Shown: positions 1 to 32,404 of the stretch, one piece after another | How positions within the stretch are numbered: position 1 is the stretch's first letter | Layout: every line of letters starts with the position of its first letter | From: a virus | Reading direction: 5' to 3' (one strand) | DNA: 32,404 nt | IMG/VR virus record: IMGVR_UViG_3300025280_000102 | Coordinates: 1-32,404 of that record | The notes under the pieces: model-generated | What the model was told of the DNA's origin: nothing | Databases searched by the model: none | What the model saw: the letters and a program-made list of their open reading frames with translations, nothing else | Translations under genes and position numbers: made by a program

Positions 1-408
1 TTATTAGGTGGTTCTGCTATGGGCTTCATAACTACTATGATTGGACAGGTTATGAAAGCCAAAGCAGAACAACATCGTATGATGATTGCTGCAATGGCTC
101 AACAACAAAAGGCAGTATCATCAGCCCGTGAGCATGGCTTAAAAGATAAACAGTTTGCATTTACTCGTAGATTAATCGCTCTTATCTGTGTAGGTTGTAT
201 TGTTATAGTACCCTTTGCTGCTCCTTTCTTTGGTATTCCTATTGTTGTATCAGTAACAGAAGCAGGAGAATGGGCTTTACCATTCATATGGGAACAAGCT
301 GATAAGGTAAGATGGAAAGCTATTGATGGTATTGCACTAGCTCCTGCATACATCCATACATTAGCAGCTATTGTAAGTTTCTATTTCGGCTCAAGTGCAG
401 CTAGATAA
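1..408 (+). CDS. Holin-like membrane protein (3' part; left end cut by window)
   Basis: The frame is open to the left edge, so the gene probably begins outside the window. ATG at 19, with AGGTGG seven bases upstream, is an alternative start giving 129 aa. An amphipathic, Gln/Ala/Lys-rich N-terminal helix is followed by a basic patch (TRR) and a strong hydrophobic segment at about residues 52-77 (counted from the ATG at 19). A second hydrophobic segment lies near 106-126. This layout resembles small 3TM-type phage holins of the GTA_holin_3TM kind; that match is from memory, not a search. It sits 16 bp upstream of virion genes and reads with them. A holin would permeabilise the inner membrane at lysis. 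A minor virion membrane protein is the alternative. Confidence 0.6.
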   Translation, partial: LLGGSAMGFITTMIGQVMKAKAEQHRMMIAAMAQQQKAVSSAREHGLKDKQFAFTRRLIALICVGCIVIVPFAAPFFGIPIVVSVTEAGEWALPFIWEQADKVRWKAIDGIALAPAYIHTLAAIVSFYFGSSAAR

Positions 409-424
409 TTAAAAGAGGAAAAGA

Positions 425-2089
425 ATGGCTAATTATTACGGAAATAATCCCAGTTTAGGAGAGATAAAACCAGATGATGAAAAGTATACCATCACAGATG
501 GAAAGAATGCTGGTGTATACAAGAAAACTACGGGGCCATATCCTAATTTAACTACTGGTAAATTTTCAGAAGCTCTTGCACTTCAAGCTGGTGGTGAAGC
601 GTCTGGTATACAACAGCCTGTTGATACCCGTTATCAAAGTCTTATAGGACAAGCAGGACAACAAGCAATTAGTCCAACAATACCGGCAGGAGGTGTTCAA
701 CAACCTATTCAGATTGAGCAAATAACACCGGGAGAACTTCAAACTGCTCCGTTGGTTACTACGCCACAACCAGTTACAACAACTCCTATTGAAACAGCGC
801 CACTTGCAGCACCTCTTCCTACAGTTGCTGACCCTGCACAAGTTGCAGCGGCTACTTCCCGTGAAGTTCAACCAACAGCACCCGTAGCAGCGGCTGTATT
901 AGGACAAGTAAATGCAGAAGACCTTATTGGTGATGTACAAGGACCACTATCATCTGGTGCGCTTGCACAGGCACAAACTGAAGCGTTAGATGAAAAAGCT
1001 ACTGTACAGTTTCAATTAGGTGAGCTATATAAATCACTAGATGATGGTACTCAACTACCTGCATGGGCCGCTCCCGCTGCACGTAATGCAGATAATTTCA
1101 TGTTACAGCGCGGATTGGGTGCCTCTAGTATGGCAGCAGCGGCACGGACACAGGCGCTATTTGAATCTGCACTACCTATTGCAGCAGCCGATGCTGATAA
1201 ATATTCAGCTATACAGTTACAGAATTTAAATAACAAACAAACAGCAGCATTACAAAATGCATCTGAAATAGCGGCAATGGATAGAGCAAATCTTGATGTA
1301 CGTATGCGGTCAGCGCAACAGAATGCTGCAAGTTTTCTTCAGATGAATATGGCTAATGTCACTAATGAGCAAGCAACTAATAATCTTAATCATCAATCAA
1401 GAATGCAAGAATTATTTAATGATCAAGCTGTTATTAATTCAGCACGTAACTTTAATGCAACATCACAAAATCAAGTAGATCAATTTTACTCTACATTAGG
1501 TAATCAAGTAGAGCAAGCAAACAGAGCACGAGATGTAGCTACACAGCAATTCAATGTAGGTACAGAAAATGCAGTTCAGCAATTTAATGAAACTATACAA
1601 CAGGAAAGAGGTAAGTTCAATGCGACTATGCAACATGCTATTGATCAGTCCAATGTAAACTGGAGACGGCAGATAACTACATTGAATAATCAAATTGCTA
1701 ATAGAGCAGAGCAAGCAAATGCACAGAACCTTCTTGGTATATCTGAAGCACGTCAGAATCAATTATGGCAAGCGTACCGTGATGAAGCGTTGTGGGCTAA
1801 TCAGTCACATGAAAATGAAGAAAGTCGCGCACAAGCACTAGCTCTTTCGGCGCTATCTTTTAATCAGTCACTGCAATTATCAGATATGGAACAAGACAGC
1901 AAATTTGCAGGATTATTAGGTGGATGGGGTCTTAATTTCTTAAATGATCAAGTTAATTCTAAAGATTCATTTCTTGGTGGTCTATTTGGTGGTGGAGGAG
2001 GAGGTCAAGTCTACGAAGGTGCTTTTGATATTCAACCATTTGGAACACAGACAACTGGTGGTTTAACTGATGAATGGTTTGGAGCGTAG
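425..2089 (+). CDS. Probable virion-associated protein, Gln/Asn/Ala-rich (554 aa)
   Basis: The start is supported by GAGGAAAAG just before ATG. I do not recognise a named family. Residues 1-60 are polar, 60-170 form a Pro/Gln/Thr/Ala-rich low-complexity stretch, and about 190-500 are strongly helical and rich in Gln, Asn and Ala with few Lys. That looks like a long coiled coil or rod. A Gly run lies near residue 520, followed by a hydrophobic and polar tail. The composition and the position before three other virion-like genes suggest a structural or ejected internal protein. A tail-fibre or adaptor role cannot be excluded. No catalytic motif is visible. Confidence 0.6.
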   Translation: MANYYGNNPSLGEIKPDDEKYTITDGKNAGVYKKTTGPYPNLTTGKFSEALALQAGGEASGIQQPVDTRYQSLIGQAGQQAISPTIPAGGVQQPIQIEQITPGELQTAPLVTTPQPVTTTPIETAPLAAPLPTVADPAQVAAATSREVQPTAPVAAAVLGQVNAEDLIGDVQGPLSSGALAQAQTEALDEKATVQFQLGELYKSLDDGTQLPAWAAPAARNADNFMLQRGLGASSMAAAARTQALFESALPIAAADADKYSAIQLQNLNNKQTAALQNASEIAAMDRANLDVRMRSAQQNAASFLQMNMANVTNEQATNNLNHQSRMQELFNDQAVINSARNFNATSQNQVDQFYSTLGNQVEQANRARDVATQQFNVGTENAVQQFNETIQQERGKFNATMQHAIDQSNVNWRRQITTLNNQIANRAEQANAQNLLGISEARQNQLWQAYRDEALWANQSHENEESRAQALALSALSFNQSLQLSDMEQDSKFAGLLGGWGLNFLNDQVNSKDSFLGGLFGGGGGGQVYEGAFDIQPFGTQTTGGLTDEWFGA

Positions 2090-2107
2090 AATAAAAAGGA
2101 GAAATAA

Positions 2108-2530
2108 ATGAATTTACTTACAACGGTAGGAGGTCTTGTTGGTAGTGCATTATTTGGAGAAACAGGCGGACAAATAGGAAAAATGGCTGGTCAATTAGGT
2201 AGTTCTGTAATTAGTAGTGGAGCGTCTGGAGGTGGTGGTGGTAGTGGTTCTGCTAGTGGTGGAGGTGGTGCTGCTTCGATACAAACCGCATTTCTTCAAG
2301 ATCAACAAGCACGATTAAGAGAGCAAGAAAAGATAAGAGCAGGATTTGTAACTAAACCAAGAGCACAATTAGAAAGCGCACATGCACCAGATGTAAAACA
2401 AAGTATAGCTGCACAAGTTATAGCAAATATAGCATCAGATCGAAGAGGTGAAGAAGCTGTAGCATCTCTTCAAAGAAATATAATGACTAGTCAAATAAAT
2501 GCTATGAATGCACCATTAAGAAACGTATAG
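2108..2530 (+). CDS. Small virion-like protein with hydrophobic N-terminus and Gly/Ser linker (140 aa)
   Basis: AAGGAG sits six bases before ATG. Residues 1-35 are hydrophobic and Gly-rich, compatible with a membrane-interacting helix. Residues 36-57 are an almost pure Gly/Ser linker, and the rest is a polar helix rich in Gln, Arg and Ala. The gene lies between two presumed virion genes with gaps of 18 and 10 bp. The organisation resembles small internal virion proteins such as T7 gp14, which inserts into the host membrane during DNA ejection. This is analogy from size and position; no sequence family was recognised. Confidence 0.55.
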   Translation: MNLLTTVGGLVGSALFGETGGQIGKMAGQLGSSVISSGASGGGGGSGSASGGGGAASIQTAFLQDQQARLREQEKIRAGFVTKPRAQLESAHAPDVKQSIAAQVIANIASDRRGEEAVASLQRNIMTSQINAMNAPLRNV

Positions 2531-2540
2531 GATAAATATA

Positions 2541-3122
2541 ATGCCATTTGATCCATTTGATAGACCCATACCGGGAGAATCTCTTACTAAGCCTATGCAG
2601 GACGATCCTATCTTCGCTGAATCGAAGACCAGCAATTTAGATGAAGCATTTTATCAAACAAGAGATACTATTAAGAATAATAATGCTTTGTATTCTGATT
2701 TATTGCAAATGATATCAGCAGGTGTAGATTTAGAAAGCATAGCAAATGTAATAACATTCGGTTCATTTTCAAAAGGTCAATATTCTCCAGATGTAGCAAT
2801 GCAGCTTGCTCCTCTTCTCATGATATGGATGTATACTGAAGCGCATAAAAGAGGAATAAATGAAGAAGATATAAATGTAATGAATTATCCAGAAAATAAA
2901 TCTATGGGGAATATGTCGCCTACAGATGTAGTAGATTTAATGGAGCGTAAAAACCCAGAAAAATACAAAAAGAAACAAAGAGAAACTGCTACTTCAGAAC
3001 TGGATTCGTTTTTTGAAGCCTTACAAGGAGGCGCTGTTGAAGAAGAACCTATGGAAGAAGATATGGGGTTTATGGGTATGCGAGAAGAACCAGCTACGCC
3101 TGAAGAAATGGAGAATGTATAA
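2541..3122 (+). CDS. Hypothetical protein with acidic Met/Glu-rich C-terminus (193 aa)
   Basis: AGGA nine bases upstream of ATG gives a modest ribosome site. The protein is soluble-looking, with a helical middle at about residues 35-120 and a C-terminal 40 residues dominated by Glu, Met, Pro and Gly. Its stop codon shares one base with the next ATG (TAATG), so the two genes are probably translationally coupled. The neighbours suggest an internal virion protein or an assembly chaperone, and the acidic tail fits a chaperone or scaffold. No recognised family. Confidence 0.55.
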   Translation: MPFDPFDRPIPGESLTKPMQDDPIFAESKTSNLDEAFYQTRDTIKNNNALYSDLLQMISAGVDLESIANVITFGSFSKGQYSPDVAMQLAPLLMIWMYTEAHKRGINEEDINVMNYPENKSMGNMSPTDVVDLMERKNPEKYKKKQRETATSELDSFFEALQGGAVEEEPMEEDMGFMGMREEPATPEEMENV

Positions 3123-5044
3123 TGGCATTTAGCATTAGTGCAAGAGCCTTAAAAGGGCTTGCGATAGGTGCTCTTGAGGAAGATAAACGTCATCGTCTTG
3201 CAGCAGAAACAAGAGTAGATGAACAGGTAAAATTTGATAGAGCTAATGATGCTGCAAAAGAAGCAGCAGCTTTACAAGCAAAAAATGCTATGGCTAGAAC
3301 AAAAGTTACTGCTGGTGCATCAGTAAGGTCTTCACAAATAGCCGCAAGTGCATCTATTAGAAAGGCACAAAATGCCGCTACTATAGCAGAAGAGAATATG
3401 TACGATGATTATGGATTAAAGAAAGTATTTTCAGATTTAAAACTTCCCGGTGTACTTCCTAAATATCTTAAATATGATAGACGAACTAAAGGAGTTGATT
3501 ACTCTCTAGCATATTTTGGTAAATTTAATGGTGCTTTTGCTCATACATTGAAGGCATTAGATACAAAATTTACAGGTACAAAACAAAAAAAAGCTGCAAA
3601 TGATGCATTTGACAAGTATCTTGATAACTTTGTACATCATTCAATAACATCAACTGGCGCATACGCACCAAAATTTGAGGCATTAACTAATAGAAAAACA
3701 TGGGAAGGAGGATTTGATTTAGAAACTGCTTCTCCAGAAGTTTATAAGCGTATTTTAGATGGTGGAGAAGAAAGATTTCCAAAGTCCTTTAAATTGTTAC
3801 AGGGAATAAATCTACAACCTATAAAATTAAATCCAGCTAGTAAAGCATATTTTAATAATAATAAAAATGATGATTTACGCGCAAAAAAGATGACTTTTGC
3901 GGCAGCAAATGATACTGTAGATACAACCAATCGTATAACTACTCCAGAACATGTAGCATCTTTGACTAAAAGTTTGGAAGGAACACCTGATGAAAGACAG
4001 TTAGCAGCAAATAAACTAGTAAATAGTAGATATGGTTTTAATTATAATAAAAATGATCCAGATACATATTTAGATTTTATTATATTATCATCAGTAATAC
4101 CAACAAGAGCAGTTCAAAAAACAACACAAGCTATAGGAGGAGTTAAATCTACTTTACTTCCTTTGAGTAAAGATCAACAAGGAAGATTATCAAAGTTTAG
4201 AGAAAAACTAAGTGAAAGTCGTGATATTATGGCTACTGTTGTACAGGCAAGAGAGCTTAATGCAAATGTTACTGATTATGGTAGATTTCAATTAAATTTT
4301 ATAGGAAGATTTGAAACAATTCTTTCAGGTATAGGAATTGGTCTTACAAATAAATCTAGTACTTCTCCAGTAGGTCAATTTAAATTTGCAGAAGGAGAAG
4401 ATTTAGATAAATTATCAATAGATACTAAAGTTGAACGTGGACTATTTCAGAAGATTTTAGATAAAAGTAATAAAAGAATTATAAGTGCTAGAGAAATATA
4501 TACGGAACAACAAGAGAATGTACCAAAGAATACAAAAACAACAGAAGCAGAAATTAGCGCTATTGAAGAAAAGTATCTTGCTGAAGTAAAATATGAAGCG
4601 ATAAAAATTCAGTTAGTTTATAAAATTGCTAAATTGATTCAAGGTGGTGCTGGTGGTCAAGCTGTATCAAATGCTGACTTTCAGGCTGTTTTGAAATCAA
4701 TGTCATCTAGTGGAATAGGTACATTAAAAGCTGAAGAAGCTATTTTTGGTATGTTGCAAAATATGGTTGAAAGAGTTCACGTTTATAACAAAATTATGTC
4801 AGATGAAACAATATTTCATGGTTCTCAAAATGCAGCGGATAAGGCTATGTCTTTCATAAAAAGGGTTCAGAAGACTAGGCCGGGAGAATTAACTCTAGAC
4901 TCTTCAGAACAAGATACTCTTAATCCTGTTGATAATCAACCAGAAACAGGCTCTAAGGCTTTTAATGCTCTTCCTCCTAATGTACAAAGAAAACTTATGA
5001 TAGAGCGTAAAAGACATACTAAATCTACACCTACTGGTATATAA
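3122..5044 (+). CDS. Probable internal virion / ejection protein (640 aa)
   Basis: The start overlaps the previous stop by one base, with GGAG eight bases before ATG inside the upstream gene. Residues 1-95 form a long Ala/Lys/Glu-rich helix. The remainder is mixed alpha-helical and basic, with no membrane segment and no visible enzymatic motif. Size and place directly before a 1474-aa gene resemble T7 gp15 (747 aa) before gp16 (1318 aa). I infer a core protein that leaves the capsid with the DNA. The sequence itself matches nothing I can name. Confidence 0.55.
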   Translation: MAFSISARALKGLAIGALEEDKRHRLAAETRVDEQVKFDRANDAAKEAAALQAKNAMARTKVTAGASVRSSQIAASASIRKAQNAATIAEENMYDDYGLKKVFSDLKLPGVLPKYLKYDRRTKGVDYSLAYFGKFNGAFAHTLKALDTKFTGTKQKKAANDAFDKYLDNFVHHSITSTGAYAPKFEALTNRKTWEGGFDLETASPEVYKRILDGGEERFPKSFKLLQGINLQPIKLNPASKAYFNNNKNDDLRAKKMTFAAANDTVDTTNRITTPEHVASLTKSLEGTPDERQLAANKLVNSRYGFNYNKNDPDTYLDFIILSSVIPTRAVQKTTQAIGGVKSTLLPLSKDQQGRLSKFREKLSESRDIMATVVQARELNANVTDYGRFQLNFIGRFETILSGIGIGLTNKSSTSPVGQFKFAEGEDLDKLSIDTKVERGLFQKILDKSNKRIISAREIYTEQQENVPKNTKTTEAEISAIEEKYLAEVKYEAIKIQLVYKIAKLIQGGAGGQAVSNADFQAVLKSMSSSGIGTLKAEEAIFGMLQNMVERVHVYNKIMSDETIFHGSQNAADKAMSFIKRVQKTRPGELTLDSSEQDTLNPVDNQPETGSKAFNALPPNVQRKLMIERKRHTKSTPTGI

Positions 5045-5071
5045 ACCACAACCGGGATAAAGGAAAATTTA

Positions 5072-8000
5072 ATGGTAAACACTGCTGAATTACCTTCTGA
5101 CGAAAGAGAAGAAATTCATAATTGGGAAGATCAAAGATATGAAAGCTTCCTTGAGCAAGGTATGTCTCCTGTAGAGGCAAGCAATAAACTTATTCTGGAA
5201 TCAGGATACGGTGGAGATGATGACTATGTTAGTGAGGATATAGCAGAAAGATTAAGTGAAAAAAATAATTTTAACACGTATCAAAATATGGAAGAAGCAA
5301 AGTTACACGAGCTTCCCAATCAAGGTGTTTACATTTCTAAACCTATGACACATATGGATCAATACGGCGTATTTCAAAATGTTCCCGATAGACCTCTTAA
5401 CTTTTTGGAAGGATTAAAGCAATCGGGGCGTATGGAAGATTGGTGGGACACTCAAAAAGGTAGACAACTTGCAAGTGACCTACAGATGTTTCAAGATTCT
5501 ATAGCTGAAGCGTCAGCAGTAGGTGTACTATCTGGTATCAAAGGTCTTCTTTCAATGCCATTTTTGGTAGGAGCATACTTTCCATCCGGCGAAGCAATGT
5601 GGCGAACGATTTTTGATTTTGGTGCTGTAGAGCATGACCCAGAAAAACAATTTACTGGTGTCTCTCCAGAACTAAGTGCAGAGATGGCTACATTTAAAAA
5701 GGAAGGTCAACCGTATGGAGGAACAGAATTTTATCTAAAACAAGCAGATGAATCTAGGTCAATGCAGATTTTAAAAATGATTGATAAACATTTTGAACCT
5801 CTAAATGAAATGATAACAAAATCAGTGGGATCACCTGCTGAAGATTGGGCGCGTACTCTTTCGGGTAGAGTAATAAGATTAGCAGCAGAAATGTTTCCTC
5901 CTGATGTATTGATCAATAAAGCAATTAAACATAGAAAAGCTATAGCAAATCCTTTTCAAATTTTAGGAAGATTTGCTTATGGACAGGACTCTATGGCTAT
6001 CAGTCAAGCACTATCAAAAGCCGCACATAAATCTGAAAGAGCAGAAAGACATGCTTTAAATAAAGATGTTCATAATATTCAAATTGCTGATTCTGCTGTA
6101 GGAGGTGCTCTATTTTATGAAACTGCTAAAAATATTGCAGGACACGATAATCCATATTCTGAATTAATTGCAATGCCTTTGCTTGTAGCTGGTGCGATAC
6201 TAACTCCAAGTGCAATACTTTCTAAGGGACAGAGATTACTTTATCCTTTAACTAAAAAGTCATTTTATAATAATCATGTTAGATGGATGTCTTTCTACTA
6301 TAAGCATCAGGCGAATAAAGCTATTAAGAATAATGATGCTGAAGCAGCTAGAGATGCTAAAATTAAATTAACATCTTTGCAATCGAATTATCTTAAAATG
6401 CGCGGAGTATCTGATGATTCAGTACAAAGGATGAGTAATGAAGGTACATTAGATGATCATGTATTAGTTATGAGACTACATAAAGGTTCCCAAGACGATA
6501 TTAGAAGAGTTCGTGATGCTTTTGTACGTCTGGAAGAAAATGACCCAATAGCATATAATCGAATGAAAGATCGTATAGAGCAAAATTATAAAGTTCTTAC
6601 TAAATTACAACAGGTAGCACAAAAAAACTTACCAAAAGAGTCTCAAGAAAAAGTAGATATATATATTAATCAACTTACAGAACTTACAGAATTAGAAGTT
6701 TTGCAAGCTCAAATTCTACAGAGTAATGAAGGATTACGTCTAACAAAGAAAATTGTGATTAAACCTCTTTATCAAGATATTCAAAGAAATAAAGAATATA
6801 TTCATAATGCTAATATTCAATTACTAAAAGAGATACGTGAAGGAATAAAAGAAAGAGGTGTAGGACAATTTGGCAATAGAGTTAATCCACAGACAGGGAA
6901 AGTTGAGAAAATAAATAGAGATGAAATTAATGAATTTATAGATTTTGCAACAGAAGCAAATAGACAGATAGCCGGAAGAATTGAAGATTCTGCAAATCAT
7001 CTTGCTTATCTTTTGGATGTACAAAATGTAGCTCGTGGCGTAGCTCCAGATAAAGCAATTATAAATATTGAAAATTTACTACATCCTAAATCATTAAGAA
7101 CACGAATTAAGAGAGGAGATGTAGATTATAATGACAGACAAAGGGCTGTTGTTATGGATACACATAAACAAGATAGAGATATAGTAAATCGTATGTATAA
7201 TGATAAATTAGGAGGATTCTTAGACTTAGAATTAGATACAACAACTTTACGAGAACATCTTGAGCGTATGTTAACAACTACAACTGATAATGATTCTATA
7301 AATTTTATTACTAATTTTTCTAATACAAGATTAAAAACAGTAAATGTCAAAGGGATAGCTAGACAATTAACAGAAGATGGTTTAAAAGAATTAGATGGTG
7401 ATGATCTTATAAAGCTTCTAGATGATGCTGATGTAGCATTAGGTATAAACCCAACAGATTATAAGAAGTTACTTGACAAATCTGGAGAAGATGCTTTAAG
7501 AAAGAAAATACTTCAGCCAAAATATATGAATGTTTTAGTGGAAGAAGGAACAATACCTTCTAAAATATCTATAGGACATTTAAAAGATTTAATGTCTAAA
7601 TTAGGAAAAGATCATGCAGATAATATAGGCACTCCAAAAGGATACGCTGCTATGTCTTTATGGCAAAAACTAGATGAAATGGTAAATCCCGTCTTAGTTA
7701 AAGGAGATATAACGGCTCCAGAATTTAAGAGGCAAATGAAGTTACAAGCCGACCCACAAAGATTTCAAAAATTAGCTTTTCAATACGGAGCAACAAAAGA
7801 TTTCTTTAGAAACGAATTTGTTCCTTTATGGAAAGAGGGGATAGGAGAAAGACTTTTGGTTTCAACAGGAAAAAGAGGCTCTATCCCTAATGAGTCTATT
7901 TTTAAACAATTCTTCCATGATGCAGATGCCATTGAAGCTAATGCTCAATCTTTTAGAAGAATGTTGTTTAAACTAGAAGAAGTAAAAGATGGATTAGGAT

Positions 8001-9496
8001 CAGGGTCTATTCCAAGAGATAATGCTCAAGATTTACTAGATTTCTTTAAATATGGTCTTTACCAGCGTGTCAATTCAGGAAAAATGACAGCAGCAGAAGT
8101 AGAAAAAATATTAGTGGCGTATGGCGGAAAAGCAGGTAAAGAACAAAATATATTATTGAGAGCAGACCCACAATTACAAAATAAACTAGAAGAATATCAA
8201 GAGTTAATTACAAGAGAATATCAAGTATCTGATAAATTTGTTCAACCAGAAGTAAATAGAATTGCTCAATCTATAAAAAGTTTAAGAGGAGCAAGAGAAT
8301 CAGCTTTACGAGAAAGCGGTTTTAATGCTATAGCAAATACTAAAAATCCAAATGAACTTTTTACTAATCAAAATATAATTGTAAAAAGACACGAATTGAG
8401 TGGTGAAGAACTACAAAGATTTGATGAGTTAAGCGCAGAAATTCAAAAGGGAGAAAGGGGTGTATTTGGTGCTAGTGCTGATGAAGCAGCTAAAGAATTA
8501 GATGTTCTAAAAGGTAAAACTGTTTACAGATCACCTATTGGGCAAATAGGAGAGCCAGCAAATCAAGTATCAATGACAGGTTTTGAGTATGTCAGAATGA
8601 TGACAAATAACTTTACACTTGTTGGTAAAAAGGGAGAAAAGATTGGTGAAAATTTAAAAGAAAGTTTTAGACTATTATTCTATCAAGATATAGTTAGAAG
8701 TTCTGTAAAACATACTGGTAGAAAAACTCTCATGAATGAACAGTATATTGATGAATTAGGAGAGATAAGAATGGGGCCACCTATAATGGAAGAAATTATA
8801 GATTGGCCGGAATTTATGAGAAAAATGGAAGATACAAGAGAGCTTCGTAAAAAACTCTTTGCTCCAGAAACTAATGAAGCTTTAGAAGAAATTCTATTTA
8901 ACGAAAAAATACTTTCTGAATCTACGGCTAACCTGATGGGAGTATCTGGTCTTCCTACACCATTCAGAATTGCTAGCTGGATGGCAAGAGGCTTTGCCAT
9001 AGCTCGTGGAGTTTTGTCAGTTAGATATGTAGCTGGCGAAACAACATTACAGGCCATGAGATTAGGATATGTTAGAATGATGAAGAAACTTTTAATAGAC
9101 CCAGATGGTCCTATCATACTAAAAAACATGTTACCAGATGTTGAGCAGATTGCTGCTGATATGACTTTACGAAAACTTGATTATAAACAGGGTATAGTAG
9201 CTCTTGCATCATTTATAGGGGTTAAAGCATCAGAGTTAGCGTTTATAAACGAAAGTGAATATGAGCATCTTATTAATAAAGGAAGGTTTCGACGAGAAAC
9301 AATAGAAGCAGCCGCTAAGAGAGGACATGAAAAACATAGAAAAGAATATCTTAAACAGGTAAAATTTAGAAAACGTCAACCATTAAATCTTCCTGTAGGG
9401 GTTAAGCAATTAATACCACTTATGAATATAAATATTGAAGCTACAAAAACTGCTAAAGGAATTGCAGGAGAAATAAGTAGATTGTTTAACAAATGA
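5072..9496 (+). CDS. Very large internal virion / ejection protein, gp16-like by position (1474 aa)
   Basis: AAAGGA seven bases upstream supports the ATG. This is the longest gene in the window. Hydrophobic segments occur near residues 148-172, 365-385 and 1300-1325, separated by long Lys/Glu/Asn-rich helices. The C-terminus is basic. In T7-like phages the largest internal virion protein enters the periplasm and inner membrane to conduct DNA, and carries a lytic transglycosylase near its N-terminus in T7. I see no convincing transglycosylase or peptidase motif here. A tape-measure protein of a long-tailed phage is the main alternative, but the neighbouring 640-aa and 193-aa genes favour a short-tailed ejection complex. 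Confidence 0.6.
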   Translation: MVNTAELPSDEREEIHNWEDQRYESFLEQGMSPVEASNKLILESGYGGDDDYVSEDIAERLSEKNNFNTYQNMEEAKLHELPNQGVYISKPMTHMDQYGVFQNVPDRPLNFLEGLKQSGRMEDWWDTQKGRQLASDLQMFQDSIAEASAVGVLSGIKGLLSMPFLVGAYFPSGEAMWRTIFDFGAVEHDPEKQFTGVSPELSAEMATFKKEGQPYGGTEFYLKQADESRSMQILKMIDKHFEPLNEMITKSVGSPAEDWARTLSGRVIRLAAEMFPPDVLINKAIKHRKAIANPFQILGRFAYGQDSMAISQALSKAAHKSERAERHALNKDVHNIQIADSAVGGALFYETAKNIAGHDNPYSELIAMPLLVAGAILTPSAILSKGQRLLYPLTKKSFYNNHVRWMSFYYKHQANKAIKNNDAEAARDAKIKLTSLQSNYLKMRGVSDDSVQRMSNEGTLDDHVLVMRLHKGSQDDIRRVRDAFVRLEENDPIAYNRMKDRIEQNYKVLTKLQQVAQKNLPKESQEKVDIYINQLTELTELEVLQAQILQSNEGLRLTKKIVIKPLYQDIQRNKEYIHNANIQLLKEIREGIKERGVGQFGNRVNPQTGKVEKINRDEINEFIDFATEANRQIAGRIEDSANHLAYLLDVQNVARGVAPDKAIINIENLLHPKSLRTRIKRGDVDYNDRQRAVVMDTHKQDRDIVNRMYNDKLGGFLDLELDTTTLREHLERMLTTTTDNDSINFITNFSNTRLKTVNVKGIARQLTEDGLKELDGDDLIKLLDDADVALGINPTDYKKLLDKSGEDALRKKILQPKYMNVLVEEGTIPSKISIGHLKDLMSKLGKDHADNIGTPKGYAAMSLWQKLDEMVNPVLVKGDITAPEFKRQMKLQADPQRFQKLAFQYGATKDFFRNEFVPLWKEGIGERLLVSTGKRGSIPNESIFKQFFHDADAIEANAQSFRRMLFKLEEVKDGLGSGSIPRDNAQDLLDFFKYGLYQRVNSGKMTAAEVEKILVAYGGKAGKEQNILLRADPQLQNKLEEYQELITREYQVSDKFVQPEVNRIAQSIKSLRGARESALRESGFNAIANTKNPNELFTNQNIIVKRHELSGEELQRFDELSAEIQKGERGVFGASADEAAKELDVLKGKTVYRSPIGQIGEPANQVSMTGFEYVRMMTNNFTLVGKKGEKIGENLKESFRLLFYQDIVRSSVKHTGRKTLMNEQYIDELGEIRMGPPIMEEIIDWPEFMRKMEDTRELRKKLFAPETNEALEEILFNEKILSESTANLMGVSGLPTPFRIASWMARGFAIARGVLSVRYVAGETTLQAMRLGYVRMMKKLLIDPDGPIILKNMLPDVEQIAADMTLRKLDYKQGIVALASFIGVKASELAFINESEYEHLINKGRFRRETIEAAAKRGHEKHRKEYLKQVKFRKRQPLNLPVGVKQLIPLMNINIEATKTAKGIAGEISRLFNK

Positions 9497-9714
9497 ACGA
9501 TGACCCAGAAATCTACCGTGTACTTGGACGATTAGAAAGTAAAGTTGATAGTATATTAGATGAGAATCACCGCTTTGAAAAGATGATGAAAGAAACATCA
9601 AATCGTGTATCAAAACTAGAACACGACAGAGCACTTGTATTCGGTGCTGCTTCAGTTCTGGGGGTTATAGGAGGCGCTGTAATCTGGGTTATATCTAAAA
9701 TAATGTCTACTTAA
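9493..9714 (+). CDS. Tail-anchored coiled-coil protein, XhlA/holin-like (73 aa)
   Basis: The start overlaps the previous stop as ATGA, which indicates translational coupling. Residues 1-45 are a charged coiled coil with heptad-like Leu, Val and Ile. Residues 48-68 are one transmembrane helix containing AASVLGVIGGAVIW, and the C-terminus is short. This is the architecture of XhlA-type accessory lysis proteins. A small membrane protein at this position also parallels T7 gp17.5 holin. Holin or holin accessory is my inference. The stop overlaps the convergent minus-strand gene by four bases, leaving no room for an intergenic terminator. Confidence 0.6.
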   Translation: MNDDPEIYRVLGRLESKVDSILDENHRFEKMMKETSNRVSKLEHDRALVFGAASVLGVIGGAVIWVISKIMST

Positions 9715-9947
9715 AATAAATCAGTAAGATTAAACATTTTTTCGCTGTCCTTCAATAGTTCAGCGATATTTTTTTGTATGTGCTCCGCATAGCGAATAAC
9801 CACATCCGCATCTTCCCATTCTGGAAGCTCCTCCTCAAACAGATCACGTAATTTATTTGTATCTACAGTATCCTTTGATACGCGGATAAATCCTTCATCA
9901 TCCAAACCGATGTGTACTCTAAACAATGTAGCTATTTTTTTACTCAA
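9711..9947 (-). CDS. Hypothetical acidic protein, last gene of the leftward operon (78 aa)
   Basis: The only in-frame start near the N-terminus is TTG at 9947, which lies inside the end of an 11-codon ORF that has a strong ribosome site. Translation is probably by re-initiation. The protein has a short beta-like N-terminus (ATLFRVHIGLDDEGFIRV) and an acidic helical C-terminal two thirds. I do not recognise it. It ends tail-to-tail with the rightward late genes, so it marks the end of the early operon. Confidence 0.55.
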   Translation of the reverse strand: MSKKIATLFRVHIGLDDEGFIRVSKDTVDTNKLRDLFEEELPEWEDADVVIRYAEHIQKNIAELLKDSEKMFNLTDLF

Positions 9948-9975
9948 TATTCTTTTTATCCTTATAGCTTACCAT
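9940..9975 (-). CDS. Short leader ORF (11 codons) coupled to the downstream TTG-start gene
   Basis: AAGGAG stands six bases before ATG, a much better ribosome site than that of the next gene. The ORF reads MVSYKDKKNIE and stops inside the first codons of the 78-aa gene, with a seven-A run just after the stop. Either it is a leader peptide that delivers ribosomes to the TTG, or it is the true N-terminus joined by a frameshift or a sequencing error. Confidence 0.4.
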   Translation of the reverse strand: MVSYKDKKNIE

Positions 9976-10010
9976 ATTCTTCTCCTTCTACCAAAAAAGG
10001 CTTCCTATGA

Positions 10011-10093
10011 GGTCGTTACAGCGACTTTTAGGGTGCTCCATAGGGTGACCTACCAGAGAGAGGCACTTTCCGCTGTAAGGGGCTGTACGGCCC
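10011..10093. promoter_or_regulatory. GC-rich structured intergenic element
   Basis: This is a 132-bp gap in an otherwise gapless operon. An 8-bp inverted repeat TTACAGCG (10016-10023) / CGCTGTAA (10071-10078) encloses GTGC (10033-10036) / GCAC (10063-10066). Those in turn enclose TAGG-GTGA-CCTA (10041-10052), a GNRA-type tetraloop if read on the plus strand. A second hairpin GGGC-TGTACG-GCCC lies at 10080-10093. It could be a 5' UTR structure for the minus-strand leader, or a plus-strand RNA downstream of the late genes. The sequence does not settle the strand. Confidence 0.4.
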
Positions 10094-10107
10094 AGCAAAT
10101 GGAAATG

Positions 10108-10365
10108 CTAAATTTTGAGTACATCAATGACATAAATGATCAAGCTATTGGTCATAATGCTGATTCCAACGACATTTAGTGCCATTAACGCTCTGTCATG
10201 CCAACACCATCCCACAATAAACCAGCCGATAAGTCCTACCATATGAAATATAATATTAGCTGGATACACATTATTGCTTGTTAACAATAAAGCTATAATA
10301 ATTAATATTGATGATACCCATTTAACATACCAATCGAATGTGTGTGTAGGGGTTATCTTATTCAT
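10108..10365 (-). CDS. Small membrane protein, three predicted TM segments (DUF6552-like)
   Basis: This 85-aa protein has hydrophobic helices at about residues 14-30, 37-54 and 60-82, with only short polar loops and an N-terminus of about 12 residues. Compact three-helix proteins of this kind are common in marine phages. The resemblance to DUF6552 is from memory and moderate. It begins one base after the Rep-HNH gene ends, so it is cotranscribed. No transport motif can be assigned; an accessory role at the inner membrane is the most that can be inferred. Confidence 0.6.
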   Translation of the reverse strand: MNKITPTHTFDWYVKWVSSILIIIALLLTSNNVYPANIIFHMVGLIGWFIVGWCWHDRALMALNVVGISIMTNSLIIYVIDVLKI

Positions 10366-10366
10366 T

Positions 10367-10957
10367 CTATTTTCTTTCTGTCAGGAAAAAAAGCTCACCA
10401 CCATTTTTATGTTTTGCTCTATTACAATTACAACAGAGTATTTGGTATCTTTCTTTATTTTCTTTTATTTTTTTTAATGAAGGGGCTTTGTCTTTGCTGC
10501 CATCATTAAAAACATGGTCTATTTCTAAATATATTTCTTCTGTTTCTCCACAACAAACACAACGATTGCCCAGAGTATCTAACATACTTTTTCTTCTATC
10601 TCTATAGGATGGTGAAACGATCCACTCCATTCCAACAACATCTTTTTTATACCAATACATTCTGATGTCTCGTACATTTTTACGCCCATACTTCAGGCCC
10701 TCAACCTTTACACCTAAATCTTTCAGAGCATTTATTTTTAACACTGCTGGCTTAATCGCTCGTGCATTTAGGTTAGAAAATGTGGTTAGTTTTCCTTTGG
10801 GTACACCTAATAGCTCTCTAAATTCAGCTACAGTGAACTTCTCCTGCATTCTCACTCTTTGTCTCTTATCTCCTTCTTTTTGTTTAATTACCGCATACAG
10901 CGCCCGTGCATATTTGCTTTTGAGCATATTAGAATTAGACAAGATCGACCACTTCAC
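10367..10957 (-). CDS. Rep_3-type winged-helix domain fused to HNH endonuclease (196 aa)
   Basis: The start is GTG at 10957, with GGGAG six bases upstream inside the RNR gene. The two genes overlap by 23 bases. Residues 11-105 read like the second winged-helix domain of plasmid Rep_3 (RepE/pi-type) initiators: LKSKYARALY near the start, EFRELLGVPKG in the middle, then IKPAVLKIN and GLKYGRKNVRDIRMYW. Residues about 130-190 are an HNH nuclease: CVCC, then LEIDHV with the catalytic His, then YQILCCNCNRAKH. The first Rep winged helix is absent. The probable role is a free-standing homing-type endonuclease with a borrowed DNA-binding domain. A replication nickase or initiator is a less likely alternative. 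Confidence 0.75.
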   Translation of the reverse strand: MKWSILSNSNMLKSKYARALYAVIKQKEGDKRQRVRMQEKFTVAEFRELLGVPKGKLTTFSNLNARAIKPAVLKINALKDLGVKVEGLKYGRKNVRDIRMYWYKKDVVGMEWIVSPSYRDRRKSMLDTLGNRCVCCGETEEIYLEIDHVFNDGSKDKAPSLKKIKENKERYQILCCNCNRAKHKNGGELFFLTERK

Positions 10958-12851
10958 ATACGTCTCCCGTGCAATTTAGCGTCTGAGAGCTAATTGTATT
11001 GTCCTCACGCTCAAATTCAGACAGACCTTTCCAGTCTATCTTCTTAGGCATACGCTTCAGTAATGCCTCATATTCCTTTTTTGTACAATCCTGATAAGGT
11101 GCCTGTTCATAAATGTGTTCAGACATAGGAAGAAAACTAACACCTGACATCGTATCAAAATTATCATACACAAAGGCACCTACTTCCATCCACTCATCCT
11201 CTTTGACGCTGACTGTAATACTGGGTTTATGTTCGCACCAGTGTTCAGCGTATATTTGCCAAATCTTTAAATGATCAAGTGCTGACAAATCATGCCGTGT
11301 AATTGCTCCTTTGGGCGCTTTAATCGGAAATGAAAATACAGCAGTGGAGTCAGGCTTGTCCTTCTCATCCTCTACAGGAAATCCTGCTTGTGTCATGAAT
11401 ATAGTTAACGGGTCTTTCTTATCAGCCCGTACTGTTCGTACATAATATTCAGAGTGACGGGGATGTATACCTGATGCAGCGTCTACAAGCTGACTTACTG
11501 TACCGCTAGGCTTAACACACGTAATGCCAGCACTTGGCTCTATACCAAGACGTTTAGCGAAATTAGCATTAACCTTAACAGCATGTTCACGTAATTCAGA
11601 GAGTATAGAAGGAAGATCATCATCTGTCTTATTTGCTAACATCTCATTATCAAGAATACCAGTAAGGCTTACACCCAGTAATCTTTCTTCTTCTGTATTT
11701 CTAACCCACTGCCGTCCAAGACCTTTGAAGTTTGTAAAGCATGATTGTATCGTACCTAAGATGGTAGCCTTATCAACTTTGTACTTCAGTGTTTCCAGTG
11801 TATCATCCGAAGATACAATAACTTCACTCAGATTACAGAACTGTTTAGGCCGTAGTATAATTTCACTGCACGGGTTAGTTCCATAATCGATGTCAGCGTC
11901 TCTACGTCCGTATCTTGAAGCCTGTCTCTGTGCGGCCTGTCTATTAAAGATACCTCTTTCACCAGATTTGCTTTCATACAAAGAAGCCCACTCACGTATG
12001 AATGATCCTGTATCCAATCCTGCTGTATAACAAACAGAATTATTAGAGAATGCACGTTGAGGTTCACTAAGCCACCAGTCTCCGCTCTTGGCACGTCTCA
12101 TACGATCATCACCAAGATTAGATAAACTTATCAGTGCAGAGCGCCTAACACCACCTACCACAACTACATCAGCGATTTTACACATAAGGTCATGGCACTC
12201 TAAGGTACTTAACTTACGTCCCGCTGCATCTGTAAACATTTTTGTGGTAAACTTAAATAATTCTTCTAACGGCCCCGGCCCACTAGCTCTTCCACCAAAT
12301 GTTTTTAATTTGGAACCTGCTGGACGTACTTCTGATACATCCCAACGGGGAGCCTGACCAGCATACAGCAAATTTATCAATTCCTTGAATGCTCTGAACC
12401 ACCCTTCTTTGCTGTCCTTAACAACAATACACGTTTCACTTGACTCAACTGTATCAGGTACAGGAGGAAGTTGATTAACGTAGTCTCGTTCAACAGAGAA
12501 ACCTACACCTGTTCCGTGCATTAAAATATATAAACATTCGTCAAAAGCCCGTGGACTATCTACTGGTAGGTAACTGCAATTATAAGCAGCGATATGATTA
12601 CGCGCTAAAGCAGGACCAGCAGTCATCATTGCTCTCATACTAGGCATAACCTGCATGTTTACAATAGAATCATATAGATTTCCATGAAGATCAGGACCAA
12701 AAGTAAAGCCATACTTTTTAGTCAGGAAATCATTATAAAAATCCAATAACCGCGTAACGGTTTCTTCCCATGTCTCTCTACGACCTTCTTCTTCAATCCA
12801 GCGACTATATCGTGACTGGTGAATAAACGCTTGATAGTCAGTCGGTATCAT
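10935..12851 (-). CDS. Adenosylcobalamin-dependent (class II) ribonucleoside-triphosphate reductase
   Basis: This 638-aa protein resembles the monomeric Lactobacillus leichmannii-type class II enzyme (about 740 aa), so it is compact. It reduces ribonucleotides to deoxyribonucleotides using a B12-generated thiyl radical. Visible motifs are AYNCSYLP at about 89-96 (first redox Cys), GTGVGFSVE near 115, NPCSEIIL with FCNLSEV at about 325-345 (thiyl Cys and catalytic Glu), and CVKPSGTVSQL near 445. A C-terminal Cys pair in LNCTGDVCEV near 628-635 would be the reducing tail. GAGGAG lies ten bases before ATG inside the upstream 50-aa gene. It works oxygen-independently but needs cobalamin from the host. 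It sits with MazG-like and DUF3310 nucleotide genes. Confidence 0.92.
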   Translation of the reverse strand: MIPTDYQAFIHQSRYSRWIEEEGRRETWEETVTRLLDFYNDFLTKKYGFTFGPDLHGNLYDSIVNMQVMPSMRAMMTAGPALARNHIAAYNCSYLPVDSPRAFDECLYILMHGTGVGFSVERDYVNQLPPVPDTVESSETCIVVKDSKEGWFRAFKELINLLYAGQAPRWDVSEVRPAGSKLKTFGGRASGPGPLEELFKFTTKMFTDAAGRKLSTLECHDLMCKIADVVVVGGVRRSALISLSNLGDDRMRRAKSGDWWLSEPQRAFSNNSVCYTAGLDTGSFIREWASLYESKSGERGIFNRQAAQRQASRYGRRDADIDYGTNPCSEIILRPKQFCNLSEVIVSSDDTLETLKYKVDKATILGTIQSCFTNFKGLGRQWVRNTEEERLLGVSLTGILDNEMLANKTDDDLPSILSELREHAVKVNANFAKRLGIEPSAGITCVKPSGTVSQLVDAASGIHPRHSEYYVRTVRADKKDPLTIFMTQAGFPVEDEKDKPDSTAVFSFPIKAPKGAITRHDLSALDHLKIWQIYAEHWCEHKPSITVSVKEDEWMEVGAFVYDNFDTMSGVSFLPMSEHIYEQAPYQDCTKKEYEALLKRMPKKIDWKGLSEFEREDNTISSQTLNCTGDVCEVVDLV

Positions 12852-12990
12852 CTAAGGGTAGCTCCTCTTGTCCCGCATTCGCTGTTGCTTGAGCGTGTAT
12901 TATCCCCTTAATTATATTATCAACTTCTCTCCACGGTTGTCGTGAAAGATAATTAATAATATTATTCACAATATCAGTTGGTATTTCCAT
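12838..12990 (-). CDS. Hypothetical small protein upstream of RNR (50 aa)
   Basis: GGAG is six bases before ATG at 12990. The ORF overlaps the RNR start by 14 bases and carries the RNR ribosome site in its last codons, so it is probably translationally coupled to RNR. It is a short amphipathic helix containing SRQPWREVDNIIKGI followed by an acidic tail. It has no membrane segment and no recognised family. Confidence 0.6.
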   Translation of the reverse strand: MEIPTDIVNNIINYLSRQPWREVDNIIKGIIHAQATANAGQEELPLDDTD

Positions 12991-13001
12991 TCTGTACTCC
13001 T

Positions 13002-13082
13002 TTAAAATATGACATCACAAGTAACCCACATTACAGAAATAAACCACAACATTAAAAAAGATAAAATAATGGGTTGTATCAT
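13002..13082 (-). CDS. 26-aa single-pass membrane micropeptide
   Basis: ATG overlaps the stop of the MazG-like gene as ATGA, and the stop is 11 bases before the next ATG. The product is almost entirely hydrophobic: MIQPIILSFLMLWFISVMWV followed by a six-residue polar end. Overlap with the upstream stop and a full-length transmembrane composition argue for a real gene. The role is unknown. Confidence 0.5.
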   Translation of the reverse strand: MIQPIILSFLMLWFISVMWVTCDVIF

Positions 13083-13474
13083 CTCACTAAATTTGAAAGT
13101 TTCGGTGGTTCATAGCAGTCAGACTTAACCACTTTACCATCCTCCCTATACACTGGATTGCCGTCTCTGTCAAGCTTTGACATGTTCGACAGGTGAACTC
13201 TATTGAATGCAGTATCAAAAGACCAGCCGTAAGTGACAGCAAAGCCAACACACACATAGACCAGATCACAGAGTTCTTTAAGAACTTCTTCATCTTCTTC
13301 ATTACTAATAGCATACATCAATTCCCTAAATTCTTCCTGTATTAGAGTCCTTCTTAAATCTTTTTCACCATCCATTAAAGCAGAAGGTTTAGGATATTTA
13401 AGACCAACTGGATGTCTAAAGGCACGATGAAATATATGTAGCTTATCTTGTATCGTCTCGCTCTTACCCATCAT
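13079..13474 (-). CDS. MazG/PRA-PH-like nucleoside triphosphate pyrophosphohydrolase (131 aa)
   Basis: This is an all-alpha NTP-PPase. Residues 41-57 (RRTLIQEEFRELMYAIS) carry the EExxE metal-binding motif, and ELCDLVYVCVGFAVTYGW at about 67-84 supplies the second acidic site. The tail HLSNMSKLDRDGNPVYREDG is typical of the phage PRA-PH-like subgroup. Such enzymes hydrolyse NTPs or dNTPs to monophosphates and may tune nucleotide pools. ATG at 13474 has GAGG nine bases upstream; the second ATG is equally possible. It overlaps the DUF3310 gene by 11 bases. Confidence 0.88.
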   Translation of the reverse strand: MMGKSETIQDKLHIFHRAFRHPVGLKYPKPSALMDGEKDLRRTLIQEEFRELMYAISNEEDEEVLKELCDLVYVCVGFAVTYGWSFDTAFNRVHLSNMSKLDRDGNPVYREDGKVVKSDCYEPPKLSNLVR

Positions 13475-13736
13475 TCTTCATATCCTCTATAAGTTTATTC
13501 AGATACCATTGTGCCTTTAACAAATCTTTAACAGGATTTTCTTTTTCCTTATACTGATATCTGCTAACATATTTTATAATATTACCTTTCAGGTAACCTC
13601 TAAATTCTTTTAGTTCCATACTATTTCGTATTAGATCAATAGTTTCCATACTATTATTGTTATAATGTTCTGGACTATTAATTTGGTCATCTTTATTCTC
13701 TTTTCCTGACCATTCCATTCCATATGTAGTATACAT
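13464..13736 (-). CDS. DUF3310 family protein (90 aa)
   Basis: AAAGG six bases before ATG supports the start. The N-terminal 18 residues are a variable linker. From residue 19 the DUF3310 pattern is clear: INSPEHYNN, ETIDLI, FRGYLKGNIIKYVSRYQYKE, then DLLKAQWYLNKLI. Members are widespread in phages and are sometimes called nucleotide kinases, but no P-loop is present and the activity is not established. The place between RNR and MazG-like genes supports a link with nucleotide metabolism. Confidence 0.85.
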   Translation of the reverse strand: MYTTYGMEWSGKENKDDQINSPEHYNNNSMETIDLIRNSMELKEFRGYLKGNIIKYVSRYQYKEKENPVKDLLKAQWYLNKLIEDMKNDG

Positions 13737-13747
13737 TATATACCTTT

Positions 13748-14179
13748 CTAGTGAAGTTTCTTCTTGTAATCAGAAAACTTTATAATAGTAGCATCTGTAT
13801 TATTAACACCATCTAAAAATTTTCTATTACCATCTTCATCTTCTTCCGTGTTATCTAAGATTAACTGCTTAACCCTATTTTGACCCATTTCAATAACTTC
13901 ATCAAAATTTTCTCCAATCAATTCTATTAAACCGTGAGTTAAGAAGAAAACCATACTATTCTCAGAACCCTTATCAAGATTGTCAATAACATTAATTGAA
14001 ACTTGCTCCTTTAATAAAGAAAGATCAATTTTATCATCTATATCATGTTCTTCTGGTGCACCAATAATCTTTCTGGTCATGATAAGAGCTACGGATTCTG
14101 CTGGAAGATTTTCATACACATCCGCTATGTGCTTTATCATTTCAAATATTTCCTCTGTTAAGTCTTCATCATCATTCAT
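13748..14179 (-). CDS. Hypothetical acidic protein (143 aa)
   Basis: ATG shares a base with the stop of the endonuclease I gene (TAATGA), so translation is coupled. The protein is strongly acidic and helical (MNDDEDLTEEIFEMIKHI at the start), with a short basic C-terminus. No membrane segment, Cys motif or catalytic signature is visible. Position within the replication block suggests a DNA-metabolism accessory role; the family is not recognised. Confidence 0.65.
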   Translation of the reverse strand: MNDDEDLTEEIFEMIKHIADVYENLPAESVALIMTRKIIGAPEEHDIDDKIDLSLLKEQVSINVIDNLDKGSENSMVFFLTHGLIELIGENFDEVIEMGQNRVKQLILDNTEEDEDGNRKFLDGVNNTDATIIKFSDYKKKLH

Positions 14180-14535
14180 TATTCAAACCATTTCTTTGGT
14201 ATGTTTACATCAGAATATTCAAACTTATATCTTTCGCACCAATCAGCGTAAGTGGTTTTTGATCCTTTTCCTATTCTGGTATTTGGATTTTGAAATACAA
14301 ACTTTACATCAACTCCCAACTGATCACGTATCAGCAAATGTCTTGTTCTCTCATACCCATCATGAAAGTATCCTTTACCCTCTATATAAAATTCTTTATC
14401 AGAAATATAAAAATCAGGAATATACGTTCTCGGTTTAGGCTGATAGGATAAGCGAGTAGGTTCATATTCAAAAGATACTGAATACTTATTCAGAACATTC
14501 GCTATATTCCTTTCAAGGTTTGATTTGTATTTCAT
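14179..14535 (-). CDS. Endonuclease I-like Holliday junction resolvase (T7 gp3 family)
   Basis: At 118 aa it is close to the 149-aa T7 enzyme minus its N-terminus. Residue Glu8 in SNLERNIA, the pair Pro-Asp in YIPDFYI (about 38-44) and IEGKGYF (about 51-57) supply the E...PD...ExK active site of the PD-(D/E)XK fold. It would cleave branched DNA and four-way junctions before packaging and help degrade host DNA. The final basic-aromatic segment could contact DNA. ATG overlaps the stop of the upstream nuclease gene by four bases. Confidence 0.85.
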   Translation of the reverse strand: MKYKSNLERNIANVLNKYSVSFEYEPTRLSYQPKPRTYIPDFYISDKEFYIEGKGYFHDGYERTRHLLIRDQLGVDVKFVFQNPNTRIGKGSKTTYADWCERYKFEYSDVNIPKKWFE

Positions 14536-14999
14536 GGAGAAACTAAATCATTTATCCTTACATTATAGCACGAATGCTTATAGGTATACTTCCCGTCTCT
14601 TTCTCCTCTTTTTTTAAATATACTTTTCTTTTTAAAATCATCTTTGCTGATATATCCTAAAACCCATCCTTTCTCATAGGTACGTAATACTCTAACAAAT
14701 ATATATCCATCACAATCATAATCAATTTGAAAATCAGTAACAGTACAATCATAATGTTCTTGAGGTACTACTGTGCTACGCTTCGTCTTTACATCAATGC
14801 GGCGACCATCTGGCAACACTAAGTCGTATTTAAATGTATTAATCATTTCTCCACCGTATACGCTTTGTGCCAGATGTTCGCCTATAAAACCAGCAACATT
14901 TCCTCCACCAGCAGTGATGGACTTTCGTATGTTACCTAATTCTTTAGCCTTCTCACGGGCAATATCTATAACCTCATTAGAAACTGATATTTCCTTCAT
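14532..14999 (-). CDS. PD-(D/E)XK-type endonuclease-like protein (155 aa)
   Basis: NVAGFIGEHLAQSVYGG at about 34-50 carries the helix Glu. KYDLVLPDGRRIDVKTKRS at about 57-75 gives the D...DxK core of a restriction-endonuclease fold. The C-terminal half is beta-rich and Tyr-rich. The substrate is unknown; candidates are host DNA degradation or DNA repair. It lies directly upstream of the endonuclease I gene and overlaps it by four bases, so two nucleases of the same fold are made in tandem. Confidence 0.75.
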   Translation of the reverse strand: MKEISVSNEVIDIAREKAKELGNIRKSITAGGGNVAGFIGEHLAQSVYGGEMINTFKYDLVLPDGRRIDVKTKRSTVVPQEHYDCTVTDFQIDYDCDGYIFVRVLRTYEKGWVLGYISKDDFKKKSIFKKRGERDGKYTYKHSCYNVRINDLVSP

Positions 15000-15378
15000 A
15001 TATTTTACTCCACTTATCTTGTAAAAAATCTAAATACTTTTCGATGTATATGCATGTCTTAGGACTTTTACTTCTGTATTCTGTAATGTTGATATTGAAT
15101 GTTTGTTCGCTGTATACAACTGGAACTTGATTCTTTAGAAGGGTTTGTACACTTTCAAAGTCTGGGTGTATCTTACTAACATTATCAGCATAAGTTGTAT
15201 CTGACCAGTAGGAATTATCAAAAGCGTGTTCATCATTTTTTATTCGAATGCCAATAAAATTATTATAACCTCTAAAATTCCAGTGACCTCCTCTCTTATC
15301 GTTATCAGCAAACATATAGTACACATTGGGATTAGCTTCTAAATCTTCTGGATAAACACGCTTTTGATATATGATCAT
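14977..15378 (-). CDS. Hypothetical phage protein, DUF7831-like (133 aa)
   Basis: The start falls one base after the primase-helicase stop. The conspicuous segment NPNVYYMFADNDKRGGHWNF, followed by a segment ending NFIGIRIK, recalls phage proteins with a VYLFGDN...GGQA...NAIGIRTK pattern (DUF7831). The usual GGQA is replaced by GHWN here. The rest is mixed alpha/beta with no metal-binding cluster. The function is unknown. The family match is from memory. Confidence 0.6.
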   Translation of the reverse strand: MIIYQKRVYPEDLEANPNVYYMFADNDKRGGHWNFRGYNNFIGIRIKNDEHAFDNSYWSDTTYADNVSKIHPDFESVQTLLKNQVPVVYSEQTFNINITEYRSKSPKTCIYIEKYLDFLQDKWSKIYEGNISF

Positions 15379-16986
15379 TTAAAAATCTTCCGCTTCTAAT
15401 TCCTCATCAGGAGTTAATGCAATCTCATGTAACCTTCCTGTATTCAAATCATAGAATAGTTTATTAGACGGCCCCGTAAGTCCGCTGAACCTATTCTTTA
15501 TTACGCGCACTGTTGTCATATGACGTTCACGCATGTCAGTAGCCTGTCCATCGCGCTCAAGGCCCAGTACAATGTCCGATAGCTGCCCTATAGACCCTGA
15601 CCCTCTAAGCTGATGAAGTTTGGCTCTACCGCCCTCCTCATGCCCGTAATCGACACGTTTGAGATGGGAGGCTACGAACATACAGATGTCCAACTCCTGT
15701 ACCAACGTGCGTAGTCGAGTCATTATCTCATCAAGAGCCTTACGCTCATCCATGTTAGACTGATCAGATACAAGAATACTAACGTGATCAAGAAAAATAT
15801 ACTTACACTTCAGCGCCCGTACCATATACCTAACACGGGATACAATATTATTGATTGAGTTGCTACCAAAGTGATCAAAGAAAAACAGACGATCTGTCTC
15901 TAAAGTATTATTGAAAGCAGTTCTTAGCTCATCTTCAGTATACTCAAAGTCTGGAAGATGTATAGGCTTATTCATATCCAAGCCGACTACAGCTTGTGCT
16001 GTACGCCTAACACTCTCTTCCATAAACATTAAGCCTACACTATGTTCTGTATTCTTTAAGATATGGTAGGCAATCTCTCGCATGAAAGAAGACTTTCCAA
16101 GACCAGAACCAGCCGCTATGGTTACTAGCTCACCCATACGTATACCAAATGTAAGCTTGTTTAATCCTTTGTACGGATACTTAACAGAACTTTCAGTGGG
16201 GCCAGCAACAATAGTCTCCCACATATCAGAGCCAGCGACAATTCCTTCTGGTGTATACTTTTTAGAATCCCACCACATTTGCTGAAACTGTTTCTCTTCA
16301 CCATTGATAAGATACTCATTAGCATCTTTCATGTTAAGATTAATAATGTGCGTCTTTGGCATCAGAAGTTCAGCAACTTCTTTTGCTGCTTTCTTTCCCG
16401 GCTCATCATTGTCAAAGCATATTTTAATGTTATCAAACTGATTAAAATAATCGTAGTTTGCAGATACATCAGATACAGCGGATTTAGCGCCTGTCTTTAT
16501 AGATACAACAGGCCACTTACTACCCATCATTTGAAAGACAGATAGTGCATCAATCTCACCTTCTGTAATTGTGATATATTTACCACCATTGAAAAGGTTC
16601 TGACCAAATAAGGTAGAAGAAGATAATTGACCTTGAGATAGAAATTTCTTATCAGTTATACTTCTTTTCTTATTTGCTATGTGATTTCGTTCATCATCAT
16701 AATACGGAAAATACCAATGAGATGCTCCCTTTGTAACATTAAAGAATTTACACGTATTCTTTGAAATACCTCTTTCCTGTATATCGCACTCTACTCCTTT
16801 TTGATATTCCATATTCACAGGCTTTTTATGTTCTTTCATTAGTTTTTCCTTTAAACTAGTAGAGGCAGAATTTCTATGTAGCTCTCCACATGAAAAACAG
16901 TACGTATTTCCATTTGCATAGTAGGATAGAGCATCGCTGCTACCACAGTCAGGACACGGCTGGTGCGTCTTTACATATCTAGTCAT
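15379..16986 (-). CDS. DNA primase-helicase, T7 gp4-like (535 aa)
   Basis: All domains of a bifunctional primase-helicase are present. The zinc-binding module is CPDCGSS at 10-16 with CFSCGE at 31-36. The TOPRIM core is ITEGEIDALSVFQMM near 137-151 with ICFDNDEPGKKAAKE near 190. The RecA-like helicase has Walker A TIAAGSGLGKSSF near 290-302, Walker B FLDHVSIL, ASHLKR and the LRGSGSIGQLSDIVLGLERD switch/finger region. The acidic tail DEELEAEDF resembles the T7 gp4 tail that contacts the polymerase. It unwinds the fork and makes RNA primers. The start overlaps the previous gene by four bases. Confidence 0.95.
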   Translation of the reverse strand: MTRYVKTHQPCPDCGSSDALSYYANGNTYCFSCGELHRNSASTSLKEKLMKEHKKPVNMEYQKGVECDIQERGISKNTCKFFNVTKGASHWYFPYYDDERNHIANKKRSITDKKFLSQGQLSSSTLFGQNLFNGGKYITITEGEIDALSVFQMMGSKWPVVSIKTGAKSAVSDVSANYDYFNQFDNIKICFDNDEPGKKAAKEVAELLMPKTHIINLNMKDANEYLINGEEKQFQQMWWDSKKYTPEGIVAGSDMWETIVAGPTESSVKYPYKGLNKLTFGIRMGELVTIAAGSGLGKSSFMREIAYHILKNTEHSVGLMFMEESVRRTAQAVVGLDMNKPIHLPDFEYTEDELRTAFNNTLETDRLFFFDHFGSNSINNIVSRVRYMVRALKCKYIFLDHVSILVSDQSNMDERKALDEIMTRLRTLVQELDICMFVASHLKRVDYGHEEGGRAKLHQLRGSGSIGQLSDIVLGLERDGQATDMRERHMTTVRVIKNRFSGLTGPSNKLFYDLNTGRLHEIALTPDEELEAEDF

Positions 16987-17222
16987 AACGCCTCCAATTT
17001 TTTGCCATCAAGAATAACTTCAGAATTAGTTTCAATCCACACTCTGGCACCACAAGATAACGGTTTGTCCGGTGAATAAATTACCTTACTTGGTCCTAAT
17101 ATTTCAACTTCATGAGCATATTTATTACTCTTGTAAGTTTTAACCGTAACAACTGGTTCATTAAAACCGTGTTTCTTATTAGCACGAATCTTGTGCATAT
17201 TTATATGTATTTTCTTTTTCAT
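16983..17222 (-). CDS. Conserved-looking small basic protein (79 aa)
   Basis: It overlaps both neighbours by four bases (ATGA-type coupling on each side), between the Cas4-like nuclease and primase-helicase genes. It is Lys-rich at the N-terminus and beta-rich later, with phrases such as VVTVKTYKSNKYAHEVEI and PLSCGARVWIETNSEVI. I believe similar small proteins occur in other marine phages, but no function is known to me. A nucleic-acid-binding accessory of the replisome is a reasonable guess from charge and context only. Confidence 0.7.
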   Translation of the reverse strand: MKKKIHINMHKIRANKKHGFNEPVVTVKTYKSNKYAHEVEILGPSKVIYSPDKPLSCGARVWIETNSEVILDGKKLEAL

Positions 17223-18064
17223 ATTACTTCATCAACTCGTGGCTCTTTTTCTATGTGAGTAAAGTACCTGTATCCTTTAGAATAATTAAAGGTACGCAAA
17301 CCTTCTCCTCCATTTGAGTCAGACCAGCAATTATACTTATGATGACACCATCTGCATTGAGAACACAACGACTTATTTCCGTTGTTCTCTACATCCTCAT
17401 CGTAGCATCGTTCGGGAGGTTGTTCTTTATTAGATAATACATCACGCAAATAGTCTATACGCGATGATGCATCAAGAACGTCCATATCCTCAATAGGCAA
17501 TAATGCCAGATCACCATACTGCTTGTCAATAGCTAAGAATGCGCCCCGCTCCATACCAAGAGCTTGTATGTATCCAGAGATTTGATACAGATAACCGAAT
17601 GGATCATCACTAAATAAGTCACCGCGACTAAACTTACGAAAACCAAAACTTGAAGAACTCTTTGCATCAGTAACAACATCATCAATGACAGCGTCAATAT
17701 GTCCTTTGATACCATTAAGTTCAACTTCACGCTGCATGTCACGTACATCATGATTAGCAACTTTACACAGAAACAATAAGAATGCCTCTAATATATGTCC
17801 GTAAAAGAACTTTATTCGCTCATTCGGTTTCAACTCACGCTCAACTGGTTCATAAAAATCATACCACATCTTACGTGGTTCTTTACCGATGTTAGACATT
17901 CTTATAGTAGGTTTACGGTTTTTAATTCTTTCTTCTTTACTGAAGAAGTTGACAGTTTCATCACGAATAAAATTAAGGAAGAACTCCATGTCTTCCTCAT
18001 GCACTTCCGTACCTTCATCTATGATTTCATATATATCTTTTACAAGAGTGTCTATGCTTTTCAT
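17219..18064 (-). CDS. Cas4/RecB-like PD-(D/E)XK exonuclease with C-terminal Cys cluster (281 aa)
   Basis: The nuclease core is visible at about residues 124-145: GHIDAVIDDVVTDAKSSSSF, with Asp in GHIDA and D-A-K in place of the usual D/E-x-K. The helix QISGYIQALG follows. The C-terminal half ends with RCYDED and CSQCRWCHHKYNCW, a Cys group like the 4Fe-4S cluster of Cas4 and AddB nucleases. In phages such proteins act as exonucleases in recombination or host-DNA turnover, a plausible replacement for T7 gp6. AAAGG nine bases before ATG gives the start. Confidence 0.85.
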   Translation of the reverse strand: MKSIDTLVKDIYEIIDEGTEVHEEDMEFFLNFIRDETVNFFSKEERIKNRKPTIRMSNIGKEPRKMWYDFYEPVERELKPNERIKFFYGHILEAFLLFLCKVANHDVRDMQREVELNGIKGHIDAVIDDVVTDAKSSSSFGFRKFSRGDLFSDDPFGYLYQISGYIQALGMERGAFLAIDKQYGDLALLPIEDMDVLDASSRIDYLRDVLSNKEQPPERCYDEDVENNGNKSLCSQCRWCHHKYNCWSDSNGGEGLRTFNYSKGYRYFTHIEKEPRVDEVI

Positions 18065-18092
18065 TACGGTGTACCTTTAAATTTTTTAAATA

Positions 18093-18117
18093 GGAAAGGC
18101 CCATCCCTCACCTTTCC
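18093..18117 (-). terminator. Possible intra-operon terminator hairpin
   Basis: GGAAAGG (18093-18099) pairs with CCTTTCC (18111-18117). Reading leftward, the hairpin is followed by TATTTAAAAAATTT. It lies in the 103-bp gap between the SSB and Cas4-like genes, the widest break in this half of the operon. A second weaker repeat GTTAG/CTAAC lies at its right. The U-tract is impure, so attenuation is more likely than full termination. Confidence 0.35.
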
Positions 18118-18167
18118 AAATGTTAGCCCCCGTTGTGACTAACCCCTACCATTAGTATAACTCTTTA

Positions 18168-18605
18168 CTAAACTTCTACGTCATCTTCGTCGTCGAATGG
18201 TACCTCCTCTTCTGCTTCTAACTCATCAACCACATACTCAACATGTTCAACAACCATCAACTGATTTAAGCCAAGACTTCTACCCGAATTACCTTCAAAC
18301 GTCCAATCATATGGCATAGCGGAAATTTTGACATTAGAACCGTTACCAATAAGAATCTTTGGATTCCACGGGCGTTTAGCGGCATCAAAAACCTTTGGTG
18401 GACGATTACCTTTAGCAGTAATATAAGTGCCTTTGTAATGCTCCTTTTTTGGATCATGAATTTTAACAGTTAAACCACTATCCTCTAGTTTTTTAACAGT
18501 ATCTTCGTCCAAATGACAAATATCAACCTGATATTTACCTTTATCTTGAGGCTTTAGAGAACCTTCAAACACTTTAGGCCAAAAAGCCTGACCACGTAAA
18601 ATCAT
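18168..18605 (-). CDS. Single-stranded DNA-binding protein, T7 gp2.5-like (145 aa)
   Basis: AAGGAG eight bases before the second ATG (18605) favours this start over the one at 18611. The protein has a beta-rich OB-fold-like body, with stretches RGQAFWPKVFEG, KYQVDICHLD, KGTYITAKGNRPPKVFDA and NGSNVKISAMPYDWTF. It ends in a very acidic tail of about 20 residues (VDELEAEEEVPFDDEDDVEV), the hallmark of SSBs that recruit polymerase and primase-helicase. It coats ssDNA at the fork. It is immediately downstream of the polymerase gene. Confidence 0.85.
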   Translation of the reverse strand: MILRGQAFWPKVFEGSLKPQDKGKYQVDICHLDEDTVKKLEDSGLTVKIHDPKKEHYKGTYITAKGNRPPKVFDAAKRPWNPKILIGNGSNVKISAMPYDWTFEGNSGRSLGLNQLMVVEHVEYVVDELEAEEEVPFDDEDDVEV

Positions 18606-18629
18606 AAGCATATCTCCTTTTCTGTTGTA

Positions 18630-20357
18630 TTAATGCTCTGCTTCATACCAAGTTTTACCGATACCGATATCACATGATAGTGGGCATCTAACTTCTAGAT
18701 ATTGCCCAGCTTGTTCGATACCAGTATGACAAACCTCCTTGAACCTGTCAACACTTTTTTCATGAACTTCATAAACATATTGATCATGAATGCTGCACAC
18801 CAGATGGGCGTCCAATTTCTCCTGACGTACCCTTCGATCTATCTCTATCGCCCACTGCTTGCATACTATCGCTCCCGCGCCCTGTAACAGCGTGTTCAAT
18901 CCAGCATGGGGTGAGCGAATATGTATACGTCTACCATCTATTCCGTTAAGATATCCTTTCTTTTTTGCTTCACTAATAATTTTTGATTGTAATAATTTTA
19001 ATTCTGGCATATTGGATAAAAATGTTTTCTTTAGTTGAGCACCAATATTAGGATTTCCTCCAACTATAGAACCTATCTTTTCCGCTCCTGCACCATACAA
19101 AAAAGCATATATAAATGTCTTGGCTTCTGATCTTGTTGACAATCCAGCAGCCTTCATATTTGCTGTATGCGGATCACCATTAACAACTTCGTTAGTAAAT
19201 TCATCGTTATTCATGTAGTGAGCCAACATTCTAAGTTCAAGACCTGATGCATCAGTGTCAACCAATACATAATCTTTTGGCGCTATGAAGCATTCTCTAG
19301 ATTCTTTGCCATACTGTTTGTATGATGAAACGATGTTAGCCATGTTTGGTTCAGAATGTGTCATACGTCCAGTTACAGCGCCCATCGTAAATACCTTACC
19401 GTGTACTCTGCCGTCATCAGTGGATGCGTCAATCCAACTATCAATATTCTTCCACCGTGTTTCAAGAGCCTTCCACAGTGCTAACTTCTTAACTGCATCA
19501 GGTGCAGTAGGTGGAAGCGTTTCAAGATTTTCTTCACATACTTTAGGTGATCCTTTAGGAGTAAATTTTATAGGCTCCCACCCGTACTCTTCCATTCTCT
19601 CTACTATTTGTTTAGGAGAGCCTAAGTTAAATTCCTCATACCTTATGGTAGTATGATTACCTCCTAAGTATCTTAAATTCTCAATATGATTTAAACCAAC
19701 TTTAGATATACTTCCATCCTTTTTACGTTTAACTACTATATCTTTAATTGGACGTACTTTAGGTTTAAAGAAACCTCTTATTTCTTTTTCTATTTTTTCA
19801 TTTTTATTCTTTATTTCACAAAGTAATTGTATAGCTTTTTTAGTATCTAAAAGAAACCCATAGTATTGTTGTTTGTTTATTACTTGTCTTATCTTATGTT
19901 CAAGACTTATACTTCTCTTTGAAAATCCGTGACTTTCATAGGTGAGAAGATACTTGTAAACTTTGTGAGTAATTTTTACATCATTAATGCAATACTTTAG
20001 CATGTCTTCAGAATACTCTGAAAAGTCTGAAAAATTTATTTTTTTACAACCTGCTAGTTGAGCTAGATTATCTAACGAATGACCACCCTTACGATTAGGA
20101 TTAAATAACTGTGACAGTATCAGCGTATCTACAATTTGTGATAGCTTGATATGTGTACCCCATAACCTATTTAAAACTGGAACGTCAAAAGACAGAAGAT
20201 TGTGTCCGATGAACGTATCGTAATCTCTAATATAATTGGTAAATCCCACAGGTTCTCTAAAACTACGTATTTCATTTGTTTTGGTGTCCCTTGTTACAAC
20301 AACCCATATTTTGTTAGCTTGTAACGAATCAGTTTCAATGTCAACTACGAGAGGCAT
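18630..20357 (-). CDS. Family A DNA polymerase with 3'-5' exonuclease (575 aa)
   Basis: The exonuclease domain starts at the N-terminus: Exo I VVDIETDSL (Asp6, Glu8), Exo II GHNLLSFDVPVL and Exo III YCINDVKITHKVY. The polymerase domain has motif A DTDASGLELRMLAHYM, motif B RSEAKTFIYAFLYGAG and motif C CSIHDQYVYEV. The residue equivalent to E. coli Pol I 762 is Tyr, as in T7 polymerase, a state reported for virulent phages. Motif C is HDQ, not the usual HDE; the metal-binding Asp is kept. There is no 5' nuclease domain. It replicates the phage genome. It overlaps the 60-aa gene upstream by 17 bases. Confidence 0.95.
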   Translation of the reverse strand: MPLVVDIETDSLQANKIWVVVTRDTKTNEIRSFREPVGFTNYIRDYDTFIGHNLLSFDVPVLNRLWGTHIKLSQIVDTLILSQLFNPNRKGGHSLDNLAQLAGCKKINFSDFSEYSEDMLKYCINDVKITHKVYKYLLTYESHGFSKRSISLEHKIRQVINKQQYYGFLLDTKKAIQLLCEIKNKNEKIEKEIRGFFKPKVRPIKDIVVKRKKDGSISKVGLNHIENLRYLGGNHTTIRYEEFNLGSPKQIVERMEEYGWEPIKFTPKGSPKVCEENLETLPPTAPDAVKKLALWKALETRWKNIDSWIDASTDDGRVHGKVFTMGAVTGRMTHSEPNMANIVSSYKQYGKESRECFIAPKDYVLVDTDASGLELRMLAHYMNNDEFTNEVVNGDPHTANMKAAGLSTRSEAKTFIYAFLYGAGAEKIGSIVGGNPNIGAQLKKTFLSNMPELKLLQSKIISEAKKKGYLNGIDGRRIHIRSPHAGLNTLLQGAGAIVCKQWAIEIDRRVRQEKLDAHLVCSIHDQYVYEVHEKSVDRFKEVCHTGIEQAGQYLEVRCPLSCDIGIGKTWYEAEH

Positions 20358-20523
20358 TTCTGTCTTCCACTATCTTATCCAAGATAACTGACGCTTCATT
20401 TTTGCTGTAACCAAACTCAACCAGTATAGCATGAGCAGACCCGAATGTCAACTCTTTTTCTCTAAACTCTTCGATAGTTTTTTCTATCTTGTCAATGTTA
20501 CTGGAAAGAGATTTGATATTCAT
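20341..20523 (-). CDS. Hypothetical small helical protein (60 aa)
   Basis: It overlaps the upstream gene by four bases and the Pol A start by 17 bases. It is a charged helix pair, the second half resembling a UBA- or HTH-sized helical bundle (FGSAHAILVEFGYSKNEA). The family is not recognised. Coupling to the polymerase suggests it is made in similar amounts. Confidence 0.65.
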   Translation of the reverse strand: MNIKSLSSNIDKIEKTIEEFREKELTFGSAHAILVEFGYSKNEASVILDKIVEDRNASRS

Positions 20524-20753
20524 TCGGGTTCTTGAATTTCTTTACTCTTTTTAATTAAGACGCGAGTTGTTTTATCTTTCTCTAGTAACTTCTTAGCCGC
20601 TCTATGATCAGCTAGTTCTTTAGAAAGTGTCTTTACGCGACTATTTAAATATTCTCTAATAACCGCTCTTTTAAGACGCTGTACAAGTGACGCATTCTCC
20701 TCTAGCCAGAGAAGTTCATTCTTTAATATTGTTATATGTACAAGACTACTCAT
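20520..20753 (-). CDS. Hypothetical coiled-coil protein (77 aa)
   Basis: The start overlaps the previous stop by eight bases, and the end overlaps the next start by four. It is mostly a long Leu/Lys/Glu helix suggestive of a coiled coil (ELLWLEENASLVQRLKRAV, then SRVKTLSKELADHRAAKKLL). The C-terminus is charged and unstructured-looking. There are no Cys residues, membrane segments or enzymatic motifs. The function is unknown. Confidence 0.65.
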   Translation of the reverse strand: MSSLVHITILKNELLWLEENASLVQRLKRAVIREYLNSRVKTLSKELADHRAAKKLLEKDKTTRVLIKKSKEIQEPE

Positions 20754-21048
20754 TCGCTCTCTCCTTATTAATTTTGTTAGTCTCTATAATCTTACGTGAC
20801 TGTTCCTTTGTTGGCTCATCACCATACATCCCCAGCCTGTCAGACACTATCTTGGAAAGAAGCCCAGACAATGCACAGTCAAGTGCGCTGTCCATAGTAC
20901 CATGAGCAGCTTCTTCTCCTTTGTATATGTAATTACCAGTTGCTGGATCATAATTACAGTTAGCTATGATTAAAGCGTTAGCCCCTACTCCCCCTGCTAC
21001 TAAAATAGCAACAACAGAAGAGAATATTATAATATATTTTTTATTCAT
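20746..21048 (-). CDS. Membrane-anchored or exported small protein (100 aa)
   Basis: GAGGAG seven bases before ATG at 21048 decides the start over GTG two codons earlier. Residues 1-30 are a signal-anchor: MNKKYIIIFSSVVAILVAGG and on to ANALIIAN, with Cys31 after it. The remaining 70 residues are polar and would lie outside the inner membrane: a YDPATGNYIYKGEEA segment, a small-residue helix with a second Cys, then a charged tail. Two Cys residues could form a disulfide in the periplasm. A superinfection or envelope role is possible but not shown. Confidence 0.65.
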   Translation of the reverse strand: MNKKYIIIFSSVVAILVAGGVGANALIIANCNYDPATGNYIYKGEEAAHGTMDSALDCALSGLLSKIVSDRLGMYGDEPTKEQSRKIIETNKINKERANE

Positions 21049-21208
21049 CTGCACACTCCTCTAAAAAGTTACACACATCGTTTTCGTTAAATCCCATGTG
21101 CAACATATTACGTATAAACATTTCTGGTGTATCTTTTCCATATAAAAACATTTGGATGAAGCGTTCTACCTTCTTTTCCCAAAAGTATCTTTGTGAGATT
21201 ATATTTAT
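21041..21208 (-). CDS. Small protein with apparent AUA start (55 aa)
   Basis: Coding is convincing: the frame is open, aromatic and charged residues look natural (SQRYFWEKKVERFIQMFLYG, then DTPEMFIRNMLHMGFNENDV), and the stop overlaps the next start by eight bases. The ribosome site AAGGAG lies seven bases before ATA at 21208. No ATG, GTG or TTG stands in frame near it; the first in-frame ATG, nineteen codons later, has no ribosome site and would remove a third of the protein. I therefore assign ATA. The function is unknown; the helix-rich C-terminus has a UBA-like look. Confidence 0.6.
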   Translation of the reverse strand: MNIISQRYFWEKKVERFIQMFLYGKDTPEMFIRNMLHMGFNENDVCNFLEECADE

Positions 21209-21221
21209 TTTGTTACTCCTT

Positions 21222-21302
21222 CTACAATAGAGAATATACCAAAAGCATACTAAGTGTAGTTCCCCATAGAAATCCTAATAAGAAATCATGCCAGTCAATC
21301 AT
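21222..21302 (-). CDS. 26-aa single-pass membrane micropeptide
   Basis: ATG is two bases past the DUF59 stop, with GGGATGG four bases upstream. The product is MIDWHDFLLGFLWGTTLSML followed by LVYSLL, a polar N-terminal cap and one transmembrane helix. It has the same length as the micropeptide at 13002-13082. The ribosome site of the AUA-start gene begins within its stop region, so it is embedded in the operon. Confidence 0.5.
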   Translation of the reverse strand: MIDWHDFLLGFLWGTTLSMLLVYSLL

Positions 21303-21303
21303 T

Positions 21304-21672
21304 TTACCATCCCATAATTAATCGTGTTTCTTCTGGAACCTTTTCCATACTAAACGGTGGATCAAATGTTGTGATTATATCAATAGAATCAACATTCTCC
21401 ACCTCACACGCTTTATGTATAGCATGAATAATTTCATCCGCAAATGGACACCAAGCACTTGTTAGTGTATGCGTAAGTTTAACTGATCCTTCTTTTTCAT
21501 CAATATCAATATTATAAATAAGACCTAATTCATAAATGCTAACACTAGTAATTTCAGGATCATATACATTTTTTAAGTTATTTATAATTAGTTGCTTATC
21601 AATAGGTAGTATTTTATCCTTTTCTCTTTCTACTTTTTCTCTTAGCAGTTTTAGTTTCTCATAAGGTGTCAT
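21304..21672 (-). CDS. MIP18/DUF59 family iron-sulfur assembly protein, SufT/PaaD-like (122 aa)
   Basis: After a charged 30-residue N-terminal helix the DUF59 domain is complete: VYDPEITSVSIYELGLIYNI at about 36-55, then VKLTHTLTSAWCPFADEI with the conserved Cys, then IDIITTFDPPFSMEKVPEET and a Gly-Trp end. Cellular relatives help mature Fe-S proteins or, as PaaD, load a ring-hydroxylating oxygenase. In this phage a possible client is the Cys-cluster Cas4-like nuclease. The start overlaps the preceding gene as ATGA. Confidence 0.9.
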   Translation of the reverse strand: MTPYEKLKLLREKVEREKDKILPIDKQLIINNLKNVYDPEITSVSIYELGLIYNIDIDEKEGSVKLTHTLTSAWCPFADEIIHAIHKACEVENVDSIDIITTFDPPFSMEKVPEETRLIMGW

Positions 21673-21815
21673 ATCTTTTTACTCTTACTAGATAGATACC
21701 TTTGTCGATCACGTTCGTGCTTAACGGCTCTGTTTTTACCAGATAAGTACTTCGGTTCATTATTCTTGTTAAGCCATTCTTTAAATTTGTGTATCATTCT
21801 TTTTAAAAGAGTCAT
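21669..21815 (-). CDS. Small basic protein (48 aa)
   Basis: AGGAG eight bases upstream and ATGA overlaps with both neighbours support this gene. It is Lys/Arg-rich throughout (FKEWLNKNNEPKYLSGKNRA, then HERDRQRYLSSKSKK) with a short hydrophobic start. It may bind nucleic acid or a membrane surface; nothing further can be said. Confidence 0.6.
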   Translation of the reverse strand: MTLLKRMIHKFKEWLNKNNEPKYLSGKNRAVKHERDRQRYLSSKSKKI

Positions 21816-21949
21816 TCAAGTTTCTCCTTCTTTACCCATGTACAACAATCAAAACTAAATAAAGGTTCTGTTGTATAAGGTCTCCAGTTAATTAATATAG
21901 AATACAATAAAAGAATACAAACAAAAGATATGAGTGTCGCTTTTAGAAT
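21812..21949 (-). CDS. Small membrane protein with apparent AUU start (45 aa)
   Basis: The frame opens after TAG and overlaps the next ATG as ATGA. No ATG, GTG or TTG occurs before the hydrophobic stretch. GGAGG lies six bases before ATT at 21949, inside the Gly codons that end the zinc-ribbon gene. The product has one transmembrane helix (LKATLISFVCILLLYSILIN) and a polar tail with a Cys pair (FSFDCCTWVKKEKLE). A competing GTG-started 22-codon frame overlaps but lacks the downstream coupling. Confidence 0.45.
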   Translation of the reverse strand: MLKATLISFVCILLLYSILINWRPYTTEPLFSFDCCTWVKKEKLE

Positions 21950-22122
21950 ACTCCACCTCCTCCACTATCGATTATAGATTCAGCATAACACCACGGGCAC
22001 ATCTTATATTCATCGTGGTCTTTTTTTGTTATAGGACACCCACAAACAGTACATTCCTTTTGAGCATCCTTAATCTTCTGTAATTTTTTGTAGCTATTTT
22101 TCCAATCTTCTTCTGCGCTCAT
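21943..22122 (-). CDS. Zinc-ribbon protein (59 aa)
   Basis: The second start, ATG at 22122, has GGGAT nine bases upstream; a TTG at 22137 would add five residues. A Lys-rich helix leads into two Cys pairs: CTVCGCPITKKDHDEYKMCP and WC, that is CxxC plus CxxC, a small zinc ribbon. It ends in SGGGGVF, whose codons hold the ribosome site for the next gene. Small zinc ribbons in phages often bind host enzymes or nucleic acid; the target is unknown. Confidence 0.7.
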   Translation of the reverse strand: MSAEEDWKNSYKKLQKIKDAQKECTVCGCPITKKDHDEYKMCPWCYAESIIDSGGGGVF

Positions 22123-22127
22123 GGCAT

Positions 22128-22325
22128 TTAATCCCAAACATTGTATCCGTTTTTAGGAACTCCCAAACGCTTTTTAGCATACTCCCTTACAAAGTTTTTA
22201 TCAACTATCTCCATATTATCCTGTACGTACTCAAGTACAGCATCTTCGCTGTTTGCTCTTCCAGAAGAAATGGCATCATCAACCTGTTCTTCCATGTCCA
22301 TCATCCAAGATTTAACCTTGCCCAT
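22128..22325 (-). CDS. Hypothetical small acidic protein (65 aa)
   Basis: I start at ATG 22325, which overlaps the end of the upstream gene by 14 bases. A much longer upstream extension of this frame is only the shadow of that gene. The protein is helical and acidic in the middle (MEEQVDDAISSGRANSEDAV, then EYVQDNMEIVDKNFVREY) with a basic end near KKRLGVPK. The family is not recognised. Confidence 0.65.
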   Translation of the reverse strand: MGKVKSWMMDMEEQVDDAISSGRANSEDAVLEYVQDNMEIVDKNFVREYAKKRLGVPKNGYNVWD

Positions 22326-22590
22326 TTTTCTTATCCAACTCCCATCTACTATAGCCCGTGTTAACAGATTTAATAAGATTATCAATTGACTTTTGTGATA
22401 AACTATGCATCTCATTGATAATATCATGAAGCTGATGTATTTTAGTATGTGCTTCATTAAGTTGCGTTTGTAGTTCCTTAACATTCATTTTAAGGATGTC
22501 CTCTTCCGTTAAGGGTTTTAAGGTATCTGACATTTCTGTTAGTATCTCCTCCGTTGTTCTAACACCAAGTTCGTCATACCAGCTAGACAT
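22312..22590 (-). CDS. Coiled-coil protein (92 aa)
   Basis: It overlaps the upstream gene by eight bases and the downstream one by 14. Residues 1-30 are acidic with Thr/Glu. Residues 33-75 form a clear coiled coil (VKELQTQLNEAHTKIHQLHD followed by a further Ile/Met/Leu-spaced helix). The C-terminus is basic and Gly-ended. It may be an oligomeric adaptor; no enzyme motif is present. Confidence 0.65.
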   Translation of the reverse strand: MSSWYDELGVRTTEEILTEMSDTLKPLTEEDILKMNVKELQTQLNEAHTKIHQLHDIINEMHSLSQKSIDNLIKSVNTGYSRWELDKKNGQG

Positions 22591-22825
22591 TTTTGTTACC
22601 TTTCACTTCAGTTATTACCCAGAAATAAGGGTTACAATATTCTTTTCGTCTTATTCTTTTGTAACCATCAACCAACTCTGGCATAAACCGTTTTTCCCAT
22701 ACAACAGTTTTACCATCGTAAGGACGCACAACTTCTTCCTGTTCAACTACAGTCGGAGTATTGAAGTACGCTTTTTTCTTTTTGTTAACCATTAACTTAT
22801 TACTTCTTTCTTTTTTGTTAACCAT
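22583..22825 (-). CDS. Hypothetical basic protein with duplicated start region (80 aa)
   Basis: Two in-frame ATGs, at 22825 and 22792, stand in near-identical surroundings because about 33 bases are tandemly duplicated; both begin Met-Val-Asn-Lys-Lys. Neither has a strong ribosome site. The rest is basic and aromatic (VVRPYDGKTVVWEKRFMPEL, then YKRIRRKEYCNPYFWVITEV), probably a small beta-rich fold. It overlaps the coiled-coil gene by eight bases. The function is unknown. Confidence 0.6.
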   Translation of the reverse strand: MVNKKERSNKLMVNKKKKAYFNTPTVVEQEEVVRPYDGKTVVWEKRFMPELVDGYKRIRRKEYCNPYFWVITEVKGNKNV

Positions 22826-22833
22826 TAACTTAA

Positions 22834-23091
22834 CTAATCACAGGATGTCCATCGTTCAGCATACATATTATGTATTACATCATCCTTATTAAATTCGTGA
22901 GTTCCCCACCCCTGTTCCACACCATCATAATCATATGGAATGGGATCAGAACATTTTGCACAATATCCTAGTTCATACCTGTTAAGGAAATCTTCTTTCC
23001 ATTCATTTAGTTCGTTTACGTCATTCCCGTATAACGTGTATTTTAAAATAGCACCAACACCATTAGAATGTTTTCTGTAAAGTATAGTCAC
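22834..23091 (-). CDS. Hypothetical protein with one CxxC pair (85 aa)
   Basis: GTG at 23091 has GGGAG six bases upstream. The N-terminal half is a beta/alpha mix (MTILYRKHSNGVGAILKYTL). The middle has YCAKCSDPIPYDYDG, a single Cys pair, and the end has a further Cys. It may bind zinc through a partial ribbon. It has an 88-bp upstream gap holding a tRNA-like sequence. The function is unknown. Confidence 0.6.
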   Translation of the reverse strand: MTILYRKHSNGVGAILKYTLYGNDVNELNEWKEDFLNRYELGYCAKCSDPIPYDYDGVEQGWGTHEFNKDDVIHNMYAERWTSCD

Positions 23092-23113
23092 TTAATTCTC
23101 CCAAATTATTAAA

Positions 23114-23198
23114 GTGAAGGGGGAGAGGAATCGAACCTCTCACTACAGCAATCGACTTGCTGCTACCGCTTAGTCGATTTAGCCGATCAAGGCTTCAC
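23114..23198 (-). tRNA. tRNA-like element, probably degenerate
   Basis: Read leftward from 23198, GTGAAG pairs with CTTCAC at the far end. A perfect T-arm AGAGG-TTCGATT-CCTCT and an anticodon-like arm CAGCA-AGTCGAT-TGCTG are present. The faults are serious: no U at position 33, three extra bases between T-arm and acceptor stem, and a D-region about ten bases too long that looks internally duplicated (GATCGGCTAA, then AATCGACTAA). There is no encoded CCA. If functional the loop would give anticodon TCG, but a decayed tRNA or tRNA-derived integration remnant fits better. Confidence 0.35.
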
Positions 23199-23349
23199 GG
23201 TATAAATTCACCAGACCCCTTCTTTTAACCATAGAAGATAAATAGCAACACGTTACATACCTGACTGGCAAGTTATCGTCCAGCTCCTCAGTATGACGCT
23301 TAAATGTCCTATCATTCTTAGTCACTACGGTTAAACTAATTTTCTTCAT
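23179..23349 (-). CDS. Hypothetical small basic protein (56 aa)
   Basis: ATG at 23349 overlaps the stop of the preceding gene by 14 bases; the upstream extension of this frame only shadows that gene. The protein is basic with two central Cys (MKKISLTVVTKNDRTFKRHT, then VRYVTCCYLSSMVKRRGLV). The ribosome site is weak, and the 3' end runs 20 bases into the tRNA-like element, so this is one of the less certain genes. Confidence 0.4.
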   Translation of the reverse strand: MKKISLTVVTKNDRTFKRHTEELDDNLPVRYVTCCYLSSMVKRRGLVNLYREALIG

Positions 23350-23539
23350 CAACAAATTCAACACGCATAGATTCATTTTTTTTACCAAAAACAGTAATTA
23401 CAAGAGTACTGTTGTCTTTGTGAAACCGTATTTTACGATAAACAACACCAATAGGATCATCCAAATATTGAGGATTACCTACAGTAACTTTATCTAAGCC
23501 GTGCATATTAATGGTCATATTTGTATGGCTAAACGTCAT
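23336..23539 (-). CDS. Hypothetical beta-rich protein (67 aa)
   Basis: I choose ATG 23539, which overlaps the preceding stop by 11 bases and has GGAG six bases upstream, rather than start codons further upstream that lie inside that gene. The sequence alternates hydrophobic and polar residues (GVVYRKIRFHKDNSTLVITV), which suggests a small beta sheet, and ends acidic. No known family. Confidence 0.6.
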   Translation of the reverse strand: MTFSHTNMTINMHGLDKVTVGNPQYLDDPIGVVYRKIRFHKDNSTLVITVFGKKNESMRVEFVDEEN

Positions 23540-23708
23540 CTTTTTCTCCGGTATCTTTGTCCTTAAAATACTCATCCAACTCATCTTTGATGTCGAATTG
23601 ATCATCATCATAAGGTGACTTGTGGCGCTTTATTCGCTGTCGATATTTCGTTGTCGCTAAGTCTTTGGCAATGGGGTTGTACTTCCACTGCTTTTTGTTG
23701 TTAGTCAC
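23529..23708 (-). CDS. First gene of the leftward operon, hypothetical (59 aa)
   Basis: GTG at 23708 has GGAG six bases upstream and is preferred to TTG at 23720. Residues 1-30 are basic (TNNKKQWKYNPIAKDLATTK), and the rest is acidic and Asp-rich. It is the first gene after the consensus promoter at 23745-23773, with a leader of some 25-30 bases, so it should be expressed very early. The charge-split form is common among early phage proteins that target host factors; that is only a suggestion. Confidence 0.6.
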   Translation of the reverse strand: MTNNKKQWKYNPIAKDLATTKYRQRIKRHKSPYDDDQFDIKDELDEYFKDKDTGEKDDV

Positions 23709-23744
23709 TTTCGTCTCCAAGTATGGGTACTATCCATATGGGGG

Positions 23745-23773
23745 ATTGTATACACCACATACGCCTTTGTCAA
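23745..23773 (-). promoter_or_regulatory. Leftward sigma70-type promoter of the replication operon
   Basis: On the minus strand, TTGACA (23773-23768), a 17-bp spacer and TACAAT (23750-23745) are followed about 40 bases later by the first leftward gene. A second TTGACA lies at 23784-23779 but has no -10 at a workable distance. The match is close to consensus and the position is exactly where a divergent operon needs it. Confidence 0.75.
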
Positions 23774-23803
23774 GGGCTTGTCAAGTGGTGATGTCATCTT
23801 TTT

Positions 23804-23871
23804 TTTTGTTAGCTCCAAACTTTTGTTAGCTCCAAACTTTTGTTAGCCTCTAACTTTTGTTAGCTCGACAC
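23804..23871. repeat. Four tandem 17-bp repeats (iteron-like)
   Basis: Units start at 23804, 23821, 23838 and 23855, exactly 17 bp apart. Units 1 and 2 are identical, TTTTGTTAGCTCCAAAC. Units 3 and 4 keep TTTTGTTAGC and vary after it. A T-run precedes the array. It lies between the leftward promoter and the rightward promoter, which fits a regulator operator array or an origin with iterons. Confidence 0.85.
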
Positions 23872-23988
23872 CCTACCCCCTCACTGTCATTACTGGGTCG
23901 TTTTCACGGTAGCGTTCAGCGGCTGGCTTGTCAACATCAGTAAGGAAACACTACAGATAATCCTTAACTAGAATGTTGTTAACAGCAC

Positions 23989-24016
23989 TTGACAGGGGTT
24001 GTGGATTTGGTATAGT
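23989..24016 (+). promoter_or_regulatory. Rightward sigma70-type promoter of the accessory module
   Basis: TTGACA (23989-23994), a 16-bp spacer and TATAGT (24011-24016) lie 26 bases before the ATG at 24042. Because the promoter lies inside the longest version of the downstream frame, it also argues for the shorter start. It is divergent from the leftward promoter at 23745-23773. Confidence 0.65.
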
Positions 24017-24041
24017 GGGCGCACCTTATAGGGGACAGCAA

Positions 24042-24338
24042 ATGCGACAATTTCTTAAAGACGCCTTAGATTGCGAAGAGCTAGAATATCAGCTTGATTG
24101 TATTAGTACAGATGACAATTGTAAAATAGAAGAATATTCTGATGCTACAATTTTAGGAGAAGCACACTATTTGTTAGAAAAATACTCACAACCAGAATGG
24201 TTGCATCATGGACGTTTACTTGCAGGACTAGACGGTTTATGTGCACAGCTACAAGCACAAAAAGAAGTAGAGCAGCTAGAAAACTTTATAACTAAATGGG
24301 GCAACAAATTAGATGGGTTGTATGTGAAAGATGACTAA
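24042..24338 (+). CDS. Hypothetical acidic protein, first gene of the rightward module (98 aa)
   Basis: ATG 24042 follows AGGGGA by seven bases and a promoter by about 25. The frame extends upstream to 23973, but that part contains the promoter and is rejected. The protein is helical and acidic, with scattered Cys (LKDALDCEELEYQLDCISTD) and a Leu-rich C-terminal helix. The family is not recognised. It overlaps the next gene by eight bases. Confidence 0.6.
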   Translation: MRQFLKDALDCEELEYQLDCISTDDNCKIEEYSDATILGEAHYLLEKYSQPEWLHHGRLLAGLDGLCAQLQAQKEVEQLENFITKWGNKLDGLYVKDD

Positions 24339-24582
24339 ACAAAGCGAAACTTACCCAGAGATTGAATACGACAAGAAGACAACACGTTGCAGTGTTTGTA
24401 ATTTTCTTATTCCTGTAAATACATGCAATAAAGAAAAGCTAGATTTTGTTTATTCTACTCTAGTTGAACATATCATAGCTGACGGAATATTCTCATATCA
24501 TAACCAACAGTACGTTGATAAGATGAAAACTTCGCTAGAGTATGTCAGCGATTTACGCAAGGAGTCTGTTAACAATGTCTAA
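24331..24582 (+). CDS. Hypothetical protein with CxxC (83 aa)
   Basis: It starts within the end of the previous gene and ends eight bases into the GP88 gene, so all three are coupled. The CSVCNFLIPVNTC segment near residues 20-32 could hold a metal with two or three Cys. The rest is polar helix. Its last codons carry the ribosome site AAGGAG for the GP88 gene. The function is unknown. Confidence 0.6.
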   Translation: MTKQSETYPEIEYDKKTTRCSVCNFLIPVNTCNKEKLDFVYSTLVEHIIADGIFSYHNQQYVDKMKTSLEYVSDLRKESVNNV

Positions 24583-25297
24583 GTGGCGCGGCAAAATCTT
24601 AACATACGATAACGCTAAAACACCAAAGGGCGAAAAATACGGTTACAGTTCTTTTGTTATGTTTGGCTCACCACATAAATTAAGCGGACATAATGCTTGC
24701 GCTGGTAGCTCTGCCGGTTGTCGTGAATTGTGTATATTTTATGCTGGAATGGGTATATTTCCAAACGTACAACAAGCACGAATTAACCGCACTGTAATGT
24801 ATTTTGAAGAACGGGAGAAGTTCTTACAGCTTGTTAACAGGGACATTATATCAGCGATTAAATGGTCAAAGAAAAATGATCTTATTCCGTGTTTTCGTCT
24901 AGATGGTACAACTGATATCGGAATAGCCAAACATTTTGTTAAAGATTACGCTGACATACAATTTTATGATTATACTAAATGTATGTCTCGCTTGAGAATG
25001 TCAGATAAATTTGTTAACTGGCACACAACATATTCGTTATCAGAAAATACAACCAGACGCCAATTTAACATTTTGTTAGACCGTAACACAAATATAGCCG
25101 TACCATTTCATAACGTACCGAAACCGGGAACATCCGTACTGGGAAGAAAAATTGTGTGCGGTGACGAAAGCGATTTAAGATTTCGTGACGGTACAAATAA
25201 AATAATTACACTATCAGTTAAGGGAAAAGGGAGGAAACGCAAACATCCATTCATATTAGATAATGCCAATGAGCTGTTGCGGCGGTTTGCGGCATAG
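24575..25297 (+). CDS. GP88-family protein (240 aa)
   Basis: ATG 24575, with AAGGAG ten bases upstream, gives the natural N-terminus MSKWRGKILTYDNAKTPKGE. The family pattern (mycobacteriophage gene 88 domain) is complete. It has a Cys motif CAGSSAGCRELC near residues 42-53, AGMGIF, then RINRTVMYFEEREKF. It continues with FRLDGTTDIGIAKHF, FYDYTKCMSRLR near 125-137, and NWHTTYSLSE. The biochemical activity is not known to me. Three Cys in Cx6Cx3C could bind a cluster or zinc. Such genes occur as accessory genes in many unrelated phages and plasmids. Confidence 0.8.
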   Translation: MSKWRGKILTYDNAKTPKGEKYGYSSFVMFGSPHKLSGHNACAGSSAGCRELCIFYAGMGIFPNVQQARINRTVMYFEEREKFLQLVNRDIISAIKWSKKNDLIPCFRLDGTTDIGIAKHFVKDYADIQFYDYTKCMSRLRMSDKFVNWHTTYSLSENTTRRQFNILLDRNTNIAVPFHNVPKPGTSVLGRKIVCGDESDLRFRDGTNKIITLSVKGKGRKRKHPFILDNANELLRRFAA

Positions 25298-25345
25298 TGT
25301 ACAAGATACCGTATGCGCTCAATAGTGGGTGCAGTAAACGCAGGA

Positions 25346-25394
25346 GGATAGCGGCGCTGTAACCTGCGCAGCATGAAGAGAAAAACCGCTATCC
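25346..25394 (+). promoter_or_regulatory. Leader hairpin upstream of the DUF932 gene
   Basis: GGATAGCGG (25346-25354) and CCGCTATCC (25386-25394) form a perfect 9-bp stem. A smaller pairing of GCTG with CAGC lies inside the loop. The stem ends eight bases before the AAGGAG of the DUF932 gene. It may control access to that ribosome site or, with GTTTT after it, act as a weak terminator for the preceding three genes. Confidence 0.45.
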
Positions 25395-25417
25395 GTTTTA
25401 TAAAGGAGCATTTTATT

Positions 25418-26635
25418 ATGCATGAAGTAGAATCTATGGCTTTCTTTGGTAAAGTACCTTGGCATGGTCTTGGCCATCAAATAACTAATGAGGAGGATCT
25501 GGTAGACGGGGTCGCATTTATGAAAGCGGCTGAACTAGATTGGACGGTGGATAAAATATCGCTGAAGTATGATAGTATCCTACAAAATCAAATCTATGAT
25601 GAGAACGAGAAAGGAGTTCTAACACTAAACGAAAGACTACTTCAGTCGAATAACTTTATTAGTGGCAAAACAGTCAAGAACGAATATCACCTTATTCGAA
25701 GGGAAGACGGTGCGAAGTTGAGTACAATACCCGTCACCGATGAAGGTTACACCATTCGCCAGACTTCAGATATGTTTGCTGTTTTCGATCCGTTTTTGAA
25801 AAGTGGAGAAATGAAATTGCACACTGCTGGTTCTTTGTTCAATGGTCGCAAGGTCTGGGTATTAGCAGAGCTGCGAGAAGGCTTCAAATTACCGGGGGAG
25901 GATGTTGTAAATAATTTTCTATTATTCACTATCCATTTTTCTGGAAAGGATGCCAATACCGCAACATTTACGCCAATCAGAGTTGTTTGCGCTAATACTC
26001 TTCGCGCTGCTCTTAGAAAGGCACAACAAATGATAAGGGACAGCCACAAAGAACCGTTTGATGTTCAAAAAATGCAAGATGCTGTCCGAATGGTCAAACA
26101 AGAGGCAGAAGAATATGAAAAAGTTTGCGCTTTAATGGCTAGGTGTAATTTAAGTCCTGAACGAGTTTCCGAATTTTTCCGAAAGGTGTACAGTAAAGAG
26201 GAAAAAAGAGAAAACAAGAAAACTCACAAACTTGAAGACTGGCCAATTATAAATCGCGCCAATCTCTTGTTTAGAGGTCAGGATGTCCAAAAGAAAAAAG
26301 GAAGAAAAGAAATTGCTGAGGAGGAAAACAGAAAGTTAACGGAATACGTTGATTATTTAGAGGCAGGCGGAAAAAAGGAGGAGTTTGATTTAGATATCGC
26401 CACCCCTGTTTCTAATGACAATAATCCCGGTTGGAATTTGAAAAGCTCTGAAGGGACGCTTTGGGGTGCTGTTAATACAGTGGGATATATTGAGGATCAC
26501 GTACCACAAAAAGGAAGCAGCGATATAGATAACCATATTAATCGGGTGTTCTATCCACAGCAAATAGACCGAAAGGAGAAAGCCCTGCAAGTGGCACAAG
26601 ATTTCCTCTCACAAGAATCAATGATTGCAGCATAA
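25418..26635 (+). CDS. DUF932 / phage-plasmid-like protein (TIGR03299 type, 405 aa)
   Basis: ATG 25418, with AAGGAG nine bases upstream, gives the typical N-terminus MHEVESMAFFGKVPWHGLG. Further family features are DWTVDKISLKY, then GKTVKNEYHLIRRED and GYTIRQTSDMFAVFDPFL, and later NFLLFTIHFSGKDANTATFT with PIRVVCANTLRAAL. A long charged helix follows at about 210-300. Members occur on phages and plasmids, often near replication or anti-restriction genes, but their activity is not settled. The length is normal. Confidence 0.88.
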   Translation: MHEVESMAFFGKVPWHGLGHQITNEEDLVDGVAFMKAAELDWTVDKISLKYDSILQNQIYDENEKGVLTLNERLLQSNNFISGKTVKNEYHLIRREDGAKLSTIPVTDEGYTIRQTSDMFAVFDPFLKSGEMKLHTAGSLFNGRKVWVLAELREGFKLPGEDVVNNFLLFTIHFSGKDANTATFTPIRVVCANTLRAALRKAQQMIRDSHKEPFDVQKMQDAVRMVKQEAEEYEKVCALMARCNLSPERVSEFFRKVYSKEEKRENKKTHKLEDWPIINRANLLFRGQDVQKKKGRKEIAEEENRKLTEYVDYLEAGGKKEEFDLDIATPVSNDNNPGWNLKSSEGTLWGAVNTVGYIEDHVPQKGSSDIDNHINRVFYPQQIDRKEKALQVAQDFLSQESMIAA

Positions 26636-26713
26636 ATGGAAGGTCCAATACTCTTGGTATGGAAATGCTGTATGATAGTCGCAGTAATTTCTGTAATAAT
26701 TATTCTGTTCTAA
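26636..26713 (+). CDS. 25-aa single-pass membrane micropeptide
   Basis: ATG follows the DUF932 stop without a gap (TAAATG). The product MEGPILLVWKCCMIVAVISV plus VIIILF is one transmembrane helix with two Cys. No strong ribosome site is visible, so translation would depend on termination of the upstream gene. Its existence is plausible rather than proven. Confidence 0.4.
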   Translation: MEGPILLVWKCCMIVAVISVIIILF

Positions 26714-26733
26714 ATTGTAGCTTGTGAAGAATG

Positions 26734-26759
26734 ACGGCGGCGGTTTATACTGTCGCCGT
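26734..26759 (+). terminator. GC-rich hairpin between DUF932 and zinc-ribbon genes
   Basis: ACGGCG (26734-26739) and CGCCGT (26754-26759) pair around a 14-base loop and are followed by TATCTTTT. This looks like a weak intrinsic terminator or processing site within the module. The following gene then has its own ribosome site. Confidence 0.45.
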
Positions 26760-26786
26760 TATCTTTTCATGAAAGGAAAAACGACT

Positions 26787-26981
26787 ATGAAATGTGTATT
26801 GTGCAAACAGGAAATAAGAAAAGACCCATTGACGCAATGGGATCAAGGCAACAATGCCGAACCACTTGCAGAAGGTCGCTGTTGCGATAACTGCAACCAT
26901 GACGTATTGGCTGCGCAAATCTTAAACGCTGCCTATCGTTCTGGGTATAAACTGACTGGTAAAATACGGGAGGCTGAATAG
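26787..26981 (+). CDS. Small zinc-ribbon protein (64 aa)
   Basis: ATG 26787, preceded by AAAGGA, gives the start MKCVLCKQEIRKDPLTQWDQ. The second Cys cluster is RCCDNCNHDV, so the CxxC...CxxC ribbon is complete around an Asn-Ala-Glu-Pro segment. Similar short proteins (MKCxxC...GHNAEP...GRCCDxCN) recur in many phages without known function. The next gene begins at the base after the stop. Confidence 0.75.
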   Translation: MKCVLCKQEIRKDPLTQWDQGNNAEPLAEGRCCDNCNHDVLAAQILNAAYRSGYKLTGKIREAE

Positions 26982-27383
26982 ATGTCTGCATTGAAATGGC
27001 TACACGAACGGCGGAACAAAAATACTGCGCCGTATTTTGAGGAGGTACTAGATACAAAATATCCTGATACCGAATTTGCTGAGATGGATGGCGCTGTAGC
27101 ATTCTCGATCGCCATTAAGGAGCACGTACTATCCAGCAACCAGACCGCGATAAACTGGGCAGGCTATTACATGTTCATGTATGCAGAGCGCGTATGGCAT
27201 GAGGATAATGACGGGGCAGAGTGGCGCACCCGTCTAAACTTCAAACATCTGGACACGCGCAACTATCTGCGCTGTACCGTCAATGCCATATTTCTTAAGC
27301 CTGATGAGACTGCGACCATAGTCGATGATGTCGAGTATGTGCACAAGTCGCCCACCAGTGAGGATGACACGATAACAACATAA
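26982..27383 (+). CDS. Hypothetical protein (133 aa), GC-rich
   Basis: ATG directly follows the previous stop (TAGATG), with GGGAGG upstream. The protein is soluble, with many Trp, Tyr and Phe (INWAGYYMFMYAERVWHEDN) and an acidic end. The family is not recognised. Its base composition is visibly richer in G and C than that of genes at either end of the window, which suggests a separate origin. It is the last gene before the large non-coding region. Confidence 0.65.
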   Translation: MSALKWLHERRNKNTAPYFEEVLDTKYPDTEFAEMDGAVAFSIAIKEHVLSSNQTAINWAGYYMFMYAERVWHEDNDGAEWRTRLNFKHLDTRNYLRCTVNAIFLKPDETATIVDDVEYVHKSPTSEDDTITT

Positions 27384-27419
27384 CAGGCTGGCTTGTCTGG
27401 CTTATCAGTTTAGAACTTG

Positions 27420-27449
27420 TGGCGGGTTTGTATAAATTACAGCCCGCCA
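27420..27449 (+). terminator. Terminator-like hairpin at end of accessory module
   Basis: TGGCGGG (27420-27426) pairs with CCCGCCA (27443-27449), and TGTA with TACA inside it, giving a strong stem. It is 36 bases after the last gene of the module. The 3' flank is TATTCTTTCC, so the U-tract is poor, but the position fits transcription termination. Confidence 0.55.
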
Positions 27450-27796
27450 TATTCTTTCCTGAAACTGAACAGCCCTCAATATTTTGTTGGACCTATCGCG
27501 TGCGTGCGCGCATGTGTCATGTGACGTGCAGTAGGATACACCACCAGTACAGCGAATATAGGCATAATCTGGATCGACGGGAGAGGTCAGAAACTAGCGG
27601 AAAACTGCCCATAACCCGATTTGGTCATAGTATAGATAGTCGGTTCTATGTTGTGTTAATAATGTCACAATAAAAAACATATATAAATCAATGGGTTGGG
27701 GTTGCATGGGCCACCCGCCCCCCCGCGTATGAATATACGCAATACCGACAGAAAATGTGTATTTTTAAAGCGTATGATAATAAATAAAAAACAACC
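27450..27796. other. Non-coding stretch with Z-DNA-like tract and hairpin
   Basis: No credible gene is present. It holds a 21-base perfectly alternating pyrimidine-purine tract (27497-27517), one copy of CAGCGAATATA (27550-27560), a C-run near 27717, and the perfect hairpin GCGTAT-GAAT-ATACGC (27725-27740). The left part is GC-rich and the right part turns AT-rich. A TTG-started 84-codon frame at 27419-27673 has no ribosome site or natural composition. Confidence 0.5.
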
Positions 27797-27863
27797 TATA
27801 TTTGCTGACCCAAAAGTCCCTCATATATTTGCTGTGTCTAATTAGTCCATCATATATTCGCTG
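27797..27863. repeat. Three direct repeats of TATATTYGCTG
   Basis: Copies lie at 27797-27807, 27824-27834 and 27853-27863. The last two are parts of a longer 29-bp repeat that also shares the block TCTAATTAGT. A fourth, exact copy lies in the opposite orientation at 27971-27981. The reverse complement, CAGCRAATATA, also occurs at 27550. They follow the leftward promoter at 27918-27946, so they would be transcribed by it, or they may be binding sites for a regulator. Confidence 0.75.
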
Positions 27864-27917
27864 TATCTAATTAGTACTACCCTATCTACACATATAACCC
27901 TTAACCGTATATATACT

Positions 27918-27946
27918 ATTATACAGGTAAAAACTGATTTTGTCAA
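27918..27946 (-). promoter_or_regulatory. Perfect-consensus leftward sigma70 promoter with no gene behind it
   Basis: On the minus strand, TTGACA (27946-27941), a 17-bp spacer and TATAAT (27923-27918) are an exact consensus. There is no minus-strand gene for more than 4 kb to the left; the next features are the repeats at 27797-27863 and then plus-strand genes. Its spacer is nearly the same as that of the rightward promoter at 28159-28187. Confidence 0.7.
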
Positions 27947-27995
27947 GTCTTTTTTTTATTTATTTTTTATCAGCAAATATAGCAAATGTAACCCA

Positions 27996-28110
27996 TTGAA
28001 AAGGTTAGCAAATAAGGGGCAATGTAAATTTCTTAGTCACTGCAAATATTTTTTTTTAAAATTGGGAAACGTAAAAATTTACATCGTCGTTTATTTGCTA
28101 ATACTTTCAA
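27996..28110. repeat. 115-bp interrupted palindrome with symmetric blocks
   Basis: The left arm has TTGAAA (27996), TAGCAAATAA (28006) and ATGTAAATTT (28022). The right arm has their exact reverse complements AAATTTACAT (28075), TTATTTGCTA (28091) and TTTCAA (28105). The unpaired spacers are 4 and 6 bases on both sides, so all blocks share one centre at 28053. The 43-bp middle is AT-rich. It lies between the two outward-facing promoters and upstream of TerS. Confidence 0.85.
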
Positions 28111-28158
28111 AGACTTAACTTTACACTTTTTTATTTTTTATTTTTTTGAAAAAAACAC

Positions 28159-28187
28159 TTGACAAAATGCGATTTTACCCCTATAAT
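28159..28187 (+). promoter_or_regulatory. Perfect-consensus rightward sigma70 promoter of the packaging operon
   Basis: TTGACA (28159-28164), a 17-bp spacer and TATAAT (28182-28187) match consensus exactly, 109 bases before the TerS ATG. The leader between them contains AGCGAATATA at 28285-28294, a copy of the recurring motif, just before the start codon. Confidence 0.8.
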
Positions 28188-28296
28188 AGTAGTAGAGGCT
28201 GGAAAAATATCCACTTCCTCACATGATGAAAAAACCTTTTGTTAGTGAAGATATTACCCATCCTCCTTTTATTTATAATGAAAAAGCGAATATACT

Positions 28297-28701
28297 ATGA
28301 ACGTACCGGCCAAGCGCGAACTGACAGATAAGCAAAAAACTTTTTTAGATAATCTACTTATAAATGGTGGAAATATTACGCAAGCAGTTAAGGAAGCCGG
28401 TTATCATCCCGGTTCTCGCGGAGGGCTGGTACGTTCCCTAAAGCAAGAAATCATAGATCACACTCGCAACCATCTTATAGGTTCTTCCGTGAAAGCAGCT
28501 AATCGCATATCTGAAGCGTTAGATGCAGACGGTTCTATTCCTTCATCACAGATGGATACGCGGCTGAAGGCAGCAAATGATATCTTAGATCGTGTTGGTG
28601 TATCTAAACGACAGGAAGTCGAGCATACCGGAGAGGTCATGCACGGCATCGTATTGCTTCCTGCAAAGCAACCAATGAAGGAAATAACCGTAGAGGGATA
28701 A
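28297..28701 (+). CDS. terS: Terminase small subunit (134 aa)
   Basis: ELTDKQKTFLDNLLINGGNI leads into TQAVKEAGYHPGSRGGLVRS, a helix-turn-helix typical of small terminases. The helical oligomerisation region follows (STRL-like DTRLKAANDILDRVGVSKRQ) and a hydrophobic then acidic tail. It recognises the packaging site and regulates the large subunit. It is the first gene after a perfect promoter and a large palindrome. The ribosome site is weak (AAAAGCGA), with the recurring AGCGAATATA motif in the way. Confidence 0.88.
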   Translation: MNVPAKRELTDKQKTFLDNLLINGGNITQAVKEAGYHPGSRGGLVRSLKQEIIDHTRNHLIGSSVKAANRISEALDADGSIPSSQMDTRLKAANDILDRVGVSKRQEVEHTGEVMHGIVLLPAKQPMKEITVEG

Positions 28702-28707
28702 TGGAAG

Positions 28708-29052
28708 ATGGCAGAGAAGAAGAACGAAAGATTTGGAGCGCAGTTCCATACTGAGCTTGATCCAGAAGGTGAAACTATAGAAGAATGGGCAAAACGTAAA
28801 AGACAGCGAAAGAAAGAACTTCGGGCAGGTCAGCCTAAATGGTTAAGAAAGAAGATGGAAAAGCAAGATCGTAATCCTTTTGCAAATGAAATGAAATATC
28901 CTGATCCTAGGAAATTTTCTGGGCCAGAACTAACAGCGCCGGGAAGTGAATATAAAGAACCAAGAAAAAGGAGAGCCAAAGGCGGCTCTGTTGGTGGCCC
29001 GAAGCGTAAAGGGTATGCAAACGGCGGTAGTGTTCGCGCTGCAAAGTTCTAA
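28708..29052 (+). CDS. Small basic protein with C-terminal GGSVRAAKF tail (114 aa)
   Basis: ATG at 28708 is seven bases after the TerS stop; the ATG at 28701 belongs to a short dead frame. The protein is very basic and unstructured-looking (WAKRKRQRKKELRAGQPKWL). It ends in AKGGSVGGPKRKGYANGGSV plus RAAKF. The tail recurs in the next genes. Lys/Arg-rich proteins between TerS and TerL are unusual; a DNA-binding or head-assembly role is possible. I recognise no family beyond the tail, which resembles Gly-rich tails seen in other marine phage proteins. Confidence 0.6.
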   Translation: MAEKKNERFGAQFHTELDPEGETIEEWAKRKRQRKKELRAGQPKWLRKKMEKQDRNPFANEMKYPDPRKFSGPELTAPGSEYKEPRKRRAKGGSVGGPKRKGYANGGSVRAAKF

Positions 29053-29066
29053 TAAGGAATATCGGT

Positions 29067-29237
29067 ATGATTGGCAGAAAGAAGAAGACTGGAGATGCTC
29101 GTAAAGCTCCTAAACCACAGCCGTATCATCAGGATACAAGTACTCATAAAAGGTTTGTTCCTAAATATCGTCTTAAAAAGTATGCTAATCATGTACGTCC
29201 CGCTGCTGACTGGCCGAAAGATTGGGAACAACAGTGA
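29067..29237 (+). CDS. Small basic protein, probably truncated at its C-terminus (56 aa)
   Basis: AAGGAA, then ATG 29067, supports this frame, and the composition (RKKKTGDARKAPKPQPYHQD, then RFVPKYRLKKYANHVRPAAD) matches its two neighbours. It stops at TGA after DWEQQ. The bases that follow, in the +1 frame, encode LRAARF and a stop, the shared tail. So a single-base change has probably cut the tail off, or a ribosomal frameshift restores it. Another ORF at 29071-29259 uses the wrong frame upstream. Confidence 0.55.
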   Translation: MIGRKKKTGDARKAPKPQPYHQDTSTHKRFVPKYRLKKYANHVRPAADWPKDWEQQ

Positions 29238-29259
29238 GTTACGTGCAGCACGGTTCTAA
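29236..29259 (+). pseudogene. Detached copy of the shared C-terminal tail
   Basis: TACGTGCAGCACGGTTCTAA at 29240-29259 is identical to the last 20 bases of the gene at 29275-29574. It lies just after the TGA of the 56-aa gene and in another frame. It looks like the tail lost through a frameshift, or a recent gene-conversion product. Confidence 0.6.
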
Positions 29260-29274
29260 AGAGAGACAGCGAAT

Positions 29275-29574
29275 ATGACAAAAGCTATATCTAATAAAGA
29301 TTATGAAATGCTTAAGAAGCCTTTAGGTAGAGTTAAGAAGAAAAAATCAATACCTGCTGAAGTAACTGGACCAGAATTATCAGTCCCACCAACAGAACTG
29401 TTTAGGACGAAAGATAAATCTTTTAAAGATTTCTTGAATAAAAAACTAAAAGCTGATTTTAAAAGAGCTGATACATGGAAAAGAAAAGGGCCATATAAAC
29501 CAAAGAAAAAAGCCGAAGGTGGTTCCGTTAAGAAATACGCTAATGGTGGAAGTGTACGTGCAGCACGGTTCTAA
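29275..29574 (+). CDS. Small basic protein with C-terminal GGSVRAARF tail (99 aa)
   Basis: ATG lies inside the motif CAGCGAATATG (29267-29277), with AGAGA upstream as a weak ribosome site. The protein is Lys-rich with a central polar helix (KDKSFKDFLNKKLKADFKRA). It ends KKKAEGGSVKKYANGGSVRA plus ARF, with GGSVKKYANGGSV as an internal repeat. The stop codon is directly followed by the TerL ATG. It is probably a paralogue, at least in its tail, of the protein at 28708-29052. Confidence 0.6.
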   Translation: MTKAISNKDYEMLKKPLGRVKKKKSIPAEVTGPELSVPPTELFRTKDKSFKDFLNKKLKADFKRADTWKRKGPYKPKKKAEGGSVKKYANGGSVRAARF

Positions 29575-31191
29575 ATGGCACGGCCTAAATTAAAAGATGG
29601 AGAGCGGGGTAATTATAATGTATCCCGCAAGGAGCAAAAAAAGCGTACTATTCAAAAACGCTTAAATTCTCAAAGACGAACACTTGAGAAAGAATCTAAA
29701 AAAGTTAGAACAAGAAGAGAGAAGATAAAACAGAATGAAGAACGTCTTAAAGTACTTAAAAATGGTGGTGTCACTTCCGATGAAAGTTTGGGCGTGGTTC
29801 TTGAAGATAACCAAGAACTCGTGTTCTCTCCTAATGCGGGGCCTCAAACTGACTTCTTAGCAGCACCTGAAAAAGAAGTATTGTATGGTGGTGCTGCCGG
29901 TGGCGGAAAAAGTTATGCGATGCTTGTTGATCTTCTACGGTATGCGAATAATCGCAATCACAGAGCATTGTTGCTACGTAGAACACTTGCAGAGTTAACA
30001 GAGCTTGTCGATCAAAGCAAGAAACTATATTTACACGCTTTTCCGAAAGCACGGTTTAAAGAATCGACTAAGACATGGGAGTTTCCAAGCGGTGCAACAG
30101 CACTCTTTAGTTATGTTGATAAAGATGATGATGTGTATCGCTATCAAGGACAATCGTTCACATGGATAGGAATTGACGAATTAGGCCACTACCCGTCACC
30201 ATACGTGTGGAACTACCTACGATCACGTTTACGGACAGCAGATAGCTCTATAGATACGTATATGAGAGCGACAGCCAATCCCGGTGGTGTTGGTGGCTGG
30301 TGGATCAAGAAGATGTTTATTGATCCTAATCCTCCAAATGAGCCGTTTTGGGCCACAGACATTGATACAAATAAACCGCTAGTCTACGGTCCAAATCATG
30401 CAGATGCGGGAGAGCCGCTGTTTCATCGTAAGTTTATTCCTGCACGGCTAACAGATAATCCGTATCTTATGATTACGGGTGAATACGAAGCGATGCTCTA
30501 TTCTCTGCCAGAGGTTGAGCGAAGAAGGCTACTAGAAGGCGACTGGGATGTAGCAGAAGGTGCTGCATTTAGTGAGTTTAATAGAGAGGTTCACGTTGTT
30601 GATCCGTTTGAAGTTCCCGAAGGTTGGGCAAGGATAAGGGCGGGAGACTATGGATATAGTTCTCCTAGTTGTATTCTTTGGGGCGCAGTTGATTGGGACG
30701 GGAACTTATGGATATATCGGGAATTATACATTAAAGGGTATACAGGCGAAGCATTAGCACAGTTAATCCGTGAAATGGATCGGAAAGATACGAGAATGTC
30801 AATCTCTGTTCTTGATAAATCGTGTTGGAACCGTACTGGATTAGGGCCATCTATAGCAGAAACGATGATACGTCAAGGAGTACGGTGGATTCCATCCGAT
30901 TCAAATAGAATGTCAGGTAAGATAGAAGTACACAGAAGGCTTGCTATGAATGATTATGGAGAACCGCGACTACGAATTTTCTCCACATGCACAAATCTTG
31001 TTCGTACTCTTCCTACAATACCTTTATCTAAGACGAACAGCGAAGATGTCGATACAAAGTCAGATGATCATGCGTATGACGCACTACGATATATGTGTAT
31101 GACTAGACAGGTTTCTACACCACAAGCAGCTATTTTTAGGAATATGCATCATAGGCCACCAGAGCTTACGGATGCTACATTTGGGTACTAA
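29575..31191 (+). CDS. terL: Terminase large subunit (538 aa)
   Basis: The N-terminal 65 residues form a basic helix not usual in TerL. The ATPase follows: Walker A LYGGAAGGGKSYAM near 103-116, arginine-rich RALLLRRTLAELTELV, and Walker B FTWIGIDELG near 193-202 with the catalytic Glu. The RNase H-like nuclease has Asp in RIRAGDYGYSSPSCILWG (about 355-372), Asp in SVLDKSCW and DDHAYDALRYM near 508-518. It translocates and cuts DNA into proheads. The start directly abuts the upstream stop, so it depends on coupling; no strong ribosome site is seen. Confidence 0.95.
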   Translation: MARPKLKDGERGNYNVSRKEQKKRTIQKRLNSQRRTLEKESKKVRTRREKIKQNEERLKVLKNGGVTSDESLGVVLEDNQELVFSPNAGPQTDFLAAPEKEVLYGGAAGGGKSYAMLVDLLRYANNRNHRALLLRRTLAELTELVDQSKKLYLHAFPKARFKESTKTWEFPSGATALFSYVDKDDDVYRYQGQSFTWIGIDELGHYPSPYVWNYLRSRLRTADSSIDTYMRATANPGGVGGWWIKKMFIDPNPPNEPFWATDIDTNKPLVYGPNHADAGEPLFHRKFIPARLTDNPYLMITGEYEAMLYSLPEVERRRLLEGDWDVAEGAAFSEFNREVHVVDPFEVPEGWARIRAGDYGYSSPSCILWGAVDWDGNLWIYRELYIKGYTGEALAQLIREMDRKDTRMSISVLDKSCWNRTGLGPSIAETMIRQGVRWIPSDSNRMSGKIEVHRRLAMNDYGEPRLRIFSTCTNLVRTLPTIPLSKTNSEDVDTKSDDHAYDALRYMCMTRQVSTPQAAIFRNMHHRPPELTDATFGY

Positions 31192-31196
31192 ATAGT

Positions 31197-32404
31197 ATGG
31201 TACGCGATCCAAATACACGTTTGTATCATAAAAATCCATTTATAAAAAGGGCTTTAGATGAGCGAGAAAGACGCTATCAAGACAAAATGGATTATGACGA
31301 TTTTCTTAGTTGGCTAAGAACTCCAGATGGACAAGAATTTTTAGAAGAACAAGTTCATATAAGTGGTTGGTTAGATACACCTGATGGAAAGGTATGGTTA
31401 GATTCAGATGATGGAAGGAATTGGAGCAGAACTACACAACAAGGAGAAGAGTATCATCGACTTCGTAGTACCAGAAAAGCAAGACAAAAATATAAACTTG
31501 GTAATCCATTATATGATTTATATGAAAAAAAAGAGGAACAAGAAAGATCAACTAGTAAAGAAATAGATCTATTAACAGAAGAAGAAAAACGAGAATTAAT
31601 TTTACGAACCAGACCAACCAAACAAAAATTAACTGTATGGAGAGAATCTGACCAAGCTAATGCTCTTGAAAGTTTTAGTGGATCAGGTAAATCTATTTTT
31701 GAAATCCGTGAAGAGGGTGTTAAGGGTAGACCAGCGGGTAAACTTCCTACCATATCAACACAAGGAGAGGCTGTTGTAGCAAGAAGGCATGGTGGTGGAA
31801 GGTCTCTTGATCCTATGCATCCGCGTGAAATAATAAATAAAATAAGAGGTAAATGGGGTAAGGTTCTTCCTAAACCATTAACTATAGGAGAAAGTGATAA
31901 ACTACATGAAGGTATGAAGGCAAGAGTTTTAGAAGACAAAAAGTTTGCATTAAATCGTGAGAAAATATTAGAATACGTAAGATCATTTGAATCTTCATCC
32001 GAAAATTGGGAAGATACACCATTTGGTAAAGAAATACTGGAGTATATTAGACCTGAACTTAAAGGTTTAAGTGTTAGAACTAAAGATGGAGTTGTTGAAA
32101 TATTAAAAGCTTGGCGAGATAGGCCGGGAATAGGGCATAATCAACCTCCTGAAGGTCAACTTATAGAAGGTGAAATTGATCAATCAAAATGGGCAGAACA
32201 ACCAAAAAAGCCTAGTACAGAATTACCGACAGAAGGTAAGGACTTAGTTAATGCTAGTAATTATTATAATGTTGAAGCAAATAGAATTTTTAAGGGAACA
32301 AAAGGACCAAAGTTAAGAAAGACAGGTTGGATGCAAGGTCAAGAACACCCTGTTTACGACTTCTTTGAATATAATGCGTCTAAAGCACAAGCTATATTTG
32401 ATTT
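31197..32404 (+). CDS. Long hypothetical protein, 3' end beyond window (at least 402 aa)
   Basis: ATG 31197 is five bases after the TerL stop, and the frame stays open to the right edge. Residues 36-85 hold an imperfect repeat built on WLxTPDGxxWL and DGxxW. Much of the rest is charged and low in hydrophobic residues. RPGIGHNQPPEG lies near residue 310; IGHNxPP peptides are, as I recall, frequent in alphaproteobacterial and related phage proteins. After TerL one expects a portal protein, but no portal feature is visible in this part. It may be a scaffold, ejection or regulatory protein. Confidence 0.6.
   Translation, partial: MVRDPNTRLYHKNPFIKRALDERERRYQDKMDYDDFLSWLRTPDGQEFLEEQVHISGWLDTPDGKVWLDSDDGRNWSRTTQQGEEYHRLRSTRKARQKYKLGNPLYDLYEKKEEQERSTSKEIDLLTEEEKRELILRTRPTKQKLTVWRESDQANALESFSGSGKSIFEIREEGVKGRPAGKLPTISTQGEAVVARRHGGGRSLDPMHPREIINKIRGKWGKVLPKPLTIGESDKLHEGMKARVLEDKKFALNREKILEYVRSFESSSENWEDTPFGKEILEYIRPELKGLSVRTKDGVVEILKAWRDRPGIGHNQPPEGQLIEGEIDQSKWAEQPKKPSTELPTEGKDLVNASNYYNVEANRIFKGTKGPKLRKTGWMQGQEHPVYDFFEYNASKAQAIFD

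Follow-up and report, generated by a model that had tools for sequence, protein, structure and literature searches.

A divergent pair of perfect sigma70-type promoters beside probable packaging-start DNA in an HMO-2011-type marine podovirus

Results

Genome context and the two promoters

The DNA analysed here (the window, all 32,404 nucleotides of IMG/VR record IMGVR_UViG_3300025280_000102) derives from a marine podovirus of HMO-2011 type, of which it is a 32-kb fragment; its TerL is 46–54% identical to those of HMO-2011, Pelagibacter HTVC and Roseobacter CRP phages. Its minus strand encodes PolA, a primase/helicase, a gp2.5-like SSB and nucleases. Searches for a phage RNA polymerase gene gave no match in 9 records, the search controls being silent as well. 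HMO-2011-type phages have been described as a dominant group with a wide distribution in the ocean, and the main text of the paper in question makes no mention of promoters or intergenic elements (PMC9038755). The features of the locus are collected in Table 1.

Table 1. Features of the promoter locus and its surroundings (window coordinates; a dot marks a feature without strand)
Feature	Position	Strand	Remarks
GC-rich hairpin closing the convergent plus-strand operon	27421–27448	+	direct sequence reading
Conserved core, ~80 bp, probable packaging-start (pac) DNA	27695–27774	-	profile match E 3e-14
Weak candidate terminator of the PL transcript	27786–27834	-	-7.1 kcal/mol, then T run; strong counterparts in L007/L008
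Three direct repeats TATATTYGCTG downstream of PL	27797–27863	.	
Short dyad GTATATATAC over expected PL start	27907–27916	-	
Imperfect palindrome, 278 bp, promoters at its ends	27914–28191	.	two inverted repeats (I1, I2), centre ~28053
PL, perfect sigma70-type promoter, leftward	27918–27946	-	-35 27946–27941, -10 27923–27918
PR, perfect sigma70-type promoter for TerS/TerL	28159–28187	+	
TerS	28297–28701	+	Pfam Terminase_2; PHROG terminase small subunit
TerL	29575–31191	+	

Two promoters, PL and PR, face away from each other upstream of TerS. Both are exact 12/12 matches to TTGACA-N17-TATAAT, within the 16–18-nt spacing of sigma70-type promoters, so bearing out the first-pass annotation of this DNA, which had described two near-identical perfect promoters in inverted orientation. 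They are the only perfect sites in the record; chance would supply 0.02 (N17) to 0.06 (N16–18) per record from base composition, or 0.04 in Markov simulations. The shared motifs reported earlier are also there: both spacers open with AAAT and have TTTTACC close to their end, and AGTA follows both -10 boxes. More broadly, PL and PR spacer likeness is 0.50 within phages versus 0.40 between them, values uncorrected for phage relatedness. The promoter pair forms a 43-nt inverted repeat (86%) and a second inverted repeat of 57 nt (72%) shares its centre at ~28053, hence the whole segment is one imperfect palindrome. No ORF of at least 50 aa lies in the 213 bp between the -35 boxes. A shuffle test found no palindromic operator in the PL spacer and a borderline one in the PR spacer (0.056 of shuffles). 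PR ends 110 nt upstream of TerS and would drive it, as had been proposed. Within the TerS leader (28188–28296), AATATCCACTTCCTCA is strongly conserved, and is kept in locus L008 (5837–6000) despite an insertion.

An invertible promoter switch was considered and rejected, since both promoters face outward and flipping the segment would leave the layout unchanged. The same orientation of the centre in L016 and L018, despite seemingly swapped spacers, also contradicts it. The PL and PR spacers likewise look swapped between L015 and L018, again with the centre unturned, which suggests exchange between the arms of the palindrome. A mobile element was rejected because the pair lies at the corresponding place in relatives.

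Conservation of the pair in relatives

The outward perfect pair upstream of TerS is kept in relatives with TerS identities from 100% to 57%, and is also present in the majority of loci retrieved by way of TerL. The -35 boxes are spaced about 18–70 nt apart in most lineages, 117 nt in L037, and 203–233 nt in the window clade, L011–L018, L085/L088 and L098. Among cultured phages, HTVC115P has a perfect pair, and HTVC033P and HTVC103P each have one perfect and one 11/12 promoter. A search for the back-to-back pair covered 2.9 million viral contigs; among the matches listed, this TerS/TerL or the conserved core described below is present at 55 of the 80 loci checked, and the reversed control pattern gave zero matches in the same contigs. 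A long-gap pattern was far less specific (7 of 80 loci with this TerS/TerL or core), the reversed control applying to the back-to-back pattern only.

When the window is aligned with L004, L006 and L008, none of the 24 hexamer bases of PL and PR varies, compared with 7/17 and 9/17 invariant positions in the two spacers and 28/115 across the repeat stretch. Loss of PL from close relatives, which the first-pass annotation had named as evidence against the leftward promoter, was looked for and not seen across the TerS identities above or in most of the family, but some members do lack it. L034, L041, L044, L046, L064 and phage phiM6 keep the core and have no PL, and the pair beside TerS is absent from HMO-2011 and the Roseobacter CRP phages examined. 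We found no earlier description of this family-wide orphan promoter.

What lies downstream of PL

PL is strongly conserved and, as first noted, serves no protein gene in this lineage. Some 530 bp of noncoding sequence separate it from the plus-strand ORFs that it faces (26982–27383, 26724–26981, DUF932, GP88 and smaller ones), which extend down to 23973; the orientation of these genes agrees with the earlier claim, but they span about 3.9 kb rather than more than 4 kb. Near their far end, a second outward pair of 11/12 promoters (23745–24016, 216 nt apart) separates leftward replication genes from the rightward GP88/DUF932 operon. Most relatives resemble the window, with plus-strand genes left of PL ending 0.5–0.75 kb away. 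The cargo after PL nevertheless varies by lineage, from none in the window clade to leftward genes in L012 and L018 (ArdC-like in both, GP88 in L018) and a small lipoprotein-like ORF in L052 and L062. L048, L055 and L065 have ORFs that resemble the latter. The ORFs of these last five loci carry a lipobox, and one has a weak Rz-like spanin match (E 0.014); a superinfection-exclusion or lysis gene is possible.

Strong intrinsic terminators follow PL within about 100–300 nt in L007/L008, L030, L037 and L048/L052/L062, and likewise in the L068 group, L073/L092, L085/L088 and HTVC115P. In many lineages the terminator comes within ~100–190 nt, and the predicted PL transcript is about 85–150 nt long. 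The candidate in the window is weak, and L004 and L006 have no convincing terminator after PL. On the PR side candidates are mostly weak, with essentially no strong ones. Dyads over the start region are enriched in relatives at PL (mean stem 3.5 versus 1.2 in shuffles) and not at PR, which suggests that PL is controlled separately from PR.

The PL transcript has no special predicted RNA stability (mean z 0). Searches against Rfam gave no structured RNA family above the gathering score, sub-threshold miRNA matches being at chance level. For the PL transcript a structured RNA is unsupported, save in the L068/L073 clade, where there is a small hairpin of variable form whose loop reads GACGRAGG.

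Repeats and conserved core

The repeats reported between PL and the plus-strand genes are real, comprising three TATATTYGCTG copies. With both strands counted, the record has 24 copies of AGC[GA]AATA. Of these, 8 fall within the 913-bp intergenic stretch, against 0.12 expected from Markov copies of it (binomial p 2e-7). Tandem direct repeats of iteron type are present in the window clade and L012, and are not significant in most short-gap lineages. We infer that the repeats are candidate binding sites of a phage protein.

Beyond the repeats lies the conserved core, which in relatives is found about 80–300 nt downstream of PL, once per locus and in fixed orientation. The profile that detects it included the window sequence and phiM6 in its training set; loci outside that set include L034, L046 and L064, found through TerL. 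PL and PR lie to the right of the core in 76 of 85 rows, as does TerS in all 77 rows where it is detectable, at 281–3040 nt; these counts are not independent, since some rows duplicate a contig and the promoter-pair scan supplied many of the loci. RNAalifold finds no conserved base pair in the core, so that a structured RNA was rejected here and the core behaves as DNA.

As would be expected of a pac site, the core is a conserved DNA element near the terminase genes. Moreover, the Sinorhizobium phage phiM6 has a PhageTerm-predicted pac cut at record position 1 (PMC6256558), and its core lies at 47–120, hence ~50–120 bp from the cut. On the strength of this one distant relative we read the core, with moderate confidence, as probable packaging-start DNA; the spacing seen in phiM6 would put the cut in the window near 27650. 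Pile-up of contig ends was dropped as a marker of genome termini, left ends being spread 0–5.4 kb from TerL with no clear peak.

Discussion

We propose that the locus is a hub of divergent host-sigma70 promoters beside pac, and that in this phage PL gives a short non-coding RNA; we put the probability of this reading at roughly 55%. The hub would lie between TerS and the probable pac DNA, with PR serving a TerS/TerL transcription unit and PL being the same promoter module in opposite orientation. The leftward transcript would cross the repeat array and, in the window lineage, most likely end after roughly 100–150 nt, before or near the core. Its output here may be the short RNA or the mere act of transcription beside pac, while in other lineages the promoter in this slot would serve leftward early genes or a gene for a small lipoprotein. 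Terminators, where present, would hold PL transcription outside the core. Against this reading stand the weak terminator of the window, the want of a convincing one in L004 and L006, the unremarkable predicted stability of the PL RNA, and phiM6, the relative that supplies the pac link and has no PL between core and TerS.

The strong terminators of many lineages bear on two other uses of PL. The first-pass annotation had suggested a replication primer, and a replication origin would have PL transcription open or prime replication at the AT-rich/G-rich core, with an initiator on the repeats. An A-rich tract does open the core, which a strong promoter precedes, the repeats are iteron-like, PolA and a primase/helicase are present, and the window has a gene for a Rep3_C/HNH protein. 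In many lineages, however, terminators end the PL RNA ahead of the core, and this speaks against a general role as a primer or long antisense RNA. Several phages keep the core without PL, the predicted phiM6 pac cut lies near the core, and Rep3_C is found in 1 of 12 records, the window itself, and in none of the 11 relatives searched, so that no Rep_3 initiator is conserved with the repeats as an iteron-type origin would have it. We consider an origin unlikely, and a primer less well supported than the short RNA. The protein in question (10367–10957, minus strand) has a Rep3_C initiator winged-helix domain (E 7e-11) fused to a region resembling HNH nucleases and overlaps the end of a ribonucleotide-reductase-like gene; it is possibly a homing endonuclease, and a replication initiator is also possible.

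A leftward transcript had been expected to be either antisense or non-coding, and it is the non-coding RNA that is favoured. Long antisense RNA, in which PL read-through regulates the convergent plus-strand operon or reaches leftward early genes, fits the plus-strand genes to the left of PL in most relatives and the weak window terminator, but strong terminators soon follow PL in many lineages and L012/L018 have leftward genes instead; it seems distinctly improbable. Equally hard to credit is that PL is a leftover, the promoter of a cargo gene lost in the window lineage and now without a role. Lipoprotein ORFs or ArdC/GP88-type genes after PL in other lineages, and members that have no PL, would fit such a history; against it, all 12 PL hexamer bases are unchanged in four diverged members without cargo.

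A perfect promoter without a gene, kept in most of the group, adjoins a conserved block that likely marks the start of packaging. That its short RNA, or the conserved act of transcription, controls packaging at the neighbouring pac across a dominant marine phage group is a tentative idea that we hold to be doubtful. For cultured members, HTVC115P and HTVC103P among them, the locus would offer a precise landmark for transcription divergence, packaging start and a possible coupling of both.

In phage lambda, pL and pR are strong host-sigma70 early promoters that face apart at a transcriptional divide. Two strong sigma70-type promoters face apart in the window too, but PL has no gene cargo and no gene lies between the promoters, hence the repressor gene of a lambda-like immunity region was not found between PL and PR. 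Like a T7-type origin, the window has a promoter followed by AT-rich DNA, along with PolA-type replication genes; unlike it, the promoter is of host type and its transcript is seemingly terminated before the core in many lineages. In LUZ24 (Bruynoghevirus), sigma70 promoters are annotated ahead of TerS, with a genome terminus still further upstream, but both promoters face TerS, terminal repeats are annotated and there is no core match. The phiM6 pac site shares with the window a matching core upstream of TerS, with the predicted cut nearby, and differs in having no leftward promoter between core and TerS. Finally, inspection by eye showed another G-rich element, similar to part of the core and ~175–180 nt beyond it, in L038, L051, L073, L075, L085, L090 and L097; it is possibly a second terminase site.

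Follow-up and report, generated by a model that had tools for sequence, protein, structure and literature searches.

IHF-assisted promoters are known from phage lambda (pL) and from Rhodobacter capsulatus (hupSL). The locus described here resembles them in having an IHF-like site at about −85 upstream of a sigma-70 promoter, together with A/T-rich upstream DNA, but it combines two promoters in one symmetric module, and its putative sites are one base off the consensus. In the lambda packaging site cosB (R3-I1-R2-R1), an IHF site lies between sites for the terminase small subunit, TerS (PMC4669245). Our locus likewise has IHF-like sites with flanking paired sites beside the TerS gene; unlike cosB, it is symmetric and placed between two outward promoters. 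In short-gap HMO-2011-type phages, e.g. Pelagibacter phage HTVC115P, two near-consensus outward promoters also stand upstream of TerS, but the gap between them is mostly 13-51 bp and holds neither a palindrome nor paired IHF-like sites. Finally, polymerase template switching between inverted repeats has two described outcomes, arm homogenisation and spacer inversion (PMC8604942). Both are common to quasipalindromes under template-switch correction and to our locus, whose palindrome differs from neutral quasipalindromes in holding conserved motifs that resemble protein sites. A literature search on IHF with divergent phage promoters returned nothing relevant.

A symmetric module with two outward promoters

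The window, i.e. the whole stretch of 32,404 nucleotides analysed here (IMG/VR record IMGVR_UViG_3300025280_000102), belongs to an HMO-2011-type podovirus. Its TerL is ~50% identical to those of Roseobacter phage CRP-9 and Pelagibacter phage HTVC115P, and its genes include a family A polymerase, a primase-helicase, class II ribonucleotide reductase domains and MazG. The replication operon also contains an iron-sulfur cluster assembly (FeS_assembly_P) protein (21304-21672, minus strand).

The sequence-only reading had described a palindrome (27996-28110) made of three pairs of exact inverted blocks with equal spacers around a centre at 28053. The three pairs and their single centre were confirmed (27996+28110 = 56106), the outer block being TTGAAA (27996-28001, exact inverted partner at 28105-28110) and the middle and inner blocks also having exact inverted partners (Table 1). 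The sizes required correction: the middle block is 11 bp long rather than 10, so that the outer spacer measures 3 bp instead of 4, and the inner spacer, whose six bases were reported as unmatched, in fact matches at two of them. The palindrome reaches a symmetry score of 25. The best of the remaining inverted repeats in the window scores 14, a value that none of 100 first-order Markov versions of 27401-28700 exceeded. TTGAAA forms one half of the longer gapped motif TAAN4TTGAAA / TTTCAAN4TTA, and the whole palindrome sits at the middle of a symmetric module that spans 27914-28191.

A 43-bp inverted pair within this module (27914-27956 / 28149-28191, 86% complementary) holds two outward sigma-70 promoters, in line with the earlier placement of the palindrome between divergent promoters. 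Both read TTGACA-N17-TATAAT, matching at 12/12 bases, and are the only 12/12 sites in the window. A second divergent promoter region (23745-24016), located between the minus-strand replication genes and GP88, reaches 11/12 on both strands and carries four 20-21 bp repeats of TTTTGTTAGC(TCCAAAC).

Table 1 Features of the module and its surroundings, in window coordinates
Feature	Position	Strand	Sequence or remark
Conserved non-coding block	27668..27770	-	In the leftward transcribed region; G-run GGGGGGGCGGGTGG; defined from alignments
Exact IHF consensus site	27686..27698	+	AATCAATGGGTTG; part of the conserved block; L006 and L008 likewise have exact sites
Two 29-bp direct repeats	27815..27872	.	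Just downstream of the leftward start
Leftward sigma-70 promoter	27918..27946	-	TTGACA 27946-27941, N17, TATAAT 27923-27918; kept in TerS relatives
Left A/T-rich stretch	27947..27988	.	42 bp, from −35 to IHF-like site; possible UP element
Left IHF-like site	27989..28001	-	TTTCAATGGGTTA; one mismatch to WATCARNNNNTTR; includes outer block TTGAAA
Middle block, left	28005..28015	.	TTAGCAAATAA; symmetric in the window, kept only partly in relatives
Inner block, left	28022..28031	+	ATGTAAATTT; IHF-like site always 20 bp away in the window-type clade
Centre spacer	28032..28074	.	43 bp, asymmetric; length constant, sequence drifts, orientation flips among relatives
Inner block, right	28075..28084	-	AAATTTACAT on the + strand
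Middle block, right	28091..28101	.	TTATTTGCTAA
Right IHF-like site	28105..28117	+	TTTCAAAGACTTA; one mismatch to WATCARNNNNTTR
Right A/T-rich stretch	28118..28158	.	41 bp, from IHF-like site to −35
Rightward sigma-70 promoter	28159..28187	+	TTGACA 28159-28164, N17, TATAAT 28182-28187; late genes downstream
TerS	28297..28701	+	First rightward gene; phrog_51 1.5e-08; Pfam Terminase_2 27.7 bits (cut-off 26.1)

The module upstream of TerS is kept in relatives. Of the 88 distinct TerS relatives, which include the window, a back-to-back near-consensus promoter pair precedes TerS in 56 and is missing in 28, while four offer too little upstream sequence to judge. Most of the 56 pairs have the short gap between their −35 boxes, and long gaps of 201-232 bp occur among the TerS relatives in three related groups only: the window-type group (window, L001, L004, L006, L007, L008, L009, L098 and L130), the L012-type group (L011, L012, L014, L015/L149, L018, L234 and probably L235, whose contig ends inside the left arm) and a third group (L154/L038, L050 and L110). 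Cultured HMO-2011, CRP-9 and CRP-3/CRP-738 showed no such pair upstream of TerS or TerL. One apparent palindrome carrier, L230, was discarded, as its match to the block pattern fell within a coding sequence and was due to chance. Perfect back-to-back promoters of the same kind were also seen in another large phage group (L023, L032, L049, L066, L086, L116 and ~20 more loci), with a gap of mostly 211-217 bp and a symmetric GAACTATTTTT block.

The late genes for terminase, portal, capsid and tail follow the rightward promoter. In the 53-kb relative L008 there are three 12/12 promoters, namely the two of the module and a leftward one at 29776 that precedes the minus-strand replication genes, and only the rightward promoter of the module points into the late gene block. 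The earlier label of a master switch is therefore apt in a modest sense. In the leader of TerS (28197-28260), AATATCCAC and GTGAAGATATT are complementary to each other and may form a hairpin; L004, L006 and L008 have similar sequence.

On the leftward side, unrelated tandem repeats occupy in relatives the place of the 29-bp repeats of the window. The conserved left block further downstream is present in all window-type relatives that include the region; its consensus fold was weak (covariation term 0.08), and we claim no RNA structure for it. Within the window clade, a leftward transcript would meet a good intrinsic terminator in L008 only (137 nt, −13.6 kcal/mol); that of the window is weak. 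In the short-gap phages L142 (395-592; Pelagibacter phage HTVC115P), L188, L190, L214, L166, L168 and L216, a leftward transcript with a strong intrinsic terminator is predicted at the place occupied by the conserved block in the window-type clade. The distance of 79-112 nt between its start and the terminator points to a short non-coding RNA, and searches with L142, L188, L214 and L166 gave no Rfam match. We regard this transcript as a candidate small RNA of pelagiphage-like viruses.

IHF-like sites and their spacing

IHF bends DNA, and its E. coli consensus is WATCARNNNNTTR (PMC9820253). Most window-type arms deviate from this consensus at one position, among them both arms of the window, L006 and L008 (TTTCAA for WATCAR); the right site of L004 has two mismatches and L130 has none in either arm. 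From the centre outward, a window-type arm consists of AAANTTACAT, 20 bp, TTTCAANNNNTTA, 41-42 bp and TTGACA, and the A/T-rich stretch keeps its 41-42 bp in all window-type arms even though its sequence is asymmetric. In the L012-type relatives both arms match WATCARNNNNTTR exactly, and the −35 box is 20-21 bp away.

Over 18 arms from nine genomes, the mismatches to WATCARNNNNTTR total 9, compared to a mean of 31.6 and a minimum of 24 in dinucleotide shuffles (n=300), and 0/1500 column-permuted consensuses reached 9 (best 19); the motif was first spotted by eye and then tested, and the resulting bias is lessened but not abolished by these controls. Of the 18 arms, 10 have an exact outward site, against 0/222 arms in 111 further phages that have the same pair of promoters. 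The third long-gap group, checked once the motif had been fixed, has one exact site on the side of the TerS-ward promoter, 40 bp from its −35 box, and no exact IHF site in the other arm, so symmetry would not be essential to the use of IHF. An outward-strand IHF-like consensus site upstream of the TerS-ward promoter is thus found in all three long-gap groups.

The distances within the arms are rigid inside each group and differ between groups. The inner block is separated from the IHF-like site by 20 bp in all window-type arms and by 54-55 bp in L012-type arms, while the IHF-like site is 41-42 bp from −35 in the former and 20-21 bp in the latter, a difference of about two helical turns. Measured from the centre of the site, the distances to −35 are 48-49, 40 and 27-28 bp in the three groups, which places the site on approximately the same helical face and preserves its phasing with the promoter across all of them. 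A Pfam search of seven phage records revealed no DNABII (PF00216) gene, and hence no phage-encoded IHF or HU; IHF would therefore have to be supplied by the host.

The inference that the positions of the blocks are constrained was borne out by aligning related phages, in which the blocks are conserved and the spacers drift in sequence at constant length. We then scored left-right identity position by position in four window-type genomes, leaving out L130. The two arms agree at 97% of positions in the IHF core and 97% in the inner block, at 59% in the 20 bp between them, at 37% outside and at 25% in the NNNN of the IHF motif, where 33% is expected by chance. This pattern argues that the symmetry reflects paired protein sites rather than a hairpin, as a stem would not spare precisely the four positions that IHF ignores.

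An RNA hairpin with internal loops or a DNA cruciform, both suggested earlier, would explain why the palindrome folds better than shuffled sequences on both strands (z −3.9 on the + strand, −5.1 on the − strand). However, the palindrome lies upstream of both promoters and, as these fire outward, is transcribed by neither; the arms of L008 and of the L012 group match well at the motifs only, so that elsewhere the stem decays. The Rfam matches were all below threshold (the overlapping MIR397 scored 22.9 bits, its gathering score being 55). As for a cruciform, a loop of 42-43 bp disfavours extrusion, and the arms are just 60-74% alike in most relatives. We consider a folded nucleic acid structure of either kind very improbable.

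Arm homogenisation and centre inversion

In L130 (IMGVR_UViG_3300028607_003397, 2985-3253; a single 4-kb metagenome contig) the inverted arms are perfect over 84 bp (84/84 identical), whereas the spacers of the outward promoters flanking them, each 17 bp long, have diverged. This locus looks like a template-switch-corrected quasipalindrome. Furthermore, the asymmetric centre of L234 and L235 is inverted relative to L012, L018 and L149: compared with L012, the reverse orientation gives z values of 6.5 and 5.6 and the forward one ~0. The centre of L130 is apparently inverted as well with respect to the window, L004 and L006 (z 3.0, 3.4 and 4.0). Homogenised arms in L130 and inverted centres in L234/L235, and probably in L130, match what polymerase template switching would produce, so the arms can look alike beyond functional sites.

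Perfect arms and inverting centres, both typical of template switching, could also mean that the module has no function of its own and is a promoter region duplicated in inverted orientation, whose copies this process keeps similar. Yet the IHF cores and inner blocks remain 92-97% alike in most relatives, where homogenisation is incomplete, while the NNNN positions and the flanks drift to chance. An explanation without function thus appears quite unlikely.

Function of the module

Judging from the sequence comparisons, the palindrome is probably the shared control region of an IHF-bent, two-faced late promoter, a case that rests on few independent lineages. It would look like a palindrome because two promoter halves stand back to back, each comprising a consensus sigma-70 promoter, an A/T-rich stretch, a putative IHF site centred ~48 bp upstream of −35 (about −84 from the start site) and, 20 bp or two helical turns further in, ATGTAAATTT as a candidate landing block for a second protein. 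Host IHF would bend each arm and wrap the upstream DNA toward RNA polymerase, which IHF and the A/T-rich stretch may assist at both promoters. One folded complex could in this way control the late operon (TerS, TerL, portal, capsid and tail) and a putative leftward non-coding RNA, with both firing together. The earlier suggestion of a dimeric protein assembling on both arms agrees with this: relatives keep the motifs while the spacers drift, and we favour a symmetric protein assembly over the other readings. The likeness of the arms beyond the protein sites would stem from common origin and template switching, which homogenises the arms and flips the centre.

The main rival is a packaging start of the lambda cosB type, in which IHF would bend the DNA, TerS dimers would sit on the paired inner blocks and the large subunit would cut nearby. 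The element lies directly upstream of TerS, as cosB does, the IHF site of cosB sits between TerS sites (PMC4669245), and the paired inner blocks here are 20 bp from the IHF-like sites. On the other hand, the spacing of the element is tied rigidly to two outward promoters, most TerS relatives with the promoter pair lack the palindrome and the paired IHF-like sites, and the centre inverts without apparent cost, which would be unexpected of a directional cut site. We therefore hold packaging to be unlikely, and less likely than control of the two promoters.

About as unlikely is a replication origin, where A/T-rich DNA, IHF sites and tandem repeats would recruit an initiator and transcription from the promoters would help to open the DNA. 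IHF takes part in known replication origins, the region has a GC content of ~24%, and tandem repeats with an exact IHF site lie just left of the module. Against this, the tandem repeats are unrelated in sequence among relatives, contrary to an iteron-type origin; a second repeat array exists at 23810-23865; and GC skew tracks gene direction without a turn at the element. The sole Rep-like protein, encoded at 10370-10957 on the minus strand, combines the winged-helix domain of plasmid initiators (Rep3_C) with a second domain that matches HNH-type endonucleases weakly. It occurs neither in the L008 record nor in any other relative searched. It was also considered as a binder of the palindrome and rejected, being absent from the palindrome-bearing relatives.

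A combination of the favoured control of both promoters with packaging, in which one IHF-folded complex would serve as late promoter hub and terminase loading site on a palindrome kept symmetric and flipped by template switching, seems improbable to us; if true, late transcription would be coupled to genome packaging.

HMO-2011-type phages are presented as a dominant and widely distributed marine group in the text that we searched of PMC9038755, which mentions neither promoters nor intergenic regions. For these phages, the two-faced promoter module offers a concrete, testable candidate for a late-gene switch. It also provides a natural palindrome whose arms have been homogenised and whose centre has been inverted while motifs resembling protein sites stayed fixed, so that selection may be separated from the mutational drive towards perfect palindromes.
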